From: Alphaproteobacteria bacterium
GTDB taxonomy: Bacteria; Pseudomonadota; Alphaproteobacteria; SMXP01
Assembly (NCBI GenBank): GCA_028285305.1
Contig: JANQPV010000077.1
Span: forward strand, 1-64,000
Length of the DNA: 64,000 nt
Direction of reading: 5' to 3'
Shown piece by piece: positions 1 through 64,000 of this stretch (its first letter is position 1; the number at the start of each line of letters is the position of its first letter). Below the pieces are notes generated by a model, which was given only the letters and a program-made list of their open reading frames with translations, was not told the DNA's origin and searched no databases. A program made the translations under genes and the position numbers.

Positions 1-103
1 GAGCCGTTTTGGTTTTGACGGAAACACAAAACGGCTCCAGATTCTTTGTTTTGCGCGTTTCCTGACGGTGAACCGGATTCCACTTCACCTGGAAACGCTC
101 TAG
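1..103 (+). repeat. Dispersed palindromic element, copy A
   Basis: Nearly identical to 37787-37889 and, inverted, to 45204-45309. The element has two hairpins: GAGCCGTTTTG pairs with CAAAACGGCTC, and GCGTTTCC pairs with GGAAACGC. The outer ends are an imperfect inverted repeat, CTAGAGC at one side and GCTCTAG at the other. The first three bases of this copy (expected CTA) fall before the window. No coding capacity. It resembles a MITE or REP-type element; no transposase is present in the window to say which. Confidence 0.8.
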
Positions 104-217
104 TCCTCTCGTGCGGCTTGGGTTTAACGAAAAACACGACGGCTTTAGATTGGCTGTTTCGCGCTTTTTGGCCTCGATCAATCGACTTTCAAGCTCGCAC
201 CTGGAAACGCTTCAGAG
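104..217 (+). repeat. Degenerate copy of the palindromic element
   Basis: Directly follows copy A and keeps the same order of landmarks with many changes: GCGGCTTGGGTTT, then ACACGACGGCTTTAGATT, a GTTTCGCGCTTTTT block, and CACCTGGAAACGCTTCAGAGC at the end. It reads as an older, decayed copy placed in tandem. The match was found by eye and is imperfect, so confidence is moderate. Confidence 0.45.
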
Positions 218-816
218 CTGATCGGAACTCCACGATCCTACCAGGGGCTTGTCCCTTGAGTCTTCGAATTGCGTCTATCCCGCCGCCTTTCGCACGTCGT
301 TCGATCCTCAATCGAGTTGGTGGGAGCCTTGCTTAGTATGCCTACTGAAGAAGCGGATGCTTTGCGATTAAGCTGGTGAGGATCACACTCCTGTTTCGTC
401 AGGCCGATGGACCGTATGTCGGCGCCGCGAGGCGGAAGACCTTTCAATGGCCGTGCACACGCATCGACGTGCCCGGCTATTCTCCTCGGAACGATCGGAC
501 AAAAATCGTGTTTGGCTAAACGGTTCTGTTAGCGAGCCAAATCACTCATCAATACGGGTCGGTTGAGGCGAACGCTTTCGATTCCGTAGAAGTCAATGAT
601 GGTGAAAACAATTGGTGCGGGGAAGTTCAGCGAGCTGGGCGATAAGCGTTTGTTGTTCACCTCTTCGCAAAGGCGACTTCACGCGATCGATGGTGTGGAA
701 ATCCAAGGTACCCGTCCGCCTTAATTGGCAGGTATGACAATGTGGGCAGCGGTGCTTAAACGCGAGGGGTGTTCCTCAATCGAAGCGGCCGAGTACGTCG
801 CTCTGTTAAAGCTGGT
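218..816. other. Intergenic stretch without a recognisable gene
   Basis: About 600 bases between the repeats and the pufC stop codon. Short open frames exist on both strands, but none has a recognisable product together with a good ribosome site. No clear terminator hairpin with a T-run was found downstream of pufC. It may hold the remains of decayed sequence. Confidence 0.5.
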
Positions 817-1938
817 TTACTCGCCCGGCGTCTCAGGTGATTTCAACGTCGGCGTACCGCCCAAGGCCGCCCTATGCTGATAGTACGTGTTTTTCAGCTG
901 CCCCGTCGTGATCGTCGGGCCGATGAGAGACGGGAAGTCTTGAACCATGCTTTGTCCGTTCAGAGGTTTATTCGCGCCCTGATGGCAGGTCGCACAGTTC
1001 ACTTTTGCGACATCGCCCAGCTCACCCAGACGGTGGGGCGGGAATTCACCCTGCAGCGGCTCCAGATAATCCACGTTAAGCTTTCTGGACATTTGAATGC
1101 CGTGCCAAGCGGTTGCCCGCTGGGGTGGACTTTGCGCCCAATCGTAGAATGAACGGGAATTGTGGCAATGCGTACAGTTTACGCCCAAGGCCTCCGACAT
1201 ATGGACCATCAGCCCGTACGTCAGCTCCGTTTGCTTGATTGATCTGCGATTGTCCGCAGGCAGCGCTTCGGTTGACGCAACACGAATGTTTTCTTTGTCA
1301 CGAAGCAACGCAGTCAGGGGGTCGTAGGGCAGAGATGTTAAGCCCACGGACTCTGCAGGAGAATTCTGGCCGGCCTTGTTGCCCGCCATTCCCCGCGCGC
1401 CATTGGGTTCGCCTTCGGTAAACCAGATCTCTTCAGGAACGGGATTGCCTCTGTGGCACGTGTAACAGGTCACACCGGTTTCCGCTACGTGATCGCTCCA
1501 TCCGGTGTTTATGTGCCTCACCATCTCAATCATGCGCCGAGATACGACTTTTGTATAAATGTCATCTGATGCAAGACTTTCGACGGCGTGACAATAGTTG
1601 CAGCCTTCTTCCGGGGAGACCCACTCGGTCATGGCAATCATCAGCCGGTCAAACTGGTCCACGCTGATATCGCCCAAGACTTGGACGTTTTCGTAGACTT
1701 CAGACGCTCTGGGGCCAGCCATATCAACAGCGTCCAAGGGGTATGGCGCCTCAGGAATTTCATTGGCACGAACCAACGAGTGGAGCTCATCCGGATTCAT
1801 AAACTGAGCCATTCCAGTTCCTCTGTATCCAGATTGCGAGACGTCAATGGGCGGGGCCACCCAACCTGCTGTCAAGAAGGATGCAATCGTCAGAAGAACC
1901 GTAACCGTCACACCAATAAGAATGATCCCGAGTCGCAT
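817..1938 (-). CDS. pufC: Photosynthetic reaction centre tetraheme cytochrome c subunit
   Basis: The 373-aa protein is the periplasmic electron donor that re-reduces the photo-oxidised special pair. It carries four CXXCH haem sites (CNYCH, CYTCH, CTHCH, CATCH), the number expected for PufC. The N-terminus is a hydrophobic segment (about residues 5-27) without a lipobox cysteine, so it is probably an uncleaved membrane anchor rather than a lipoprotein. It is the last gene of the puf operon, 10 bp after pufM. Its presence means the reaction centre is the cytochrome-bound type, unlike Rhodobacter, which has PufX here. Confidence 0.97.
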   Translation of the reverse strand: MRLGIILIGVTVTVLLTIASFLTAGWVAPPIDVSQSGYRGTGMAQFMNPDELHSLVRANEIPEAPYPLDAVDMAGPRASEVYENVQVLGDISVDQFDRLMIAMTEWVSPEEGCNYCHAVESLASDDIYTKVVSRRMIEMVRHINTGWSDHVAETGVTCYTCHRGNPVPEEIWFTEGEPNGARGMAGNKAGQNSPAESVGLTSLPYDPLTALLRDKENIRVASTEALPADNRRSIKQTELTYGLMVHMSEALGVNCTHCHNSRSFYDWAQSPPQRATAWHGIQMSRKLNVDYLEPLQGEFPPHRLGELGDVAKVNCATCHQGANKPLNGQSMVQDFPSLIGPTITTGQLKNTYYQHRAALGGTPTLKSPETPGE

Positions 1939-1948
1939 TGGATGTCCC

Positions 1949-2920
1949 CTATTGTGTGTTTAAAGCTGGGTCGACGACGGGTGGCAAAACTTCAGGATAA
2001 GCAGGTGCCACGTCGTGCTTTACTGCCCACAAATACCAGTTGTCTACGGCCGTCCCTGTGAGGAGGATCCCTATTCCACCCGTCAACGGACACAGGACCG
2101 CAAACCACCACGCCCACCGGTGGATGGATTCCATGCTGGCATTGAACCCCATGGTCCAGCGCCAGAACAGTGCCGCGCGCTCCGATGCCGTTCCGCGATC
2201 CACGATTTGTTCGATTTCCCGGTCACCGCCAAAACGGCTTACTGCCAAGATCGTCGCGCCGTGCATCGCAAATAGAAGCGTTGATCCGTACAAAAAGACA
2301 ATCGAGAGACAGTGGAACGGATTATAAAACAAGTTTCCATATCGAATGGAGAACGCCGCCGTCCAATCGAGGTGAGGGAATATCCCAAACGGTACTGCTT
2401 CGCCCCAGCTTCCCATCATGATCGGGCGAATGAATCCCAAAACCAAATACAACCAGATAGCGGCCGCAAAGGCCCATGCCACATGGGTTCCCATTCCCAG
2501 AGCCACCGCGCGCTGGTAGGTGCGGACCCACCAGAGTATGATAGAGGCGGTCAGGAAGAACCCAGCCATGAGCCACCATCCGCCTTCGTTTAGTGGAGGA
2601 AAGCTCAAACCATAGGCCGGCGGAGGCGGTTCAAGAGCGAGCCAGGGCAACTGGCGAACGAACTCGACCGGATCCCAGTTCACGGACGCCCACATATTCA
2701 GGCCAATGATTTCTATGGCGACGAGACCAAAGACAATGGACAAAACACCAGTCCAGCCAAGATAGATCGGCCCCAACTGCGCGTTTCCGATCTTTCCCAG
2801 CCAATACTCGAATCCAGGTGTTCCAATCCGTTCACCTTGAGTATCGATAACATCCGAAACTCCAGCGTGAACGGGGGCTTTCAGCTGAACTCGTGTAAAA
2901 ATGTTCTGATAGTCCGTCAT
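1949..2920 (-). CDS. pufM: Photosynthetic reaction centre M subunit
   Basis: A 323-aa protein with five membrane helices, one of the two core subunits binding the bacteriochlorophyll special pair, bacteriopheophytin and quinones. Family landmarks are visible: the TGxxxW-type N-terminal region, [13 protein letters not shown], the NPFHCLSI helix with its special-pair histidine, [10 protein letters not shown] with an iron-ligand histidine, and [10 protein letters not shown] with a second one. Length is normal for PufM with a pufC partner. It follows pufL by 40 bp in the puf operon. Confidence 0.98.
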
Positions 2921-2960
2921 TCCCTGCTTCCCAGGTTCCTAGAAAATATCCATGCGTTCG

Positions 2961-3785
2961 CTACGGCCAAATCGGTAGATCCAACCACCACGTCCACCAT
3001 TCGGGCCAGCCCTTGGTCCAGAACGGGCCACTAATCAGTATGCACACCGCACTCCAGAAACCGGCTGAAAGAGCCAAGAAGAGACCCAACCTGTGAATAC
3101 CCAAAGTGCCGATGGAATATCCGATCACGTCTCGAAAGAACGTATCCTCGTGTTCGGGTGACCGGACTGTTTGCCCCTTTTGGGGGTTTGTCGAGGAAAG
3201 GATCAGCGAGCCATGCAGCGCAAGTGCTAACGTCGTCGTAAAGAAGAACGTCACCGCCAGCATGTGGGCGGGATTATAGTGAAAGTGGAGATACTGGTAT
3301 CCGACATTGGACACCCAGTCTAAGTGACTGAATATACCGTATGGGAATCCATGTCCCCAAGCACCCAACAACAACGGCCGGAACACGACCAATGTTACAT
3401 AGGCAAAAATCGCAACACTGAACGCGAAAGGCACGTGATAACCAATCCCAAGCTTCCGGCAGATTTCAACCTCACGCAGAGCCCAAGATCCAAACGCGCC
3501 GATGGCGCAAATCGTGATCAATTGCCATAATCCGCCTTCCCTTAGCGGAGCGAACGCCAGTCCGTAAGACAAATCAGGCGGGGCAATGTTTATTTGCCAA
3601 ACGTTCCAGGTCGGCCCGATCGCGGCACCCCAAATGATCAGTGCCGTACCTAACGTGGCGAAAAATATGGTCGTGACACCAAAAAAGCCCACGTAGAACG
3701 GTCCAAACCAGAAATCGAAGAGATCTCCCCCGATTAGGGTGCCTCCACGAATCCTGTACTTTCTTTCAAAGCTCAACAGAGCCAT
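2961..3785 (-). CDS. pufL: Photosynthetic reaction centre L subunit
   Basis: A 274-aa, five-helix membrane protein that pairs with PufM to form the reaction-centre core. It opens with the family signature [20 protein letters not shown] and contains [16 protein letters not shown], the HYNPAHM segment that supplies the special-pair ligand, the [10 protein letters not shown] segment with an iron-site histidine, and [11 protein letters not shown]. Length is standard. A long inverted repeat precedes it in the pufA-pufL gap (3801-3872), probably setting the LH1 to reaction-centre mRNA ratio. Confidence 0.98.
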
Positions 3786-3800
3786 CGCCCGCTCCCATTC

Positions 3801-3872
3801 TCGATCAGCTCAAGCCGCTAACCCCACAGTACCTACGGCTGTCGTTTAACTTGGCAGAGCTGAGCTGATCGA
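3801..3872 (-). promoter_or_regulatory. Inverted repeat between pufA and pufL (mRNA stem-loop)
   Basis: Perfect 12-bp arms, TCGATCAGCTCA at 3801-3812 and TGAGCTGATCGA at 3861-3872, with a smaller nested hairpin (AGCCG 3813-3817 with CGGCT 3836-3840). It lies in the gap between pufA and pufL. In Rhodobacter, stem-loops at this same place protect the pufBA transcript from 3' decay so that LH1 is made in excess of reaction centre. The same role here is inferred from position. Confidence 0.7.
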
Positions 3873-3899
3873 CGTCAGAGTTAAGTCATGCCACCGGAG

Positions 3900-4085
3900 T
3901 TACCCGTCCCCTGGTAGCGGGGAGAATTGGGAAACAGCTCCCGGGGATGTACTTGGACCTTCCAGCCAATTGAAACGATCTGTGCTGAGCAGAATAAAGT
4001 GAATCAAGATAGCTAGAATGAATAAGAACGTGACCAATGCGACCAGCGTTCTGCGAGGATCAAAAAGAAGCCAAAGTCTCCACAT
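3900..4085 (-). CDS. pufA: LH1 antenna alpha polypeptide
   Basis: A 61-aa single-helix antenna protein starting [12 protein letters not shown], the classic LH1 alpha N-terminus. The bacteriochlorophyll ligand is His29 in ILIHFILL, and Trp40 in RFNWLEG sits where the hydrogen bond to the pigment acetyl group is made, so a normal LH1 near-infrared band is expected. It follows pufB by 12 bp and forms the ring around the reaction centre with PufB. Confidence 0.96.
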
Positions 4086-4097
4086 TTGATCAGCCTC

Positions 4098-4331
4098 CTA
4101 TCCAATAAAGGGAAGAACTTGCGAAAGTGCGAGCTGAGTATTCTCCATCAAAGAAGAGTACCCGCCTACTGGCGGTAACCACGGACGCCACATCCAAACA
4201 AGAACATGCGCGACAATTGCGATAACCGTAAATCCAATAAAACTCGTCATGAAGACGCTATGGAATTCCTTAGCTTCTTCGGGTGATAGGCCGGATAATG
4301 TCCCCGTACCTTGGTCTCCATCTAGTGCCAT
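4098..4331 (-). CDS. pufB: LH1 antenna beta polypeptide
   Basis: A 77-aa antenna protein, with an acidic N-terminus containing LSPEEAKEFHSVFMTSF (His24) and the transmembrane ligand His42 in IVAHVLVWMWRPW. The C-terminal tail after RPW is about 27 residues longer than in many LH1 beta chains. An AGGAG ribosome site precedes the ATG. It comes after pufQ and before pufA, the usual order. Confidence 0.96.
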   Translation of the reverse strand: MALDGDQGTGTLSGLSPEEAKEFHSVFMTSFIGFTVIAIVAHVLVWMWRPWLPPVGGYSSLMENTQLALSQVLPFIG

Positions 4332-4439
4332 TTTACTCTCCTTTCTGAGCGTTTAGCGGCGCAAACCCTCCCGGATCCGCCGAGGTGGTAGAGGGCACCT
4401 CCTCACCATATTTGCCGGATCAACCGGACAAATTCTCTG

Positions 4440-4679
4440 TCAGCCCATAAAAACATATGGGACAATCGTATCCGCGACTTCGTGCGCCTCATCGCTCAGC
4501 GATTTCTTCGAACGCTCCTGAATCGGAAAGTCATACCACTTCCATTTGAAGATGCGCCCGACGGCTGCGGTTAAGTAAAAAACGCTGAAGCACCACGCGT
4601 AAATCGTACGGTATTCCCACGACTCATTCTCTCGGGCATTCGACCGGGCGTGCTCGACTCTGTTTCGTTTTGTACGCAT
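4440..4679 (-). CDS. pufQ: PufQ-like bacteriochlorophyll/antenna assembly protein
   Basis: A 79-aa protein with one hydrophobic segment (about residues 25-42, IYAWCFSVFYLTAAVG) and a C-terminal SDEAHEVADTIVPYVFMG stretch. Family PufQ proteins share this plan: short basic N-terminus, one helix, and an EA-rich segment ending near PxxFM. Position between bchZ and pufB is diagnostic. PufQ is needed for normal bacteriochlorophyll delivery in Rhodobacter; its exact action is unsettled. The sequence match is weak, so the name rests largely on context. Confidence 0.75.
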   Translation of the reverse strand: MRTKRNRVEHARSNARENESWEYRTIYAWCFSVFYLTAAVGRIFKWKWYDFPIQERSKKSLSDEAHEVADTIVPYVFMG

Positions 4680-4738
4680 GATTTCCTCCCAAATCGTTCA
4701 GAGATGATGTGCTCTTGATACTTCAAACTTTTCACGGG

Positions 4739-6196
4739 CTATACCGTAGTCATTTCCTTCACTTTGCCGTTTGCATCCAACAAGTGATCCGCCGTTACCC
4801 GGGCGTGTCCTGCTTTTCGCGCCACTTGTTCAGCGTCTTCCCTGATTTGTTTAGCCGCGGAGATCCGAGTCAGAATCGGGTGATCAGCAAGTATCCGCTC
4901 GAGAGCATCGGTGGCCGTATCATCCCAGGTTAGTTCCGTAGACTGACGTGCCAGTGTCGACTCGACTGCATCCAGCTCAGTTCCGAGCGGCAAGATATGG
5001 AATAGGGCGTCAAAGAAACCGTTGCAGATTTCCTGGACCACATAAGTTGCCCCCGCGTACCCCATGAACGGTGTGCCCCGATGGCGACGGATGGCAGCGC
5101 CTGGGAATGAGGCGGGTATAAACGACGATCGACCCCCTGATTCGGCCAAGTACATTCGCTCGTTATAGCTGCCGAACACAACCAACGGAGGGGTTTCCTT
5201 CAATGACTGGCGAACCGCATTGTTGTTCGTCTTCGCACCGGCGCATCGTGAAACAGCGAGGGTGCAGGGAAATCCCAACTCCGCCTCCAAGAAGTGTTTG
5301 AGCCCCCTTGCATAGGTCTCGTTCGCCACGACGGCAAAATTCGCGGTGCCGAAGAAATCTTGGGTGACAGAGCGCCACAAGTCCCAGAGGGGCTTCAACG
5401 TCGTATGCTTTTCGCTCTCAATAAACGGTTCCGGATCCAAGCCGAGGAGAGACCCCAATTCGCGCAAAAATTTGGTTGTGCTGTCGAGCCCGATTGGCGC
5501 TTGCAGATATGGCCGATCCAAGGCCTCACACAACATTCGGCCAAATTCCCTGTACAGACAGACATTCACGTCAGCATCGACCAGCTTGCCGATATCGTTC
5601 AGGTGAACGCCTAAAGGAAATACCAGATTGACTTCCGCACCAATTCCTTCGATCAGCCTACATACCTCTGCTAAATCGGAGGGCATGTTGAACATGCCGT
5701 AGGACGGCCCAATAAGATTCACCCGAGGTTTGGAGCCTTCGGCACTCTTTGCGCGTTTCGGCGCTTTTCCACGTTTCAACCCATATTCTGTCCACAGCCA
5801 ATATAGCGCGCGGTCTGCGGACTGCCACTGATCCTCATCGATCGTACGAGGCAAAAAGCGCTTAATGTTGGTGCCTTCGGGTGTGACGCCGCCGCCGATC
5901 ATTTCCGCTATCGATCCTGTCACCACGACAGCAGGTTGATCCGGGTCCAATGTCCCATGGGCGCGCCGCATGGCCTGTTCGGTGCCATGCTGGCCGAGCT
6001 CTTCTTCGCCCAGGCCAGTGACCACGATCGGCAATTCATGGGGCGGCAAAGCGTCCGTGTAGTGCAAAACGGATGTGACGGGCAGGTTTTCACAGCCGAC
6101 AGGTCCGTCAATAATCACTTGCAGACCCTTCACCGCCGTGAAGACATACACGGACCCCCAGTATCCTCCGGCCCGGTCGTGGTCTAAGACTAGCAT
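4739..6196 (-). CDS. bchZ: Chlorophyllide a reductase subunit Z
   Basis: A 485-aa NifK-like subunit of chlorophyllide a oxidoreductase, which reduces ring B to give the bacteriochlorin. With BchY it forms the catalytic core that receives electrons from BchX. It begins [34 protein letters not shown], with the cluster cysteine in the [13 protein letters not shown] segment. The C-terminus has the small helical domain ([23 protein letters not shown]) seen in BchB and BchZ. Its start overlaps the bchY end by 7 bp, so the two are translationally coupled. Confidence 0.97.
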
Positions 6197-7800
6197 CCAA
6201 CAGCCTCCTCAAGCCCCTTTTCGGCAGGCGCAGCCCGCCGAGCCTTCTTTTGAGCTTGCGGTTTGGGTTCGGTCGGCGGGGTCTCCCATACACCCGCCGC
6301 AAATCCATCGCCCACGCCCTCGAAAAACGCCTTCATGTCCGCAAAGCGATCGCGGTTTGCCATCGCCGCATTGATGACTTGGGCAAGCGATCCGGCTCCC
6401 GCCGGTCCCATCAGCGGCCGCGCAGAAATGAGGTTCGTGAAGTAAAGGGCCGGCGTTGCCTTTTCTTTGGCTTTTTGAACAACGGGTGTCGTACCAATCG
6501 CCAGATCGGGTTCAAATTCCTCAAAGGCCGCCAAGTCTTGTTCTAAAGAAGCACGATATTGCACGTGCACACCTTTTTGTTCCAGCCAATCGCGGTCCAC
6601 TTCGGACCAGACCGTGCGCGGACATGCGGTGCCCACGTACCGAACGTCCGCGCCGCTTTCAATAAGAAGACGGGCTACCAATAGCTCCGACCCTTCATAA
6701 CCGGACAGCGTGATCCGCCCCCGGATGGCTGCGTTTGACAACGCGCCGTCAATGGCTGTCAGTATTCTGTCTTTTACGCCGTCGGTGACCTTTTGGGCGA
6801 CGCCACATGTGTCCCCGATGCGGTCGAGCCAGGCGGCTGTGCCGTCCCTGCCGACAGGGGCTGAGCCAACGATTGGGCGCCCTGCGCTTTCGAACTCGCG
6901 GAATACCGACGTATAAAATGGGTGAATAGCGGCCACAACCGTGCTGTCCAACGCACTGTACAATTCTCTCCACTCGCGGGTTGGGACGGTCGGTCCAACG
7001 GCCAGCCCCATGGGTTCCAACATCATTCCGATGCCCATGGGGTCGGCCGGAAAAACCTCTCCGACCAAAGCGACGGTCGGACGACTCTCTACGCCTTCTC
7101 GCGGCGCCTGTACGGGCCCTTGTTCCACTTCTTCTCGGGCATAAGCGAGCATGGCACCACTTAAGACATCTTTTGCTTCCGCATGGGTGGGTACACCGAA
7201 GCCCGGGACATCAATGCCTATAATCCGCACACCATCAATTTCTTTGGGGAGAAGTTTTAGGGGGACGCCCGAGGCTGTCGGCACGCAGAGATTGGTTACG
7301 ACGATCGCGTCATATAATTCAGGATCCGCAAGGTCGTAAACCGCCTCGCGAATGTCTTCAAAGAGTTTCCCCGTAACCAGAGTCTCCGAGTTGAAGGGCA
7401 CATATCCGACGGTACGGCGCGCACCATAGAAGTGCGATGTAAACGTCAATCCGTAAACGCAACAGGCCGAGCCGCTAAGAATAGTGGCCGTGCGCCGCAT
7501 TCTGAGCCCCACTCTCAATGAACCAAACGCTGGGCACATGCTTTGGGGCTGGTCGTGCGGGCCCACCGGATAGTCTTTCGCATACTGGTCCAACGCCTCG
7601 CTCTTTCCCGCAGCTTCAGCGGCGCGGCGCAGTTCTTCCTTGCCAGCGTGACAAGACACTTCCTTCGTGTTCACCGACAGAGCGCCGGTTCGTACGTCCT
7701 CGGTCTGCGGAACACTCGCCGCTTCCGCCTCGCCAGACTCAGCGGTTGGTTCAATTCCCGAACCTGAAACCTCTCGTTTTTGCGTGCCCACCTTCGTCAT
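6190..7800 (-). CDS. bchY: Chlorophyllide a reductase subunit Y
   Basis: A 536-aa NifD-like subunit of chlorophyllide a reductase. After a charged low-complexity N-terminus (about 80 residues) comes the conserved [16 protein letters not shown] region with a cluster cysteine, then [27 protein letters not shown], typical of BchY. The C-terminal tail ([18 protein letters not shown]) is basic and unlike other subunits. It lies between bchX (48 bp) and bchZ (overlap) in the bch-puf superoperon. Confidence 0.97.
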
Positions 7801-7848
7801 CTGCCTACGTTATCTGCCTACGTTCTCATTCTGCTTCCAAGCGATCCG

Positions 7849-8841
7849 CTATACGGAATCGTAAATCACCTCTAAGGACGCCTTTTCGACAACTTTGCCT
7901 CCACACATATCCGCCATCGTCGCAGGCTCTAGCTGAACGCCGCGGCCAACTTCTTCACCCTTGAACAGATCCAATAGTTGGTCCTGGCTCAACGGCTGCG
8001 GATGTTCCGGCACAGCTTCAGCCACATTGACCGCAAGCTGTTCAAAAAGAGCTGCCCACTGACTTCCCGGCTTGCCGACGATTTCATAATTCGCGCTCTT
8101 GCGCCGAATGTCATCGTCAGCGGGAATTGCAGACAAAATGGGAATGCCGACCGAGTCAGCAAATGCTTGGGCTTCTCCGGTGCCGTCGTCCTTATTGACG
8201 ACCATTCCCGCCACTCCGACGTTGCCCCCCAGTTTCTGGAAGTAGTCCACGGCGGAACATACATTGTTCGCGACGTATAAGGACTGAAGATCGTTGGAAC
8301 CGACTACAATTACTTTTTGGCACATATCCCGAGCAATCGGCAGACCAAACCCTCCGCACACGACATCACCAAGAAAATCCAAAAGAACATAGTCGAAGGA
8401 CCAATCGTGAAACCCAAGCTTTTCAAGTAGCTCGAACCCATGAATGATCCCGCGTCCGCCGCAGCCACGTCCGACTTCAGGCCCCCCAAGTTCCATCGCG
8501 AATACACCGTCGCGCTTGAAACACACATCTTCGATTCCCACTTCGTCTCCAGCAGACTTCATCTTGGAGGACGTTTCGATAATGGTCGGACAGGCCTTGC
8601 CTCCGAACAAAAGAGAAGTGGTATCGCTCTTGGGATCGCAGCCGATAAGCAAGACCCGCTTGCCAAGCTGGGCCATCATGTAGGACAGGTTTGCAAGCGT
8701 GAAGCTCTTTCCAATGCCGCCCTTGCCGTAGATAGCAATGACTTGTGTCTTACTTGTGGGCTCTCCAGAAGGTACGGGCTCCGGACCTTCTTTTGACGCC
8801 TCGGCTCTTAGTCGTTCGGTATACTGTACATCAATGTTCAT
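7849..8841 (-). CDS. bchX: Chlorophyllide a reductase iron-sulfur ATPase subunit X
   Basis: A 330-aa NifH-like ATPase that passes electrons to BchYZ from a shared 4Fe-4S cluster. The P-loop is IYGKGGIGKSFTLANLS, followed by LIGCDPKSDTTSLLFGG (switch region). Cluster cysteines are in KACPT-to-CGGRG and DVVCGGFGLP. The ATG at 8841 was chosen over an in-frame start at 8877 because the latter lies inside bchC, and family members begin close to this point. The gap to the bchC stop is 17 bp. Confidence 0.96.
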   Translation of the reverse strand: MNIDVQYTERLRAEASKEGPEPVPSGEPTSKTQVIAIYGKGGIGKSFTLANLSYMMAQLGKRVLLIGCDPKSDTTSLLFGGKACPTIIETSSKMKSAGDEVGIEDVCFKRDGVFAMELGGPEVGRGCGGRGIIHGFELLEKLGFHDWSFDYVLLDFLGDVVCGGFGLPIARDMCQKVIVVGSNDLQSLYVANNVCSAVDYFQKLGGNVGVAGMVVNKDDGTGEAQAFADSVGIPILSAIPADDDIRRKSANYEIVGKPGSQWAALFEQLAVNVAEAVPEHPQPLSQDQLLDLFKGEEVGRGVQLEPATMADMCGGKVVEKASLEVIYDSV

Positions 8842-8858
8842 AGTTTTGGACCTAGCCC

Positions 8859-9839
8859 TTAACCGTTCGCGTTCCAATCAATAACCATTTTTAGACATGA
8901 GGGATCGTTGAAAGCGGCGTCATACGCACTCTCGATGCTGTCAGGCGTTCGCCTGTGCGTGATCAAGCCGTCCAAAGATAGCCTTCCGCTCTTAACTAAC
9001 TCCGTTACGGCGGTCAGATCTGATTCCTTCCATTCCGCTGCAACACGAATCCTGGCTTCGCGCATGAACGCGGGCGCAAATGAAAAGGCCAGTTGGTTCT
9101 TATAGAACCCCGCCAGCACGATCTCACCACCGGGCGCCAATCGCGAAACGAGTGAATCGAGAATGCTCGAATCGCCGCTTACGTCATAAACCGATTCATA
9201 GTCCTTACGGGGATCATCGTCCGGATGGAGCACTCGGTATCCCTGTCCTCCCTCCATTCTTAGATCTTGCGTTTCCCAAACAACCGGATTACCTCCGGCC
9301 AAAACTGCCAACCTTGCGAGCAGACGCCCCAAGACCCCGTGTCCAACGATGAGTTCAGGCGAGCGTCCCGCCGATCTCGACATGGAATGATAAGCCGTCG
9401 CGGCAAGAGCAAAGAGTACAGAGTTTTGGGTCCCGGCTTCGGCGAGGGGAACCACACGTTTGCTGGGAACAACAACACGAGAAGCCGATCCACCAAACAA
9501 GCCCCGCAAGCCCCGATAGCAATCAGCACCCGGGACAAATACGGTCTCACCCACTTTCCGCTCCGCCATTGGTCCGGCATCGCTAATGACGCCCACGGAC
9601 TCGTATCCAGGCACAAGAGGATAGCCCATGCCGGGGAATGGCGGCATGTCCCCTGAACACAGGAGCCTCTCCGTCCCTGTGCTGATCCCGCTCCAGCGGA
9701 TATCGACAAGAACATCATCCTCTCCCGGATCTTTCAGCTCAACTTGATCTAATCCGAGCGTGTTCGGCGAATGGACGATTACAGCTCTTGCATCGATCGA
9801 ACTGCCAGAGCGTGTAGGAGCGGTCATGTGTTCTGCCAT
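8859..9839 (-). CDS. bchC: Bacteriochlorophyllide a dehydrogenase
   Basis: A 326-aa zinc-less, medium-chain dehydrogenase-type enzyme that oxidises the 3-hydroxyethyl group to the 3-acetyl group of bacteriochlorophyllide. Typical segments are VELKDPGEDDVLVDIRWSGISTGTERLL, GYESVGVI and PDELIVGHGVLGRLLARL. It is the first gene of the bchCXYZ-puf run after crtEF. Two PpsR-type operators lie immediately upstream (9845-9888), so it has its own regulated promoter even though crtF is only 43 bp upstream. Confidence 0.96.
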   Translation of the reverse strand: MAEHMTAPTRSGSSIDARAVIVHSPNTLGLDQVELKDPGEDDVLVDIRWSGISTGTERLLCSGDMPPFPGMGYPLVPGYESVGVISDAGPMAERKVGETVFVPGADCYRGLRGLFGGSASRVVVPSKRVVPLAEAGTQNSVLFALAATAYHSMSRSAGRSPELIVGHGVLGRLLARLAVLAGGNPVVWETQDLRMEGGQGYRVLHPDDDPRKDYESVYDVSGDSSILDSLVSRLAPGGEIVLAGFYKNQLAFSFAPAFMREARIRVAAEWKESDLTAVTELVKSGRLSLDGLITHRRTPDSIESAYDAAFNDPSCLKMVIDWNANG

Positions 9840-9844
9840 AATGG

Positions 9845-9888
9845 TGTAACTGTAGCTTTACACTGTTTTATGTCAAGCAAATTAGACA
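9845..9888 (-). promoter_or_regulatory. Tandem PpsR/CrtJ operators and promoter of bchC
   Basis: Two TGT-N12-ACA palindromes lie at 9845-9862 and 9871-9888, exactly 8 bp apart. The same paired spacing is known for cooperative CrtJ/PpsR binding at the Rhodobacter bchC promoter. On the minus strand a TTGACA -35 is the end of the distal site and a TACAGT -10-like hexamer (16-bp spacer) lies in the proximal site, so the repressor would cover both promoter elements. The distal site runs into the crtF 3' end. Confidence 0.85.
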
Positions 9889-11045
9889 CTCGATGACGGT
9901 TTTCTACGACCGATCACTACCTGAGTGAGCAAGGGAATGTTTGTGGGAAGCGCTCTGACTTCGGCGAATCCAGCCTCTTTCAGCAGGGCTGTGATCTCGT
10001 CGACCGAACGGGGCCGACCCTGGCCCATTGCTAAAAGGTAGATGCCGAAATAGGTGTCCACTTGCGGCGTACCGCGTGGGAATCCGGCCATGGGTTCTGC
10101 GATCAGCAAGACCCCACCAGGCTCCAGCGCCGCATGAGCTTTCTGCAGAAGCCCCGATACCGCCTCGTCATTGTGGTCGTGAAGAACACGCACCAAAGTT
10201 ATCAGGTCGGCCCCCGATGGCAGTGGGTCGGCAAAGATGTCACCATCGACCGCTTCCGCCGATCCGTCTGCATTTTGCTGCCGAATCCGCTCGCGGGCCA
10301 AGGCCGCAACAGGGGGTAGATCAACTACTTTGGCTTTTAGGCGCGGCGCATGCTGCAGTGCCGCTACCGTGAATGCACCGTCCCCGCCGCCGAGATCTAG
10401 CAGCACTTTGTGGTGTTCGAAAGAGTAAGCCGAGAAGATCTCCCTGGAAACAAACGGTTGGGTGGCCGACATCAGCGCACTATACCGGGCATATTGGGAA
10501 GACGAATCGCACGTCGCGGATTGACGATTGCCCCGAGCCGCATAGGACCAATAGTTCGCAAGGTTCGTCTTCGACCCAAATGCTTTCACTAGTTGCTCAG
10601 GGTCGGCCAAATCGGCGTATAGCAGGGCATGATGCTTTATCATTGCCAGTACGCCCGGGTTGCCTAAGAGCGCAGCACCTTGTTGACCAAGCGTGAATCG
10701 GTCTTCACCACACGGTTCGATCAATTTAAGCGCGCAGGCTGCCCGGATAACCGTGCGCAGCGGCGTTTCAGGTATTGACAGCAATGCTGACAGCTCGGCC
10801 GTTGTCTTGGGCTCGTCCTCCAATCGCGCCAATAAGTCTGTTTGTACACAGAACGCGAGCGTCTGAGAGTAAACGAAACCCGCAGAGAGATCGAAGAGCG
10901 TGCGCGCCTGCTTGCGCGCGACACCGCGCGTCAGTAGAAATGAGCTGGCCCTTCGCTGAAAATCGGAACTGGCCAGCAAACGATTTCTAAACAGCAGCCA
11001 TTTCTCTCGAAGCCGAGTTCTTAAAGGTGCTCCGCTCTTGTCCAT
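9882..11045 (-). CDS. crtF: Hydroxyneurosporene O-methyltransferase
   Basis: SAM-dependent methyltransferase of 387 aa that methylates the C-1 hydroxyl of acyclic carotenoids, the last step toward spirilloxanthin-type pigments. An N-terminal dimerisation/winged-helix region (about residues 35-125) is followed by the SAM-binding motif LLDLGGGDGAFTVAAL, then LVRVLHDHND with the catalytic histidine. The ATG at 11045 is preferred over a start at 11156, which lies inside crtE. It follows crtE by 58 bp. Confidence 0.94.
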   Translation of the reverse strand: MDKSGAPLRTRLREKWLLFRNRLLASSDFQRRASSFLLTRGVARKQARTLFDLSAGFVYSQTLAFCVQTDLLARLEDEPKTTAELSALLSIPETPLRTVIRAACALKLIEPCGEDRFTLGQQGAALLGNPGVLAMIKHHALLYADLADPEQLVKAFGSKTNLANYWSYAARGNRQSATCDSSSQYARYSALMSATQPFVSREIFSAYSFEHHKVLLDLGGGDGAFTVAALQHAPRLKAKVVDLPPVAALARERIRQQNADGSAEAVDGDIFADPLPSGADLITLVRVLHDHNDEAVSGLLQKAHAALEPGGVLLIAEPMAGFPRGTPQVDTYFGIYLLAMGQGRPRSVDEITALLKEAGFAEVRALPTNIPLLTQVVIGRRKPSSSV

Positions 11046-11103
11046 ACCCCGTCGATGGCAAACGCCACACAAAAATGCGACTTTCTTCGAATGCGCCTTG
11101 TTA

Positions 11104-11982
11104 CTAGGCAGCGCGCTGGGCGAGCCCCTTGGGAAGAAACCGCTGCGATTCCTCAACGATCAGCTGGCGGAGAGCCGTTTCGCCTGGACATGTGGGGATC
11201 GATGCCAGCCCTTCAGCAAGAAGATCTTTTAGCTTTGTGACTGCGCCATCCAGTCCCAGCTCGCGCACAGCGCTTGGCCGATTATGCCGTTCATCCTGAC
11301 CGGTGGGCTTGCCAGAAACCTCGGGCTCCAATGTTACATCCCAGATGTCGTCCGCGACTTGATAGGCTTCGCCAATACACTCGCCGAGTTTCTTCCAAGG
11401 TTCCGGATCTACCCCACTCGCTTGAGCCCCCAACACAGTGGCCGCCACAAATAATGAACCGGTTTTAGCCTGCTGATAGTCGGTGAGCGGCGTCGCCGAC
11501 TCCAGTTCCCAAGCCTGACCCGCCACGATGCCTCTCGGCGCCCCTACCGACCGAGCCACCGTCAGGGCCATTGCAGCATGACGTCGTGGTGCCAATGCCG
11601 CTGAGTGGGCCAGCGTTTCAAACGCCAAAACAATCAGCGCATCGCCAACAAGCACCGCTGCCGGTTCGCCGAATTCCACATGAAGTGACGGCTTGCCACG
11701 CCTGGTGGCGGCATCATCAAAACACGGGAGATCATCATGCACCAGAGAGGCGCAATGCAGCAGCTCGATCGAGACCGCAGCACCCTCAGCCAGTGTTGTA
11801 TCCTTTTCGCAAGCGGCGGCAATGGCGAGACACAATTTTGGCCGCACGCGCGCACCACCGGGGAAAACCGCATATTTCAAAGCTTTACCCAAGATGCCCG
11901 GGCATGGGGCGGACGAGGCTGACTCCAAAACTCGCGCTAAGCGTCCTTCAATTCTTCCACCGAGATCCAAGTCTTTTCTCAT
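11104..11982 (-). CDS. crtE: Geranylgeranyl diphosphate synthase
   Basis: A 292-aa trans-isoprenyl diphosphate synthase that makes GGPP for carotenoids and the phytyl tail. The first aspartate-rich motif is DDLPCFDDAATRRGKPS (DDxxxxD type), the second DDIWDVT. GGARVRPKL supplies the diphosphate-binding region. First gene of the minus-strand superoperon, divergent from crtD across a 110-bp gap containing PpsR-type operators. Confidence 0.95.
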   Translation of the reverse strand: MRKDLDLGGRIEGRLARVLESASSAPCPGILGKALKYAVFPGGARVRPKLCLAIAAACEKDTTLAEGAAVSIELLHCASLVHDDLPCFDDAATRRGKPSLHVEFGEPAAVLVGDALIVLAFETLAHSAALAPRRHAAMALTVARSVGAPRGIVAGQAWELESATPLTDYQQAKTGSLFVAATVLGAQASGVDPEPWKKLGECIGEAYQVADDIWDVTLEPEVSGKPTGQDERHNRPSAVRELGLDGAVTKLKDLLAEGLASIPTCPGETALRQLIVEESQRFLPKGLAQRAA

Positions 11983-11992
11983 GATCTTTTAC

Positions 11993-12036
11993 TGTAAAGT
12001 TTTGTTGACATACCGTAGTGTCAATTAGAAGTGACG
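11993..12036. promoter_or_regulatory. PpsR/CrtJ operators between crtE and crtD
   Basis: A perfect TGT-N12-ACA site at 11993-12010 is followed 8 bp later by a near-consensus site at 12019-12036 (TGT-N12-ACG). The spacing equals that at bchC. The pair lies between the divergent crtE and crtD genes and could repress both. It also argues against a GTG at 12018 as the crtD start, since that codon would lie inside the operator. Confidence 0.8.
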
Positions 12037-12092
12037 CGAAGTCAATGCTCAATTCGGACCAAGTGCCGAATCGGCTGGAACAGGGGAATATC

Positions 12093-13595
12093 TTGCAAAA
12101 AGAAAGGATTATCGTCGTAGGTGCCGGGGTGGGAGGGTTGGTCAGCGCCCTTCTGCTCGCAAATCGGGGATTCGAGGTCACGATTCTCGAGAAAGAAGAG
12201 GCATCCGGTGGAAAGCTGCGCGCACAAGAAGTCGGAGGCGCTCATATAGATGCGGGACCCACAGTATTCACAATGAGGTGGGTTTTTGAAGAGATCTTCG
12301 ATGCGTGTGGTCTGCGTTTAGACGATCACCTTCAGCTCAAGAAGGCCGGTAAGATTGCGCGCCATTTCTGGACGACAGAAGACTATCTTGATCTCTACGC
12401 AGATAAAGAACGTTCAGCGGAAGCCATCGGGGAGTTTGCCGGCCGTGGTGAAGCCCAGGCGTTTCGCCGGTTTGCGGATGAAGCCGAGCGCATGTACATT
12501 ACGCTGAGAGACACTTTCCTGACAGCGCAACGCCCCACCCCCATATCTCTTGCCAAAGGGTCGGGCCTTGGCGGGCTATCGGATCTGGTTGCGATCAGGC
12601 CGTTTGACACGATGTGGCGCTCTCTCAGCACCAATTTTTCTGATCCCCGGCTCCGCCAATTGTTTGGACGTTACGCCACCTATTGCGGCTCCTCACCTTT
12701 TTTGGCTCCAGCCACGCTGAACTTGGTTGCCCATGTAGAAAGTGAAGGCGTATGGCTTGTCCAAAATGGAATGCATCAGATCGCTCGCACATTGGAATCG
12801 GCATTTGCTCGCAGTGATGGCACAATTCGGCACGGTGAACGCGTCCGTTCAATCAACGTGGCAAGGGGACGCGCAAACGGGGTCACCCTTGATTCCGGAG
12901 AAACACTGCCCGCCGATTTCATTGTCGCAAATGCCGATGCGGCCGCGATTGCCTGCGGAGAATTTGGCAGGGACGCAAAGATTGCCGTGCCTCGGGTCCT
13001 TAGACGCGAGCGCTCACTGTCCGCCGTCACCTGGACACTACTCGCCCGTGCTCAGGGGGCTCCGCTTTTAAGACACAACGTTTTCTTTTCGAGCGACTAT
13101 AAGAGGGAGTTCGAAGAATTGATTGGCGCGCGCAAGGTTGCAACGGACCCAACCGTCTATGTCTGTGCGCAAGATCGAGCAGACATGGATGAGGATTTAG
13201 GAGAAAACACAGAACGTTTATTGGTGTTGATTAATGCGCCCCCGGATGGAGACGCGAATTCATTCGAAGAGGGAGAGGTAGAAAGATGCAAAGAGCGAGC
13301 ATTCAATACGATGGAACGCTGCGGTCTGAAACTGACTTACACACCTCAGGAGTGCACTATCACTACCCCGACGGATTTCCATTACCTGTTTCCCGCCACA
13401 GGGGGCGCTTTGTACGGCCGGGCCTCTCACGGATGGCGGGCAACATTCCAACGCCCCGCGGCTCGAACAAGGCTGAGAGGACTCTATCTCGCGGGGGGCA
13501 GCACCCATCCGGGTCCGGGAGTGCCCATGGCCGCCCTGTCGGGACGTCTCGCCGCGGACGCGATCGTTCAGGACCTGGCTTCGACGTCCCGGTAG
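12093..13595 (+). CDS. crtD: Hydroxycarotenoid 3,4-desaturase (methoxyneurosporene dehydrogenase)
   Basis: FAD-dependent carotenoid desaturase of about 500 aa that introduces the 3,4 double bond after CrtC hydration. The dinucleotide motif IIVVGAGVGGLVSALLLA is at the N-terminus, and the C-terminal GLYLAGGSTHPGPGVPMAALSG FAD signature is complete. I prefer the TTG at 12093, preceded by AGGGGA at a good distance and giving the usual short N-terminus. In-frame alternatives are ATG 12045 and GTG 12018. It is the only carotenoid unit on the plus strand besides crtC. Confidence 0.9.
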   Translation: MQKERIIVVGAGVGGLVSALLLANRGFEVTILEKEEASGGKLRAQEVGGAHIDAGPTVFTMRWVFEEIFDACGLRLDDHLQLKKAGKIARHFWTTEDYLDLYADKERSAEAIGEFAGRGEAQAFRRFADEAERMYITLRDTFLTAQRPTPISLAKGSGLGGLSDLVAIRPFDTMWRSLSTNFSDPRLRQLFGRYATYCGSSPFLAPATLNLVAHVESEGVWLVQNGMHQIARTLESAFARSDGTIRHGERVRSINVARGRANGVTLDSGETLPADFIVANADAAAIACGEFGRDAKIAVPRVLRRERSLSAVTWTLLARAQGAPLLRHNVFFSSDYKREFEELIGARKVATDPTVYVCAQDRADMDEDLGENTERLLVLINAPPDGDANSFEEGEVERCKERAFNTMERCGLKLTYTPQECTITTPTDFHYLFPATGGALYGRASHGWRATFQRPAARTRLRGLYLAGGSTHPGPGVPMAALSGRLAADAIVQDLASTSR

Positions 13596-14500
13596 CGGAT
13601 CAAGGCTACGTTTGGTGGTACGTAGATGCTTTGAGTGAAGATGGCACGGAAGGGCTGACCATCATCGCTTTCATCGGCAGCGTGTTTTCGCCGTACTACG
13701 CCTGGAACAGAAAACGGGGATCCAATGACCCCTTCAATCATTGCGCGATCAACGTTGCGATCTACAGCAAAAAGAAAAACACATGGGCGATGACCGAACG
13801 CAGTCACAAAGCACTGTTCAGAACAGCCAGCGAGTTTGTGGTGGGCTCCAGTAATCTGGAATGGTCTCAAGGTGAGTTGTGCATAGATCTTGACGAGTTC
13901 GCATCGCCGATACCGACAAAAATACGAGGACGTGTTCGGCTCATTCCAGATGCGACCTTCGATACCCAATTCAGTCTTCACCCAGGAGATGAACACTTTT
14001 GGTGGCCGATTGCGCCGATCGCGTCCGTTGAAGTGACCATGTCCAATCCCGCAATGTCTTGGTCCGGACACGGATACCTTGACTCGAATTGGGGAGAAGC
14101 GCCGCTCGAAAACACGTTCCGAGGTTGGAACTGGTCACGCGCTCGCAAAGATGCGGGCGCCGCTATCACCTATGATACCGTTGCGCGCGACGGGCTGAAC
14201 CGAAGCCTCGCACTTGAATTTGAAGACTCGGGACACCTCAATGACTTCACGCACCCCGGTCTTGTTCCGCTGCCTGGCACATTATGGCGCGTACCGCGCC
14301 TTGCTCCATGTGATACGGGCAAGACCCCGCTCGTGCGAAGATCTTTCGAGGACACACCCTTTTATACCCGATCTCAGGTTCTGACACATATTTCGGGAAT
14401 GGAAGTTAGCGCCGTGCACGAAAGTCTGTCCCTTGACCGATTCCGCCAGCGGTGGGTCCAACTGCTATTGCCCTTCAGGATGCCGCGCGTTTGGTGGTGA
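13433..14500 (+). CDS. crtC: Acyclic carotenoid 1,2-hydratase (hydroxyneurosporene synthase)
   Basis: CrtC adds water across the 1,2 double bond of neurosporene or lycopene. The conserved region starts GYVWWYVDALSEDGTEGLT and continues GSVFSPYYAW, NHCAINVAIY and GYLDSNWGE, all family hallmarks. The reading frame is open far upstream inside crtD. The closest in-frame ATG before the conserved part is 13433, leaving about 50 low-quality residues and no evident ribosome site; no GTG or TTG lies between. The gene therefore overlaps the crtD end by about 160 bp, and the true start is uncertain. The 3' end overlaps the opposite-strand gene at 14465 by 36 bp. Confidence 0.85.
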   Translation: MAGNIPTPRGSNKAERTLSRGGQHPSGSGSAHGRPVGTSRRGRDRSGPGFDVPVADQGYVWWYVDALSEDGTEGLTIIAFIGSVFSPYYAWNRKRGSNDPFNHCAINVAIYSKKKNTWAMTERSHKALFRTASEFVVGSSNLEWSQGELCIDLDEFASPIPTKIRGRVRLIPDATFDTQFSLHPGDEHFWWPIAPIASVEVTMSNPAMSWSGHGYLDSNWGEAPLENTFRGWNWSRARKDAGAAITYDTVARDGLNRSLALEFEDSGHLNDFTHPGLVPLPGTLWRVPRLAPCDTGKTPLVRRSFEDTPFYTRSQVLTHISGMEVSAVHESLSLDRFRQRWVQLLLPFRMPRVWW

Positions 14501-14656
14501 CACTGTTTCTGTCGACTGTTCGCTCATTTGCGACTTTTTCTTCTCCTTGTCCTCGCGAATCGATTTGCGTACGGACAGCAGCTCCCGGATCGCAAACGCC
14601 AGGACTACGCCGTACACGAATATCATCTCCACCATCGCTGCTTGGCCCCATTCCAC
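14465..14656 (-). CDS. Small single-helix membrane protein of the carotenoid region
   Basis: A 63-aa protein with a hydrophobic N-terminal half (MVEMIFVYGVVLAFAIREL) followed by a strongly charged helix (RKSIREDKEKKKSQ). The start is a GTG at 14656 with a TAGGAG ribosome site nine bases upstream. I do not recognise the family with confidence; small membrane proteins with a helix and charged tail are common in photosynthesis clusters near crtB/crtC. It is probably expressed with the gene just upstream, whose restored stop codon overlaps the ribosome site. Confidence 0.6.
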   Translation of the reverse strand: MEWGQAAMVEMIFVYGVVLAFAIRELLSVRKSIREDKEKKKSQMSEQSTETVSPPNARHPEGQ

Positions 14657-14668
14657 GGTGCTGCACTC

Positions 14669-15056
14669 CTATTTTGTATCCTGCTTCTGGAACTTCAATG
14701 ACCCTATGCCGTTGAGGTAAATCTCGAACGTTCGAGTACTTTGTTCTTACCGTAAACCAGATCCCATAGGCCGCGAGTAGAACGAGAAATCCCGACAAAT
14801 CAAAAAGGGTGAGTACGCTCGAGCCGTTAAACGCAAAGAAAATGAATGACGTCTTCAATCCAATCCAAATCAGAATCGCGTACATGAAGGGCCGTACATT
14901 ACGGCCCAGTGCGTCCAGCGAAGATCTAGGAGCGACGGTCTCTAATAGCTCAGTCGATGCTGACCAGTGCTTTTGAATGCGTCGGCGATGGACGTGCGCC
15001 CAGGTCAGCAATAGTCCGCTCGTCGACAAGAACGCCAATCCGAGCCAATATTTCAT
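14669..15056 (-). pseudogene. Membrane protein with an apparent +1 frameshift
   Basis: The N-terminal part has about three hydrophobic segments (MKYWLGLAFLSTSGLLL; FMYAILIWIGLKTSFIFF; LFDLSGFLVLLAAYGIWF). Around 14723-14746 the sense switches frame: in the next frame the DNA reads TFEIYLNGIGSLKFQKQDTK and ends at a TAG (14669-14671) overlapping the TAGGAG site of the next gene, the expected operon layout. The original frame instead runs on to 14475 through unrelated sequence antisense in character and in frame conflict with the next gene. The switch point coincides with a perfect palindrome CTCGAACGTTCGAG at 14723-14736. It may be a mutation, sequencing error or programmed shift. Function unknown; it takes the place tspO has in Rhodobacter but is not TspO. 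Confidence 0.55.
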
Positions 15057-15085
15057 AAGGGCCTCGCTGACACTTAGCGATCGTA

Positions 15086-16132
15086 TTAAGTTGTCCGGTC
15101 AGCATATCTGCGGCGTTCGTCTTGCTCAAGGCGAATGAACAGGTCCAAGACCCAAAGCAAGCGGTCCGAATAGGAGGGTTGATCAGGCCCGGCAGCTGGT
15201 CTCACGGCCTCCACTAAAAAACTCGTCTGTCTCAAAGGCGGCGACACGTCGGCCTTTTTGGGAACCAGCACCTCCCTCAGGGACCGTGCAAGCAAGACCA
15301 ATTTACGCGATCGCGAGACGACCGCTCGCGTCGTCACAGAACTCAAGCCGAGCCTACGCAATTCGTTGCCAATTTCCGCATAGAGAAACCGAGCCGCGAA
15401 TATGCTGGGCCGGCACACTCTAGGCAATCGAGAGATACCAGCCTCGGACTTTTGATAGAGTCCATCCGCTGTATTGAGCAGTCTTTCGATAACACGGCCC
15501 AGAGCCGGGGAATGGGTCGGCGCCTCCAGCCACCGGTCAGGGTCCAGACCCTCTTCTTTCATCCAGGAACGGGGCAAATAGAGCCTGCCCGCTCGTGCAT
15601 CTTCCCCCACATCGCGTGCAATGTTGGTGAGTTGCATGGCAACTCCTAGATCACACGCGCGCGCAATCATTGACGGTTCGCGCGACCCCATCAGTACACT
15701 CATCATGGCTCCGACGGCGCCAGCGACCCGCGCCGCGTAGTCAAATAGTTCTTCGATCGTTTCATACCGACGGCCCTGCGCATCCCATTCCAAGCCCTCG
15801 ATGAGAGCTTCCGGCAGTTCCTGCGGCAGCTGATACGACGTGACAACTTGAGCAAGTGCCCTATCTTCCGGCTGCGCCAGTGGAGCGCCCTGATAGATTA
15901 GATCGAGACGGTGCCGCAATGAGGTGATCGCCGAATGACCGCGCCCTGACACATCGACTTCGTCGTCCGACAGCCGGCAAAATGCGTATAGGATACAAGC
16001 CGGGTCCCCCACGCTTTTGGGAAGGAGCAGCGACGCCATGTGAAAGGTCTTAGACCCGTGCTCAATCATCTTCTTGCAGTGAGCGACGTCGCGTTGGTGG
16101 GAGACCCTGTCTTTAGTTGGTAATTCTTGCAT
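15086..16132 (-). CDS. crtB: Phytoene synthase
   Basis: A 348-aa squalene/phytoene synthase that condenses two GGPP to phytoene. The first aspartate motif is DDEVD (in FCRLSDDEVDVSG), the second lies in LTNIARDVGEDARAGRLYLP. SKTFHMASLLLP is the usual N-terminal signature. The gene overlaps the end of crtI by 20 bp, so it is translated as part of a crtIB unit. Confidence 0.96.
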   Translation of the reverse strand: MQELPTKDRVSHQRDVAHCKKMIEHGSKTFHMASLLLPKSVGDPACILYAFCRLSDDEVDVSGRGHSAITSLRHRLDLIYQGAPLAQPEDRALAQVVTSYQLPQELPEALIEGLEWDAQGRRYETIEELFDYAARVAGAVGAMMSVLMGSREPSMIARACDLGVAMQLTNIARDVGEDARAGRLYLPRSWMKEEGLDPDRWLEAPTHSPALGRVIERLLNTADGLYQKSEAGISRLPRVCRPSIFAARFLYAEIGNELRRLGLSSVTTRAVVSRSRKLVLLARSLREVLVPKKADVSPPLRQTSFLVEAVRPAAGPDQPSYSDRLLWVLDLFIRLEQDERRRYADRTT

Positions 16133-17645
16133 CTGGGACGACCTTATCTAATACACGAGCAGAAGACAGAACGCCGGGTAATCCGGCGCCTGGGTGAGTG
16201 CCCGCGCCAACAAAATAGAGATGTTCCAAGTCTTCACTTTTGTTGTGAGGACGGAACCAGGCACTTTGAGTGAGAATGGGCTCCAAACCGAAAGCCGCGC
16301 CCTGGTAAGCATTGAGGCGCGTTTCGAAGTCTTTGGGGGTCATTATCCGAGATGTGACTATGTTTTGCTCTAAGTCAGGGAGCAGAGTTTGTTCCAATCG
16401 CTGTGCCACTGATTTCCGATATGCCTCGCCCGTTTGGCTCCAGTCGGTGTCACCACCCAAGTTGGGAACTGGTGACAATACATAAAACGCATCACAACCC
16501 TCAGGCGCCAAGGACGGATCTGTGGCCGTCGGCCGGTGAAGATACAAGCTGAAGTCGTCCGCCAGTTTCTTTCTGTCAAATATGTCCTTCAGCAATTCCT
16601 CGTAGCGCGGGCCCAGGAGGATCGTGTGATGATCAACATCTGGATAAGTGCGCTTGGTACCGAAGTACCAGACAAACAGTCCCATCGAGTAACTGGATCT
16701 CTCAAGGCGTCCGTTAGACCACCTGCGCCGTTCCGATGGCGCTAAAAGGTTTTTGTACGTCCAAGCGGAATCAGCATTTGAAACAACAATGTCGGCGGGA
16801 ATCTCGCGTCCATTCACCAGCCTTACACCTGCTGCCCGGCCGTTCTCGACACGAATGCGTTCTACTTCGGCATTGCAATGCACCTCACCGCCTTGACCTT
16901 CAATTAAGCCCACAAGTCCGCTTACCAAGCTTCCGGTGCCGCCCATTGCGAAGTGCACGCCCCACTTCCTCTCCAAGAACGCAATCAAGGCGTAAACTGC
17001 CGTGGCGGTAAATGGATTGCCGCCTATGAGCAACGGGTGAAAGCTGAGTACGATACGCAAACGAGGGTCACGTACATAACTCGAAACCAAGCCATGGACC
17101 GACCGATACCCGCTCAATCGAAGCAGATCCGGCAAGACACGCGCCATATCCATAAACGATGTGAACGGAACATCTCCCAGTTTTTCGAACCCCGTCCGGT
17201 AGATGGCTTCGCTCTTCTTCATAAAGCGTTCGTAACCGGCCACGTCTGCGGGCGCGAACCGCGAAACCTCAGCACGCATTTCGCCGGGATCTTCGCTACA
17301 GTGGAAATAGTCGCCATTGTCGAACTGAATGCGATAAAATGGCGACATCCGTTCGAGCGTCACATCTTCTTCCATACGCCGTCCGCACAATTGCCAGAGT
17401 TCCTCAAATAGAAAGGGAGCCGTTACGATCGTGGGGCCCGCGTCGAAGGTGAAGCCGTCTTGGCGAAACACGTAGGCCCGGCCCCCCGGGGCATCGAGCT
17501 TTTCGAACACCGACACCCGGTATCCTCTGGCGCCCAACCTGACCGCGGCCGCCAATCCTCCAAAACCACTCCCGATGACAACGGCGTGGGGTCGGTCAGC
17601 ATTCGCGCTTTCGGCGTAGTTTCCAGTCTGTGTTCGTGTCAACAT
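16113..17645 (-). CDS. crtI: Phytoene desaturase
   Basis: A 510-aa FAD-dependent desaturase that converts phytoene to neurosporene or lycopene. The N-terminus has the FAD motif VVIGSGFGGLAAAVRLGARGYRVSVFEK, then GGRAYVF and GPTIVTAPFLFEELW; the C-terminus carries YFVGAGTHPGAGLPGVLSSA. The start ATG lies inside a PpsR-type palindrome (17637-17654), so the operator covers the start of translation. Product range (three or four desaturations) cannot be told from the sequence. Confidence 0.97.
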   Translation of the reverse strand: MLTRTQTGNYAESANADRPHAVVIGSGFGGLAAAVRLGARGYRVSVFEKLDAPGGRAYVFRQDGFTFDAGPTIVTAPFLFEELWQLCGRRMEEDVTLERMSPFYRIQFDNGDYFHCSEDPGEMRAEVSRFAPADVAGYERFMKKSEAIYRTGFEKLGDVPFTSFMDMARVLPDLLRLSGYRSVHGLVSSYVRDPRLRIVLSFHPLLIGGNPFTATAVYALIAFLERKWGVHFAMGGTGSLVSGLVGLIEGQGGEVHCNAEVERIRVENGRAAGVRLVNGREIPADIVVSNADSAWTYKNLLAPSERRRWSNGRLERSSYSMGLFVWYFGTKRTYPDVDHHTILLGPRYEELLKDIFDRKKLADDFSLYLHRPTATDPSLAPEGCDAFYVLSPVPNLGGDTDWSQTGEAYRKSVAQRLEQTLLPDLEQNIVTSRIMTPKDFETRLNAYQGAAFGLEPILTQSAWFRPHNKSEDLEHLYFVGAGTHPGAGLPGVLSSARVLDKVVPDARITN

Positions 17646-17654
17646 AAGTTGACA
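17637..17654 (-). promoter_or_regulatory. PpsR/CrtJ operator at the crtI start
   Basis: A perfect TGT-N12-ACA palindrome overlaps the crtI initiation codon at 17643-17645. A TGT half-site begins exactly 8 bp further upstream at 17663, echoing the paired spacing at bchC. Placement at the start codon suggests repression by blocking early transcription. The 127-bp gap to the DUF3422 gene leaves room for a separate crtI promoter. Confidence 0.75.
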
Positions 17655-17772
17655 TCTAAAACTGTTAATGCCCGTATGGCAAGCGGTGAACGTAACTAGA
17701 ACGAAATTGGACCATATTGTGTGGACTATGTCCGCATCATGACCAAACCAGAACGTTTGCGGAACACACGCG

Positions 17773-19083
17773 TTAGTCTCTAAATTCGTCTATCATTCTT
17801 CTTACCCGTTTTACGCCCAGAGCAATGAACAGAGCGACGAACGGAATACTCAATCCCACCACAACATCGGTGTTCAAATCGATCCCGGCACTTTGAAGAC
17901 CCTTCGCTGCATATCCGACGAGGCCGACCACGTAATAAGTTATTGCGGCGACGGACAAACCTTCGACGGTTTGTTGAAGCCGTAACTGCAGTTTGGCTCT
18001 GCGATCGAGTGATTCGAGCATCGCCTGGTTTTGGCGTTCGTGGGTAATGTCCACCCGGGTGGACAAGAGTTGGGTTGCGCGCGCCACGCCCTCCGACAGC
18101 AAGGTTTGGCGTGATGCGACGGTCAAGCACGTATTCATCGCTGGGGCCAATCGGCGCTCAGTAAACTCCTTGAGGGTTTGCAAGCCTTCTATTCTCTCTT
18201 CGCGCAATTCATCGATTCTACGCTGTACAAGCTCGTAGTAGGCAGAGGCCGCATTGAAGCGATAGCGGTTATCCGAATAGCGACTTTCAATTGAGGCGGC
18301 CAACTTGGTTAGGCGATCCAACAAGATGGGTTCATCCGCATCACTTGCGGTAGCCATGGTCGTCGAGATTTGGGCCAATTCCCGCTCACTCTGGGTCAGG
18401 AAAGGCGTCAGCTCTCTTGCAACTGGAAATGCCAAAAGCGCCATGATGCGATATGTGTCGATCTCAAGCAGACGCTGCATCATGCGTCCTGCCTGCCAAG
18501 GGGTCATTTTGTGATCGACCATGAGCAGCCGGCTAAAACCATCGCCGTGTATGCGAAAGTCCGTTAGAGCCGTTGCTGACCCTCCGGATATCTTGGAGCC
18601 GATGAGTACGTTGCCGGCGAAGAATCGCTTACTGAGTTCTTCGTGGTCTGTGTATGCTTTGGAATCAGGGACAAACGCAGCGTGAGCCGCCAACATCGTT
18701 TGACCAGGAAGAGATGAAATCCAGTCGCCCGGCAAGCGTTCGACGACTGGTTCCGCAAACGGACCATCGCCTTCGATGGAGGAAAAAAAGGTGTATCGAG
18801 AGAACTCCGTATGCCGTTCCCACTTTACCCGAAAGCTGCCTAAGTCCGCGCTGTAGTGGTTGCTCTCCATACTCGGCGGCGGCGCACTGAATCTGTTCGC
18901 GAGATCGCTGACGGGTTGCCAAATTTGTTCGCGTGCGGTCGAACCCGAGAACAGAACGAGGTAGGAGGCCTGAGTTGGCGCCGTAATCGCTTCGGGCGGG
19001 CGTGAATGGACTTCGTCGTTGAGCAAAAATCGCTGAGGGTGATACTCCGGAAGGGTCGGTGGGTGGGCGTCCGCCATCTCCAT
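17773..19083 (-). CDS. DUF3422 family membrane protein
   Basis: A 436-aa protein opening with HPQRFLLNDEVHSRPPEAITAP, the DUF3422 signature. The middle is predicted helical with long charged stretches, and two hydrophobic helices close the protein (SVAAITYYVVGLVGYAA and VVGLSIPFVALFIALGV), so a cytosolic body anchored at the C-terminus is likely. No biochemical role is known for the family. It lies between bchO and crtI, 100 bp after the bchO stop, which suggests a link to photosynthesis, but this is context only. Confidence 0.85.
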   Translation of the reverse strand: MEMADAHPPTLPEYHPQRFLLNDEVHSRPPEAITAPTQASYLVLFSGSTAREQIWQPVSDLANRFSAPPPSMESNHYSADLGSFRVKWERHTEFSRYTFFSSIEGDGPFAEPVVERLPGDWISSLPGQTMLAAHAAFVPDSKAYTDHEELSKRFFAGNVLIGSKISGGSATALTDFRIHGDGFSRLLMVDHKMTPWQAGRMMQRLLEIDTYRIMALLAFPVARELTPFLTQSERELAQISTTMATASDADEPILLDRLTKLAASIESRYSDNRYRFNAASAYYELVQRRIDELREERIEGLQTLKEFTERRLAPAMNTCLTVASRQTLLSEGVARATQLLSTRVDITHERQNQAMLESLDRRAKLQLRLQQTVEGLSVAAITYYVVGLVGYAAKGLQSAGIDLNTDVVVGLSIPFVALFIALGVKRVRRMIDEFRD

Positions 19084-19183
19084 ATGGGCTACCTCGTCAA
19101 GATCTTACAGATTGGGAGTCTACAGACAATCGCAGATTGTGACAACGGATCGTGCAGTGTTATTTTCCGTTTGCTACGGAGCG

Positions 19184-20053
19184 CTACATCCGTTCCTTGA
19201 TTAACGCTGCGATTCTTTTTGGATCTTCTTCGTGGGCAAGATGACCAAGCCCGTCTAAATCGATGATCTCTGCATGAGGAAGCAAAGTTCCGATTTCTCT
19301 CGCAACGTGAGGCGAGACTGCTTTGTCCTCGGCGCCCGCCATCAAAGTGAGCGGAGTATTCAATTCCGCGAGACGCGCCTTTAATCTCACCAAATCCCAG
19401 TTTGCCATCATCGAAAGTGCACCCGCCACATGACGCGGATCCCGCAGCAACCGACAATAGAGATCGAGATCGTCGTCGTCCAACTTGGAGCCGGTCGAGT
19501 CTATTAGTTTTCTAACGCGCTCCGGACGCCCGGCTCTCAAAGCGAACAAATGGGGCGCAAAGGGATTGAGGAACAGCATCTTTGCCATTGACGGATAAAG
19601 GTGCTTGGCGACTCCTTCAAAAGGCAGCAATGCCGCGTTAATCCCAAACGTTCTCTGTGGGCTGATGGCTTGGTCGAGACACATTTGCAGCAGGACTGCG
19701 GCACCTGCCGAGTGCCCGACGGCTTCCCGCGGCGCCATACCCAAATGATCCAGCAGACCAGCCAACGCGTTGGCCACATGAGGCAGAGTCGGACGAAAGC
19801 GCGCAGGCGCGCGCGTATAGCCATGTCCCGGCAAATCCGGCATGACAACGGTTAAGTCGTTTTGAAGAAGGTTGGATAAATGACGCCAAGAGTGGGTCGA
19901 AGCACCGGTTCCGTGCACCAATAAAACGCAAGGCCCCTCTCCCATGACTTGTATGTGCCAGCGAATCCCGTTGTGAACGACAAAACGGCTTGCCGATCGG
20001 TGAGGCCAATCCCCATCGATGTGCAGATGACTGGCTTGAGTATTCTCAATCAA
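19184..20053 (-). CDS. bchO: Alpha/beta hydrolase, Mg-chelatase accessory protein
   Basis: A 289-aa alpha/beta-hydrolase fold protein associated with magnesium chelatase in bchIDO operons; its precise activity is not established. Visible motifs are the oxyanion segment VLLVHGTGASTHSWRHLS, nucleophile elbow GHSAGAAVLLQ, and a late GLGHLAHEEDP histidine. The TTG at 20053 is preceded by GAGAGG and gives the standard family length; an ATG at 20215 lies deep inside bchD. It starts 16 bp after bchD. Confidence 0.9.
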   Translation of the reverse strand: MIENTQASHLHIDGDWPHRSASRFVVHNGIRWHIQVMGEGPCVLLVHGTGASTHSWRHLSNLLQNDLTVVMPDLPGHGYTRAPARFRPTLPHVANALAGLLDHLGMAPREAVGHSAGAAVLLQMCLDQAISPQRTFGINAALLPFEGVAKHLYPSMAKMLFLNPFAPHLFALRAGRPERVRKLIDSTGSKLDDDDLDLYCRLLRDPRHVAGALSMMANWDLVRLKARLAELNTPLTLMAGAEDKAVSPHVAREIGTLLPHAEIIDLDGLGHLAHEEDPKRIAALIKERM

Positions 20054-20069
20054 CTGACGAGTACCTCTC

Positions 20070-21890
20070 CTACGTGTCGCCGCGCGGCACGCCTCCTTTG
20101 TTTTGCCTCGACGCAGATCTGACAACTGCAGACAGTCCTTTTGCATCGGCATAGGGCAGCGGAACGTGTTTGGCGCCCATTGCTTGCGCGAGCTTTGCCG
20201 CAAAAGGCTCTGCACGGATTGCCGTGTCGATGAGCACGGCTGAAAAGCCTTCGGCCCTTATCAGCCCACCGGCGGTCAAGGCATCCTTCTCGGCTTCTCC
20301 GCGATTGGCATTACCGGACAGTGCGATGTTCGCCCGTCCATCTGTCAGCAATATAATGACCGGAGTTCGGCCGCCCGTTCGTTCCGATACGCTCACTTGG
20401 TGAGCGAGCTGAAGCGCGCTCGCTAGCGGCGTCCCGCCCCCGGCCGGCATGCCTGCCAGGTTTCGCTTCGCCCGGACAAGAGACCGTGTTGGAGGCAACA
20501 AGAGATCCGCGTTCCGGTCACGAAATGCAATCAGCGCCACTTGGTCACGGCGCAAATACGCCTCACCGAGAAGAAGTTCAACCGCCCCTTTAGCTTCGCT
20601 CAACCGCTGCAATGCCGCGGACCCAGACGCATCAACAACGATAATGATCGTGCTTTCTCGTTTCTGTTGGAACTTGGTGATGCGGAAATCCTCAGGATGA
20701 ATACGCAATCCTTTCAGCTCGTCGCCTCTCCCGGCTTCGAGCTTTCTCAGTTTCTGCCAAGGTGCAGCCGCCCGGAGCGTTTCACAAACGTTCAGCCGCT
20801 GCCCCCGGCGCAAATCGCCCTGGCGGGCACCGATCGGCCGTCCCCGGTTAGGGGATCGCTGCTTGGCGCCCATCCGGCCCATTCTTCCTGTCGAGGGCGC
20901 TGACGCTCGGGTTTGGAGAAGCGACAAAAGGTCTTTAGGAATAGCGGATTGGGTCGCATCCATCAGTATATCCGTTATGGTATCATTCTCGGAGACGTCT
21001 TGATTTGTTTGCGGATCATCGCCACGAGGATTCTCGGCCGGATCGGGAGGCGGCGGCGCCGGGGCTTCGGGAAGTGCCTGGGCGCGAGGCGCCAACACCA
21101 ATCGGGATGCAGTAATCAGATCCTCTTTCGTCACTTCATTTCGACCATCTAACGCTGCCGAGGAACGGGCCGCCCGGAGCGCAAACGAAGGAGCTCGTGT
21201 CGACCCGATCGCAAGATCTCCGCAGATCTTACAAATCGCCACTGTCTGCTCTTCGCCAAGATGTACTTCTCCGAGTTGCTGACGTGCTCGGCGCACACCG
21301 TCAAACCCTTCACCCACAGCGCTTAAATCTTGATAGCGCAGCGCACTTAAATCCATGTGGAAGGCCAGTCTGTCCAGGAGGGCGGGTGGTGGCGATTCAT
21401 CGAACCCTTCAGATTCGTCGAGCAATACGACACCAAAGACGGCGGAAGACTTTTCCGTCAGCCCGTCGCGCTCCAATGCGACATAGCCCCTGTCCAGCAC
21501 ACCTGAAACTCGGGCGGCAACCGCCTTTTCCATGCGTTCCGCCATCGGAATAACGAGTACTCCGCCATCCACCTCTGCGAGAATTCCTCTTTCCAAGACC
21601 AGCTCACCCGTTCTTAGGGTAGCAGCTAAGTCGATACCTCCGAGCAAACGCTCGTCTTGAATGTGTGCAGGCATTCTTCGGAAAGGGGTACCAGGCGCCA
21701 GCAGAGACCTCAGCATCGCTAGCCATGCATCACATGCCGGTCCCGGCCGTGCATGAACCGAGATTCCACCGAGCCCCGCCGGATCGACCGCGAAGAGGTG
21801 GGCAGCTGTTATGCAATCTTCCCAGCCGGCCTCGTCCGGAGGGCTGGCGCCGGGCCATGCGTCGGGGTCAAAAAGAGCGAAGTCTGTCAC
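20070..21890 (-). CDS. bchD: Magnesium chelatase subunit D
   Basis: A 606-aa chelatase subunit that inserts Mg2+ into protoporphyrin IX together with BchI and BchH. The N-terminal third is a degenerate AAA+ domain. An acidic, proline-rich linker follows (PEAPAPPPPDPAEN), and the C-terminus is a von Willebrand A domain with the metal-site motif VVDASGSAAL and ITLLTDGRAN-type downstream segment. The start overlaps the bchI stop by ATGA. Confidence 0.96.
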   Translation of the reverse strand: MTDFALFDPDAWPGASPPDEAGWEDCITAAHLFAVDPAGLGGISVHARPGPACDAWLAMLRSLLAPGTPFRRMPAHIQDERLLGGIDLAATLRTGELVLERGILAEVDGGVLVIPMAERMEKAVAARVSGVLDRGYVALERDGLTEKSSAVFGVVLLDESEGFDESPPPALLDRLAFHMDLSALRYQDLSAVGEGFDGVRRARQQLGEVHLGEEQTVAICKICGDLAIGSTRAPSFALRAARSSAALDGRNEVTKEDLITASRLVLAPRAQALPEAPAPPPPDPAENPRGDDPQTNQDVSENDTITDILMDATQSAIPKDLLSLLQTRASAPSTGRMGRMGAKQRSPNRGRPIGARQGDLRRGQRLNVCETLRAAAPWQKLRKLEAGRGDELKGLRIHPEDFRITKFQQKRESTIIIVVDASGSAALQRLSEAKGAVELLLGEAYLRRDQVALIAFRDRNADLLLPPTRSLVRAKRNLAGMPAGGGTPLASALQLAHQVSVSERTGGRTPVIILLTDGRANIALSGNANRGEAEKDALTAGGLIRAEGFSAVLIDTAIRAEPFAAKLAQAMGAKHVPLPYADAKGLSAVVRSASRQNKGGVPRGDT

Positions 21891-22903
21891 GGAGCCAGCA
21901 GTTCGTCCACGGCGCGCTCCACGCGCACGGACGAGCCCGCCTCATCAAGAGGATCGCGTCTCAATCGGTGACGCAGCGCAGGCAGCGCAATCTGTCTGAC
22001 GTGATCAATTTCGACTTCCGAGTGTCCTTCCAGCGCTGCGACGGCGCGCGCCGCCCTTATAACGGTCAACTCACCACGCAGGCCATCGGTTCCCAGCGAC
22101 ACACACAATTGGGCCACGAGGCGCAACACTTGGTCGGGCACCTCAACTTCCTCCAATTTGGACGAGGCATCTACAATCTGTCGGCGGATCTTTTGATCAC
22201 GACGCTTCCACTTCTTTAGGAATTCCTTTGGATCGCGTTCGTACGCGTCCCGCCTCTTTACAACTTCGATCCTCGTTTCCAGATCGTCGGGCGTCTTTAC
22301 GTCTACGGACAAACCAAATCGGTCAAGGAGTTGGGGTCTAAGATCGCCCTCTTCCGGATTACCACTTCCGACAAGCACAAAGCGCGCAGGGTGCCGAACG
22401 CTCAGCCCTTCCCGTTCAACGACGTTTTCGCCCGTCGCCGCAACATCGAGCAGCAGGTCGACGAGATGGTCCTCAAGCAAATTCACCTCGTCGATATATA
22501 GAAATCCACGATTGGCATTTGCCAACAGGCCAGGCTCAAAGGATTTTTCGCCATGACTTAAGGCCCGCTCTAAATTCAACGCCCCGATCACGCGGTCCTC
22601 GGTTACGCCGAGCGGCATATCAACGACAGGAACGCGCCGCTTTTGTGATTTCCTGCTGCCAGTTCCGGTACATACTTGGCAAAGACCTTGCGGCGTGTCC
22701 GGAGCACAATTGTAAGAGCAATTGGCAATGACTTCAATCTGAGGCAATAGGGTCGCCAGGGCACGGACGGCGGTTGACTTTCCGGTCCCGCGGTCACCGA
22801 AAATCAGCACGCCGCCAATCGTCGGCTCGACTGCAGCAACCAGAAGCGCTTGCTTCATTTCTTCTTGCCCAACAATTGCAGAGAAAGGATACGTACCGTC
22901 CAT
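21887..22903 (-). CDS. bchI: Magnesium chelatase ATPase subunit I
   Basis: A 338-aa AAA+ ATPase that drives Mg insertion. Walker A is GDRGTGKSTAVRAL, Walker B GFLYIDEVNLLEDHLVDLLLD, and the sensor region is VLVGSGNPEEGDLRPQLLDRFGL. The cysteine-rich insert NCSYNCAPDTPQGLCQVC is complete. I use the ATG at 22903 because the only longer start, a TTG at 22939, lies in a probable extended -10 box. First gene of the bchIDO run. Confidence 0.95.
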   Translation of the reverse strand: MDGTYPFSAIVGQEEMKQALLVAAVEPTIGGVLIFGDRGTGKSTAVRALATLLPQIEVIANCSYNCAPDTPQGLCQVCTGTGSRKSQKRRVPVVDMPLGVTEDRVIGALNLERALSHGEKSFEPGLLANANRGFLYIDEVNLLEDHLVDLLLDVAATGENVVEREGLSVRHPARFVLVGSGNPEEGDLRPQLLDRFGLSVDVKTPDDLETRIEVVKRRDAYERDPKEFLKKWKRRDQKIRRQIVDASSKLEEVEVPDQVLRLVAQLCVSLGTDGLRGELTVIRAARAVAALEGHSEVEIDHVRQIALPALRHRLRRDPLDEAGSSVRVERAVDELLAP

Positions 22904-22938
22904 TGAAATCGCGTTCTTCAAAAGCTCTATCGTTATCA

Positions 22939-22947
22939 ATTATACCA
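22939..22947 (-). promoter_or_regulatory. Extended -10 promoter of bchI
   Basis: On the minus strand the sequence reads TGGTATAAT, a perfect -10 hexamer with the TGN extension. No good -35 is present, as is common for extended -10 promoters. The start point would be near 22932, giving a leader of about 29 bases to the ATG at 22903. No TGT-N12-ACA site was seen here. Confidence 0.4.
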
Positions 22948-23035
22948 AGAACAGGAAAGACCAAACTCGGTTGCGCGCGGGGAAGCGGATGCCCCATTGG
23001 TTTTTGAAGCCCTTGTGAGGGCGCAGTTGCAATCG

Positions 23036-23263
23036 CTAACGCGTTTGATCGCTGTGAAACGTTTCATCATCCAATCGGGCACGCCGTGCCCTGTCATGTG
23101 ATTGCCTTAAAAACTCCTCGATAATTGCGACTGATCCGTACAATGTTTGTGTAGGAATAGGTCGAACCAAACTCATGCCCGTGTCAGCTTTGACCTGTCG
23201 TGCCGATCTCAACTTCAAAATCGGACGTCGATACATTTGATGCTTAACAATGTGACATGTCAT
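23036..23263 (-). CDS. Unrecognised 75-aa reading frame
   Basis: A basic protein (QMYRRPILKLRSARQ, then EEFLRQSHDRARRARLDDETF) with no hydrophobic segment. It lies in an otherwise empty 468-bp gap between bchI and the DUF2269 gene. The ATG has only a GGGG run directly before it. I do not recognise it and cannot exclude that it is a chance frame; apart from it, 22948-23371 shows nothing clear. Confidence 0.25.
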   Translation of the reverse strand: MTCHIVKHQMYRRPILKLRSARQVKADTGMSLVRPIPTQTLYGSVAIIEEFLRQSHDRARRARLDDETFHSDQTR

Positions 23264-23371
23264 CCCCGCAGCTGATACGAAAGAGGTAAGCCGATAATCA
23301 GCATGCGGTCTTAGACCGAGAAAGAGATGCCAACTTTGCGTTCACGTCAAAAAAGGAGCTGGTTCGTCGTC

Positions 23372-23911
23372 TCACTCTACAACAGCGCTCGATCTGGCCT
23401 CCGCAGTTTTACGATCAGATCCCGCGGCGCCCTCTCGCGCTGAGATGCGCATGATCCGCGGTCGCCAGACGCCTAACACGACATTTGCGATCGAGATCGC
23501 CATGACCACCCACAGTGTGCCCCATTCCATGGCATAGAGTGACTGGAGCGCGTCGGGGGGTGCTTCCCCGTTTGCGATTTTTCTTGCCATAGTGGCGGCA
23601 TATGCTGCCTTCGCGCTTACGATTGTCAGCACGCCCTTAAACATGAGGATGCCTGACAATGCCTTTATCCAAACCCACCCTCGGTCTTGGAATGGCTTAT
23701 GAACCATCATCGAAAGCAGACCCGAAATCAGCGCAATCGCAAGCGAGGGGAGCAGCACGTAATTGCTCAGCGCCTGGATCGAATGCCGCAAATCGGCGTA
23801 CGCCTCAGGCGTTTCCTGAGGCGCGACCACAAGGAGCATCATGTAACAGGCCAGACCGCCGATAAGACCGCCGGCAGCAACTGTATGACATATCTTCAGG
23901 GTTTTGCGCAT
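23372..23911 (-). CDS. DUF2269-type integral membrane protein
   Basis: A 179-aa protein with four hydrophobic segments (HTVAAGGLIGGLACYMMLLVV; YVLLPSLAIALISGLLSMM; IKALSGILMFKGVLTIVSA; LWVVMAISIANVVLGVW). Family members are small predicted membrane proteins of unknown function. The ATG at 23911 begins the homologous part; the frame is open further upstream but has no membrane character there. It lies 251 bp downstream of the deformylase-like gene, so it may or may not be in the puc operon. Confidence 0.7.
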   Translation of the reverse strand: MRKTLKICHTVAAGGLIGGLACYMMLLVVAPQETPEAYADLRHSIQALSNYVLLPSLAIALISGLLSMMVHKPFQDRGWVWIKALSGILMFKGVLTIVSAKAAYAATMARKIANGEAPPDALQSLYAMEWGTLWVVMAISIANVVLGVWRPRIMRISAREGAAGSDRKTAEARSSAVVE

Positions 23912-24162
23912 GGTCGGTCCCTTTGGTTGCGGTATGCTCGTCTTATAGCGCACTGTCCTTGATATCGAAAAGGGGCCCGATCGTTGAGCTTTTCGTGGCC
24001 CGCAGACATCGCGTGGTTCATTTCTCCCGCCGTCCGGATCGATGCGCTTTTGCCCATTTAGATACAAATCTTAAATGGTCGACCGCTTTGCACGCTTCAG
24101 AGAGAAGGCGCCGATCCCGCCCATTGGAGCACCATCAGCGGATGAGCGAGCCGGCCCCGGGT

Positions 24163-24678
24163 TCACGCGGACATTCTGCGCTGCGCATTCGATCTCGCCC
24201 TAAACTGCGCGCGAGTCCGCAGTCTACCGAACAGCGATAAGCGATCAATGAAGAGCTTTCCGACGAGGTGGTCCATTTCATGTTGCAAACACACCGCATC
24301 CATTCCGCATAACTCCCGTTCGAAAGTCTTCCCCAACCGATCTTGCGCGCGCACGCGAACTCGCGTCGCCCGAATGATGCTGCTCTTGATATCCGGCAGC
24401 GAAAGACAGCTTTCTTCAACGAAGCCCCACGTGTCCTTAAACAGGATTTCCGGATTGATGTAGACCTGTGGATTCGAACGATTCTCTGAGCGATCAATGA
24501 CCAAAACGGCGCGCCGGTCATCGATTTGCGGCGCCGACAAGGCGATTGCTGTCGTGTCGTAGAGTGTCTCGATAAGATCGTCGACAAGCCGGCCCAGACT
24601 TTCATCGAACTCCTTTACGTCTTCCGACTGTAGCCGCAGCCGCTGGTCCGGGTATTCAAGTATTTCCCGCCTCATCAC
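24163..24678 (-). CDS. Divergent peptide deformylase in the LH2 operon
   Basis: A 171-aa peptide deformylase family protein, which would remove the formyl group from nascent N-terminal methionine. Metal ligands are present: Cys91 in EESCLSLP and His133/His137 in QHEMDH, with catalytic Glu134. Two motifs are altered: the usual GxGLAAPQ is AIALSAPQ (residues 44-51) and EGCLS is ESCLS. Length is typical. The start overlaps the pucC stop by ATGA, so both are made together. Its divergence suggests a dedicated paralogue beside the housekeeping def, which is not in this window. Residual activity is uncertain. Confidence 0.8.
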   Translation of the reverse strand: MMRREILEYPDQRLRLQSEDVKEFDESLGRLVDDLIETLYDTTAIALSAPQIDDRRAVLVIDRSENRSNPQVYINPEILFKDTWGFVEESCLSLPDIKSSIIRATRVRVRAQDRLGKTFERELCGMDAVCLQHEMDHLVGKLFIDRLSLFGRLRTRAQFRARSNAQRRMSA

Positions 24679-26120
24679 TGCACCGCCTCTTCTTCCGCCG
24701 GCCGGGAGAGAGTCAAATGTGATGGGTTGTTATCCCTTCGTTTGCGGATCAACGGGAAGACGGCGGCGATCGTTACGAGAAGCAAGACAATCTCAAGCGT
24801 ATAGACAGTTATGTAACCGGTCGCGCCAATACTTCCGAGCCAAGCTTGCTCTGGGGAGAAAGTATTGACGAGATCGCGAATTGTACCGCTCAGCGCAATT
24901 CCAACGCCTGCCGCTGTCGCTTGCACCGCGCCCCAGGCGCCCAGAGCCAGACCTGCTTGCTCTTTGGGTGCATGCGACATGGTCGCCGTCAGTGTACTGT
25001 GCGCGAAGATGGCCGCTCCGAAACCGATAAGAAAGTTGCCAACGAGAAACGCTTCGGACAAGCCGAATGGAGCCGCGAGGATGACGAGCGCGAAAGCGGG
25101 CAGTCCAATGAGCGCACCGTGTTGCGCCGTACTATAGGCATTGCTTCCACGCCCCAGAAGATGAGAGGCAAAAACGAAGCCCACCAATCCACCAAGGGCA
25201 AACAGAGCCGTCAGCATGGTCGTTGCCGCAACCTCCCAGCCCAACACCTGACCACCGAAAGGTTCGAGCAAAACGTCCGCCATTCCGAAGGCCATGGTGC
25301 CGCAACCCACAACGACCAAGCGGCGCACGGTATGCTGGCCCTTACAGAATTGCGTCCAGGATTCCAGGAACGTGGGATCCGGTTGGCTCGGGGCGCGGTT
25401 TCGTAACGGCTGCCTCGTTTCCTGTTTCCACATCGCAACCGTATTCAATACAAGACATGCCAGAGCAGCACTTTGAATGACTTGAACCAAGCGCAGCGGA
25501 TTGAAGTCAGAGAGAGCAATACCAAAGATCACCGCACTAACCATCATGCCGACGAGCAACATGACGTACATCATTCCCACAACCTTCGGGTGGGATTCCG
25601 GGGGCGTCAGGTCTGTTGCCAGAGCCAAACCGGCCGTCTGCACGATATGTGCGCCTGCGCCAACAAGGAGGAATGCCAAAGCGGCGGACGAGTAACCCAA
25701 CCATATAGGAGCCGTATCCGCGTGGCCTTTCCCCGCAAGAACAAGCAGCGCCATGGGCATAATGGCATAGCCCCCGAATTGGCACAGAGTTCCCTTCCAG
25801 ATGAACGGCACCCGGCGCCACCCCAGTTCGCAGCGATGGGTGTCCGAGCGGTGGCCAATCAATGCGCGAAACGGGGCGAAGAGAAGAGGCAGGGAAATCA
25901 TAATGCCGACCACGGCGGCCGGCACCCCCATTTCAACGATCATCACTCTGTTCAGAGTCCCGACGAGCAGAACCAAGGTCATGCCCACAGATATCTGAAA
26001 CAGAGACAGCCTAATCAGCCGACTGAGGGGCAGGTCAGGTGTCGCCAAATCCGCGAATGGCCAATAGCGGGGGCCGAGAGAGTTCCACATCGAAATCATC
26101 TGATGTCGGATAGATTTCAT
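24675..26120 (-). CDS. pucC: PucC/LhaA family light-harvesting assembly transporter
   Basis: A 481-aa, twelve-helix major facilitator-like protein needed for LH assembly, thought to deliver bacteriochlorophyll to antenna polypeptides. Strong family segments are PFADLATPDLPLSRLIRLSLFQISVGM, GTLNRVMIVEMGVPA, APFRALIGHRSD and GWRRVPFIWKGTL. The ATG at 26120 is preceded by an AGG site; the longer frame to a GTG at 26168 adds residues not seen in relatives. Placement downstream of pucBA favours the LH2-specific PucC role over LhaA. Confidence 0.92.
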   Translation of the reverse strand: MKSIRHQMISMWNSLGPRYWPFADLATPDLPLSRLIRLSLFQISVGMTLVLLVGTLNRVMIVEMGVPAAVVGIMISLPLLFAPFRALIGHRSDTHRCELGWRRVPFIWKGTLCQFGGYAIMPMALLVLAGKGHADTAPIWLGYSSAALAFLLVGAGAHIVQTAGLALATDLTPPESHPKVVGMMYVMLLVGMMVSAVIFGIALSDFNPLRLVQVIQSAALACLVLNTVAMWKQETRQPLRNRAPSQPDPTFLESWTQFCKGQHTVRRLVVVGCGTMAFGMADVLLEPFGGQVLGWEVAATTMLTALFALGGLVGFVFASHLLGRGSNAYSTAQHGALIGLPAFALVILAAPFGLSEAFLVGNFLIGFGAAIFAHSTLTATMSHAPKEQAGLALGAWGAVQATAAGVGIALSGTIRDLVNTFSPEQAWLGSIGATGYITVYTLEIVLLLVTIAAVFPLIRKRRDNNPSHLTLSRPAEEEAVQ

Positions 26121-26205
26121 TTCCAACCTGCAGAGATCTGCGGCGGCGCCGAGAACCGCACCACGCACATGGTGATGTCAAACTCTTTGCGGCCTTTCTT
26201 TGGCT

Positions 26206-26943
26206 CTAGTCGTCCTTTGTCAACGTAGGCATGCCTAAGAGCGCGGACAAGGGGGCCGGGTTACGATAAAGAAGCGGAAAGCCGAAACTAGAATCCCACG
26301 AGCGTTTGGGCTTTGAGAGTGGAGCCATACCAAGCAGGGACGAAAGGGGCGCCGGATTCTTACTGAGTAAAGGCAGCCCAAAACTCGACTTCTTGCCCTT
26401 GGGAAACTCCGAGAGAGGTTTCATCCCGAGCATGGACGACAGGGGCGTTGGACTAGAGCTCAACATGCCCATGCCTAAACCCGAAGACAGACTCCATGAA
26501 GATTTAAGCAATTCCGTCGACGAAACGAATTTCGTGACAGCCGGAATGCCCAAAAAGTCAGAAAGAGGTGATGGGTCACGAAATGGCGGCGGCTGCAGGA
26601 TCTCACCTGCATTGCTCCGCATGATGCCCTGGATAGTTTGTGCACGACCAAAGGGAGCACTTGCCACAACAAGCGATTTTCCCTCGTTCAAAAGCCGTAA
26701 ACACGCAGCCGCGCTTCCGCTTGGTATCATATCGCCTTCAACGGCCGATTGAACTTCCGCTTGGCGATCGCGTTTCGGTTCTGCCGAAACCATACCAATG
26801 GTTTCATCACCTTCACCCGGGCTGCTTTGAGGGACGTCGCTGTCGGCAAGTAACTGAGCCTCACTGAACCCGGCGGCTGAAAGCGCTTCAACTGCGGCGC
26901 GCGCACTCTGTTGCGACTGATAGATGCCTACAACTCCGGACAT
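26206..26943 (-). CDS. LH2-operon protein with PLSxxLGM repeats
   Basis: A 245-aa protein of unknown function. Residues 1-118 form a compact N-terminal domain (VVGIYQSQQSARAAVEALSAAGFSEAQLL, later GKSLVVASAPFGRAQTIQGIMR) resembling small stress proteins of the GSP17M/YflT type. The rest is Ser/Pro/Leu-rich with four copies of a 15-residue motif: DPSPLSDFLGIPAVT (123), SPTPLSSMLGMKPLS (164), NPAPLSSLLGMAPLS (196) and NPAPLSALLGMPTLT (228). The last three are 32 residues apart, with FGLPLL-type spacers. The ATG at 26943 follows GAGGAGA. It lies between pucA and pucC, so an antenna-related role is inferred. Confidence 0.85.
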   Translation of the reverse strand: MSGVVGIYQSQQSARAAVEALSAAGFSEAQLLADSDVPQSSPGEGDETIGMVSAEPKRDRQAEVQSAVEGDMIPSGSAAACLRLLNEGKSLVVASAPFGRAQTIQGIMRSNAGEILQPPPFRDPSPLSDFLGIPAVTKFVSSTELLKSSWSLSSGLGMGMLSSSPTPLSSMLGMKPLSEFPKGKKSSFGLPLLSKNPAPLSSLLGMAPLSKPKRSWDSSFGFPLLYRNPAPLSALLGMPTLTKDD

Positions 26944-26980
26944 ACAATCTTCTCCTCGGTCCTTTTGCACGGTCGGACGC

Positions 26981-27002
26981 TGAGTGCGGCGAGCCGCACT
27001 CA
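26981..27002 (-). promoter_or_regulatory. Stem-loop downstream of pucA
   Basis: A perfect 9-bp stem (TGAGTGCGG/CCGCACTCA) closes a four-base loop, between pucA and the repeat-protein gene. There is no T-run after it on the minus strand, so it is more likely an mRNA-processing or stabilising hairpin than a terminator. It would help keep pucBA message in excess over the downstream genes. Confidence 0.6.
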
Positions 27003-27023
27003 CACCCCGTATTTATATCGGCT

Positions 27024-27041
27024 CAGATTGGATCCAATCTG
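27024..27041 (-). promoter_or_regulatory. 18-bp perfect palindrome downstream of pucA
   Basis: CAGATTGGATCCAATCTG is a perfect palindrome 22 bp after the pucA stop, next to the stem-loop at 26981-27002. As RNA it could pair into a hairpin. Together the two structures resemble the 3' stabilising hairpins of other antenna operons. Protein binding is an alternative reading. Confidence 0.5.
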
Positions 27042-27062
27042 CGAACACCGACGATGGTCAGA

Positions 27063-27212
27063 TCAGCCTCCGCCCTGAATAAAAGCAGTGAACCAATCGG
27101 AATTTGATAGCACAGCAAAGTGTACAACAAGTGAGGTTATCGCGACGGCTCCCAAAAACAAGGGCAAGCCGACCGATGGATTAACAACACACCAAAGTCT
27201 ACCTTGATTCAT
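27063..27212 (-). CDS. pucA: LH2 antenna alpha polypeptide
   Basis: A 49-aa single-helix antenna protein that aligns without gaps with LH2 alpha chains: [20 protein letters not shown] followed by the helix with the B850-type ligand His31. The C-terminus is [10 protein letters not shown], giving Phe44 and Ile45 where B800-850 complexes have Tyr44 and Trp45. These residues hydrogen-bond the pigment acetyl groups; their loss is the mark of blue-shifted B800-820 (LH3) complexes. The retained Met1-Asn2-Gln3-Gly4 start matches chains whose formyl-Met ligates B800. It follows pucB by 14 bp with an AAGGAG ribosome site. Confidence 0.95.
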
Positions 27213-27226
27213 AACTTAAGCTCCTT

Positions 27227-27406
27227 TCAGCCGCCCCACGGCGTGAACGCATACACGAGAACGTGGGCAATTAACGATATGAAGAAAAACACACGTGTTC
27301 CGTCGATGATGTGTTTGTGGAGTTCTTCGGACTCTTTGATTGTTAGTCCCGTTGGCCAGATCCGGTCTGGATCGTCCAGATCTGCTGTCTGCGTTTCATG
27401 GGCCAT
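27227..27406 (-). CDS. pucB: LH2 antenna beta polypeptide
   Basis: A 59-aa antenna protein. The core ESEELHKHIIDGTRVFFF and LIAHVLVYAFTPW are the LH2 beta signature: His30 matches the B800-contact histidine and His48 is the B850-type ligand. AAGGAG lies ten bases before the ATG. It is the first gene of the puc operon, controlled by a PpsR-type operator about 80 bp upstream. Both puc genes are too short for most simple gene finders. Confidence 0.95.
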   Translation of the reverse strand: MAHETQTADLDDPDRIWPTGLTIKESEELHKHIIDGTRVFFFISLIAHVLVYAFTPWGG

Positions 27407-27483
27407 TGGCTCATCTCCTTTTATTGCAAATGGTCAGCGATACGGTCTGTCGCAATTCAAAGGTTATCGCTCTATTTTTTGAC

Positions 27484-27501
27484 TGTCAAGCTAGCTTGAC
27501 A
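27484..27501 (-). promoter_or_regulatory. PpsR/CrtJ operator and -35 region of the puc operon
   Basis: TGTCAAGCTAGCTTGACA is a perfect 18-bp palindrome matching TGT-N12-ACA. On the minus strand its final TTGACA is a consensus -35, with a TAACCT -10-like hexamer after a 17-bp spacer. Repressor binding would cover the -35 box of pucB. Only one full site is visible here, unlike the pair at bchC. Confidence 0.8.
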
Positions 27502-27886
27502 AGTTTTATCGTCAATGTGAGTAGACACCCAAATCGCTTGGCGCTCACGTCGGCCCCGACCGAACGCAGCAGACAATTCCAACACGTCTCCCATTTCGAT
27601 CTCTTCAAGGGACGTCAGGGGCCCCAAAGGCAATACGACCTAACGAACAAATGGTAATAGAGGCGGGCTCCGAAAGGCCGCGCGGGCTGCGAAGAGGTCG
27701 CGTGTCGGCAACATCAAATATGTTCAGACTACGAAACAAGAAAAAGCGGAGCGTTGGTTTTCAGGTCTGGCCCATCAAACCAAGTTGGATATCTTCGCCG
27801 TCGTCGCGGCATCGGGGAACGGGCCCGCCAACGGCGCACATACTCAGCCTCATCACCTCACGACGTCTGGTTCGTCTTGGGAAGTT
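27502..27886. other. Intergenic region between the puc operator and tRNA-Ala
   Basis: No gene or clear structure was found in these 385 bases. They separate the photosynthesis cluster from the housekeeping block. Distal puc activator sites could lie here, but none was recognised. Confidence 0.5.
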
Positions 27887-27962
<76 letters not shown>

Positions 27963-28030
27963 TATTGTTGCAATGAACGAACGTTGACCCGAAGGCCAGA
28001 CTCCGGTCGTTCAACAGCCAGCAATAAAAC

Positions 28031-28516
28031 TCAATCCTCTTTTCCAATGTCGGTGTCGATGATGTCAGACATATCGTCTTCAAACTCGTCATCTTGCTCA
28101 AGGAGTTGATCGCTTTCTGCCTCGTCGTCCCCTAAGTCCACATCGCCCGTATCAATATCGATATCAGACTCTTCCATTTCGACGTCGTCGTCTTCCAAGT
28201 CGATGTCGTCCTCGTCAAGGGCAGCAGCACGGGCACCCCGGGCATCCGTGGTTTCTTCGTCCGCCTCTTCAAGACTTACGACCTTGTCCTCAGCCTCTTC
28301 TGCGACCTCCGCTGCTGTTTCCTCTTTCGGAGGAGCTTCGGTCTCTTTGGGTTCCGGCTTGGTCTTTTTCACTTCCACCGGTGGCGCGATATCGGTCTTT
28401 ATTTCATACACCGCTTCGCACTTGGGGCACACAATAGGGTTGCGATTCAAGTCATAGAACTTTGTACCGCATTCCCTGCAGATGCGTTTGGTGCCCAATT
28501 CTTCTTTTCTGGCCAA
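28031..28516 (-). CDS. FYDLN acid family protein (TIGR02300)
   Basis: The N-terminal part reads ELGTKRICRECGTKFYDLNRNPIVCPKCEAVYE, with two CXXC pairs forming a zinc-ribbon-like unit and the FYDLN motif that names the family. The remainder is an extremely acidic, low-complexity tail (EEADEETTDARG, then DDDVEMEESDIDIDTGD). The family is confined largely to Alphaproteobacteria and its function is unknown. A TTG at 28516 gives the usual family N-terminus; the frame continues upstream to 28588. It is divergent from aroA. Confidence 0.85.
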   Translation of the reverse strand: MARKEELGTKRICRECGTKFYDLNRNPIVCPKCEAVYEIKTDIAPPVEVKKTKPEPKETEAPPKEETAAEVAEEAEDKVVSLEEADEETTDARGARAAALDEDDIDLEDDDVEMEESDIDIDTGDVDLGDDEAESDQLLEQDDEFEDDMSDIIDTDIGKED

Positions 28517-28662
28517 TGTGTCGCTCGTCTTTTGTGGTCCGATTTGGTTTGCTTTTGGTGGGCAAAATGGCACAACCATACACGCCACCAGCCCTTTTGC
28601 CGACCGATTGCAGGTGCAGCGTGGCTTGATATACGATTCAATTAGAAAATCAATTCAAAGCT

Positions 28663-30012
28663 TTGTCTATTCTTTACTCGCGTTCTTCAAGTCCTTTAAC
28701 TGGCCAGACAACTGTACCTGGGGACAAATCGATTTCGCACCGGGCGGTCCTGCTGGGTGGATTGAGTACCGGCGAAACGACGATCGATGGGCTTCTCGAA
28801 AGTGAGGACGTCTTTGCGACCATTGAGGCCATGCGATGCTTTGGTTGCGCAGTGGAGCGCTCCCATCTCACACATGACACGCCAGGATGGCGTGTACAGG
28901 GGCTTGGTGTCGGGGGGTGGCAGGAGCCCAAAGCGGTTCTGAACTTCGGAAATTCGGGAACGGGCGTTCGATTGGTCATGGGGGCAATGGCGACCACCGC
29001 CATCACCGCCAGTTTTGCTGGCGATGCCTCGCTCAGTGCGCGTCCGATGGACCGTGTCTTGACGCCGCTGCGTCTGTTTGGCGCTTCATTCATGGGGGCC
29101 GGCGACGGGACCCGTCTGCCACTTACGATGATTGGCGCGCCCAAGCCCATGCCTGTCACCTACTCCGTACCTGTACCGTCCGCACAAGTTAAATCAGCGG
29201 TTCTCTTTGCGGGCCTGAATGCCCCCGGCAAGACAATCGTTCACGAGTCGGTAAAGACCCGCGACCATACAGAGCGGATGCTGCAAGCGTTCGGGGCGGA
29301 ACTGGTTGTGGACGAAACCAAAAACGGAGGCCGAACCATTGAACTTTCCGGGTACGCGGAACTCCGCGGACACCATATCAGTGTTCCAGGTGATCCTTCG
29401 TCGGCCGCCTTCCTGGTGGCCGCGGCACTGCTCGCTCCAGGGTCTGACCTGCTTGTGAAAAACGTCCTGCTTAATCCGGATCGAACGGGCTTTTATAAGA
29501 CGGTAAAAGAAATGGGAGCAGACCTCCAGATCCAAGATCAACGGCACGAGAGCGGTGAGTCCGTTGCCGATATCCGTGTGAAACATAGCTCCCTTTCCGC
29601 CGTAGACGTGCCCCCTGAACGAGCCCCGTCGATGATCGATGAATACCCCATCTTATCCGTGCTGGCGGCCTGCGCGGACGGAACAACACACATGTCCGGC
29701 ATCGGTGAGTTGCGTGTCAAAGAAAGTGACCGGTTGTCTGCCATTGCCGATGGACTTGCTGCGTGCGGCGTTCTCGTTGAGGCGGGCGAAGATCATCTCA
29801 ACGTTACGGGCACGGATGATGTTCACGGGGATTGCACCATCGACTCCCAAATGGATCACCGGGTGGCCATGTCATTTCTCGTGCTTGGCCTCGTCTCGAC
29901 CAACCCCATTGCTGTGCAAGGGTGCGAAACAATCGCAACGAGCTATCCCTCGTTCGTTGAGACCATGACTCAGATTGGCGCAACGATTCACATGGTGGAT
30001 GCAGCCTCATGA
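28663..30012 (+). CDS. aroA: 3-phosphoshikimate 1-carboxyvinyltransferase (EPSP synthase)
   Basis: A 449-aa enzyme of the shikimate pathway that joins shikimate-3-phosphate with phosphoenolpyruvate. Signatures are VPGDKSISHRAVLLGG near the N-terminus, LNFGNSGTGVRLVMG, and DEYPILSVLAACADG followed by RVKESDRLSAIADGL. Length is normal for bacterial class II-like AroA. The annotated start is a TTG. It overlaps cmk by ATGA. Confidence 0.95.
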   Translation: MSILYSRSSSPLTGQTTVPGDKSISHRAVLLGGLSTGETTIDGLLESEDVFATIEAMRCFGCAVERSHLTHDTPGWRVQGLGVGGWQEPKAVLNFGNSGTGVRLVMGAMATTAITASFAGDASLSARPMDRVLTPLRLFGASFMGAGDGTRLPLTMIGAPKPMPVTYSVPVPSAQVKSAVLFAGLNAPGKTIVHESVKTRDHTERMLQAFGAELVVDETKNGGRTIELSGYAELRGHHISVPGDPSSAAFLVAAALLAPGSDLLVKNVLLNPDRTGFYKTVKEMGADLQIQDQRHESGESVADIRVKHSSLSAVDVPPERAPSMIDEYPILSVLAACADGTTHMSGIGELRVKESDRLSAIADGLAACGVLVEAGEDHLNVTGTDDVHGDCTIDSQMDHRVAMSFLVLGLVSTNPIAVQGCETIATSYPSFVETMTQIGATIHMVDAAS

Positions 30013-30659
30013 TTATCGCGATCGATGGGACGGCCGCGTCGGGGAAAGGCACACTGGCTAAGCGCATTGCCGCACATTATGGCTTCGCCCATCTGGACAC
30101 AGGATCCTTGTACCGCGCCGTCGCCTACCGGGTCCTGGAGCGCGGCCTCTCCGCGCCGGAAGAAGAAGAAGCCGCGGCCCTGGCACAGAGCCTGGATCTC
30201 GGGTCGATCGATTCCAGCGTTTTGCGAACGCCGGACGTTTCGAGGATGTCATCGGTCGTGGCCGCTTTCGACAAAGTGCGGGCGGCGTTGATCGAACAAC
30301 AGCGCGGATTTGCTTCCTCTCCGCCCGGTGAACTCAAAGGGGCAGTCCTAGACGGACGGGACATCGGCACGGTTATCTGTCCGGACGCAGACTTAAAGCT
30401 CTTCATTGATGCCAAACTTGAAGAGAGGGCGCGTCGGCGCTGGCTCGAAGCCCAAAGCCTCGGCAGTATGGATGGACGCAGCCAAGAGCAGGTGCTCGAA
30501 GATCTCCGGGAGCGGGACAAGCGGGACATGTCACGGCCGGTCGCCCCATTGGTGCAGGCTGACGACGCTTACTTGCTAGATACGACTGATTTAGGTATAG
30601 AAGCCGCGTTTGAGGCGGCGTGCAAGATAGTGGATCACGTGTTAGGCCCGTATTTGTAG
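30009..30659 (+). CDS. cmk: Cytidylate kinase
   Basis: A 216-aa P-loop kinase that phosphorylates CMP and dCMP. The N-terminus IIAIDGTAASGKGTLAKRIA contains the P-loop, followed by LDTGSLYRAVAYRVLE. VLDGRDIGTVICPDADLKLFIDA and the arginine-rich REERARRRWLE-type lid are present. It sits between aroA (overlap) and rpsA (231 bp), the conserved alphaproteobacterial order. Confidence 0.96.
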   Translation: MIIAIDGTAASGKGTLAKRIAAHYGFAHLDTGSLYRAVAYRVLERGLSAPEEEEAAALAQSLDLGSIDSSVLRTPDVSRMSSVVAAFDKVRAALIEQQRGFASSPPGELKGAVLDGRDIGTVICPDADLKLFIDAKLEERARRRWLEAQSLGSMDGRSQEQVLEDLRERDKRDMSRPVAPLVQADDAYLLDTTDLGIEAAFEAACKIVDHVLGPYL

Positions 30660-30781
30660 GGTTTATCGCACATTCGCGCGATCTGGAGCCGTCTTGACGC
30701 GATTTTCCTCGATGAAACTTTGATGGAAAAACCTGCGGTCCAAACCGCTTTTCAGCGTTGAGGCCGCGCAGTGATTTATTT

Positions 30782-30810
30782 TTGACAGATCAGTGCGCTG
30801 GTCTTTCATT
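30782..30810 (+). promoter_or_regulatory. Possible rpsA promoter
   Basis: A perfect TTGACA at 30782-30787 is followed after 17 bases by TTCATT, a weak -10. It lies about 80 bases before the rpsA ATG in the 231-bp cmk-rpsA gap. The -35 is good, the -10 poor, so this is only a candidate. Confidence 0.3.
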
Positions 30811-30890
30811 TGTACATTTAATGTAACGCATTTTGAACTAACGCATAGAGACCCTAGAAACCCTAACCCCTGGACCCTTGAGACTTAATA

Positions 30891-32612
30891 ATGGCTGAAA
30901 CCGATATTCAAATGAACCCGTCCACCGAAGACTTTGCTGCTCTTCTTAATGAATCGATGGGGGAAGAAAACTCCCTCGAAGGCACAGTCGTCAAAGGGCG
31001 AGTCATATCGGTTGAGAATGACTTGGCGATCGTCGATGTGGGTCTGAAGACGGAAGGCCGTGTCCCTCTCAAGGAGTTTTCGGTCCCAGGTCAGGAAGTC
31101 GAAATTACCGTCGGCGACGACGTAGAGGTTTATCTTGAGCGCGTTGAAAATGCCGCAGGAGAAGCGGTTCTGTCGCGCGAAAAAGCGAGACGAGAGGAGA
31201 GTTGGGCGCGGCTTGAGAAGAACTACGAAAATGACGAACATGTGGACGGCGTTATTTTCAGCCGGGTTAAAGGTGGATTTACCGTTGATTTGGGCGGTGC
31301 CGTTGCGTTCTTACCCGGCAGCCAAGTCGATATTCGTCCGGTGCGAGACGTCACTCCCCTGATGAATGTCCCCCAGCCGTTCAAAGTTTTAAAAATGGAT
31401 AAGCGCCGAGGCAATATTGTCGTTTCCCGCCGCGCCGTTCTGGAAGTTACGCGCGAAGCACAACGCTCTGAGCTCGTCGCCAAGCTTAAGGAAGATGACA
31501 TTATCGAAGGCGTGGTGAAGAACATCACCGATTATGGGGCGTTCGTCGATCTGGGCGGGGTTGATGGCCTCCTTCATGTCACCGACGTCTCATGGCGGCG
31601 CATCAACCATCCCAGCGAAGTTCTCAACATCGGGGACACGATCAAAGTCCAGGTGATCAAGATCAATCCGGAGACCCAGCGAATCAGTCTGGGTATGAAG
31701 CAATTGGAAAGCGATCCCTGGGACGGCGTCGCGGCCAAGTATCCAATCAACGGCAAGTTTACGGGCCAAATTACAAACATCACCGACTACGGTGCATTCG
31801 TCGAACTGGAGCCGGGTGTCGAAGGTCTGGTGCACGTCTCCGAAATGAGCTGGGTTAAAAAGAACGTTCATCCGGGCAAGATCGTTTCCACTTCGCAAGA
31901 AGTGGAGGTCATGGTGCTCGAAGTTGACCCTGAGAAGCGCCGTATTTCACTTGGCCTCAAGCAATGCATGGAAAATCCGTGGGAAGACTTTGCACGCTCA
32001 CATCCGATCGGCAGCAAGATCGAAGGGGAAATCAAGAACATCACCGAGTTTGGTTTGTTTGTCGGCCTGGACGGCGAGGCCGACGGCATGGTGCATCTGT
32101 CTGACCTCGATTGGGAGCGCGCCGGCGAAGATGCGGTCAAGGATTATGAAAAAGGTCAGGTCATCACCGCGCAGGTCTTGGATATTGACGTGGAGAAGGA
32201 GCGGATCAGCCTGGGTGTGAAACAGCTCTCCGGTGATCCGTATGCGTCCGTCGCAACGATGAAGCGTGGCGACATTGTTACGTGTACTGTTTCGGAGATC
32301 CTCTCGAATGGGATCGAAGTCAGCGTCGGCGAAGGAATCAAGACCTTTATCCGAAAGTCGGACCTTTCACGGGACCGCTCGGAGCAACGCCCTGACCGCT
32401 TTGCTGTCGGCGACAAAGTCGATGCGCGCGTGACATCCATCGATCCGGGGACACGGCGCATATCGGTTTCGATCAAAGCCCGCGAAGTTGCTGAAGAGAA
32501 AGAAGCGGTCGAGCAATATGGCTCTTCGGACTCCGGCGCGACACTCGGCGACATTCTCGGCTCAGCTCTGAAAGATGCGCAAGGCGGCGACGAGAGCGAC
32601 GACAAGTCGTAA
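30891..32612 (+). CDS. rpsA: 30S ribosomal protein S1
   Basis: A 573-aa protein with six S1/OB-fold RNA-binding domains. The repeated phrases IEGVVKNITDYGAFVDLGGVDGLLHVTDVSW and ITNITDYGAFVELEPGVEGLVHVSEMSW mark domains 3 and 4, and later copies read EIKNITEFGLFVGLDGEADGMVHLSDLDW. Length is standard. S1 binds mRNA leaders during initiation. Position after cmk is conserved. Confidence 0.98.
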   Translation: MAETDIQMNPSTEDFAALLNESMGEENSLEGTVVKGRVISVENDLAIVDVGLKTEGRVPLKEFSVPGQEVEITVGDDVEVYLERVENAAGEAVLSREKARREESWARLEKNYENDEHVDGVIFSRVKGGFTVDLGGAVAFLPGSQVDIRPVRDVTPLMNVPQPFKVLKMDKRRGNIVVSRRAVLEVTREAQRSELVAKLKEDDIIEGVVKNITDYGAFVDLGGVDGLLHVTDVSWRRINHPSEVLNIGDTIKVQVIKINPETQRISLGMKQLESDPWDGVAAKYPINGKFTGQITNITDYGAFVELEPGVEGLVHVSEMSWVKKNVHPGKIVSTSQEVEVMVLEVDPEKRRISLGLKQCMENPWEDFARSHPIGSKIEGEIKNITEFGLFVGLDGEADGMVHLSDLDWERAGEDAVKDYEKGQVITAQVLDIDVEKERISLGVKQLSGDPYASVATMKRGDIVTCTVSEILSNGIEVSVGEGIKTFIRKSDLSRDRSEQRPDRFAVGDKVDARVTSIDPGTRRISVSIKAREVAEEKEAVEQYGSSDSGATLGDILGSALKDAQGGDESDDKS

Positions 32613-32627
32613 TTGGCGGAACTTCGG

Positions 32628-32670
32628 GGCGAGCCTGCGCGTCGGCAACCGGCTCGCCTGACGGTTTTGG
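32628..32670 (+). terminator. Terminator-like hairpin after rpsA
   Basis: GGCGAGCC at 32628-32635 pairs with GGCTCGCC at 32651-32658, and a TTTT run ends near 32668. The stem is strong but the T-run short, so termination may be partial. It is 15 bp past the rpsA stop. Confidence 0.5.
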
Positions 32671-32729
32671 TTGCTTGGCCGTTCCCTCTATGATCAGTTG
32701 CTTTCCCAGAAGAAGCGATCACGGAGGAC

Positions 32730-33281
32730 ATGATGAGCGCACTCTCCCTGCCTGGACCCGTTTTTCAGTACGCGTGGGTGGTTCCCGATTTGGACGCGGC
32801 TATAACCTATTGGTCTGAAGTCGTCGGCGTCGGTCCGTTTTTTACGACCGATTTCGATAGTTCGACCATCCCGGATTTTACCTATCGCGGGCAGCCGGCG
32901 GAGCTGCGACAGCGCATCGGCTGGGCCCAAGGCCGCGAGGGGCAAATTGAACTCCTGCAACCGACGACGCCGGCCCCCAATATCTATTTCGACTTGATTC
33001 CCAAAGGACAAATCGGGTTCCATCATGTGGGTATCTGGTCAGATGATTTCGAAGCGGACAAACAGACGCTGCTGGACCGTGGCTATGAGATCGCCTCAAG
33101 CCTGACGTCCGGTGATACGCACATTGCGTACTTTGATACGTCGGGGCCGGCCAGCAGCATGTTGGAGCTCATTGAACGGAACGACTCCATCGTTGGTCTG
33201 TTCGAAATGATCCGGGCCGCCGCCAAAGACTGGGACGGTTCCAAGCCGGCCCGCACGATGGAAGACTTGATGGCGGGTTAG
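32730..33281 (+). CDS. VOC/glyoxalase family protein
   Basis: A 183-aa vicinal-oxygen-chelate fold protein: FQYAWVVPDLDAAITYWSEVVGVGPFF is the first betaalphabetabetabeta unit and IGFHHVGIWSDDFEADKQTLLDRG the second. Possible metal ligands include His in HHVG and Glu in MLELIE. Substrate is unknown; methylmalonyl-CoA epimerase- and dioxygenase-like members look like this. The ribosome site GGAGG lies 5-8 bases before ATGATG. Confidence 0.75.
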   Translation: MMSALSLPGPVFQYAWVVPDLDAAITYWSEVVGVGPFFTTDFDSSTIPDFTYRGQPAELRQRIGWAQGREGQIELLQPTTPAPNIYFDLIPKGQIGFHHVGIWSDDFEADKQTLLDRGYEIASSLTSGDTHIAYFDTSGPASSMLELIERNDSIVGLFEMIRAAAKDWDGSKPARTMEDLMAG

Positions 33282-33340
33282 CGGAGAGCGCTGCGAGTTG
33301 TGCGTTTCTTAAGCTCGTGATGACGATTTCGCGACACCGT

Positions 33341-33778
33341 TTATAGCTCTTGGCGCATTTCGGAACCGACTTTCTTAAATCCGTACTTTTCATAAAAGGG
33401 TTGGTTTTGTTCGGTCGCTTCGACCAGGTAGAGCCCATATTCCTTGCAACCGCGCGCTCTGGCGTTGTCTATGGTCCGTTGCACGAGAAAACCGCCAATA
33501 TTCTTGCCGCGGCCAGCCGGATCGACGATGAGCTCTTCCAGCTGGCAATACTCACCCCCATACCTCATGGCGCAATTATAGGAGACAGACGCCATTCCAA
33601 GCACTTGACCCCCCTCTTCTGCGATGATGATTTGTCCGCGGCTTTGGTCCAAGAGTCGGTCGAACATGGATCCTGCGCCCGGATCGATTGATCCGCCTGC
33701 GAACGATGACAGTGCAGCTAAGAGCTCTAAGCACCTCGAACGGTCTTCGGGGTTCGCGCTTCTGATTGCTATGGTCAC
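33341..33778 (-). CDS. GNAT family N-acetyltransferase
   Basis: A 145-aa acetyl-CoA-dependent acetyltransferase. The acetyl-CoA pyrophosphate loop is DPAGRGKNIGGFLVQRTIDNARARGCKEYGL (motif A, R/QxxGxG/A form), preceded by CQLEELIVD and followed by a NQPFYEKYGFKKVG motif B. Substrate unknown. It faces the VOC gene tail to tail, with the TPR gene 48 bp upstream on the same strand. Confidence 0.85.
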   Translation of the reverse strand: MTIAIRSANPEDRSRCLELLAALSSFAGGSIDPGAGSMFDRLLDQSRGQIIIAEEGGQVLGMASVSYNCAMRYGGEYCQLEELIVDPAGRGKNIGGFLVQRTIDNARARGCKEYGLYLVEATEQNQPFYEKYGFKKVGSEMRQEL

Positions 33779-33826
33779 CGGTTCTTGTCTCCTCTCTCGA
33801 GCAGGATCAAACGTTGGATGGTCAGT

Positions 33827-34675
33827 TTACTCTTCGAGAAGCACACGAAGGACAAAGTCTTCTAGGTCGTCGCAGAGTACCGATTCGTCAGACAGCTGAT
33901 TTGCTTTGAGACAGTCAGCATCTCCTTCTTCTTGTTCACCCAGGCGGTAACGAACGACAGCCCGGCCCATAAGTGCCATAGGTTGTTCCGAGATGGTTTC
34001 GATGGAGGCATCGTAGGCCGCGATCGCTTCATTGTTCCGCCCAGCGACAAGTAAGGCGTGGCCTTTCACAGTATGTAGCATATATAGCAAAGGAAATGTG
34101 CTCTCGGACAAGGCTTCGTCTAATTGTTGAATGGCTTCCTCTGTTCGACCCAAACGCAGCAGCAAACTCCCTCGGTGAAGGTAGGCTGAACTCCGCGCAA
34201 TGGCGTTCTCCACCTTTTCGTCGGTGTGCGACACGGAGATCGCCAAATCGAAGTCTGCTAGGGCCCCTTCAAGATCCGATGTCCGTCTTCGCGCTGCACC
34301 CCGCGCCGTATAGGCCGAGACAAAGCCCGGATCTAACTCGAGTGTCCTATCGAAATCGTCAATGGCTTGCTCGAATTGCTCTAGAAAGCTGAGCGTCACG
34401 CCTCTGTTGAGATAGTAGATTGGTTCCTCCGGTTCCATGGATATTGCGTTGGAAAACTCTCTGATCGCGCCCTCAAAGTCTCGCTCCCGCTTGAGGCGCA
34501 TTGCGTTCAAATACCATTCGTTCGCTGTTTGCTCTTGGCGTTCTGACCCAGTTTGTGAGTCTGTATACAAACTTTCTCCGCTCTGGCGTCCCTGTTCATT
34601 TGCCGCCGCTCCGGGAATACCGTTGCCCAGCGCCAAAACAAGGAGGATTAGAAGGAATTGGAGAACGTTCTTCAT
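33827..34675 (-). CDS. Exported tetratricopeptide-repeat protein
   Basis: A 282-aa protein with a signal peptide (FLLILLVLALGNGIPGAAA) followed by TPR units: EPIYYLNRGVTLSFLEQFEQAIDDFDRTLELDPGFVSAYTARGAARRRTSDLEGALADFDLAI is two clear copies, with two more from about residue 155 to 240. TPRs are protein-binding scaffolds; the partner is not known. Likely periplasmic. Confidence 0.8.
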   Translation of the reverse strand: MKNVLQFLLILLVLALGNGIPGAAANEQGRQSGESLYTDSQTGSERQEQTANEWYLNAMRLKRERDFEGAIREFSNAISMEPEEPIYYLNRGVTLSFLEQFEQAIDDFDRTLELDPGFVSAYTARGAARRRTSDLEGALADFDLAISVSHTDEKVENAIARSSAYLHRGSLLLRLGRTEEAIQQLDEALSESTFPLLYMLHTVKGHALLVAGRNNEAIAAYDASIETISEQPMALMGRAVVRYRLGEQEEGDADCLKANQLSDESVLCDDLEDFVLRVLLEE

Positions 34676-34999
34676 TCAGTTTTCCTAAGTTGAATCCATA
34701 GTCATTCGAGTTCAGCGACGTGGAATGACATGATGAGTCTGTCCACATTCTGCGGGCGCCCGTTCGACCGCCCTCCTGCCCTCCGGAGCTGGCTATCCTG
34801 CTCTACCTTATGAAGTATTTGTAACTGTAGATTGTACCTATGTCACCATGACGGCCGGCCAACCTGCGGTCATCGAGATATCGGATCACAGCACCGTTCC
34901 GAAAAATCGTTTGGAAATAGATAGTTACAGGTTGGACGCTTGACGGCCTCCCGTTGGTTTGGCATTTTGACTCCAACGATTCGAGCCAAACACCAGCCC
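34676..34999. other. Gap between the divergent TPR and ihfB genes
   Basis: The 324-bp region must contain promoters for both genes. No repeat, RNA gene or convincing operator was recognised. A longer in-frame ihfB start exists at 34940 but family members start at 35000. Confidence 0.4.
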
Positions 35000-35335
35000 A
35001 TGATCAAATCGGAACTCATCGCACGATTAACCGACGCCAATCCACATCTCTACCAAAGAGATGTGGAACGCATCGTCAACACGATTTTCGATACGATAGC
35101 TCAAGCGCTTGCAGAAGGCCGGCGGGTCGAACTTCGCGGATTTGGCGCATTCTCCGTCAAATACCGGGAGGCGCGGACAGGCCGTAATCCGCGTACGGGC
35201 GAGTCCGTTCGGGTTGAAGCCAAAGCTGTTCCCTACTTCAAAACCGGCAAGGAAATGCGCGCCAGGTTAAATGGCGGTGTTGAGCCCAATTCGAAATCAG
35301 AAGAGGCAGCCGACCTCGATGAGTTCGATGACTAA
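35000..35335 (+). CDS. ihfB: Integration host factor subunit beta
   Basis: A 111-aa nucleoid protein that bends DNA as a heterodimer with Ihf[18 protein letters not shown] starts the family consensus. The DNA-wrapping arm contains [26 protein letters not shown], and [16 protein letters not shown] closes the domain. The start at ATG 35000 was preferred because homology begins there. Overlaps lapA by 8 bp. IHF takes part in puf and puc control in some purple bacteria. Confidence 0.96.
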
Positions 35336-35681
35336 GTTCGGTCGGACCCTTGTCAATTGGACACTTGTGATCGGCGTCATGCTTTTTGCTGTCTGGTTCG
35401 CGGTTGCCAATCGGCACACGACCCATGTCAGTTTTGACCCCTTTTCCCAGGAGGCCCCTTTTTGGGCAACGCCGCAGATTCCGGTGTACGCACTGGTCCT
35501 GTTTTCGGTCTTCATTGGTATCCTGATCGGGGGATTTGCCAGTTGGTTCTCGGCGGGCCGCGTTCGCCGCTTGGCACGTGAACGAAAACGGGAGAACAAA
35601 AAGTTGGTTCGGGAAGTCGAGGCCGTTCAAAAAGAACCTCAAGGGACTGTCCTGCCCGTTCCCCAAACCAGCAGCAAATGA
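35328..35681 (+). CDS. lapA: LapA family (DUF1049) membrane protein
   Basis: A 117-aa protein with two transmembrane helices ([18 protein letters not shown] and [24 protein letters not shown]) and a basic cytoplasmic helix ([16 protein letters not shown]). Family members help regulate lipopolysaccharide assembly. The ATG at 35328 overlaps the end of ihfB, the conserved pairing in Alphaproteobacteria. Ends 3 bp from the convergent gene. Confidence 0.85.
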
Positions 35682-35684
35682 CGG

Positions 35685-36320
35685 TCACGGCGCCTCTGCA
35701 TGCAGGTCATCCAAAAGCGCCAATCGCTGACTGAACACATTCTTAGCAGTCTCGCTTGTTCTTCCTGCGACACTTGAAACGAGGTCGTTCAAGGCGCTGA
35801 TCTTCGTCACTTTCTCCGTTCGCGTTGCATATGGCAGACCGGTAATGCGGGATAAATTAGACTCCGACATCAGGTCGTGCTCCACCGCACCAAAGGCAAA
35901 GAAATCTTTATACTGCTTGATACCAAATTTGCAGTCCAAATATATGTCTCGGGCCAGAGCTGCTGACAGTTCGATGCCAACATCCAGCAAAATATCTTTG
36001 CCCCGATAGAGCGCCTTTAGGTGTTTAAACGACATGATCCAATATTCGCTTATCTGGGGTTTGTGTTCCGCTCTGGAAAGTTCACGCCATTTCCGGGCGA
36101 ACAGGTCTCCGACGCTTGAGAAATCCCATAGAATTCCGGCGTTATCGACAAGTGTGAGGATGTGGACGGGGCCGCGCTCGGCGCTCTTCCACACAAGCGC
36201 ATCTTTGAGCCGATCTCGGACCTCGTCAAAGTCCGTCACGTGCTCGATCTGATAGTCCCAGTCGCTGAACGCATCGCTGCTTTTTGAGGCGCGGCTTCCA
36301 ATCAGCTTCATTGCGGTCAC
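35685..36320 (-). CDS. Nucleotidyltransferase-fold protein
   Basis: A 211-aa protein with IGSRASKSSDAFSDWDYQIEHV near the N-terminus, the GSxAxxxxDxWSDxD motif of polymerase-beta-like nucleotidyltransferases. The rest has no clear signature; DDL/D pairs at residues about 115-135 could be the third acidic site. It could be an aminoglycoside-6-adenylyltransferase relative or an antitoxin-type MNT protein, but no toxin partner is adjacent. Substrate unknown. Confidence 0.6.
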   Translation of the reverse strand: MTAMKLIGSRASKSSDAFSDWDYQIEHVTDFDEVRDRLKDALVWKSAERGPVHILTLVDNAGILWDFSSVGDLFARKWRELSRAEHKPQISEYWIMSFKHLKALYRGKDILLDVGIELSAALARDIYLDCKFGIKQYKDFFAFGAVEHDLMSESNLSRITGLPYATRTEKVTKISALNDLVSSVAGRTSETAKNVFSQRLALLDDLHAEAP

Positions 36321-36606
36321 GCGTTGGTTGAATTGAAGTTAAACCTCGCTACCCTATCGCCTTTCCGTGTTCGAACAAGCCTCCAGCTCGTGAAACGAGA
36401 CAGGAACGCTGACGTGTCCGTTCCGAGGTTGCAGCGGTTGTGGTCATCGGAATCGGGGACCCACGCCCCCGCCTCCAAACGTGTCAATCATCAGTTCTTT
36501 GCTGGTATTTGTCATTTGACCTCTTGGACTTTGTGGCGTCTAATCTCCGCACTGGTTGGTTTGTGCAAAGACAGGGGTATGGGTGGCCCCCTCGCTTTGG
36601 TGCTTA

Positions 36607-37737
36607 ATGGAGTGGGGCGTGTCTAAAGTTGTATTGTGGTATTGTCTTTCTGTTTTGGCATGGGATTTTTTTACGACCTCCCCCGCGGATTCGGCTCTGG
36701 TGCGGTCCAGTATCCAAATGGGGCAACGGCTTGGAACAGAGGTTGTCACCTTGTCGAAACTGGCCTATCGAAACTTTCCCCAGGAATGGCATAGGGCGGG
36801 GCAAGACTTTGCGGACGCTCGTGACCGGGCAGCGGCATTTTTCAGCCAACTTCGGTTCGCCAAGAAAGAAGACGCTTCGCAAGATCGAGCCTCACCCCCT
36901 CTCGGAACGGATCAAGCCGAGGGCTCTCCCATTCAAAGCGACGGCCACATGCGGCCAGACCCGTCCCGGCCCAAACAACATGCGGAATTGAATGGCGCCA
37001 TCACAGACCAGGCTGTTGCACTCGGCGATGCGAAGATCCTCACCAGAGCCCCCAAGCGCCTTCGTCCCATTATTCGGCACGCAAGCAGCCGGACCGGCGT
37101 TTCAACCTATTACCTCGTCAAAACGGCTGAACGGGAAAGCCGTTTCAATACAAAGGCGCGGGCCTTTACGTCATCTGCGGCCGGTCTTTTTCAGTTCATT
37201 GACCAAACATGGCTCGGCTTAGTGGACCGATACGGCCACAAACATGGACTGCTAAAGGAAGCAAGGGCCATCGGACGCAATAGCTCAGGTGTCTACGTCT
37301 TCCGAGACACGAGTCAGAGACGTCACATAATGAACCTCAGATACGACGCTAGGATCAGCACGCTTATGGCCGCCGAGTTGGCGACAGAAAACCGGCGCAG
37401 GTTGACACGATCCTTGCGGCGCGACATCACCGACAGCGAGCTTTATATCGCGCATTTTCTTGGGGCGGATGGTGCGATCAAGTTGATCCGGACAGCGAAC
37501 AGAGCTCCAAAGGCTTCAGCCGTTAAGGCGTTTCCAAAGGCGGCCCGGGCAAATCGAAGCATCTTCTATGCCCGGAACGGAAAGCATCGCACGGTCGCCC
37601 AGGTTGTCGACCGTCTCCACCTGCGCCATGAAACGAAGGCGAGTATGGAGCAGGTCTTCGCCTTCGTCGCCCGGGTGTTTCACAATCTGACCGGGGAGAG
37701 GGGCTCCCGTTCCGATAAACCAGTCCTGGAACGCTAA
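36607..37737 (+). CDS. Lytic transglycosylase-like protein
   Basis: A 376-aa protein with a hydrophobic N-terminus (VVLWYCLSVLAWDFF, signal or anchor), a variable linker, and a transglycosylase domain: TYYLVKTAERESRFNTKARAFTSSAAGLFQFIDQTWLGL, where Glu in ERES is the expected catalytic acid. AHFLGADGAIKLI also fits the SLT family. It would cut peptidoglycan glycan strands in the periplasm. The ATG at 36607 gives a better signal than 36556. A palindromic element follows 50 bp after the stop. Confidence 0.8.
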   Translation: MEWGVSKVVLWYCLSVLAWDFFTTSPADSALVRSSIQMGQRLGTEVVTLSKLAYRNFPQEWHRAGQDFADARDRAAAFFSQLRFAKKEDASQDRASPPLGTDQAEGSPIQSDGHMRPDPSRPKQHAELNGAITDQAVALGDAKILTRAPKRLRPIIRHASSRTGVSTYYLVKTAERESRFNTKARAFTSSAAGLFQFIDQTWLGLVDRYGHKHGLLKEARAIGRNSSGVYVFRDTSQRRHIMNLRYDARISTLMAAELATENRRRLTRSLRRDITDSELYIAHFLGADGAIKLIRTANRAPKASAVKAFPKAARANRSIFYARNGKHRTVAQVVDRLHLRHETKASMEQVFAFVARVFHNLTGERGSRSDKPVLER

Positions 37738-37786
37738 TCGAGGTTCGGTTGCTGCGGGACAAGTCCGCGGGGGGTTGGATTCAGGA

Positions 37787-37889
37787 CTAGAGCCGTTTTG
37801 GTTTTAAAGGAAACACAAAACGGCTCCAGATTTCTTATTTTGCGCGTTTCCAGGCGAACCGGATTCCACTTCACCTGGAAACGCTCTAG
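37787..37889 (+). repeat. Dispersed palindromic element, copy B
   Basis: Complete copy bounded by CTAG at both ends. It differs from copy A by few bases, including a gap in the middle (CCAGGCG for CCTGACGGTG). It lies between the transglycosylase gene and the tail of the MBL-fold gene, outside both. Same two-hairpin plan. Confidence 0.85.
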
Positions 37890-37906
37890 GTCATTTCATA
37901 GCCTGA

Positions 37907-38692
37907 TCAGCAGACGTTTCGATCCCGCCTTGCCAGGTAGGCGTCAGCGATTTCGATCATGCGCTCTCTGCCGAAGCTGGGATCATGCCCGCCATGGACG
38001 ATCCGCACGGGAAGTTTTCGGATACGCTCCATCGTTTTGACGTAGGTGGGAATATCCGCTTCCGGACTTTCATCGAGAAGGGGGCCATCATAAATCGCAT
38101 CGCCGGAGAACAACGTGCCCGTCGCCTTTTCCCACAGGCCGATGCTCCCTGGCGAATGTCCGGGCAAGTGAAGTATCTCCAGTGCACGGTCGCCAAGATC
38201 AATCGTGTCGCCCTCGCCCAAACGCCGCTGAATGCGCGCCGACGGCGTCTCGAAAGCGGCCGGATCGAAATCTTTGTGCGGAATAGCGGTAAGAATACCG
38301 CCGGATATATCGTAGCCCATGCGGGCAATTTCGGCCAAGGCCTCTTCTCCCCACGCCTTCATGTCGATGGGGATGAGGTTCGAGGGATTTCTCAGTTCCT
38401 GTTCTTCAGCTGGGTGGAGACAGACGCCGCCAAATTCGTGCGCTCCGCCCATATGGTCCAAATGCGTGTGGGTTAGGACCACAGTCAGGTCCTTTTCAAA
38501 CAGGTCTTTGGCAGCGCCCGCGAGGCTCGCAATCCCCATACCCGTATCGATCAAGAGATCCCGGTCTCTTCCCCGCACGTGCCAGATGTTACATCGCAAG
38601 AGAGGGTGGACATGCGGCTCCCAAAGCAGTGTGACATCATCACCAAAGCTCTTGCGGTCAAACCATCGGTTGGCAATTCCAAGCAGTGTCAT
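37907..38692 (-). CDS. Metallo-beta-lactamase fold hydrolase
   Basis: A 261-aa MBL-fold protein. The metal motif VLTHTHLDHMGGAHEF (HxHxDH) is complete, followed by ILHLPGHSPGSIGLW (third His) and GDAIYDG (bridging Asp). HGGHDPSFG supplies the last ligand. Substrate unknown; glyoxalase II-like and lactonase-like enzymes share this pattern. Monocistronic between a repeat and the divergent DUF6713-type gene. Confidence 0.85.
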   Translation of the reverse strand: MTLLGIANRWFDRKSFGDDVTLLWEPHVHPLLRCNIWHVRGRDRDLLIDTGMGIASLAGAAKDLFEKDLTVVLTHTHLDHMGGAHEFGGVCLHPAEEQELRNPSNLIPIDMKAWGEEALAEIARMGYDISGGILTAIPHKDFDPAAFETPSARIQRRLGEGDTIDLGDRALEILHLPGHSPGSIGLWEKATGTLFSGDAIYDGPLLDESPEADIPTYVKTMERIRKLPVRIVHGGHDPSFGRERMIEIADAYLARRDRNVC

Positions 38693-38770
38693 GTCTTTAA
38701 GTCCGCGTCTGGTTCAACGAGGGGCGTTCTGTCGCAATTCAATCCTCATAAGCGGTGCTAGAGTCAAGGT

Positions 38771-39172
38771 ATGGATGCCAAACCTTCAGCTGATCAACTC
38801 CGCGTGTTGTTCTATGTTGGATTGTCCCTCTTGATCTGCCACGAATTGGATGCGGTCGCCCGCCACGAATGGCGGTTGTTGCCACTCTTTCGTTCGCTGG
38901 AAGACGATCTTGCGTACACCGCGTTTGTTCTCAGCCATTTTCCTTTGTTTGTCGGCATCTTTTGGGCGACACATCACTCCCGTCCGGCCCTTGCCCGGTG
39001 GAGTCAGTTCATCGTCGATCTGGCTTTGGTTGCCCATGGCATCGCGCACTTTGCCTTATCGGGGCACGTCCTTTATGAATTCGAGCCTCCCATCGAAACC
39101 ATCACGGTCTATGGAGCTGCGATCATCGGCACACTCCACGCCTCACTCTTGGTACGGACAACTAGGACCTAG
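38771..39172 (+). CDS. DUF6713-like small membrane protein
   Basis: A 133-aa protein with about four hydrophobic segments (LRVLFYVGLSLLICHELDAV, FVLSHFPLFVGIFWATHH, FIVDLALVAHGIAHFALS, ITVYGAAIIGTLHASLLV). ICHELDAVARHEWRLLP is the family-like signature; several conserved histidines might bind metal or haem, which is speculation. Function unknown. Overlaps the tail of the opposite Rieske gene by 11 bp. Confidence 0.65.
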   Translation: MDAKPSADQLRVLFYVGLSLLICHELDAVARHEWRLLPLFRSLEDDLAYTAFVLSHFPLFVGIFWATHHSRPALARWSQFIVDLALVAHGIAHFALSGHVLYEFEPPIETITVYGAAIIGTLHASLLVRTTRT

Positions 39173-40292
39173 CCTCGGCCGAACCGTCTTCCACCAACAT
39201 CTTGTCAAGCCACCATTGGTTCAATTGCCAGATGCTCTTTTCCAAGGGCGCAAGACGGCCCTGGGTCGTAAAGGGGGCCTGCAACCCTTTCCATACCAGG
39301 TCGTTGGCCTCAATATCCTCCATATGGATGGTTTGCGTCAGCTCGCAAGCCGCTTGGGCCGTCTCTTCGAATGTGGCTTCCTCCATCGCCTTTCGCGGAA
39401 GACAAATGTGGATCTTTAGCAAGAGCTTGCCCGACGATCGAGGAAACACTTGGTACCATGTGAGCGTTTCGCCGTGAAAAGCGATCAAGAAGTGCGGAAA
39501 TATGACGTTTGCGAACAAGTCCGGCGAAACCTCCTCCCCAGCCGCTGTGGGCATGTGCAGAATAGACCACGGCCCATCATTGTCGGGGACTTGGGAGTCT
39601 TGTGCGTGGAAAATCGGTTCTAGTGTGCCGGAATGGGTCGCGATGTGGTGGTACGCCTCCATGAAATTCTCGACCAAGACCTTCCAATTCCAGTCGCTGT
39701 CGAATTCCATCGTTCGGGCAACGACCATTTGGCTAAGATCGATATTCTCGAAGTATCGTTCGAAACCGGCAACTTGAGGGGCGAATGGTTGGGCGTCTTT
39801 GTCGAGATTGATCATTATGAAGCCGTTCCAAATCTCGGTTTTGATCTGCGGGAGCCGGCAATTCTTTTCGGTGAATCCGGCCGCCTCTTCCATCATGGGT
39901 GCACGTATCAATTGACCGGTTGTGTCATAGCTCCAGGCATGATAGGGGCAGGTGAAGAGCTTTCGGTTGCCGCCGCCGTCCACGATTGGCGCCGCGCGAT
40001 GCAAGCAGACGCGGGACAATGTCCGGATCTGTCCGTCTTGTCCGTGCACCACTAAAAGGGGTTGATCGAAAACATCAAAGCTCAAGTAATCGCCCGGCTT
40101 TGGCAGCTGATCCACCCGTGCCAACGGCAACCAGCTTCTCCGCATGATGCGATCGATCTCGCGTTCGTACACTTCGTCCGAAGTATAGGCGCTCGGCGGC
40201 AGGGTGTAGGCTTGAGACAAGGGAAGACGGGATCGGTCTATCTCTTCTGCTTGAATGCCGGGCAAAACTTCGATCTGTGTAGATATATTCAT
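39162..40292 (-). CDS. Rieske aromatic ring-hydroxylating oxygenase, alpha subunit
   Basis: A 376-aa oxygenase. The Rieske cluster is CLHRAAPIVDGGG and CPYHAWSYD (CxH...CxxH). The mononuclear iron site is ENFMEAYHHIATHSG (two histidines), with bridging Asp/Glu before it. No beta subunit is adjacent, so it may be a homotrimeric type. Substrate unknown. It directly follows an SDR (1 bp), and both are divergent from a TetR regulator, so they form one regulated unit. Confidence 0.88.
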   Translation of the reverse strand: MNISTQIEVLPGIQAEEIDRSRLPLSQAYTLPPSAYTSDEVYEREIDRIMRRSWLPLARVDQLPKPGDYLSFDVFDQPLLVVHGQDGQIRTLSRVCLHRAAPIVDGGGNRKLFTCPYHAWSYDTTGQLIRAPMMEEAAGFTEKNCRLPQIKTEIWNGFIMINLDKDAQPFAPQVAGFERYFENIDLSQMVVARTMEFDSDWNWKVLVENFMEAYHHIATHSGTLEPIFHAQDSQVPDNDGPWSILHMPTAAGEEVSPDLFANVIFPHFLIAFHGETLTWYQVFPRSSGKLLLKIHICLPRKAMEEATFEETAQAACELTQTIHMEDIEANDLVWKGLQAPFTTQGRLAPLEKSIWQLNQWWLDKMLVEDGSAEARS

Positions 40293-40293
40293 C

Positions 40294-41163
40294 TTATCTC
40301 TCCAGTCTTTGCTGTTGTAGCCAGTCGCTCATTCCGAGCTCGTTCATCACGTATCCCCGCCATTCCTCGTCGCTCATCGAAGATCGTGCCTGCTGTATCT
40401 GCGGCGCACCTTCGCCGGGATAATATCTCAGCTTCGGCTCGCTGGCGGTGGCTGCTTCCAGAACTGTGTCGGCAACCAACTGAGGATCTTCGCCCGAAAG
40501 TTCACCTTCGGACGTCGAAGAAACGACGCGCTCATTAAATGCATCGTAAACGGTTCCTCTTTCAAAGAATCCGGACGCATCAGTGTTGTGGGCGCTCATG
40601 CCAGTGTTGAAAAAAGCGGGGCGGATGGTGCTGACGGAAATGCCAAAGCGCGCCGTTTCCATGGCAAGGGCCTCCGCCAGTCCTTCAAGTGCAAATTTGC
40701 TGGCGCAGTAGATAGATTCGCCCGGTATTCCCGTCGCACCGGCCATGGATGTCACAAAGAGTATCCGTCCGCCCCCTTGCGATCTCATGACCGGTAATGC
40801 CGCGCGGGTTAGATCCACCGCCGCAAAGAAGTTTGTCTCCATAACATGTCTTAAATGGTCGTTGTGCAGAGCTTCCAATGCACCGAAACTGCTCATCCCG
40901 ACATTGTTGACCACAACATCTAAACGGTTTGTCGCCTGAACTGCTTTCTCAATGACCCGGCGGTTTTGGACGGGCTGCGTGACATCGTGCTCCAGCACGG
41001 TCAGGCTGAGACCTTCTTGAAAACCCCACTTCGCCAGATCCTCACCGCGCTCGGCGTTGCGCATCGTGGAGAAGACATCAAAACCGGCCCGCGCAAGGGT
41101 CTTCGAGATGAGTTGGCCGAAGCCCGTGGGACGCGAACACCCAGTTACAATCGCAGTCGTCAT
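40294..41163 (-). CDS. Short-chain dehydrogenase/reductase
   Basis: A 289-aa classical SDR. TAIVTGCSRPTGFGQLISKTL is the NAD(P) motif, VVNNVGMSSFG replaces NNAG with NNVG, ILFVTSMAGATG holds the catalytic Ser region and YCASKFALEGLAEAL the YxxxK pair. Substrate unknown. First gene of a two-gene unit with the Rieske oxygenase downstream, suggesting it acts on the same pathway. Confidence 0.88.
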   Translation of the reverse strand: MTTAIVTGCSRPTGFGQLISKTLARAGFDVFSTMRNAERGEDLAKWGFQEGLSLTVLEHDVTQPVQNRRVIEKAVQATNRLDVVVNNVGMSSFGALEALHNDHLRHVMETNFFAAVDLTRAALPVMRSQGGGRILFVTSMAGATGIPGESIYCASKFALEGLAEALAMETARFGISVSTIRPAFFNTGMSAHNTDASGFFERGTVYDAFNERVVSSTSEGELSGEDPQLVADTVLEAATASEPKLRYYPGEGAPQIQQARSSMSDEEWRGYVMNELGMSDWLQQQRLER

Positions 41164-41211
41164 GGATCCCTCCGTTTCAATTTTTCGACTCCTAACTCAC
41201 CTTTTCCTGCC

Positions 41212-41247
41212 TGTCAATTATTTTTGATCGATCGATATAAATTGACA
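41212..41247. promoter_or_regulatory. Inverted repeat in the SDR-TetR divergent gap
   Basis: TGTCAATT at 41212-41219 and AATTGACA at 41240-41247 form perfect 8-bp arms around an AT-rich centre containing ATCGATCGAT. Each arm includes a TTGACA facing one of the two genes. It is a likely operator for the TetR-type regulator at 41277, which would then control itself and the SDR/Rieske unit. Confidence 0.55.
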
Positions 41248-41276
41248 ATTCGGTTTCGCCTGTGTAGAGAGATGGC

Positions 41277-41981
41277 ATGACAATAGAGAGCTTATCATCG
41301 CGTCGCCCGGTTGGACGGCCCCGCAAGGATGGTCGCCCCCACCTGAAGCGCGAACAGGTTTTTTGGGTGAGTGCACGGCTGATCGCGCAGCATGGCTATG
41401 CAGGTACATCCGTTCGGATGATCGCAAGCGCACTTGGAACCTCGCCAGCCTCGCTGTTTAATCTTTTTGCCTCGAAAGAACAGCTGCTAAATGAGCTGAT
41501 TGTTTATGCCTCGGGTCCGTCACTGGCGTTCTACGCCGAGTTGCGCAAACTTGACCTGACGCCCGCCGTTGCTCTCTATAAAAGTCTGTATGAAGAGGTG
41601 AAGGCTGTGGCGTCCGCCGAGCGGTCGTTTCCCGCGATGTTCTACTTGCCCGAGTTGCATCAAGAGGGATTTGAGCTTGCGCAGAAGATGCGCGCCGATA
41701 TGGTCGGGCACTACCGCGACCTTCTTGAGGCCGGCTCAAAGGCGCAGCTGTTTTTCTGCGATCATTCGGATCTGGTCGCGGAACAGTTCTTCCAGCTGAC
41801 GGAAACAACGATTGTGGCCCGAGACAAGTTGCAGCATTTGAAGGTCGATGCGCAAGCCACATCAACCGCTGACTTGTGCTTGCGCGCCGTCCTGAGGGAA
41901 CCTGGCAGTGTTGCATCCGTCCGCGAGGAAGCGCATAAGGTCCAAATTGGAGTTGAGCTGCCCGTGGGGCCCGAAAGTTAG
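41277..41981 (+). CDS. TetR family transcriptional regulator
   Basis: A 234-aa regulator with a basic N-terminus (RRPVGRPRKDGRPHLKREQV) and a TetR helix-turn-helix: VSARLIAQHGYAGTSVRMIASALGTSPASLFNLFASKEQLLNEL. The C-terminal ligand domain is variable. Divergent from the SDR/Rieske pair with an inverted repeat between, so local control is probable. A VOC gene follows 21 bp later. Confidence 0.9.
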   Translation: MTIESLSSRRPVGRPRKDGRPHLKREQVFWVSARLIAQHGYAGTSVRMIASALGTSPASLFNLFASKEQLLNELIVYASGPSLAFYAELRKLDLTPAVALYKSLYEEVKAVASAERSFPAMFYLPELHQEGFELAQKMRADMVGHYRDLLEAGSKAQLFFCDHSDLVAEQFFQLTETTIVARDKLQHLKVDAQATSTADLCLRAVLREPGSVASVREEAHKVQIGVELPVGPES

Positions 41982-42002
41982 AGTGAGAGAACGAGGAAAA
42001 GA

Positions 42003-42719
42003 ATGACGGATGATGCGCCCGGATGGCTTGCGAAAGACTGTCTCGACATTGGTCTGTTTACAAATAACCTCGATGAAATGCTCTCGTTCTGGCAAAATGA
42101 AATTGGCCTGACCTTCGACCACATGCTTCCCTTGGGCGGCGGCGTCCGCCAATACCGGCATGATTTCGGCGGAGCCGTTCTCAAGATCAATCATGCTCGC
42201 GATCCTCTACCACCGCGGCCATCGGCTGGCCTCGTTCGTGTTCTGATCGCTCAACCAGATACTCAGACGGAACGTGAACTCTTTGATCCGGACGGTAACG
42301 CCCTTTTGCTCGTTCCCATGGGTCATATGGGGTTGACCCATTGGGCGGTGGAAGTCGCTGCATCAAACGAAAGCGAATTTCTGGGCTTTTACGAACACGC
42401 ACTTGGTCTGCCCAAAGATGATGGATTGGACTGCGCCGTTTCTTGCGGGAAAAGCAAGATCGTCGCCCGGCTCGAACCGGACGAAGCCGCCCAAACGCAG
42501 AGTGAGCCGTTGGCGCGTGCCGGCTATCGTTACACCACGCTCCAGGTGCAAAAGGTGGATACGATTCATGCTCGTGTCCTTAAGAATGGAGGCCGTGAGG
42601 GCCGCGCCCCAGAAACACTCGGGGAAACGGCACGAATCTCCTTCGTGCGCGATGGGCTCGGAAATTGGATGGAATTGTCGCAACGGGCTTCGCTCACCGG
42701 GTCTCTTGAGCCCGGCTAG
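42003..42719 (+). CDS. VOC family protein (two glyoxalase-like repeats)
   Basis: A 238-aa protein with two vicinal-oxygen-chelate modules: CLDIGLFTNNLDEMLSFWQNEIGLTFDHM, and MGLTHWAVEVAASNESEFLGFYEHALGL, the second with TLQVQKVDTIHARVLKNGG. Extradiol dioxygenases have this double plan, but the substrate is unknown. Likely cotranscribed with the TetR gene. Confidence 0.75.
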   Translation: MTDDAPGWLAKDCLDIGLFTNNLDEMLSFWQNEIGLTFDHMLPLGGGVRQYRHDFGGAVLKINHARDPLPPRPSAGLVRVLIAQPDTQTERELFDPDGNALLLVPMGHMGLTHWAVEVAASNESEFLGFYEHALGLPKDDGLDCAVSCGKSKIVARLEPDEAAQTQSEPLARAGYRYTTLQVQKVDTIHARVLKNGGREGRAPETLGETARISFVRDGLGNWMELSQRASLTGSLEPG

Positions 42720-42747
42720 AACGAGCTTCGGGTCTCCTCCGCAAGCT

Positions 42748-43272
42748 TCAGCTCCAGACGTCGGTTCCCTCTTGCTCGACTTTGAGCAAATAGTGGAGGT
42801 CGTGGCTTAGGACCTTCTCTATGTGAAACCGCATCATGTGCCGGTCCGGCGCATCAAACTTCTCAAACTCGGACTGCAAGAGAGCTGGGGGTGGCGACGT
42901 GCCGCCCATGTTCTTTGTCAAGAACGCTTCGGTGAATCGGCGAAGGAGTTGGGCATCCTTTAAAATCTCCACCTTGCCGCGCAGCGTGACCTGGCGTCCA
43001 ATCGATTCGGGGTCCCAAATGCAAAAGCATGCAGATGGATTGCGGTGCCAGGCATGGTATTTTGCCCGGTTGGTCGTCGAGGTCACAGTGATGACGTCAT
43101 CGATAAGAGCGTAAAGCATGACCGCACTCACCGGCTGATTATCCTGCGTAACCCAGGATACAACGGCATGGCTTGCCTCGGCGATCACGTCCTTGACCGA
43201 CTGCTCGTCAAGGGTGAACGGACTGATGTTGCGCCTGGCGAACCAGACAGGTCTCTCGATGTTTGTGTTCAT
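42748..43272 (-). CDS. Pyridoxamine 5'-phosphate oxidase-like flavoprotein
   Basis: A 174-aa split-barrel protein: SHAVVSWVTQDNQPVSAVMLYALIDDVITVTSTTNRAKYHAWHRNPSACFCIWD is the FMN-binding fold seen in F420/FMN PNPOx-like enzymes. The ATG at 43272 starts the conserved region; upstream codons to 43422 have no homology character. Substrate unknown. Faces the VOC gene tail to tail. Confidence 0.75.
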   Translation of the reverse strand: MNTNIERPVWFARRNISPFTLDEQSVKDVIAEASHAVVSWVTQDNQPVSAVMLYALIDDVITVTSTTNRAKYHAWHRNPSACFCIWDPESIGRQVTLRGKVEILKDAQLLRRFTEAFLTKNMGGTSPPPALLQSEFEKFDAPDRHMMRFHIEKVLSHDLHYLLKVEQEGTDVWS

Positions 43273-43547
43273 TCTCCTCTCCGCCCCTTTGTGTGTACTC
43301 AACGACTGGGATCTTTCTTCAACCGCACAAAGCATTTGCTGCCCAACACACCCCCCCATTGTGGAACTTGTTCGCCGTTTGCAGCCGCTCGCGCGGCGCA
43401 GATCCCGGATATCTTGACACAATTTCCAACACTAAGTTGAAATGTATTTGTACGATATAACTTTTACTTGGCAGTACAAGATGAAACTACTTGTTCCGGT
43501 AAAACGAATACGATTGACTGGCCTTGTGCTTAGAAGTTTTCCGAAAG

Positions 43548-44948
43548 ATGAACATGACAGAACAAACACAAAAGGCCGACTATCTGGTGATTGGTGCTGG
43601 GGCCATGGGTATGGCATTCACGGACGTATTGATGACGGAAACTGACGCCACAGTTGTCATTGTGGATCGTCATCATCAACCGGGAGGCCACTGGAACGAC
43701 GCCTACCCATTTGTGCGCCTGCACCAGCCCTCGGCGTTTTACGGCGTGAACTCAAAGCATTTGGGATCCGACAAGATTGATCAGGTCGGTTGGAACAAGG
43801 GCCTTTACGAACTGGCGACCAACAGCGAGGTGTGCGCCTACTTCGATCAGGTGATGCAGCAAGACTTCCTGCCCTCCGGCCGGGTTCAGTACTTTCCGTG
43901 TTGCGACTATCAAGGTGACGGTCAATTCGCGTCTCTTATGTCCGGAGAACAGTATTCAGTCGCCGCCGCCAAGACCGTCGATGCGACTTACATGAATGTC
44001 ACGGTACCGTCCGTCACGCCAGTTCCTTTCGAAGTCGCTCCGGGCGCTCACGTCGTGCCACCCAACGATCTGCCCCGGACCGCAGGACAGTTTAGTCGCT
44101 ACGTTGTTGTGGGCGCGGGCAAAACGGGGATGGATGCGTGTCTCTTTCTTTTGAAGGCCGGCGTCAATCCGGATTCGGTGAGATGGATCATGCCAAGAGA
44201 CTCTTGGCTGTTGAACCGTGCCCTTATTCAGCCTGGCGAAGAATTTGCCGATGCGATCGGCGCTGCCTTCGCACAACAGTTAAGCGGTATCAAAGACTCT
44301 ACGTCCGTGGACGATTTGTTTGACCGTGTCAGTGCGTCCGGCCTGCTGATGCCGTTCGACGAAGACATCAGACCGACCATGTATCGGTGCGCAACGGTTA
44401 CGCTCGCTGAGCTGGAACAGCTGCGGCGAATCAAAGGTATTGTTCGCATGGGACGTGTCAAGACGATCGATGCCGACCAAATCCAATTGGACGAGGGCTC
44501 TGTTAAAACGGATACATCAACGCTGCACGTCAACTGTACGGCGGACGGTCTCGAGCGGCGGCCCGTTGTTCCTGTGTTCGAGGGGAGCCATCTAACGCTT
44601 CAGTCGGTAAGTACCTGTCAGCAGGTCTTTAGTGCCGCCTTCATCGCACACGTGGAAGCGGCATACGACGATGATGACGTCAAGAACGCTCTTTGCACTG
44701 TGGTCCCACATCCAGACAAGGCTACGGACTTCTTACGCACCACATTGGCGAATATGGTAAACCGATTGACCTGGTCGCAGGATGCCGGCTTGACGGCGTG
44801 GCTTGACAACTCCCGTCTTGCCGGACTGTCCGGCATCGCTGCCCCCGATCTGGACAGTGCAGATGCGGAAGAGTTTATCGCGACCGGTACTGCGGCGTTG
44901 GAAAAGCTTCAGGCCTATGTGGCCGAGGCGGATGCTGCGGAAGCGTAG
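43548..44948 (+). CDS. FAD/NAD(P)-dependent oxidoreductase
   Basis: A 466-aa flavoprotein. YLVIGAGAMGMAFTDVLMTE is the FAD motif and GGHWNDAYPFVRLHQPSAFYG an adjoining flavin monooxygenase-like segment; VVVGAGKTGMDACLFLL is a second dinucleotide motif for NAD(P). This two-motif layout suits class B-like flavin monooxygenases, though the fingerprint FxGxxxHxxxW is not evident. Substrate unknown. Single gene, convergent with GST across a palindromic repeat. Confidence 0.75.
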   Translation: MNMTEQTQKADYLVIGAGAMGMAFTDVLMTETDATVVIVDRHHQPGGHWNDAYPFVRLHQPSAFYGVNSKHLGSDKIDQVGWNKGLYELATNSEVCAYFDQVMQQDFLPSGRVQYFPCCDYQGDGQFASLMSGEQYSVAAAKTVDATYMNVTVPSVTPVPFEVAPGAHVVPPNDLPRTAGQFSRYVVVGAGKTGMDACLFLLKAGVNPDSVRWIMPRDSWLLNRALIQPGEEFADAIGAAFAQQLSGIKDSTSVDDLFDRVSASGLLMPFDEDIRPTMYRCATVTLAELEQLRRIKGIVRMGRVKTIDADQIQLDEGSVKTDTSTLHVNCTADGLERRPVVPVFEGSHLTLQSVSTCQQVFSAAFIAHVEAAYDDDDVKNALCTVVPHPDKATDFLRTTLANMVNRLTWSQDAGLTAWLDNSRLAGLSGIAAPDLDSADAEEFIATGTAALEKLQAYVAEADAAEA

Positions 44949-45203
44949 CGCCTCCCTTACTGCAAGGGATAGATTGTTCAGTTTACCGGTCTGCATTGAT
45001 GCGCGTAAACATCGTATCCGGCTTGTACACGTGGACATTGCGCCCCGATCCGGGTCCTCACGTTCCCTTCCTGTAAAGAAATGTCGATTCCTGCAAGTAT
45101 CTACGAGGGTTTCCGTGTGGAGTCGAATGCGATTCATCATCCGCGGACGGTCATAACAACTAATCTGAAACCGTTTGGTGGTTCTGAAAGAACCAAATCG
45201 GCT

Positions 45204-45309
45204 TTAGAGCGTTTCCAGGTGAAGTGGAATCCGGTTCACCGTCAGGAAACGCGCAAAACAAGGAATCCGGAGCCGTTTTGTGTTTCCGTCAAAACCAAAA
45301 CGGCTCTAG
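45204..45309 (-). repeat. Dispersed palindromic element, copy C (inverted)
   Basis: Inverted relative to copies A and B and 106 bp long. Its CTAG end at 45306-45309 overlaps the GST gene: the GST stop codon TAG is formed by the element. Just upstream, 45163-45203 shows a decayed half copy (ACCGTTTGG...CCAAATCGG). The rest of the 44949-45305 gap has no gene. Confidence 0.85.
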
Positions 45310-45977
45310 GGCAGCGGATTGAACTTCCCATCTTTATCGAGTGCGCGCTTATAGGCGGGGCGGCTCCGCATTCGCTCGAGGAAGGCATGAGCTTTCGGGT
45401 ATTTCTTCTTCGTCATTCCCCCACGGACGACAGCGACTTCCATACAATACCCCATGACAATATCGGCCGCCGTCAGCTCGTCGCCGGCAAACCAGGCCGA
45501 AGCCGACAAATCCGATTCGACGAGATCAAGCAGAGCTTGGAGCCGAGGCTCCAGGAAGAGTTTTTCCGCCTGTCCGAGCACCGCTCGGATAATGGGTTTC
45601 AAAAAGAAAGGGACACGTTCCTTCAGCGCACCAAAGATGAAACTGATGGTGAGCAGCGGCTGTAAGCTTCCCTGCGAAGCATGAAACCAGAACAAATAGC
45701 TGGTCCGCTCGGGCGTGCCCGGCTCGGGCCGCAATCGTCCGTCGCCGTATTTATCCAAAATGTATTCAATAATCGCGTTCGACTCCGAGAGCGCGAGGTC
45801 CCCGTCCGTGATTACCGGCGCCGTGCCCAAGGGGGAGATCTTCTTGTACTCGTCAGGCGCAAGCCGGGTGTCTTTGTCCCGGTCGTACATCTTGAATTCG
45901 TAATCAACGCCCAATTCCTCAAGCAACCAAAGAATACGAATGGACTGAGAATTCTCCAGATGGTGAAGCGTGAGCAT
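45306..45977 (-). CDS. Glutathione S-transferase
   Basis: A 223-aa GST. N-terminal thioredoxin-like half: LTLHHLENSQSIRILWLLEELGVDYEFKMYDR, with PVITDGDLALSESNAIIEYI holding the glutathione-binding ES pair. The C-terminal helical domain is present. The stop codon comes from palindromic element copy C, so the original C-terminus may have been a few residues different. The ATG at 45977 begins the conserved fold. Last gene of the minus-strand catabolic run. Confidence 0.88.
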   Translation of the reverse strand: MLTLHHLENSQSIRILWLLEELGVDYEFKMYDRDKDTRLAPDEYKKISPLGTAPVITDGDLALSESNAIIEYILDKYGDGRLRPEPGTPERTSYLFWFHASQGSLQPLLTISFIFGALKERVPFFLKPIIRAVLGQAEKLFLEPRLQALLDLVESDLSASAWFAGDELTAADIVMGYCMEVAVVRGGMTKKKYPKAHAFLERMRSRPAYKRALDKDGKFNPLP

Positions 45978-46020
45978 GGTTTTCCCCCTGTCTGAATGCG
46001 CCAAACCTAACAGCCGCGCC

Positions 46021-47427
46021 TCAATTTTGTTCTAATGCGGCCGCAAGTGCTGAATATTTCGGTTGATCGATGGCCAGTTGATTGATCACGGTGGTTCTCA
46101 GGTGTTCGATCAACCGGGAGCCATCAAGGCTCATCGATTTGTCTCTGATTGCCTCGCAGAGCTTTCTGCGCAGATCCACTACCTCCCCATCGGTATCGAG
46201 CAACGCGCGCAAACGGGCATGTTCGTTCGCCGTGTGGGCAGGGCCCAACGTCAGCTCCCGGAGTACAATGTCGAGGGAATTCGACGCCACCAGGGACAGG
46301 AAAGCATTTCTCCCGTGGAGTTCAGTACGCAGGTCTTTGCGCAAAAAATCGCGAACGCTGGAGAGCAGTTCATCTGTGCGAGGCATGTTGATCGAAGTGA
46401 GCGGTTTGGTTTCTGTTACGAGAGTTACGGGACCCGGAATGATTAGGTTCACGCAATCCGCTTGGCACTCGGAAGAGCGGCGGGCGATGCCGGGGCGTTC
46501 AACGGTTGCATCAGACCCTTCGCGCCACCGTGCGGCCATACCTAAGCAGCCAATCGCCCACCAGAACGAGCCAAAGACCTCCCAGAATTTCACGTGAGCT
46601 GGATCGACCCTAATCCCCGATTCTGCTTCATACCCGTCAAGAAGATCCTCTAGTTTGCCAAAGCCACCCACTTCGAGGTGCCTTCGCCCGAACCGCCATG
46701 AGTTCGTGCAAATCCAGCCTATGTCGCGAACCGGGTCACCAATGAGCGCGGTTTCCCAATCGAGGACAGCCCTGATGCCTTCGGGCGTCACCATGATATT
46801 GCCATTGCGAAAGTCATTGTGCACAAGGCAAAGCTTATTGTCCGGTGGCAGATGATCGAGCAGCCACCTGGCCGAGTAATCGATCATGGGCTGGGGGGTG
46901 TCCATCTCCAGATACCGATCCCACATTGTACGGACGAACTCTTCCGTAGAGTGCGGCGTGAGATCGTTTGCCAAGCTCGTGGCTTCCAAATCGATACCAT
47001 GGATGCGGGCTAGAACTTGACCGCATTGATAAGCGAGTTTTGGTCTGATCTCATCGAGTTCAGGAATCTTATTGATACGTGCCCCAAGGGTTTCGCCGTC
47101 GAGCCATTCCATAATAAAGCCGGGGCCTAGGCCCTCTTCGGGCTTCAAGACATGATAGATTTCGGGCTCCGGGACGCCTGCCGCTTTGGCCACTTGCATA
47201 AGTTTGGCTTCTACCGCTAGGCCGGGATAGGTGCTGTCTTCCGGTAATTCTTCACCGTCGGCGGCGCGGCGCATCGCCAGTGTGAGCGGCTTGCCGTCTT
47301 GAACCAGCTCAATCCGATAGGTTTCTTGGCTGGCTCCGCCGCTCAGACGCTCGGCCTTCGTCATCCCGCCATATCCGTCGATGCAGCCTTGCAAAACGCG
47401 ATCTAAAAGGTCTTCAAAATTGCTCAT
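46021..47427 (-). CDS. Aminoglycoside phosphotransferase-like kinase fused to DUF6285
   Basis: A 468-aa protein. Residues about 1-325 are a choline/aminoglycoside-kinase fold (ACAD10-like): LARIHGIDL, catalytic VHNDFRNGNIMV and VLDWETALIGDPVRDIGWI. From about 345 to the end is a DUF6285 domain (TDELLSSVRDFLRKDLRTELHGRNAFLSLVA). These are commonly two adjacent genes next to acyl-CoA dehydrogenases; here they form one frame. Start overlaps the preceding stop by ATGA. Probably part of acyl-chain or xenobiotic acid activation, by context. Confidence 0.82.
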   Translation of the reverse strand: MSNFEDLLDRVLQGCIDGYGGMTKAERLSGGASQETYRIELVQDGKPLTLAMRRAADGEELPEDSTYPGLAVEAKLMQVAKAAGVPEPEIYHVLKPEEGLGPGFIMEWLDGETLGARINKIPELDEIRPKLAYQCGQVLARIHGIDLEATSLANDLTPHSTEEFVRTMWDRYLEMDTPQPMIDYSARWLLDHLPPDNKLCLVHNDFRNGNIMVTPEGIRAVLDWETALIGDPVRDIGWICTNSWRFGRRHLEVGGFGKLEDLLDGYEAESGIRVDPAHVKFWEVFGSFWWAIGCLGMAARWREGSDATVERPGIARRSSECQADCVNLIIPGPVTLVTETKPLTSINMPRTDELLSSVRDFLRKDLRTELHGRNAFLSLVASNSLDIVLRELTLGPAHTANEHARLRALLDTDGEVVDLRRKLCEAIRDKSMSLDGSRLIEHLRTTVINQLAIDQPKYSALAAALEQN

Positions 47428-49082
47428 TCCGGCTCACCATGCTGTTTGGCAGCGTCCACCATTGACTTTACGCTAGCAAGCAGGGCGGGCGCATCCCAAA
47501 CTATTCCATCCTTGATGGTGTATCGCACACCCCCGACGCGTTCGTTTTGCCCGGTCTCCCAGTTGAAGCGCTCATGACCGGTTCCATAAAGGACCTTAAA
47601 ATTGGCAAGGGGATTTTCCTCCACCAATACGAAATCTGCCTTCTTGCCTACTTCTACGGACCCTAAGTCCAATTCTTTGCCGATCAACTCCGCGCCGTTT
47701 AATGTTGCTGCACGGATCACTTCCAATGGATGGAAGCCAGCTTCTTGCAGGAGTTCAAGCTCTCTGATGTAGCCGAACCCGAAGAGGCGATAGAAAAAGC
47801 CCGAATCGGATCCAGTCGTCACTCGTCCGCCCGCGTTCTTGTAATCATTCAGAAACTCCATCCAGAGCCGAAAGTTTTCGCGCCAGGCGATTTCGTGACC
47901 TGTCGTCCAGTCAAAGTGAGGAGATCCATGTGTGGAGGGGTTCGGGCGAAAGTGGCGTGCCAGTGCCGGGTGCGTGTAGGTTTCATGCCACTCAGCTTCT
48001 TTCGCCCGCATCACGTCCCGGTTGGCTTCGTAGATCGTGAGCGTTGGCGAGAGGGTGAAGTCCAAGTCCAAAAACTCTTCGATCACCGCTGCGCGTTTTG
48101 CTGAGCCACGAGGTGCGGCTTGCTTCCAAAGTCTGCCCGCTTCACCGAAGCGATGTTGTTCATCGGCATAGTTGTAATCGGCTGGGTAATTCTGAACGGT
48201 GCGGTCATCGAAGAGAGCCTCAGGCAGTCCGTACCAGTGCTCCATACTATCAAGGCCCCAGCGGGCCGACGTCAGTGCATTGACGCGCGTCACTGTGCGC
48301 TGAGCGTGATGGTAAGCGGTTTTGAGCCCCAGAGACTGAGCTTCCTCGATGGCCGCCTTCATGACACTTGGCCGCGCGCCTAAGAATTTTAATCCGTCTG
48401 CGCCTTGATCATGGACGGCACGGACGGCAATGCGCGCCGCCTCGGGTGTCGGCATATCAAAATCGGTCAGGAGCGCATGGACCATAAGGCGGGGACTAGT
48501 GATCTCGCCCGCATCGCTCCGGCGTTTGTGGTCCAGCGTCCACGCAAGCCCCATCAAGGCTCCTACTTCGCGGACTGTGGTGACGCCGTGGGCCAGCCAA
48601 AGTTTGAAGACGTATTCAGGTCCAACAATTTCTCCGGCCAAGCCCTGGTACGGCGAATTGATGTGCACATGAGTATCGACAAAGCCAGGCAGAATATGAT
48701 GCCCCGATGCATCGATTTCGAAATCGCCTTTGTCAGGGCGCAGCGCCGGATTGATCGCCAGGGAGGGCGGCCCCAGTTCTGCGATTTGGGTAATCCTGTC
48801 GTTTTCGACAACAATATCTACAGGGCCCACCGGCGGAGAGCCGGTTCCGTCAATAAGAGTGGCGCCCCTGATCACCAATCGCTCAAAAGGTCCCTCCCCT
48901 TCATCTTCGGGACGATCAGGGGCCGGATCAGGCCGATTGACCCCCATCGCCATAAAGCGATTGATGCCGGTCTCGCCCGGCCGACTTTCTTGGGCGAGGA
49001 GCGGCGTAAACGACGCCACGACGAGTGCCGCGATGGTCCCAATGATCCGCAATCCGATACTCCTTTGCACGTGTTGCATCAA
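47424..49082 (-). CDS. Exported amidohydrolase family protein
   Basis: A 552-aa metal-dependent hydrolase. The N-terminus has a signal peptide (IIGTIAALVVASFTPLLAQ). The metal motif is GFVDTHVHINSPY, later GLKTAYHHAQ (His) and TGSDSGFFYR (Asp). Imidazolonepropionase-like amidohydrolases share this. Substrate unknown; periplasmic location suggests an outside compound. ATGA overlap with the downstream phosphotransferase. Confidence 0.85.
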   Translation of the reverse strand: MMQHVQRSIGLRIIGTIAALVVASFTPLLAQESRPGETGINRFMAMGVNRPDPAPDRPEDEGEGPFERLVIRGATLIDGTGSPPVGPVDIVVENDRITQIAELGPPSLAINPALRPDKGDFEIDASGHHILPGFVDTHVHINSPYQGLAGEIVGPEYVFKLWLAHGVTTVREVGALMGLAWTLDHKRRSDAGEITSPRLMVHALLTDFDMPTPEAARIAVRAVHDQGADGLKFLGARPSVMKAAIEEAQSLGLKTAYHHAQRTVTRVNALTSARWGLDSMEHWYGLPEALFDDRTVQNYPADYNYADEQHRFGEAGRLWKQAAPRGSAKRAAVIEEFLDLDFTLSPTLTIYEANRDVMRAKEAEWHETYTHPALARHFRPNPSTHGSPHFDWTTGHEIAWRENFRLWMEFLNDYKNAGGRVTTGSDSGFFYRLFGFGYIRELELLQEAGFHPLEVIRAATLNGAELIGKELDLGSVEVGKKADFVLVEENPLANFKVLYGTGHERFNWETGQNERVGGVRYTIKDGIVWDAPALLASVKSMVDAAKQHGEPE

Positions 49083-49085
49083 AGA

Positions 49086-51041
49086 TTAGATCGCGCGAGC
49101 CAACTCGGCCGCTTCGTGAATGGCGCTCATCATCGAGTTTCTTCCTCTCACGTCGCCGACCATATGCACGGTTCGATTGGTATTCGCTAAAGCCGCGGGC
49201 AAATCCCGATTGGGTTCGTTAAACGACACCAGGACGACGGTCTTTGCTGGCACCTTGCGCACCCGGTCCGTGAACAGAACGCCAATCTCAACCTCGTCCT
49301 CCGTTATGCCTCTCAGATAGTGGCCGCCAATAAAATCGAAATCACTCGAAAACAGTCTTTCCCGAGCGGCGCCGACCGTGACAGGCGGATACGGACAGTT
49401 GGCTGCCATTTGCTCCGTGCGGGATACCATCGTCACGTGGACGCCCGCTTTCAAAAGAACGTCCACAGCTGATATGGCTTCAAACGTTCCCGTATCATCG
49501 AACACGACGGCTGGGCCAGCGATTTTGGGTTGAGATCCAACGCCCATTAGTTCCCATGCGTTGTAAACGTGGGGTAGATCGTGTCCGGGAATAGGCTGAG
49601 CCGGCTGCGAAATCTGGAATCCGTCGCTTCGCGGGGTCACGCCCGTGGCGATGATGATTTCGTCCGGCGAGATCTCGCCCACTATGTCCGCGTCGACCAT
49701 CGAGTTGAGATGTATATCGACACCGAGGTCTTCGATTTCTTCGGCCAAGTACTGAGTGATTGTGCCGAGATCGGCCCGGTGGGGGGCGCTCGCGGCAAGC
49801 GCCACCTGGCCGCCCAGTCGTTTGCCGGCTTCGTGCAGTTCCACTTTGTGGCCTCGGATGGCCGCGGTTCTGGCCGCCTCGAGGCCCGCCGGACCTCCGC
49901 CCACGACAAGGACCTTTTTGGCGTTGGACACTTTGTCTGCGGGTTCGAAGGGAATATCTTTCTCTCTCGCGGCAGCAATGTTGACGACGCAAGACAGTGG
50001 CGCACCGGTCATGATCCGCCCGACGCAGCCCATATTGGACCCCACACACGGGCGGATCTTGTGCTCGTTGCCAGACCTGGCCTTGTTGACCAAGTCCGGA
50101 TCGGCGATCAGGGCCCGGACCATTGAGACCATATCCGCCTCGCCGTTCGCGACAATGGAGCTGGCGTGATCCATTGTCATAATGCGGCCGGTCACGATGC
50201 GGGGCTTCGTTATGAAGGGACTGATCTTGTTGTTCGGGATCATCTCCACACCGAGCGGATCGTCCGACGGCGCGATCAACTTGTGAAACCGCCAATAGGC
50301 GCCCATGTGGAGAGAGACATAGTCAACGAGTGGATCAACAACCTTTGCAATCTCGGCGTTGAGTTCCGCCGTTAGTCCGCCGGGCACGTAGTCTTCGTTG
50401 GGAATTCTGACACCCACCACAAAGTCTGGGTCGTTCACTTCGGCCCGGACCGCGGCGATGATCTCCAACAGAAACCGCATGCGGTTTTCGAAAGAGCCGC
50501 CATAGTCGTCTGTGCGCTTATTAAGAGCCGGAGAAAGGAATTCGTGAATAAGGTAGCCGCTGGAAGCATGAATATCGACCCCGTGGAGGCCACCGTCCCG
50601 TACCCGGCGCGCTGCCGAGGCGAACGCGGCGACAATCTCATCGATCTGCGTCTTGGTCATTTCGAATGGAATGACCCCGGACATGGGGTTCGGTACCGGG
50701 CTCGCGGACCAGTTCTCAGGAACGATGCCCGGCGGAAAACTGGCGCCGGAATGATAGATTTGCTGGAAGAGCTTCATGCCATGGGGGGCAATCGTCTTGG
50801 AGAGCTTCTCGTAGAATGGGATGCAGTCATCCGACCACAGAGGGAGAGCACCGGGGGCGCTGGGGTGAACGTTGGTGGCCTCGAGCGTCGACATGCCCAC
50901 GCCGCCCTTGGCACGGGCCTCGTGATAGGCGATCAAGTCGTCGCCGCGCAAAAGCGTGCCATGGGGCGCGCGCACGATGCGGTTGGGGATGGTGACACCG
51001 CCCACCTCGATCGGCTCGAAGAGATTGTCGTACTGGCCCAT
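49086..51041 (-). CDS. Old yellow enzyme/2,4-dienoyl-CoA reductase-type oxidoreductase
   Basis: A 651-aa flavoprotein with an FMN TIM barrel (FEPIEVGGVTIPNRIVRAPHG at the start, HASSGYLIHEFLSP), an iron-sulfur region and a C-terminal FAD/NAD(P) domain (VLVVGGGPAGLEAARTAAIRGHKVELHEAG). The cluster region reads CVGSNMGC...SCVVN: only three of the usual four cysteines are seen, Ser taking the second place. The ATG at 51041 was chosen as the family start (MGQYDNLFEP). Substrate unknown; enoates or similar. Confidence 0.88.
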   Translation of the reverse strand: MGQYDNLFEPIEVGGVTIPNRIVRAPHGTLLRGDDLIAYHEARAKGGVGMSTLEATNVHPSAPGALPLWSDDCIPFYEKLSKTIAPHGMKLFQQIYHSGASFPPGIVPENWSASPVPNPMSGVIPFEMTKTQIDEIVAAFASAARRVRDGGLHGVDIHASSGYLIHEFLSPALNKRTDDYGGSFENRMRFLLEIIAAVRAEVNDPDFVVGVRIPNEDYVPGGLTAELNAEIAKVVDPLVDYVSLHMGAYWRFHKLIAPSDDPLGVEMIPNNKISPFITKPRIVTGRIMTMDHASSIVANGEADMVSMVRALIADPDLVNKARSGNEHKIRPCVGSNMGCVGRIMTGAPLSCVVNIAAAREKDIPFEPADKVSNAKKVLVVGGGPAGLEAARTAAIRGHKVELHEAGKRLGGQVALAASAPHRADLGTITQYLAEEIEDLGVDIHLNSMVDADIVGEISPDEIIIATGVTPRSDGFQISQPAQPIPGHDLPHVYNAWELMGVGSQPKIAGPAVVFDDTGTFEAISAVDVLLKAGVHVTMVSRTEQMAANCPYPPVTVGAARERLFSSDFDFIGGHYLRGITEDEVEIGVLFTDRVRKVPAKTVVLVSFNEPNRDLPAALANTNRTVHMVGDVRGRNSMMSAIHEAAELARAI

Positions 51042-51279
51042 ATTTTCCTCCCCAGTGGTCGTTTTCAGGGAGTTTAGGCGGGTCGGCGGCGGAGCACAAC
51101 AGGAGTGAGCATGAAGTTCCATGAGGGATACCTACATCTCTACTCACTCAGTAGTTTCGCCCATCTCCACCACGCCCGAGAGGTATAGTGTGGGAGCAGC
51201 CAAAATTAGCAATGTAGAATTGTAGGGGGCTCAGTTCCCATCCCAAACTGAAGCTCGGCTAGAACGAGGATGCCAGCAC

Positions 51280-52410
51280 TCACAAACACCCATACACCGC
51301 ATCAATCAAACGCTTCGGTTCCTCGCCTAAGCCATAGCCGCTTGTGTAGCGGTTTGGTGTGTAGCCGAAGCTGAAGCGGTTTTGGGGATCGGCGAACGCG
51401 CAGAAGCCCCCGGCCCCGGCGGTGCCGATATTGCCGTCGCGGCCCCAATAGTTGAATCTGGTGTCCAGCAACAGCCCAAGGGCGACACGGAAGTCGTTGC
51501 CGAACATGAAATCATCCTTGTACCATTGTTCTTCGGCCATGAGGGAGAGAGTTCTTTCATCGAACGGATCTACTCCGTTATAGCTGCCGCCCAAGGCTAA
51601 AGGCGCAAAGAGCCGCGCGAGCGCGTGGGCATGGGCGACGCCGCCGCCAGAGGGAAAGCCGAATTCCAGGAACTGGCGCGAGCCAAAGAAATTGGGATCT
51701 GCCGGCATCGGGGCAAATTGGGCAAGAGTGTTCTCATTTAAAAGCCCGCCGGACATGAGTTCGTTGTTTGGGTTGGGTATGTGCGCAACAACGCGCTCCA
51801 AATCGTTCTGCGAGCAGCCAAGGATATAATCTGCTCCCAGAGGTTTTGCCAACTCCTCTTCGATAAATTGCGCAATCGGTCTGCCATCAATCCGGCGAAC
51901 GATCTCCCCAATGATGTATCCAAATGTTACGGAGTGATACGTCTCCTGGGTTCCCGGCTCCCAATTGGGTGTTTGCGCCGCAATTTTTGCAGTGAACACC
52001 GGCCAGTTCAACGCATCGCCAGGTTCCGCACTCTCTATCACCGCGAGGGATGCCTGGTGAGCGAGCGCTTGGCGGACAGTAATCCCTTCTTTTCCGGCGC
52101 GTGCAAACTCAGGCCAATACGTTGCGACGGGCTCATCGTAGTTGAGTGCGCCCCGGCCGTGGAGCATGTGCGCGGCAAGAGCAACAATTCCCTTGGTGAC
52201 GGACATGCAACAGACGAGGGTGTCGTCCGCCCAAGGCTCAGTTTTGTCTGGAGTCCTATAACCGCCCCAAAGATCGACAACGGTCTCTCCGTCTCGGATC
52301 ACACTGACGCGCGCACCCACTTCGCCGTGGTCGCGAAAGTTTACGGCGAAGGCGTTTCGGACTTCTTCAAATTCGGAGTCACAGACCCCGTGAATGGGTG
52401 TTTCAGACAT
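51280..52410 (-). CDS. Beta-lactamase-like serine hydrolase
   Basis: A 376-aa class C beta-lactamase/esterase family protein. The nucleophile motif SVTK is in CCMSVTKGIVALAAHM; the second motif is YHS in TYHSVTFGYIIGEIV, and a late GFCAFADPQ region matches the family. No signal peptide, so probably a cytosolic esterase/lactonase. It stands between the dioxygenase beta subunit (52 bp) and the OYE gene, in the catabolic run. Confidence 0.85.
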   Translation of the reverse strand: MSETPIHGVCDSEFEEVRNAFAVNFRDHGEVGARVSVIRDGETVVDLWGGYRTPDKTEPWADDTLVCCMSVTKGIVALAAHMLHGRGALNYDEPVATYWPEFARAGKEGITVRQALAHQASLAVIESAEPGDALNWPVFTAKIAAQTPNWEPGTQETYHSVTFGYIIGEIVRRIDGRPIAQFIEEELAKPLGADYILGCSQNDLERVVAHIPNPNNELMSGGLLNENTLAQFAPMPADPNFFGSRQFLEFGFPSGGGVAHAHALARLFAPLALGGSYNGVDPFDERTLSLMAEEQWYKDDFMFGNDFRVALGLLLDTRFNYWGRDGNIGTAGAGGFCAFADPQNRFSFGYTPNRYTSGYGLGEEPKRLIDAVYGCL

Positions 52411-52462
52411 TTACTCCTCGTTGGTGCTCCGCTTCTTTTGCTAAATCGGCGTGTGCTCGACC

Positions 52463-53026
52463 TCAGAACAAGCTGCTCAGGTTTGTCGACAACAGGACGG
52501 TTTGGTCAAGATAGATGTGGCGCCTTGCGATCTTGAGGTCCGAGCCGACTCGGCGCAATCGATCGCATCTCTTGCCAAACCAGCTGTCTTCTTCCGTGTC
52601 GAGACGGGAGCGATAAAGATGAAAGTTCGACTCTACGTCGATTTCTTTCTCCTCGAAGTTGGTGATGCGCACATTTGTAATGAGATGGCGGGTGCGAGAG
52701 GGGGGCTGCTCCGCCCAAGCGTAGCCTGTGTCCAATCGCGCAATTCGGTACTTAAGCACCTCCTTGTCATCGTCGAAGTAAGCCATGTCCCCCGGCTTCG
52801 TGAATTCCTCGTTCAGTTGGTTCGCATTCATGGTGCGCCGGATCGGCATCCAGTAGTGGATATCGTCCGTGAGAAGATCGATCCAATCCTGGAATTTGCG
52901 ATCATCCAACAGCGCCGCTTCGTTGTATAAAAACTGCTCCACTTCGTATTGCATTCTCATGCGAGCTTCCAGCTCCATATCGCGCAACGTGTTCGTCACT
53001 TCCTTTCCAATGGCGGCACGCATCAT
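52463..53026 (-). CDS. Ring-hydroxylating dioxygenase beta subunit
   Basis: A 187-aa small subunit of the scytalone dehydratase/NTF2-like fold: VEQFLYNEAALLDDRKFQDWIDLLTDDIHYWMPIRRT is the family signature. It has structural rather than catalytic role in alpha3beta3 dioxygenases. ATG at 53026 overlaps the alpha subunit stop, so the pair is translationally coupled. Confidence 0.92.
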   Translation of the reverse strand: MMRAAIGKEVTNTLRDMELEARMRMQYEVEQFLYNEAALLDDRKFQDWIDLLTDDIHYWMPIRRTMNANQLNEEFTKPGDMAYFDDDKEVLKYRIARLDTGYAWAEQPPSRTRHLITNVRITNFEEKEIDVESNFHLYRSRLDTEEDSWFGKRCDRLRRVGSDLKIARRHIYLDQTVLLSTNLSSLF

Positions 53027-54309
53027 ATTCTCCCCGTGGGTGCCGGTGTGTGGTTCTGCTTTAGCTCGTCCCAGCTGTCTGCGTCCATCCATTCGGCCCA
53101 GGCTTTGTACGTCCAAAGCTGGCCATGCTCGTTCACAACCGTCTCGACTCGCTTGTGGCCGAGGGGTGAGTCAACGACCTTGTCTTTGCCCTTGCCCATC
53201 GCATAGTGAAGAGGATAGCGGCGATTGGCGATACCTTTGGTGGCCCTGGTGCTGTGAGCCCAATTCTCGCCGTCGTCCTGTTCGAGCAAGCCTCCTGGAC
53301 CGAAGAAGTGGGTGGCGAACAATTGGGTCTTCCGCCGCTCTTCCGCAGGCAAGTCTTTTTGCACGAGCGTGAACCACCAAATCTCGGTTTCAAAAGGACC
53401 TCTCGGCAAGCGGAGACTCAATTGAGTGCCGTTGAGGGCGATCCAAAGATTGGGGAAAATGTTCGGGTGCGGCATAATGGGCTGCGTTCCATAGGTGTTC
53501 TCCACGTCCGATGCTGCGTCCTCGCCTTCCGGCTTGACGAATGGACCGGCGATGGCATGGCCGTAGTCGCCCAGCATCACCATTTGATTCATCTGATAGA
53601 GAGTGTCTTGCAGCGGGAAGAAGTCGGAGCGATCAGATGACGCATGACTTATCGTGGGATGGTACCAGTCAAATAGATTGTCGACGGCTAGTTTCCAGTT
53701 ACAGCCTATGCGGTTCTTTTGGATGCCCGGCAATACTTCGATGTTCTCGTCCTTAGCCGCTATGTCGAGGCCAACTCTGCCGGTCTCACCCAGATATTCC
53801 AATAGTCCCGGTGCGTCCGGATCCATCGTTGCAAAGATGAAGCCTTTATAGCTGTCCACCTGGGCGGCATGTCCAAGACCCCATTCGTCCCGGTCGAGAC
53901 CACCACGGTAGAACTCTTCATACCCCGGCACGCCGACCAATTTGCCGTCAAGCCCATAATTCCAACCGTGATAAGGGCACATGAAGGACCGGGCCTTGCC
54001 CTGTTCGGCCCGGCACAACGTATTGCCCCGATGACGGCAAGAATTGAGAAGGACGTTTACCGCGCCCTTCTTGTCGCGGGTGACGATGACCTGATCTTCA
54101 CCGATCCGTGTCAGGAAGAAGTCGCCGGCCTCCTTGACCTGGCTTTCATGGCACATGAAGTTCCAGGCTCTTGCAAAGATCCGCTCTAACTCGCGATGGT
54201 ATATGGCCTCATCCGAAAAGATCGTGCGGTCAACAAGGCCGTTTTCGGTGTCGACATAGGAACTGGCGGGGCCGGCATCGCGTGCGGATGCCTTTGTTGC
54301 CTGGTTCAT
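53023..54309 (-). CDS. Ring-hydroxylating dioxygenase alpha subunit (Rieske)
   Basis: A 428-aa catalytic subunit of an aromatic-ring dioxygenase. The Rieske motif is CRHRGNTLCRAEQGKARS then FMCPYHGWNYG; the iron site is DNLFDWYHPTISHASS. Length suits biphenyl/benzoate-type large subunits. No ferredoxin or reductase is in the window, so electrons must come from elsewhere. Substrate unknown. Confidence 0.92.
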   Translation of the reverse strand: MNQATKASARDAGPASSYVDTENGLVDRTIFSDEAIYHRELERIFARAWNFMCHESQVKEAGDFFLTRIGEDQVIVTRDKKGAVNVLLNSCRHRGNTLCRAEQGKARSFMCPYHGWNYGLDGKLVGVPGYEEFYRGGLDRDEWGLGHAAQVDSYKGFIFATMDPDAPGLLEYLGETGRVGLDIAAKDENIEVLPGIQKNRIGCNWKLAVDNLFDWYHPTISHASSDRSDFFPLQDTLYQMNQMVMLGDYGHAIAGPFVKPEGEDAASDVENTYGTQPIMPHPNIFPNLWIALNGTQLSLRLPRGPFETEIWWFTLVQKDLPAEERRKTQLFATHFFGPGGLLEQDDGENWAHSTRATKGIANRRYPLHYAMGKGKDKVVDSPLGHKRVETVVNEHGQLWTYKAWAEWMDADSWDELKQNHTPAPTGRI

Positions 54310-54330
54310 CGCTTTCCTCCGGTAGAAAGA

Positions 54331-55545
54331 CTATAGCATAGGCGTTCTGATCGAGTCCTGGTCGCCCAGCAGCAATGCGCCCACAGCTTCGGAGGTTTTC
54401 ACTTGGCCCACCATATGCTGGCACATGGTTGTGGTGTCCCGCATGGCGCGGTCCAGGGGACCTTTGTGGGCGTAGATCGCGCTGCCGCCAATCGTATCAT
54501 AGAGAATCCGGACCACGTCTCGGGCGGTCTGGAAGGCATTCAATCGCGACATCCAAACGTCGGCGCGTTCTTTCTCACTTAACTCTTCGCCCTTTTCGAG
54601 CTTGTTCCACTGGGTCTCAAGAGATGAGAAAACATAAGAGCGAGCGGCGCCCAGTTTCATTTCGGCCTCGGCGATGGATGCCTGCACCCGCGGGTTCGTC
54701 TTGTAAGGTCTCATGGCCGGCATCTCGACTTTGTCCTTCAGCGTATCGACCGCGAAGTCGAGGGCGGCTCGCGCGACGCCGAGCGGAATTCCCGACATCT
54801 TGCGCAGCAGCGTGTCGGGCTTCGCCCACAATACGCCCTCGCGCTTTGGTTCCAAGAAACTGAAGGTATGCTCTCTTGGTACGAACATTTCTTCGCCTGT
54901 AAAGGTGTAGTCGTTGCTCGCTGTACCGCACAGTCCCGTCGTGTGCCACGTATCCAATATTTCCCAATCTTGCGTGGGCGCAAGCATGAGCCGCCACTCC
55001 GGCATGCCGTTCGGCAGCATTTTGACTTCGCCGTCCTTGAAGACGGTGCACCCGGCGGCGATCCGGTCCGTGTGGGTCGAGCCGCTGCAGAACGCCCATT
55101 GAGCTTTTTTGACCTTGTAGCCGTCCTCCACTTCGTGGGCTTGACCAATCGGATAGACCCAACCGGCCTGGACCATGTCCAGTTTGGGATAGAATTCCCG
55201 GGCAATGCTGTCCTCCAAATAACCTGAATAGATCCCCGTGTCGCAGCCAATCATGAGGCACCAGCCCGCCGAGGCATCGCCTCTAGAAATTTCCTCAATC
55301 ACTTCTACTTGTTCCATAGACGTCATTTCCGGGCCGCCCCAGATCTTGGGCATGTTCAACCGAAAGAGGCCTTTGTCGTGCATGGCGGCGACGACCTCAG
55401 GCGTCAAGCGACGCGCCTCCTCGATTTCATCCGACTTCGAAGCAAGAAACGGCCGCAGTTCTTTAGCGCCTACCCAAATATCACCGGCAGAGAGCGGCTT
55501 ACCTTCTTGATATTCAACCGGTACCGACTTTTCTCGTACGTTCAT
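54331..55545 (-). CDS. Acyl-CoA dehydrogenase family flavoprotein
   Basis: A 404-aa acyl-CoA dehydrogenase-fold protein. VAAMHDKGLFRLNMPKIWGGPEMTSMEQVEVIEEISRGDASAGW and WAFCSGSTHTDRIAAGCTVF are close to flavin-dependent monooxygenases such as HsaA and DszC, which use this fold with reduced flavin. Whether it is a dehydrogenase or monooxygenase is open. The ATG at 55545 overlaps the TetR end by 32 bp. Confidence 0.85.
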   Translation of the reverse strand: MNVREKSVPVEYQEGKPLSAGDIWVGAKELRPFLASKSDEIEEARRLTPEVVAAMHDKGLFRLNMPKIWGGPEMTSMEQVEVIEEISRGDASAGWCLMIGCDTGIYSGYLEDSIAREFYPKLDMVQAGWVYPIGQAHEVEDGYKVKKAQWAFCSGSTHTDRIAAGCTVFKDGEVKMLPNGMPEWRLMLAPTQDWEILDTWHTTGLCGTASNDYTFTGEEMFVPREHTFSFLEPKREGVLWAKPDTLLRKMSGIPLGVARAALDFAVDTLKDKVEMPAMRPYKTNPRVQASIAEAEMKLGAARSYVFSSLETQWNKLEKGEELSEKERADVWMSRLNAFQTARDVVRILYDTIGGSAIYAHKGPLDRAMRDTTTMCQHMVGQVKTSEAVGALLLGDQDSIRTPML

Positions 55546-56182
55546 GGGCCGTTTCCTTTCTTGTCGTTGTGTCTTTTGTGAGCTGATGCGCCGCTCCTTC
55601 GATGGCAACGGACACCAGATCCGCAAGATGGTCGATGGAGGATTCATCGGACTCCAGCTGCATACTGACAAAAGCGCCGTCGAAGAGCATGATGGCCAGG
55701 CGGCTTAGGTCCTGAAGAACGGCTTTTCGAGCGCGTTCAGTAGGTGCTTCAACGAATGGGGCAAGATAGCGCTCGATCCCTTCTCGGGATTTGTCTCTAA
55801 TGTGCTGTGCGGTGTTCAAGATTCTGGGATCGCCGGACTTTCTCTCCGTTGACAGAACGATGAGGAGACCCAAAAAGTCCGGTTGCGCTGCGATCGCTTT
55901 CGCCCAAACTCGAATCGCGTCACCGATGCTCTCAGGCGCTCTTGCGTGCAGTTGGCTGTTTGTTGCGAAGAAATCGTCCGCTGCCCTCTCCAGAACAGCC
56001 GCCAGCAGACCCTCTTTGCTGTCGAACGCCCAATAGATGGAGGCCGGCTTCACCGAGGCGGCCTTGCTAATCATAGACATGGAGGTCGCGGAATAACCGT
56101 TCTTGGCGATGAGCGCGCGCGCGGCCGAAAGCACTTTTTCACGCGTTTCTTCTCCTTCGCGTTGACGTCCGACCTTGCCCAT
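55514..56182 (-). CDS. TetR family transcriptional regulator
   Basis: A 222-aa regulator: VLSAARALIAKNGYSATSMSMISKAASVKPASIYWAFDSKEGLLAAVLE is the helix-turn-helix, with a TetR_C-like domain after it. It reads in the same direction as the downstream catabolic genes and overlaps the acyl-CoA dehydrogenase-like gene, so it may be the local regulator of the run. Confidence 0.88.
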   Translation of the reverse strand: MGKVGRQREGEETREKVLSAARALIAKNGYSATSMSMISKAASVKPASIYWAFDSKEGLLAAVLERAADDFFATNSQLHARAPESIGDAIRVWAKAIAAQPDFLGLLIVLSTERKSGDPRILNTAQHIRDKSREGIERYLAPFVEAPTERARKAVLQDLSRLAIMLFDGAFVSMQLESDESSIDHLADLVSVAIEGAAHQLTKDTTTRKETAHERTRKVGTG

Positions 56183-56299
56183 CTAACTATCTTGAACGAT
56201 CATTAAAGTTTAGTCAAGGCCGTCTCCCAGCAACGGAAGCTTTCGACATCGGCACTCCGTGCGTTCGATATTCGATCTGCAAAATCCGGATGCTTCGAT

Positions 56300-56824
56300 C
56301 TATCTCGCCTGGTCGCTGCGAATGCTGTTGTTCGGCGTATGATCTCCCGCCAGCCAGCGCGCTAGAACTTGATTTGGATTCTTTTGCCGATCTGCGATGA
56401 CTGACGATGCCTCTGGATTATCGACCGTGAGCTCGACCACCATGCCGTCAGGATCTGACAAATAGAGCGATTTGCAATAGCCGTGGTCCATTATCATTCG
56501 TTCGTGTCCGGACTCTTCAGCCCTTTGGCCTACTTGGTCCATCAGCTCTTGCGTTGCATTCAACGCAACATGGAAGAAGGGTGATTCCGGTTTGGCCTTT
56601 AAGTGCGCTTGTCCGGTAGTTGCATCAGCGAACTGAGAAAAGGCAAGACTGCCACCATCCTCAAGTTCGAAGAAGGCGTGGCGGTACGCCTGGTCGCCTT
56701 CACCCCATGTCTATGTCAGAGGTAGCCCGATAATGTCCTCATAGAACTCTCGGGTCTTCTCCAGATCGCTCGAAACGAAAGCATGATGATGTAGTCTATT
56801 GGGTCCGGTTGCGCTCTGGGTCAT
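56300..56824 (-). pseudogene. VOC/glyoxalase gene broken by an in-frame amber codon
   Basis: The frame is one continuous glyoxalase-like sequence from ATG 56824: MTQSATGPNRLHHHAFVSSD, then EFYEDIIGLPLT, a TAG at 56711-56713, and TWGEGDQAYRHAFFELEDGG, continuing through FFHVALNATQELMDQVG to 56300. Homology character is unbroken across the stop and no frame change is needed. A recent nonsense mutation or an error is likely; amber suppression cannot be excluded. The start overlaps the preceding small frame by ATGA. Confidence 0.8.
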
Positions 56825-57021
56825 GAACTTCCCTTTCTGTCTGATGGGCCTTCCATAAAAATCGACGTTACCATGTCGACATGCTCATTGATGATTTGTT
56901 CGTCATACAGATTATGTCCGGTGACCTGTTTGAACTCTGTTCCGTCGGCGAAAATGGGCGTGGCCGACGCCTCCCTTGTTGGTTCCCGTTGGACCTCGCC
57001 GAGGCGCTTCCGTTTTGCCAT
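56821..57021 (-). CDS. Unrecognised 66-aa reading frame
   Basis: Reads ADGTEFKQVTGHNLYDEQIINEHVDMVTSIFME and ends with a TGA overlapping the ATG of the broken VOC gene, the pattern of coupled genes. No family was recognised. It may be a small gene or the surviving 3' end of a larger decayed one. Confidence 0.35.
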   Translation of the reverse strand: MAKRKRLGEVQREPTREASATPIFADGTEFKQVTGHNLYDEQIINEHVDMVTSIFMEGPSDRKGSS

Positions 57022-57125
57022 TGGGAGAGAACGGATGGGTCACCGGCCACTTCATCACCAGCCGGATGAAAGGGCGCGAATTGTTTCTGCCGCGTTACCT
57101 GAAAGAATTCGGTTACGCGAAGTAA
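57015..57125 (+). pseudogene. Possible remnant: natural-looking C-terminus without a start
   Basis: The plus strand reads GRELFLPRYLKEFGYAK then TAA, preceded by ENGWVTGHFITSRMK. The composition looks like a real protein end, but no start codon or continuing homology lies upstream. It overlaps only the 5' edge of the small minus-strand frame. The rest of 57022-57238 holds nothing clear. Confidence 0.25.
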
Positions 57126-57238
57126 CCCAATTAGTACTCACTTGTATCGTCCTCCTCTGGGCAAGAGGGGCGATCAAAGTATCGGACGCGTGTTCAACGA
57201 GTCCCGACCGTATGACGTAAGTAAGGTGGTTACCAATT

Positions 57239-57571
57239 CTAGGGCTTTTCAACTAGCGCAGGCACAATCGCCAGCGTTGTCTGATTGGCGAGTGTCTCCT
57301 GGCGGGCCGCTTTGAACGGCGCATACTTGTCCGAGTTGTACAGATCCCTTGCGATTTCAGCGCTCGGCACCTTAACGATAACCGACCAGTTGCCGTCCCA
57401 GCTTCCCTCCAGCACCTCTGCTTCCGTCGTCGCCGCCACGATCTCGGCGCCCACTTCTGCAAACATTTCGCCGACGGGCATGCCATAGGTGTCTGCGTAG
57501 GTCTGAAAGTCTTTCACGTCAATGATTCCGACCATGTAAACGGGGTTGCTCACTTGAGAGTCTCCTTCCAT
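57239..57571 (-). CDS. DUF1330 family protein
   Basis: A 110-aa dimeric alpha/beta-barrel-like protein: VYMVGIIDVKDFQTYADTYGMPVGEMFAEVGAEIVA followed by EVLEGSWDGNWSVIVKVPSAEIARDLYNSDKYAPFKAAR, the DUF1330 pattern. Function unknown. The ATG at 57571 was chosen because the longer frame to 57973 is antisense to the neighbouring SnoaL-like gene. Divergent from that gene by 54 bp. Confidence 0.85.
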   Translation of the reverse strand: MEGDSQVSNPVYMVGIIDVKDFQTYADTYGMPVGEMFAEVGAEIVAATTEAEVLEGSWDGNWSVIVKVPSAEIARDLYNSDKYAPFKAARQETLANQTTLAIVPALVEKP

Positions 57572-57625
57572 GATATTGAGATCAACAATGACAGACTCTG
57601 TCGGCAACGAAAAGGAAACATCAGG

Positions 57626-58027
57626 ATGAGTGCGGACACCGGCAAACGCATAATGAGTATCTATCTGAACGAGGTTCTTGGTCAGAGGAAGTTTGACCGT
57701 ATACAAGAGATTGCAGCGCCCAGTATGGTCGATCATACGCAGCCTGACAAAATTGGCCCGGAAGCCCTGGACGCGCACGCGCGCGGATTCTGCGCCAACA
57801 CACCCGATGTTGAAATTGAAGTCCTGAACATCTTTGCAGATGACAAAATGGCAGTCGGCATATGGAAGTGGCACGGCGAGCCCAGTCAACCGAGCGCCGT
57901 GTCCGCCAAAGGATCGCCGGTCGTGCCCCGCGTCATTTGCAGTATTTTCGAAATCGAAGACGGAAGGATCCAAGACTATCGCGCGTTTGTGGATGCGGTT
58001 GATGTGTTTACGCAGATGGCGCAGTGA
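57626..58027 (+). CDS. SnoaL-like (NTF2 fold) protein
   Basis: A 133-aa protein of the NTF2/SnoaL fold: FDRIQEIAAPSMVDHTQPDKIGPEALDAHARGFCANTPDVEIEVLNIFADDKMAVGIWKWHGE matches polyketide-cyclase-like proteins. ATG at 57626 follows an AGG site. Role unknown; these proteins act as isomerases, hydratases or cyclases. Confidence 0.8.
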   Translation: MSADTGKRIMSIYLNEVLGQRKFDRIQEIAAPSMVDHTQPDKIGPEALDAHARGFCANTPDVEIEVLNIFADDKMAVGIWKWHGEPSQPSAVSAKGSPVVPRVICSIFEIEDGRIQDYRAFVDAVDVFTQMAQ

Positions 58028-58199
58028 CTGACCATAACTGCCAACTTTTATCGGGTTGCACCTGTGAATACACTGAACGAAGGAGGCAATCTGTTTTTGG
58101 CAGGGCTACACAGCGGATACCCTTCTTTGTTTTGAGAGAAAACCGCGGTGAAATCTTCTGTCAGGTTAGAGGCGCACGTGTAGTCGATGGGCTTGAACT

Positions 58200-59093
58200 G
58201 TGAAGACGCAATTGATGACTGAATTCGTGAGACTACTAATCTTTGGGATGTTATTGACTTCGCTTTTCACTTCGATCGTGGACGCACAGACATCAGAACC
58301 GACTTCCAACCTCCAGCAGCGCGTGCAAGTCATCACACCTGATCAAATTACCTATCAGCCGCTCAACCCCGTAAGGGGGAACGCCAGTCCTCAAGCAGGT
58401 GTTCTGTGGGGGGACATTAGGCAGAACGTGCCATCGGGCGTTCTCTTGAAGTTTGCGGATGGTTTCTCCTCCCCGCCCCATATTCATAACATCACTTACC
58501 GTGCCGTCGTCATCAGCGGATACATTCATAATGATGATCCTGACGCAACCAACATGTGGATGGGGCCAGGATCCTTTTGGATGCAGCCGGCAGGGGAAGT
58601 GCATGTTACATCGGCCAAGGCCGGGAGCTCTGCCATGGCGTTTCTCGAAATCCTTCGAGGCCCCTATCTCGTGCAATCCGGGGAGAAAGCTTTTGACAAC
58701 GGTGAGCGGCCCATCAACCTTGATCAAACAAATGTTGTTTGGTTGAGTGCGGGCGAGATGACATGGGTGGCGTTTGACCCCGAAGTGAACGTTGATAGCC
58801 AACCAAAGGTCGCGCGGCTTTGGGGCGGCATGACGAGAGGAGAGCTCAGCGGGTCGTTCGTGAAGCTGCCGCAAGGGCACGCTGGGCAACTCAACAGTAT
58901 CGGGGCCCGCTTTCGATCTGTTGTCATCAAGGGTCAATTGGACCATGAGGTGCCGAGCATATCCGAACTAACCAAACTCGGTCCGGGCGGATACTTCGCC
59001 TCCCCGGCAGATATGGAACACAAGATTTCTTGTGATACCACCAGCGAGTGCCTGCTCTATGTTCGCACGTCAGGACAATTTATCGTCAAATAG
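58200..59093 (+). CDS. Exported DUF4437 cupin-like protein
   Basis: A 297-aa protein with a signal peptide (LLIFGMLLTSLFTSIVDAQ) and two cupin-like halves. The first includes LLKFADGFSSPPHIHNITYRAVVISG with histidines at a likely metal site and FWMQPAGEVHVTSAK; the second repeats VKLPQGHAGQLNS and YFASPADMEHKISC. The DUF4437 family is of unknown function. Probably periplasmic. Confidence 0.8.
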   Translation: MKTQLMTEFVRLLIFGMLLTSLFTSIVDAQTSEPTSNLQQRVQVITPDQITYQPLNPVRGNASPQAGVLWGDIRQNVPSGVLLKFADGFSSPPHIHNITYRAVVISGYIHNDDPDATNMWMGPGSFWMQPAGEVHVTSAKAGSSAMAFLEILRGPYLVQSGEKAFDNGERPINLDQTNVVWLSAGEMTWVAFDPEVNVDSQPKVARLWGGMTRGELSGSFVKLPQGHAGQLNSIGARFRSVVIKGQLDHEVPSISELTKLGPGGYFASPADMEHKISCDTTSECLLYVRTSGQFIVK

Positions 59094-59131
59094 CTCACGC
59101 GGCTATTGCTGCGGAATGCCGGTGTGAGCGG

Positions 59132-59644
59132 CTAGTGATCAGATGGTACGCCGGATGACTGACCTTCTGCAAACGCCTTGAACTGTTCCATGAAGGTCAG
59201 TGCTTGTTTCTTGAACATGCCCGGAGCGACAGAGGCCAACAGTCTCATGAAGACATTTGAGAATTTGCATTCCGACTGGAGGATCCATTTGGTGTGCGAC
59301 TCGCTCACTTCAATGAATCGGTTTTCGATGAGGTTCCAGACGCCGTCTGCTTCATAGGTGGCCGCAAATTCTTCGGGCGGATTGTGCACGGTGATGGTTT
59401 CGATGGATTCGACTTCGCGGTTACCCATTCTGTGGATCTGCCTTGACTTGGCACCGACCTCACGCGGATCGCCGTTCCCGATCGTCTCAAAGCTGACGAG
59501 GTCCGGCTGCCATTTGGAGAGGTTTTCGGGGTCGAGGAACAGCTCAATAACCCGCTCTCGCGGGAGGTTGATCTCGAGTTCCAGCCGGTAGCGCATGGGA
59601 GCCCTCGGAGTTCGTGGGAGTGAGCTGGTCGCTAGCTTGATCAT
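59132..59644 (-). CDS. SRPBCC family protein
   Basis: A 170-aa START/Bet v 1-like fold protein: YRLELEINLPRERVIELFLDPENLSKWQPDLVSFETIG is the N-terminal signature, and TKWILQSECKFSN and ALTFMEQFKAFAEG close the fold. It would bind a hydrophobic ligand. No partner is evident. Convergent with the DUF4437 gene. Confidence 0.85.
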   Translation of the reverse strand: MIKLATSSLPRTPRAPMRYRLELEINLPRERVIELFLDPENLSKWQPDLVSFETIGNGDPREVGAKSRQIHRMGNREVESIETITVHNPPEEFAATYEADGVWNLIENRFIEVSESHTKWILQSECKFSNVFMRLLASVAPGMFKKQALTFMEQFKAFAEGQSSGVPSDH

Positions 59645-59758
59645 TGCCCGCCCCTAAATGCAAGAGGCTTGACTTATAGCTGCGTGCGCATAACGGCTTG
59701 CCCTGGCGAGCCGTCAGCCTTAACTTGATCGACCTGAGTTTGAGCTCAAGTGTGCCCG

Positions 59759-61873
59759 CTAGATTCGTGCCGGACCGGCCTCCCTCCTCCTGAGCGCCAC
59801 GTATCCGGCACCGATCGCAACGAGGATCATCATGACCCAGAACGACGGTTCTGGTGCCGATGACCCGCCGAACATATTGGGATTGTACGCGGTCTTAGGC
59901 ACGCCGGCGGGCTGGTGAAGCGCAACGTTCGCGTCTCGCGCCGTGGCTTCTCGATTGATGACACGTTCGGATACAGCCACAAAAGACGTCCACTGAGTGA
60001 CCAGATCATAATTGAGCCCGAGGTCGGTTACTTCATCCTCAATCCCGCCATCGCTCAGCCGGGAAACTCTCAGAGCGTCCGGCGCGGCGAGATCCGTCAT
60101 GAGGTCACCGATCCGCCCTCGCGCCCAAATAATCGCCAACGCGGACGGCGTTTTACTGTCGTTCAAGTTCAGCACCATGGGGAGCGTGGCCTCTCTTCCG
60201 CCCGCAAAGCCATTAACGGCGAGCTTCACTGACGTTTCCTTGATCTTCTTCGGATCGAAGCGGCCGGTGAGACGGAGGGCCTCGCCTGCAAAGAGGTCCG
60301 GCACCGGCTTGGGCGTTACGTTCTTTGCTTGCAGGTCCCCCCAATCTATCTCGATGTCGGTCAGCACCGGCATTTCGATCCGGCGGGCAAGAGCCTCGGC
60401 CGCTTCGCGCGAGGTTTCGGTTGGGTCCACATACCGGACAAGGCCGCGTCCGCGCCTGGCCATTTCTTCAAGCAGGTACCTGTTGACAGAGGACCCGACG
60501 CCAAAGGCATAAACCCGCGCATCCCCCATCAATTGGGCTTGACGGCGCAGAACCTCGATTTCATTACCGATATAGCCGTCCGTTAGGAATACGACAATCC
60601 GTATACGGCCCCGTTTCGGGGGAACGGAAAACGCCTGTTCCAATGCGTAGATGACCTCGGTCCCGCCTCCTGCGCGCAGGTGGTCCACATAGGTTCGGCC
60701 CGCGCGCACATTTTGCGGCGTGGCAAGAACGGCCGCATTTGCGAACTCAGAGGCAGTCGACGAAAACTGAACGACGCGGAATGCATCGCCCGGACGTAAG
60801 GCCTGAAGCGCGGCGTGCATAAATGCTTTCGAGGCGTCCAGCGGTAAGCCGTTCATCGATCCGGACGTGTCCATCACAAAGACAATCTCGCGGGGCGCAA
60901 TCTCGGACATTACAGGCAATTCGGGCGGGGTGATAAGGAGGCTGAAGAAGCCGCCTCGCTGATCCACATGGGTCAACACGCCGGCCTGGATATCTTGTCC
61001 TCCCAACTCATATCGCAAGATCAAATCACGGTTGGGGATGGTCCGCTTTTCCGTCAGCGAGATTTCTCTTTCCCGGACGGGATCCGCCCCGGGGCGTGAA
61101 TCAATACTGTGAGTATCGCTGTGGACATGTGCCACTTCTACCCCGCCTCTGATCACCGCTCGAAACTCAAACCTGTCCGGATCGATGGCTTTGGGGATCG
61201 TCAGTCCGTGGACATCCGGGTAGGCGGGTGGCGGACCGAGCACCCAAGCTCCGTTGGATTCATGCTCCGCCTCACGCTCTGCGTCGAAGGAAACAAGCAT
61301 CGGTTCCCCGCCTAGCTTGGGTTCCCGTGGCATGTATCGCGGTCCCACCACTGTTGGCACGACCAGCTCATAGGCATTGTCTCGAAACGGAATGATTTGA
61401 GCATAAGTCAGTTCTATCGTCACCGGTTGCTCCGGCATTAGATTGGCAACTTCTTGAGTGAACATGTTCGGGCGATGTTGTGTCAGCAGAGCCGCACTCT
61501 TGCCAGCCGATTTAGCAGCCTCATAGGTCTCGCGCGCCGCGTTCTTTTTCTTGATTTGGGCTTTGATGGTGTCCTGACCAACCGTCATGGACATGGCGTG
61601 GATGGCCGCGTCTTCGTTAAGCGGGAACAGGTAGGTGGCATAGACCGCATCGGTGCTGGGATTTTCAAAGATCTGTTTGATGTGAACCGATGCGATGTCG
61701 CCATCAATCACAGCCGTCACTTGAGAATTCACCAGCGGCAATTGAAACGTCCGTCCATCGGTCGTTATCGCCTCGATCGTGCCGCCAAGATCGCTCTCGT
61801 CAGCGCTGGATGTGCCTATACAGAACAAAAACGCTGACAGAAGCGCAAAGTGTTTAGAATTGATTTGCAACAT
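59759..61873 (-). CDS. VIT and vWA domain protein with a PEP-CTERM-like sorting tail
   Basis: A 704-aa exported protein. Signal peptide at the N-terminus (HFALLSAFLFCIGTSSADE), VIT domain about residues 30-160 (ENPSTDAVYATYLFPLNEDAAIHAM), and a von Willebrand A domain from about 325 with metal motif DTSGSMN at 335-341. The tail PEPSFWVMMILVAIGAGYVALRRR (from residue 674) has PEP, one membrane helix and a basic end, the PEP-CTERM plan. ATG 61873 follows GGGAGA and overlaps the upstream exosortase. It is the probable dedicated substrate of that exosortase. Confidence 0.88.
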   Translation of the reverse strand: MLQINSKHFALLSAFLFCIGTSSADESDLGGTIEAITTDGRTFQLPLVNSQVTAVIDGDIASVHIKQIFENPSTDAVYATYLFPLNEDAAIHAMSMTVGQDTIKAQIKKKNAARETYEAAKSAGKSAALLTQHRPNMFTQEVANLMPEQPVTIELTYAQIIPFRDNAYELVVPTVVGPRYMPREPKLGGEPMLVSFDAEREAEHESNGAWVLGPPPAYPDVHGLTIPKAIDPDRFEFRAVIRGGVEVAHVHSDTHSIDSRPGADPVREREISLTEKRTIPNRDLILRYELGGQDIQAGVLTHVDQRGGFFSLLITPPELPVMSEIAPREIVFVMDTSGSMNGLPLDASKAFMHAALQALRPGDAFRVVQFSSTASEFANAAVLATPQNVRAGRTYVDHLRAGGGTEVIYALEQAFSVPPKRGRIRIVVFLTDGYIGNEIEVLRRQAQLMGDARVYAFGVGSSVNRYLLEEMARRGRGLVRYVDPTETSREAAEALARRIEMPVLTDIEIDWGDLQAKNVTPKPVPDLFAGEALRLTGRFDPKKIKETSVKLAVNGFAGGREATLPMVLNLNDSKTPSALAIIWARGRIGDLMTDLAAPDALRVSRLSDGGIEDEVTDLGLNYDLVTQWTSFVAVSERVINREATARDANVALHQPAGVPKTAYNPNMFGGSSAPEPSFWVMMILVAIGAGYVALRRREAGPARI

Positions 61874-63335
61874 GGAATTCTCCCGATTGGTGTATTGGAC
61901 TGGTGGAAAGGTCGAATGCTGCGGCAACGGCGGCTTCAAAGTCTATTGCAGACCCTTGAACCTTAGCTGCCGGCGTGAAGCGCTGTACGGCTGTCCAGCT
62001 GGTCTGACGGTTCTGTAACCAATACCAAACCGCTTCGGCCACATTTGCCGTCATGAAGCCGTCCGACGCTTTGAAGCTGACGGCAACTTGATAGCGGGCG
62101 CCGCTTTTGTCCGTTGCCAGATAAACCGCAGTGGGAAATGGATCGAACCTCAACCCTTTGTAATCCACTTCGAAGCCTGCACCGCGCAGACAGTCGTCCG
62201 GCATATGAAGGTGGCGCAGGGGCGAGCGCGTGGTGGTGACCAGCAAGCCCATTTCCCCGTAAGCAGCGCGCGCGGCGCCGCCGCCATACTGAACAAAATA
62301 GTCTTGTTCTTTAGAGGAAAGGGGGAGCGCACTTCCCCACTCACCGGCAAGAACATGCGGCAATTGCGGCGGCGGCAGAGGAGCGCCAGCATCAAGAGGT
62401 CGGCTGGGGACATTCACCGCCGCCAGGCAAAGACCAAGGAAACAGACAGCAAAGACCGGGTGCGGTCGGTACGTGCTTTGCGTCCGGAGTATTGCGGGTC
62501 TAGTGCTGTTCTCACACTTGATGCGTACGGCCCACATTAGAATGATCGGCGACGCCGCAGCTATGCTGACTAAGCCGATCACATCGTGCCAAGGCTGGGC
62601 CATCACATCCACGGCCATGACATCTGGCGTCAGAGCGATGCCCGACGAGAGCAACACGATACGCAGCACGTTCGCCAAATAGGCCGCACCCAAAGCAAAC
62701 CCGCCGCCCATACACGCCATTTGCCAATTTGGTCTGACAAGCGCGGCGATGAGTGTGAATCCGAAGAGGAACAAAAGCACGGCGCGCGCACCGGAGCACG
62801 GCAAGTCAATGAGGACGTCCGCGCCCTCCACCGTAATTCGTATGCCCGCACACTGAACGTCGGCAAAAAGCAAGCTGAGAACACTACATGCCGAATCGGC
62901 AGAGAGTTCTTGTAATCTGTACCCCAACAGACGCTGTACAATGCGCTCTAGCGGCAAACAAAAGAGGAAAGACGATGCGAGCCAAAACGGGGAAACAGAG
63001 CGGACGCGGTATTGTAATCCAGCCAGAAGCGCGAGCGCATAAACATCTGCAGCAAGAACCAGCGCCCCGAGCATGTTGATCGCGAGTATTTCGGACGACA
63101 AGCGGATACACGCTGTAACTGAAATAATCACGAGCGCTTGCCGGTGTTTGGGCAAAGCCCCTTTCAAAGGACTACTGAACGCGTAGAGAAACAGAACAAC
63201 CGTGGCGATGAAAAAGCCGCCTCCCTGACTGGCGTAGGAGGGATCCAACCACGTCTCTACCAGCCACATCGTGGGTGAAACAGAAAGGATCAGGGCCCCA
63301 ACCAACAGGGCACTCTTGGCCATGATTGCGTTCAT
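61854..63335 (-). CDS. Exosortase with C-terminal EpsI-like domain
   Basis: A 493-aa membrane enzyme that cuts PEP-CTERM-like signals. About eight helices hold the catalytic triad: Cys180 in DLPCSGARAV, Arg225 in NVLRIVLL, and His250 in WHDVIGLV. The C-terminal third is an EpsI/DUF3485-like domain (HMPDDCLRGAGFEV). Single neighbouring target suggests a dedicated system like exosortase T. I use the ATG at 63335; a GTG at 63359 is also in frame. Its end overlaps the VIT/vWA gene. Confidence 0.88.
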   Translation of the reverse strand: MNAIMAKSALLVGALILSVSPTMWLVETWLDPSYASQGGGFFIATVVLFLYAFSSPLKGALPKHRQALVIISVTACIRLSSEILAINMLGALVLAADVYALALLAGLQYRVRSVSPFWLASSFLFCLPLERIVQRLLGYRLQELSADSACSVLSLLFADVQCAGIRITVEGADVLIDLPCSGARAVLLFLFGFTLIAALVRPNWQMACMGGGFALGAAYLANVLRIVLLSSGIALTPDVMAVDVMAQPWHDVIGLVSIAAASPIILMWAVRIKCENSTRPAILRTQSTYRPHPVFAVCFLGLCLAAVNVPSRPLDAGAPLPPPQLPHVLAGEWGSALPLSSKEQDYFVQYGGGAARAAYGEMGLLVTTTRSPLRHLHMPDDCLRGAGFEVDYKGLRFDPFPTAVYLATDKSGARYQVAVSFKASDGFMTANVAEAVWYWLQNRQTSWTAVQRFTPAAKVQGSAIDFEAAVAAAFDLSTSPIHQSGEFHVANQF

Positions 63336-63445
63336 GCGCCTGTTTTGAAGGAACAACACGCAATCTATGGGGAAAGCATCATGAGATGCTCAGCAAAATC
63401 TGTGCAGACTATGTGCAGAGCCTGAAAGGGTGTTTATGGGCCGAT

Positions 63446-64000
63446 CTAGGGGGACAGGTTGGACGGAAACGTCAATTCAAAGCACGCCCCGGTCTCGCTG
63501 TCCGCAAGGGTCAGATCGCCGCCATGGGCTTTCATCAGTGTCCGCGCAATCCCAAGACCCATTCCGGTTCCCCCTTCTTCCCGCCTCGTTGTGAAAAACG
63601 GATCGAAAATGATCTCGCGATTTTCCGGTGGAATCCCGGCTCCGTTGTCGCTTACGGACAAGCGAAATCCTCCCTCAAACTGGGCAAGGGCAATTGATAC
63701 TTCGCTTGCGCCGTGGCGAGATGAATTCTCCACCAAGTGATTTAGAACGGCAAAGGCGTCTTCGTCCGTCATCGGCAAGCTGACATGTTCTTCGGATCTC
63801 CACTCTATCTCGATGGGGTGTGTTTCTTGTAATCGCGATACGACGTCACCTAGATCGCAATCTCCCTTTGCGTTTGGGATTTCGGCCTTTGCCAGGTCAC
63901 GGAGCCGTTCGAGAAGCCGGCTCATGCGTTCGGCTTCGGCTTGGATGGTTTGTAAGAACCGTTTCCGCTCCTCTGGAGACAGATCGCTTTGCAGGACTTC
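63446..64000 (-). CDS. Sensor histidine kinase, C-terminal part (cut by window end)
   Basis: At least 184 residues. The start of the visible part is a dimerisation helix (FLQTIQAEAERMSRLLERLRDLAK, continuing beyond the window). The HATPase domain shows the N box NHLVENSSRHG, G1 SVSDNGAGIPPENREIIFDPFFTTR and G2 GTGMGLGIARTLMKAHGG. The true start lies past 64000. It is next to the exosortase unit on the same strand, and a two-component system is a usual companion of such units. Confidence 0.9.
   Translation of the reverse strand, partial: EVLQSDLSPEERKRFLQTIQAEAERMSRLLERLRDLAKAEIPNAKGDCDLGDVVSRLQETHPIEIEWRSEEHVSLPMTDEDAFAVLNHLVENSSRHGASEVSIALAQFEGGFRLSVSDNGAGIPPENREIIFDPFFTTRREEGGTGMGLGIARTLMKAHGGDLTLADSETGACFELTFPSNLSP

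Follow-up and report, generated by a model that had tools for sequence, protein, structure and literature searches.

A family of proteins with 16-residue repeats tied to LH2 operons, including a candidate ribbon subunit of the LH2 ring

LH2 serves as a model for studies of energy transfer, and the long-standing assumption has been that it contains alpha and beta chains only. In R. capsulatus, the 14-kDa PucE is the gamma chain of B800-850; it co-purifies with B800-850 and stabilises it. The closest described system for our comparison is LH2-gamma of Rhodopseudomonas palustris (RPA1495; PDB 7ZCU, 7ZDI, 7ZE3, and 7ZE8), an extended ribbon that surrounds six of the nine alpha/beta pairs from the cytoplasmic outer face (PMC9618040). 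It comprises six 16-residue repeats, each serving one alpha/beta pair and one extra bacteriochlorophyll (BChl) with Ser as the ligand. The carboxylated alpha-Met1 of this LH2 touches gamma (alpha-Cxm1 to gamma-Leu95), and LH2-gamma was found by its authors only in Rhodopseudomonas (PMC9618040). Another small additional antenna polypeptide that alters LH properties is LH1-gamma of Blastochloris viridis (PMC10212510, PMC9788563). PucC is an LH assembly factor (PMC4949548), and the operon name pucBACDE comes from earlier work (PMC9231093).

We analyzed a window of 64,000 nucleotides, the whole stretch of DNA presented here, which carries an LH2 operon with an additional gene, referred to as X. 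The operon order is pucB-pucA-X-pucC-def with every gene on the minus strand; pucA and pucB lie 5' of X, and pucC lies 3'. The earlier note had placed an ORF with its own ribosome site at 26206-26943, between pucA and pucC. These coordinates were exact, the neighbors were identified by Pfam LHC and PUCC, and the ribosome site is the GAGGAG listed below. The start codon of X is the ATG at 26943 on the minus strand. Plus-strand coding at 26206-26943 was excluded, as that translation is riddled with stops.

26206..26943, minus strand: CDS of X, repeat protein and LH2 ribbon candidate, 245 aa plus stop (ORF; about 40 homologues adjoining puc genes; dN/dS 0.095 for L036/L041)
26952..26957, minus strand: Shine-Dalgarno GAGGAG, 8 nt 5' of the X ATG (sequence)
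27063..27212, minus strand: pucA, LH2 alpha (Pfam LHC; the closest solved chain is the LH2 B800-820 alpha 9dwz)
27227..27406, minus strand: pucB, LH2 beta (Pfam LHC)
24675..26168, minus strand: pucC (Pfam PUCC, 484 bits)

The C-terminal part of X carries seven hGhxxL cores (hydrophobic-G-hydrophobic-x-x-L) at residues 131, 156, 172, 188, 204, 220, and 236. The units below follow the register of these cores.

26209..26589, minus strand: C-terminal repeat region, residues 119-245, no regular secondary structure predicted (AlphaFold; lag-16/lag-32 excess)
26530..26577, minus strand: 16-residue unit 1, core G131, DPSPLSDFLGIPAVTK
26455..26502, minus strand: 16-residue unit 2, core G156
26407..26454, minus strand: 16-residue unit 3, core G172, PTPLSSMLGMKPLSEF
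26359..26406, minus strand: 16-residue unit 4, core G188
26311..26358, minus strand: 16-residue unit 5, core G204, PAPLSSLLGMAPLSKP
26263..26310, minus strand: 16-residue unit 6, core G220
26215..26262, minus strand: 16-residue unit 7, core G236, PAPLSALLGMPTLTKD

At lag 32, X shows 35 identities with itself, whereas 10,000 shuffles averaged 10.3 and never exceeded 22; at lag 16 it shows 28 (shuffle mean 12.1, maximum 27, also 10,000 shuffles). The basic period of X is 16, and 32 is a super-period of two alternating 16-residue units. A PLSxxLGM motif at residues 123, 164, 196, and 228, the last three copies following a strict 32-residue period, had been described before. All four positions are right, although the first copy ends in I and not in M; the 32-residue period is real, as the lag-32 excess indicates, but it is a double period in which the intervening 16-residue units had been missed. 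Of about 150 core spacings across the X family, 81 equal 16 exactly, and the unit consensus is PAPLSSLFGLPLLSKN. The Rhodobacteraceae members have longer units, with F-W-P-M core variants present.

Two loci carry unusual copies. In L157 (genome G708), a tandem X pair lies in one puc operon (3069-4178 and 2175-2858, minus strand), and the upstream copy, of about 345 aa, holds many HARMANWPIPLLSDRKP repeats of roughly 26 residues. In L034 (genome G151), X lies between two pucBA pairs (3846-4625, plus strand) and contains a run of HIFGEPKL-type short units at a spacing of 12.

X and LH2-gamma both carry tandem units of 16 residues built on a G-x-P-L-[LI] core; they are also alike in being extended (as predicted for X), in having no transmembrane helix, and in being tied to LH2. 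No transmembrane-like stretch was found over the whole X protein, the best 19-residue hydropathy being 0.93. The G cores of LH2-gamma are exactly 16 residues apart, and its core reads S-G-x-P-L-I-L. This comparable plan (PMC9618040) corrects the earlier note, which knew of no such antenna factor. The two proteins differ in size and domains, LH2-gamma having 97 aa, six units, and no N-terminal domain, whereas X has 245 aa, seven units, and an N-domain. LH2-gamma is slightly acidic, whereas the X repeats average a net charge of about +6, and LH2-gamma has been reported only from Rhodopseudomonas, whereas X occurs across several phyla. The Ser that ligates BChl in LH2-gamma stands just before the core G; in contrast, the X family has F, L, or I at this position (-1), and its Ser residues are enriched at -4 and -3 relative to the core G. 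Because the position of the gamma Ser ligand is not kept, pigment binding by X cannot be assumed. LH1-gamma of Blastochloris viridis is a subunit of LH1, not of LH2, and its architecture is unlike that of X.

For the comparison of the units, positions were permuted within 16-residue blocks, which keeps composition and periodicity. The X family scored against gamma with a mean of 6.16 bits, compared with a permutation maximum of 1.64 in 400 trials. The X of the window alone did less well against the permutations (p=0.035), and the best single family score, 19.5, was barely above the best permuted one, 19.3. When gamma was submitted against the whole genome G249, X was the best match (E=0.0065), which was true in only one of 12 LH2 genomes. 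Gamma was absent from the PDB matches of the 32-residue X unit profile at E<=10, and the Lhca2 match of this profile (E=0.92) is at chance level. A gamma search in the order of genome G178, a sample without a positive control, resulted in no match. On these comparisons, the units of X and gamma are of the same kind, by remote homology or by convergence. As the profile search gave no significant homology and the gamma Ser ligand is not kept in place, we do not claim membership of X in the gamma family.

We consider it probable, with some reserve, that X is an accessory LH2 subunit that wraps the ring. Its N-domain, small and folded, would stay at the cytoplasmic face, and its repeats would wrap the LH2 ring as an extended ribbon in the manner of LH2-gamma, with each unit serving one alpha/beta pair. 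In a nonamer with the gamma spacing, as assumed here, these seven units would suffice for about seven of the nine pairs. For X on the ring, we infer binding, geometry, stoichiometry, and pigments.

The protein family to which X belongs is widespread and undescribed. Beyond a sub-threshold YflT match, searches of Pfam and NCBIfam with X and 31 relatives yielded no model. A phmmer search of X against the PDB found no relative, its Yersinia chaperone matches (E>=0.34) being at chance level; several solved LH2 alpha chains resemble the pucA product of the window, which speaks against the ribbon insofar as those organisms encode X.

For the tie to LH2, a class sample of 385 genomes was searched with a five-row X profile. 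As a result, 13 genomes matched, nine of them with strong, full-length matches. The match in genome G099 is weak and carries one repeat; it adjoins pucBA on the opposite strand. The matches in genomes G049, G327, and G349 and in most of the G178 family covered only the N-domain, without repeats, and were not counted as X. PUCC identified 26 phototrophs in the sample, which LHC counts split into 11 with an LH2-type pair and 15 with LH1 only; genome G102 was scored as LH2 despite a single LHC pair in its assembly, as this pair is LH2-type and adjoins X. Repeat-bearing X was present in ten of the 11 LH2 genomes and in none of the 15 LH1-only phototrophs, and no repeat-bearing X was found in the non-phototrophs of the sample. 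The LH2 genome without X is G131, where no such gene is present in the pucBA-pucC operon.

A scan of 84,980 species provided 33 named X loci from Alphaproteobacteria, Gammaproteobacteria, Myxococcota, and Gemmatimonadota, nearly all of them metagenome assemblies. X is accompanied by adjacent pucBA and pucC genes in 30 of these loci; two of the three exceptions (L051 and L052) are cut by contig ends, and the third (L067) is a second copy in the same assembly as L058. The gene orders were B-A-X-C, X-B-A-C, and B-A-C-X. No X match was found on plasmids. The plasmid PucC matches whose surroundings were viewed were bch/puh-cluster paralogues, not LH2 operons, and were set aside. In L006 (genome G102), pucBA is flanked by X in convergent orientation on one side and by a divergent deformylase on the other; the synteny is loosened, with the genes still together. 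Across the class sample, the named loci, and the Rhodobacteraceae loci described below, the X gene, like gamma, is confined to LH2-bearing organisms. For the earlier note, matches lying mostly outside phototrophs or at a distance from puc genes would have been a refutation, and the opposite was found. Its proposal of repeats that may bind one antenna chain or pigment after another gains support from the LH2 confinement and the puc adjacency, and the binding itself is what we infer.

The sample was taken as Rhodobacteraceae from a PucC-type protein that shares 71% identity with its Roseobacter litoralis counterpart. In this sample, 42 of 397 genomes matched the X profile at E<=0.01, and all 26 extended loci have the order pucB-pucA-pucC-X. 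Here X takes the slot of pucD and pucE directly 3' of pucC, whereas in the window X precedes pucC. X may therefore be the family of R. capsulatus PucE or PucD, a kind of protein already known from genetics and biochemistry in which only the repeat plan is new. The co-purification of PucE with B800-850 and its stabilizing effect point the same way; however, X members have 20-25 kDa or more, compared with the 14 kDa of PucE. We regard this identity as a serious possibility, short of probable; it is compatible with the ribbon and does not exclude it. It is also the main point on which the novelty of X turns.

The X protein is under constraint. Between L036 and L041, a close pair, dN/dS was 0.095 overall, 0.133 in the N-domain, and 0.067 in the repeats, and the repeats are the most constrained part of X in this pair. 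In two more distant pairs, the order was reversed, with stronger constraint on the N-domain than on the repeats.

Three further elements of the operon were located around these genes.

27484..27501, no strand assigned: TGTCAAGCTAGCTTGACA, PpsR/CrtJ-type box (TGTC-N10-GACA) over the -35 of a sigma70-like promoter 5' of pucB
26981..27002, minus strand: GC-rich hairpin with a 9-bp stem in the pucA-X spacer (fold z = -2.4)
24163..24678, minus strand: LH2-linked peptide deformylase, 4-nt overlap with pucC (Pfam Pep_deformylase; kept 3' of pucC in related puc loci)

The window contains five TGTC-N10-GACA palindromes (9871, 17637, 18048, 27484, and 28054), whereas chance alone would give 1.1, and they are likely PpsR/CrtJ sites of the photosynthesis gene cluster. 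In puc operons, pucBA mRNA is held above the level of the distal genes, and the hairpin between pucA and X fits this expectation. The deformylase adjoins pucC in nearly 30 related puc loci (most of L033-L064, plus L089), and most copies have the motifs G/A-L-S-A-P-Q, E-E-S-C-L-S, and H-E-x-D-H. No deformylase was found at the LH2 locus of genomes G099 and G131. The puc-linked deformylases of eight other genomes are 59-69% identical to the copy in the window, compared with 30-47% for deformylases elsewhere in those genomes and in LH1-only phototrophs. By these identities, the puc-linked deformylases group as a distinct clade, apart from the remaining copies in their own genomes (about 30-42% identity). 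It is plausible that an LH2-dedicated deformylase acts on the N-terminal Met of LH2 alpha, because the carboxylated alpha-Met1 contacts gamma in the R. palustris LH2.

The main rival to the ribbon is that X is an assembly or stability factor of LH2, a scaffold or ruler that works with PucC and the deformylase, then leaves or stays in traces, and is not a pigment-binding subunit. X shares its operon with the deformylase and with pucC, whose product is an LH assembly factor (PMC4949548). The stable pucA-X hairpin is consistent with less X than alpha and beta; however, low expression is equally needed for one X per ring. Likewise, the Ser ligand of gamma is not conserved in place in X, but the conserved 16-residue register fits a periodic partner, such as the finished ring, and it is the repeats, not the N-domain, that are most constrained in the closest pair. 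We consider the assembly factor rather unlikely.

The N-terminal half of X forms a separate domain.

26590..26943, minus strand: N-terminal globular domain, residues 1-118, weakly YflT-like, ferredoxin-like topology predicted (Pfam YflT E=0.0088; AlphaFold; Foldseek)

In the AlphaFold model, pLDDT reaches about 90 or more at residues 1-30 and 61-120 and is low in a loop at about 40-60; residues 119-245 are predicted as extended with low confidence. X matched Pfam YflT (PF11181) with E=0.0088 and 17 bits, below the Pfam gathering cut-off of 26.2 bits, over X residues 4-31 and domain positions 2-29 of 99. Only three of 31 X relatives matched YflT at E<=0.01. The resemblance of the N-terminal half to small stress proteins, proposed earlier, thus holds for the N-terminus of the YflT domain and residues 4-31 only, at a sub-cut-off score. 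The YflT-like proteins seen outside LH2 genomes do not have the X repeats.

A further reading takes X as a tether or as a light- or stress-responsive linker, in which the YflT-like domain would act as a sensor or binding module while the repeats attach to LH2, organizing or uncoupling antenna arrays. Nearly all X members have the separate folded domain, related domains without repeats occur in genomes lacking LH2, and the topology of the N-domain resembles PII/CutA. However, the best Foldseek matches, to PII/CutA ferredoxin-like folds, are not significant (E>=0.24), and gamma functions without an N-terminal domain, so we hold this reading to be improbable. That X is a general stress protein placed in the puc operon by chance is hardly credible, as its weak YflT match is set against a distribution that already refutes it, with repeat-bearing X confined to LH2 carriers and X adjoining puc genes across Alphaproteobacteria, Gammaproteobacteria, Myxococcota, and Gemmatimonadota.

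Returning to X as a ring-wrapping subunit, a broader picture can be drawn tentatively, and we give it clearly less credence than the wrapping itself. A pigment-holding, ring-wrapping ribbon would then be a regular component of LH2 among purple and related phototrophs (Alphaproteobacteria, Gammaproteobacteria, Myxococcota, and Gemmatimonadota) and not an oddity of Rhodopseudomonas. It might place up to seven or more extra bacteriochlorophylls in an arc, with a unit number tuned by lineage and a maturation aided by an LH2-dedicated deformylase. Should X represent a second ribbon family, and a widespread one, many LH2 rings would lack symmetry and contain more pigment than models suppose, and the repeat number would offer a genetic means of setting how many positions of the ring are filled. 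X provides a direct structural prediction, testable in cultivable Rhodobacteraceae.

Two minor observations concern the surroundings of X. The LH2 alpha chains of the X-bearing loci outside Rhodobacteraceae (window 27063-27212; L033-L065) mostly begin with MNQGRIWCVV, with Cys8 conserved, and the solved LH2 alpha 7ze3 has Thr where these chains have Cys8. After the deformylase, at 23372-24067 on the minus strand of the window, lies a membrane protein gene with DUF2269/UPF0093 similarity, which among the loci examined has a relative nearby only in L047.
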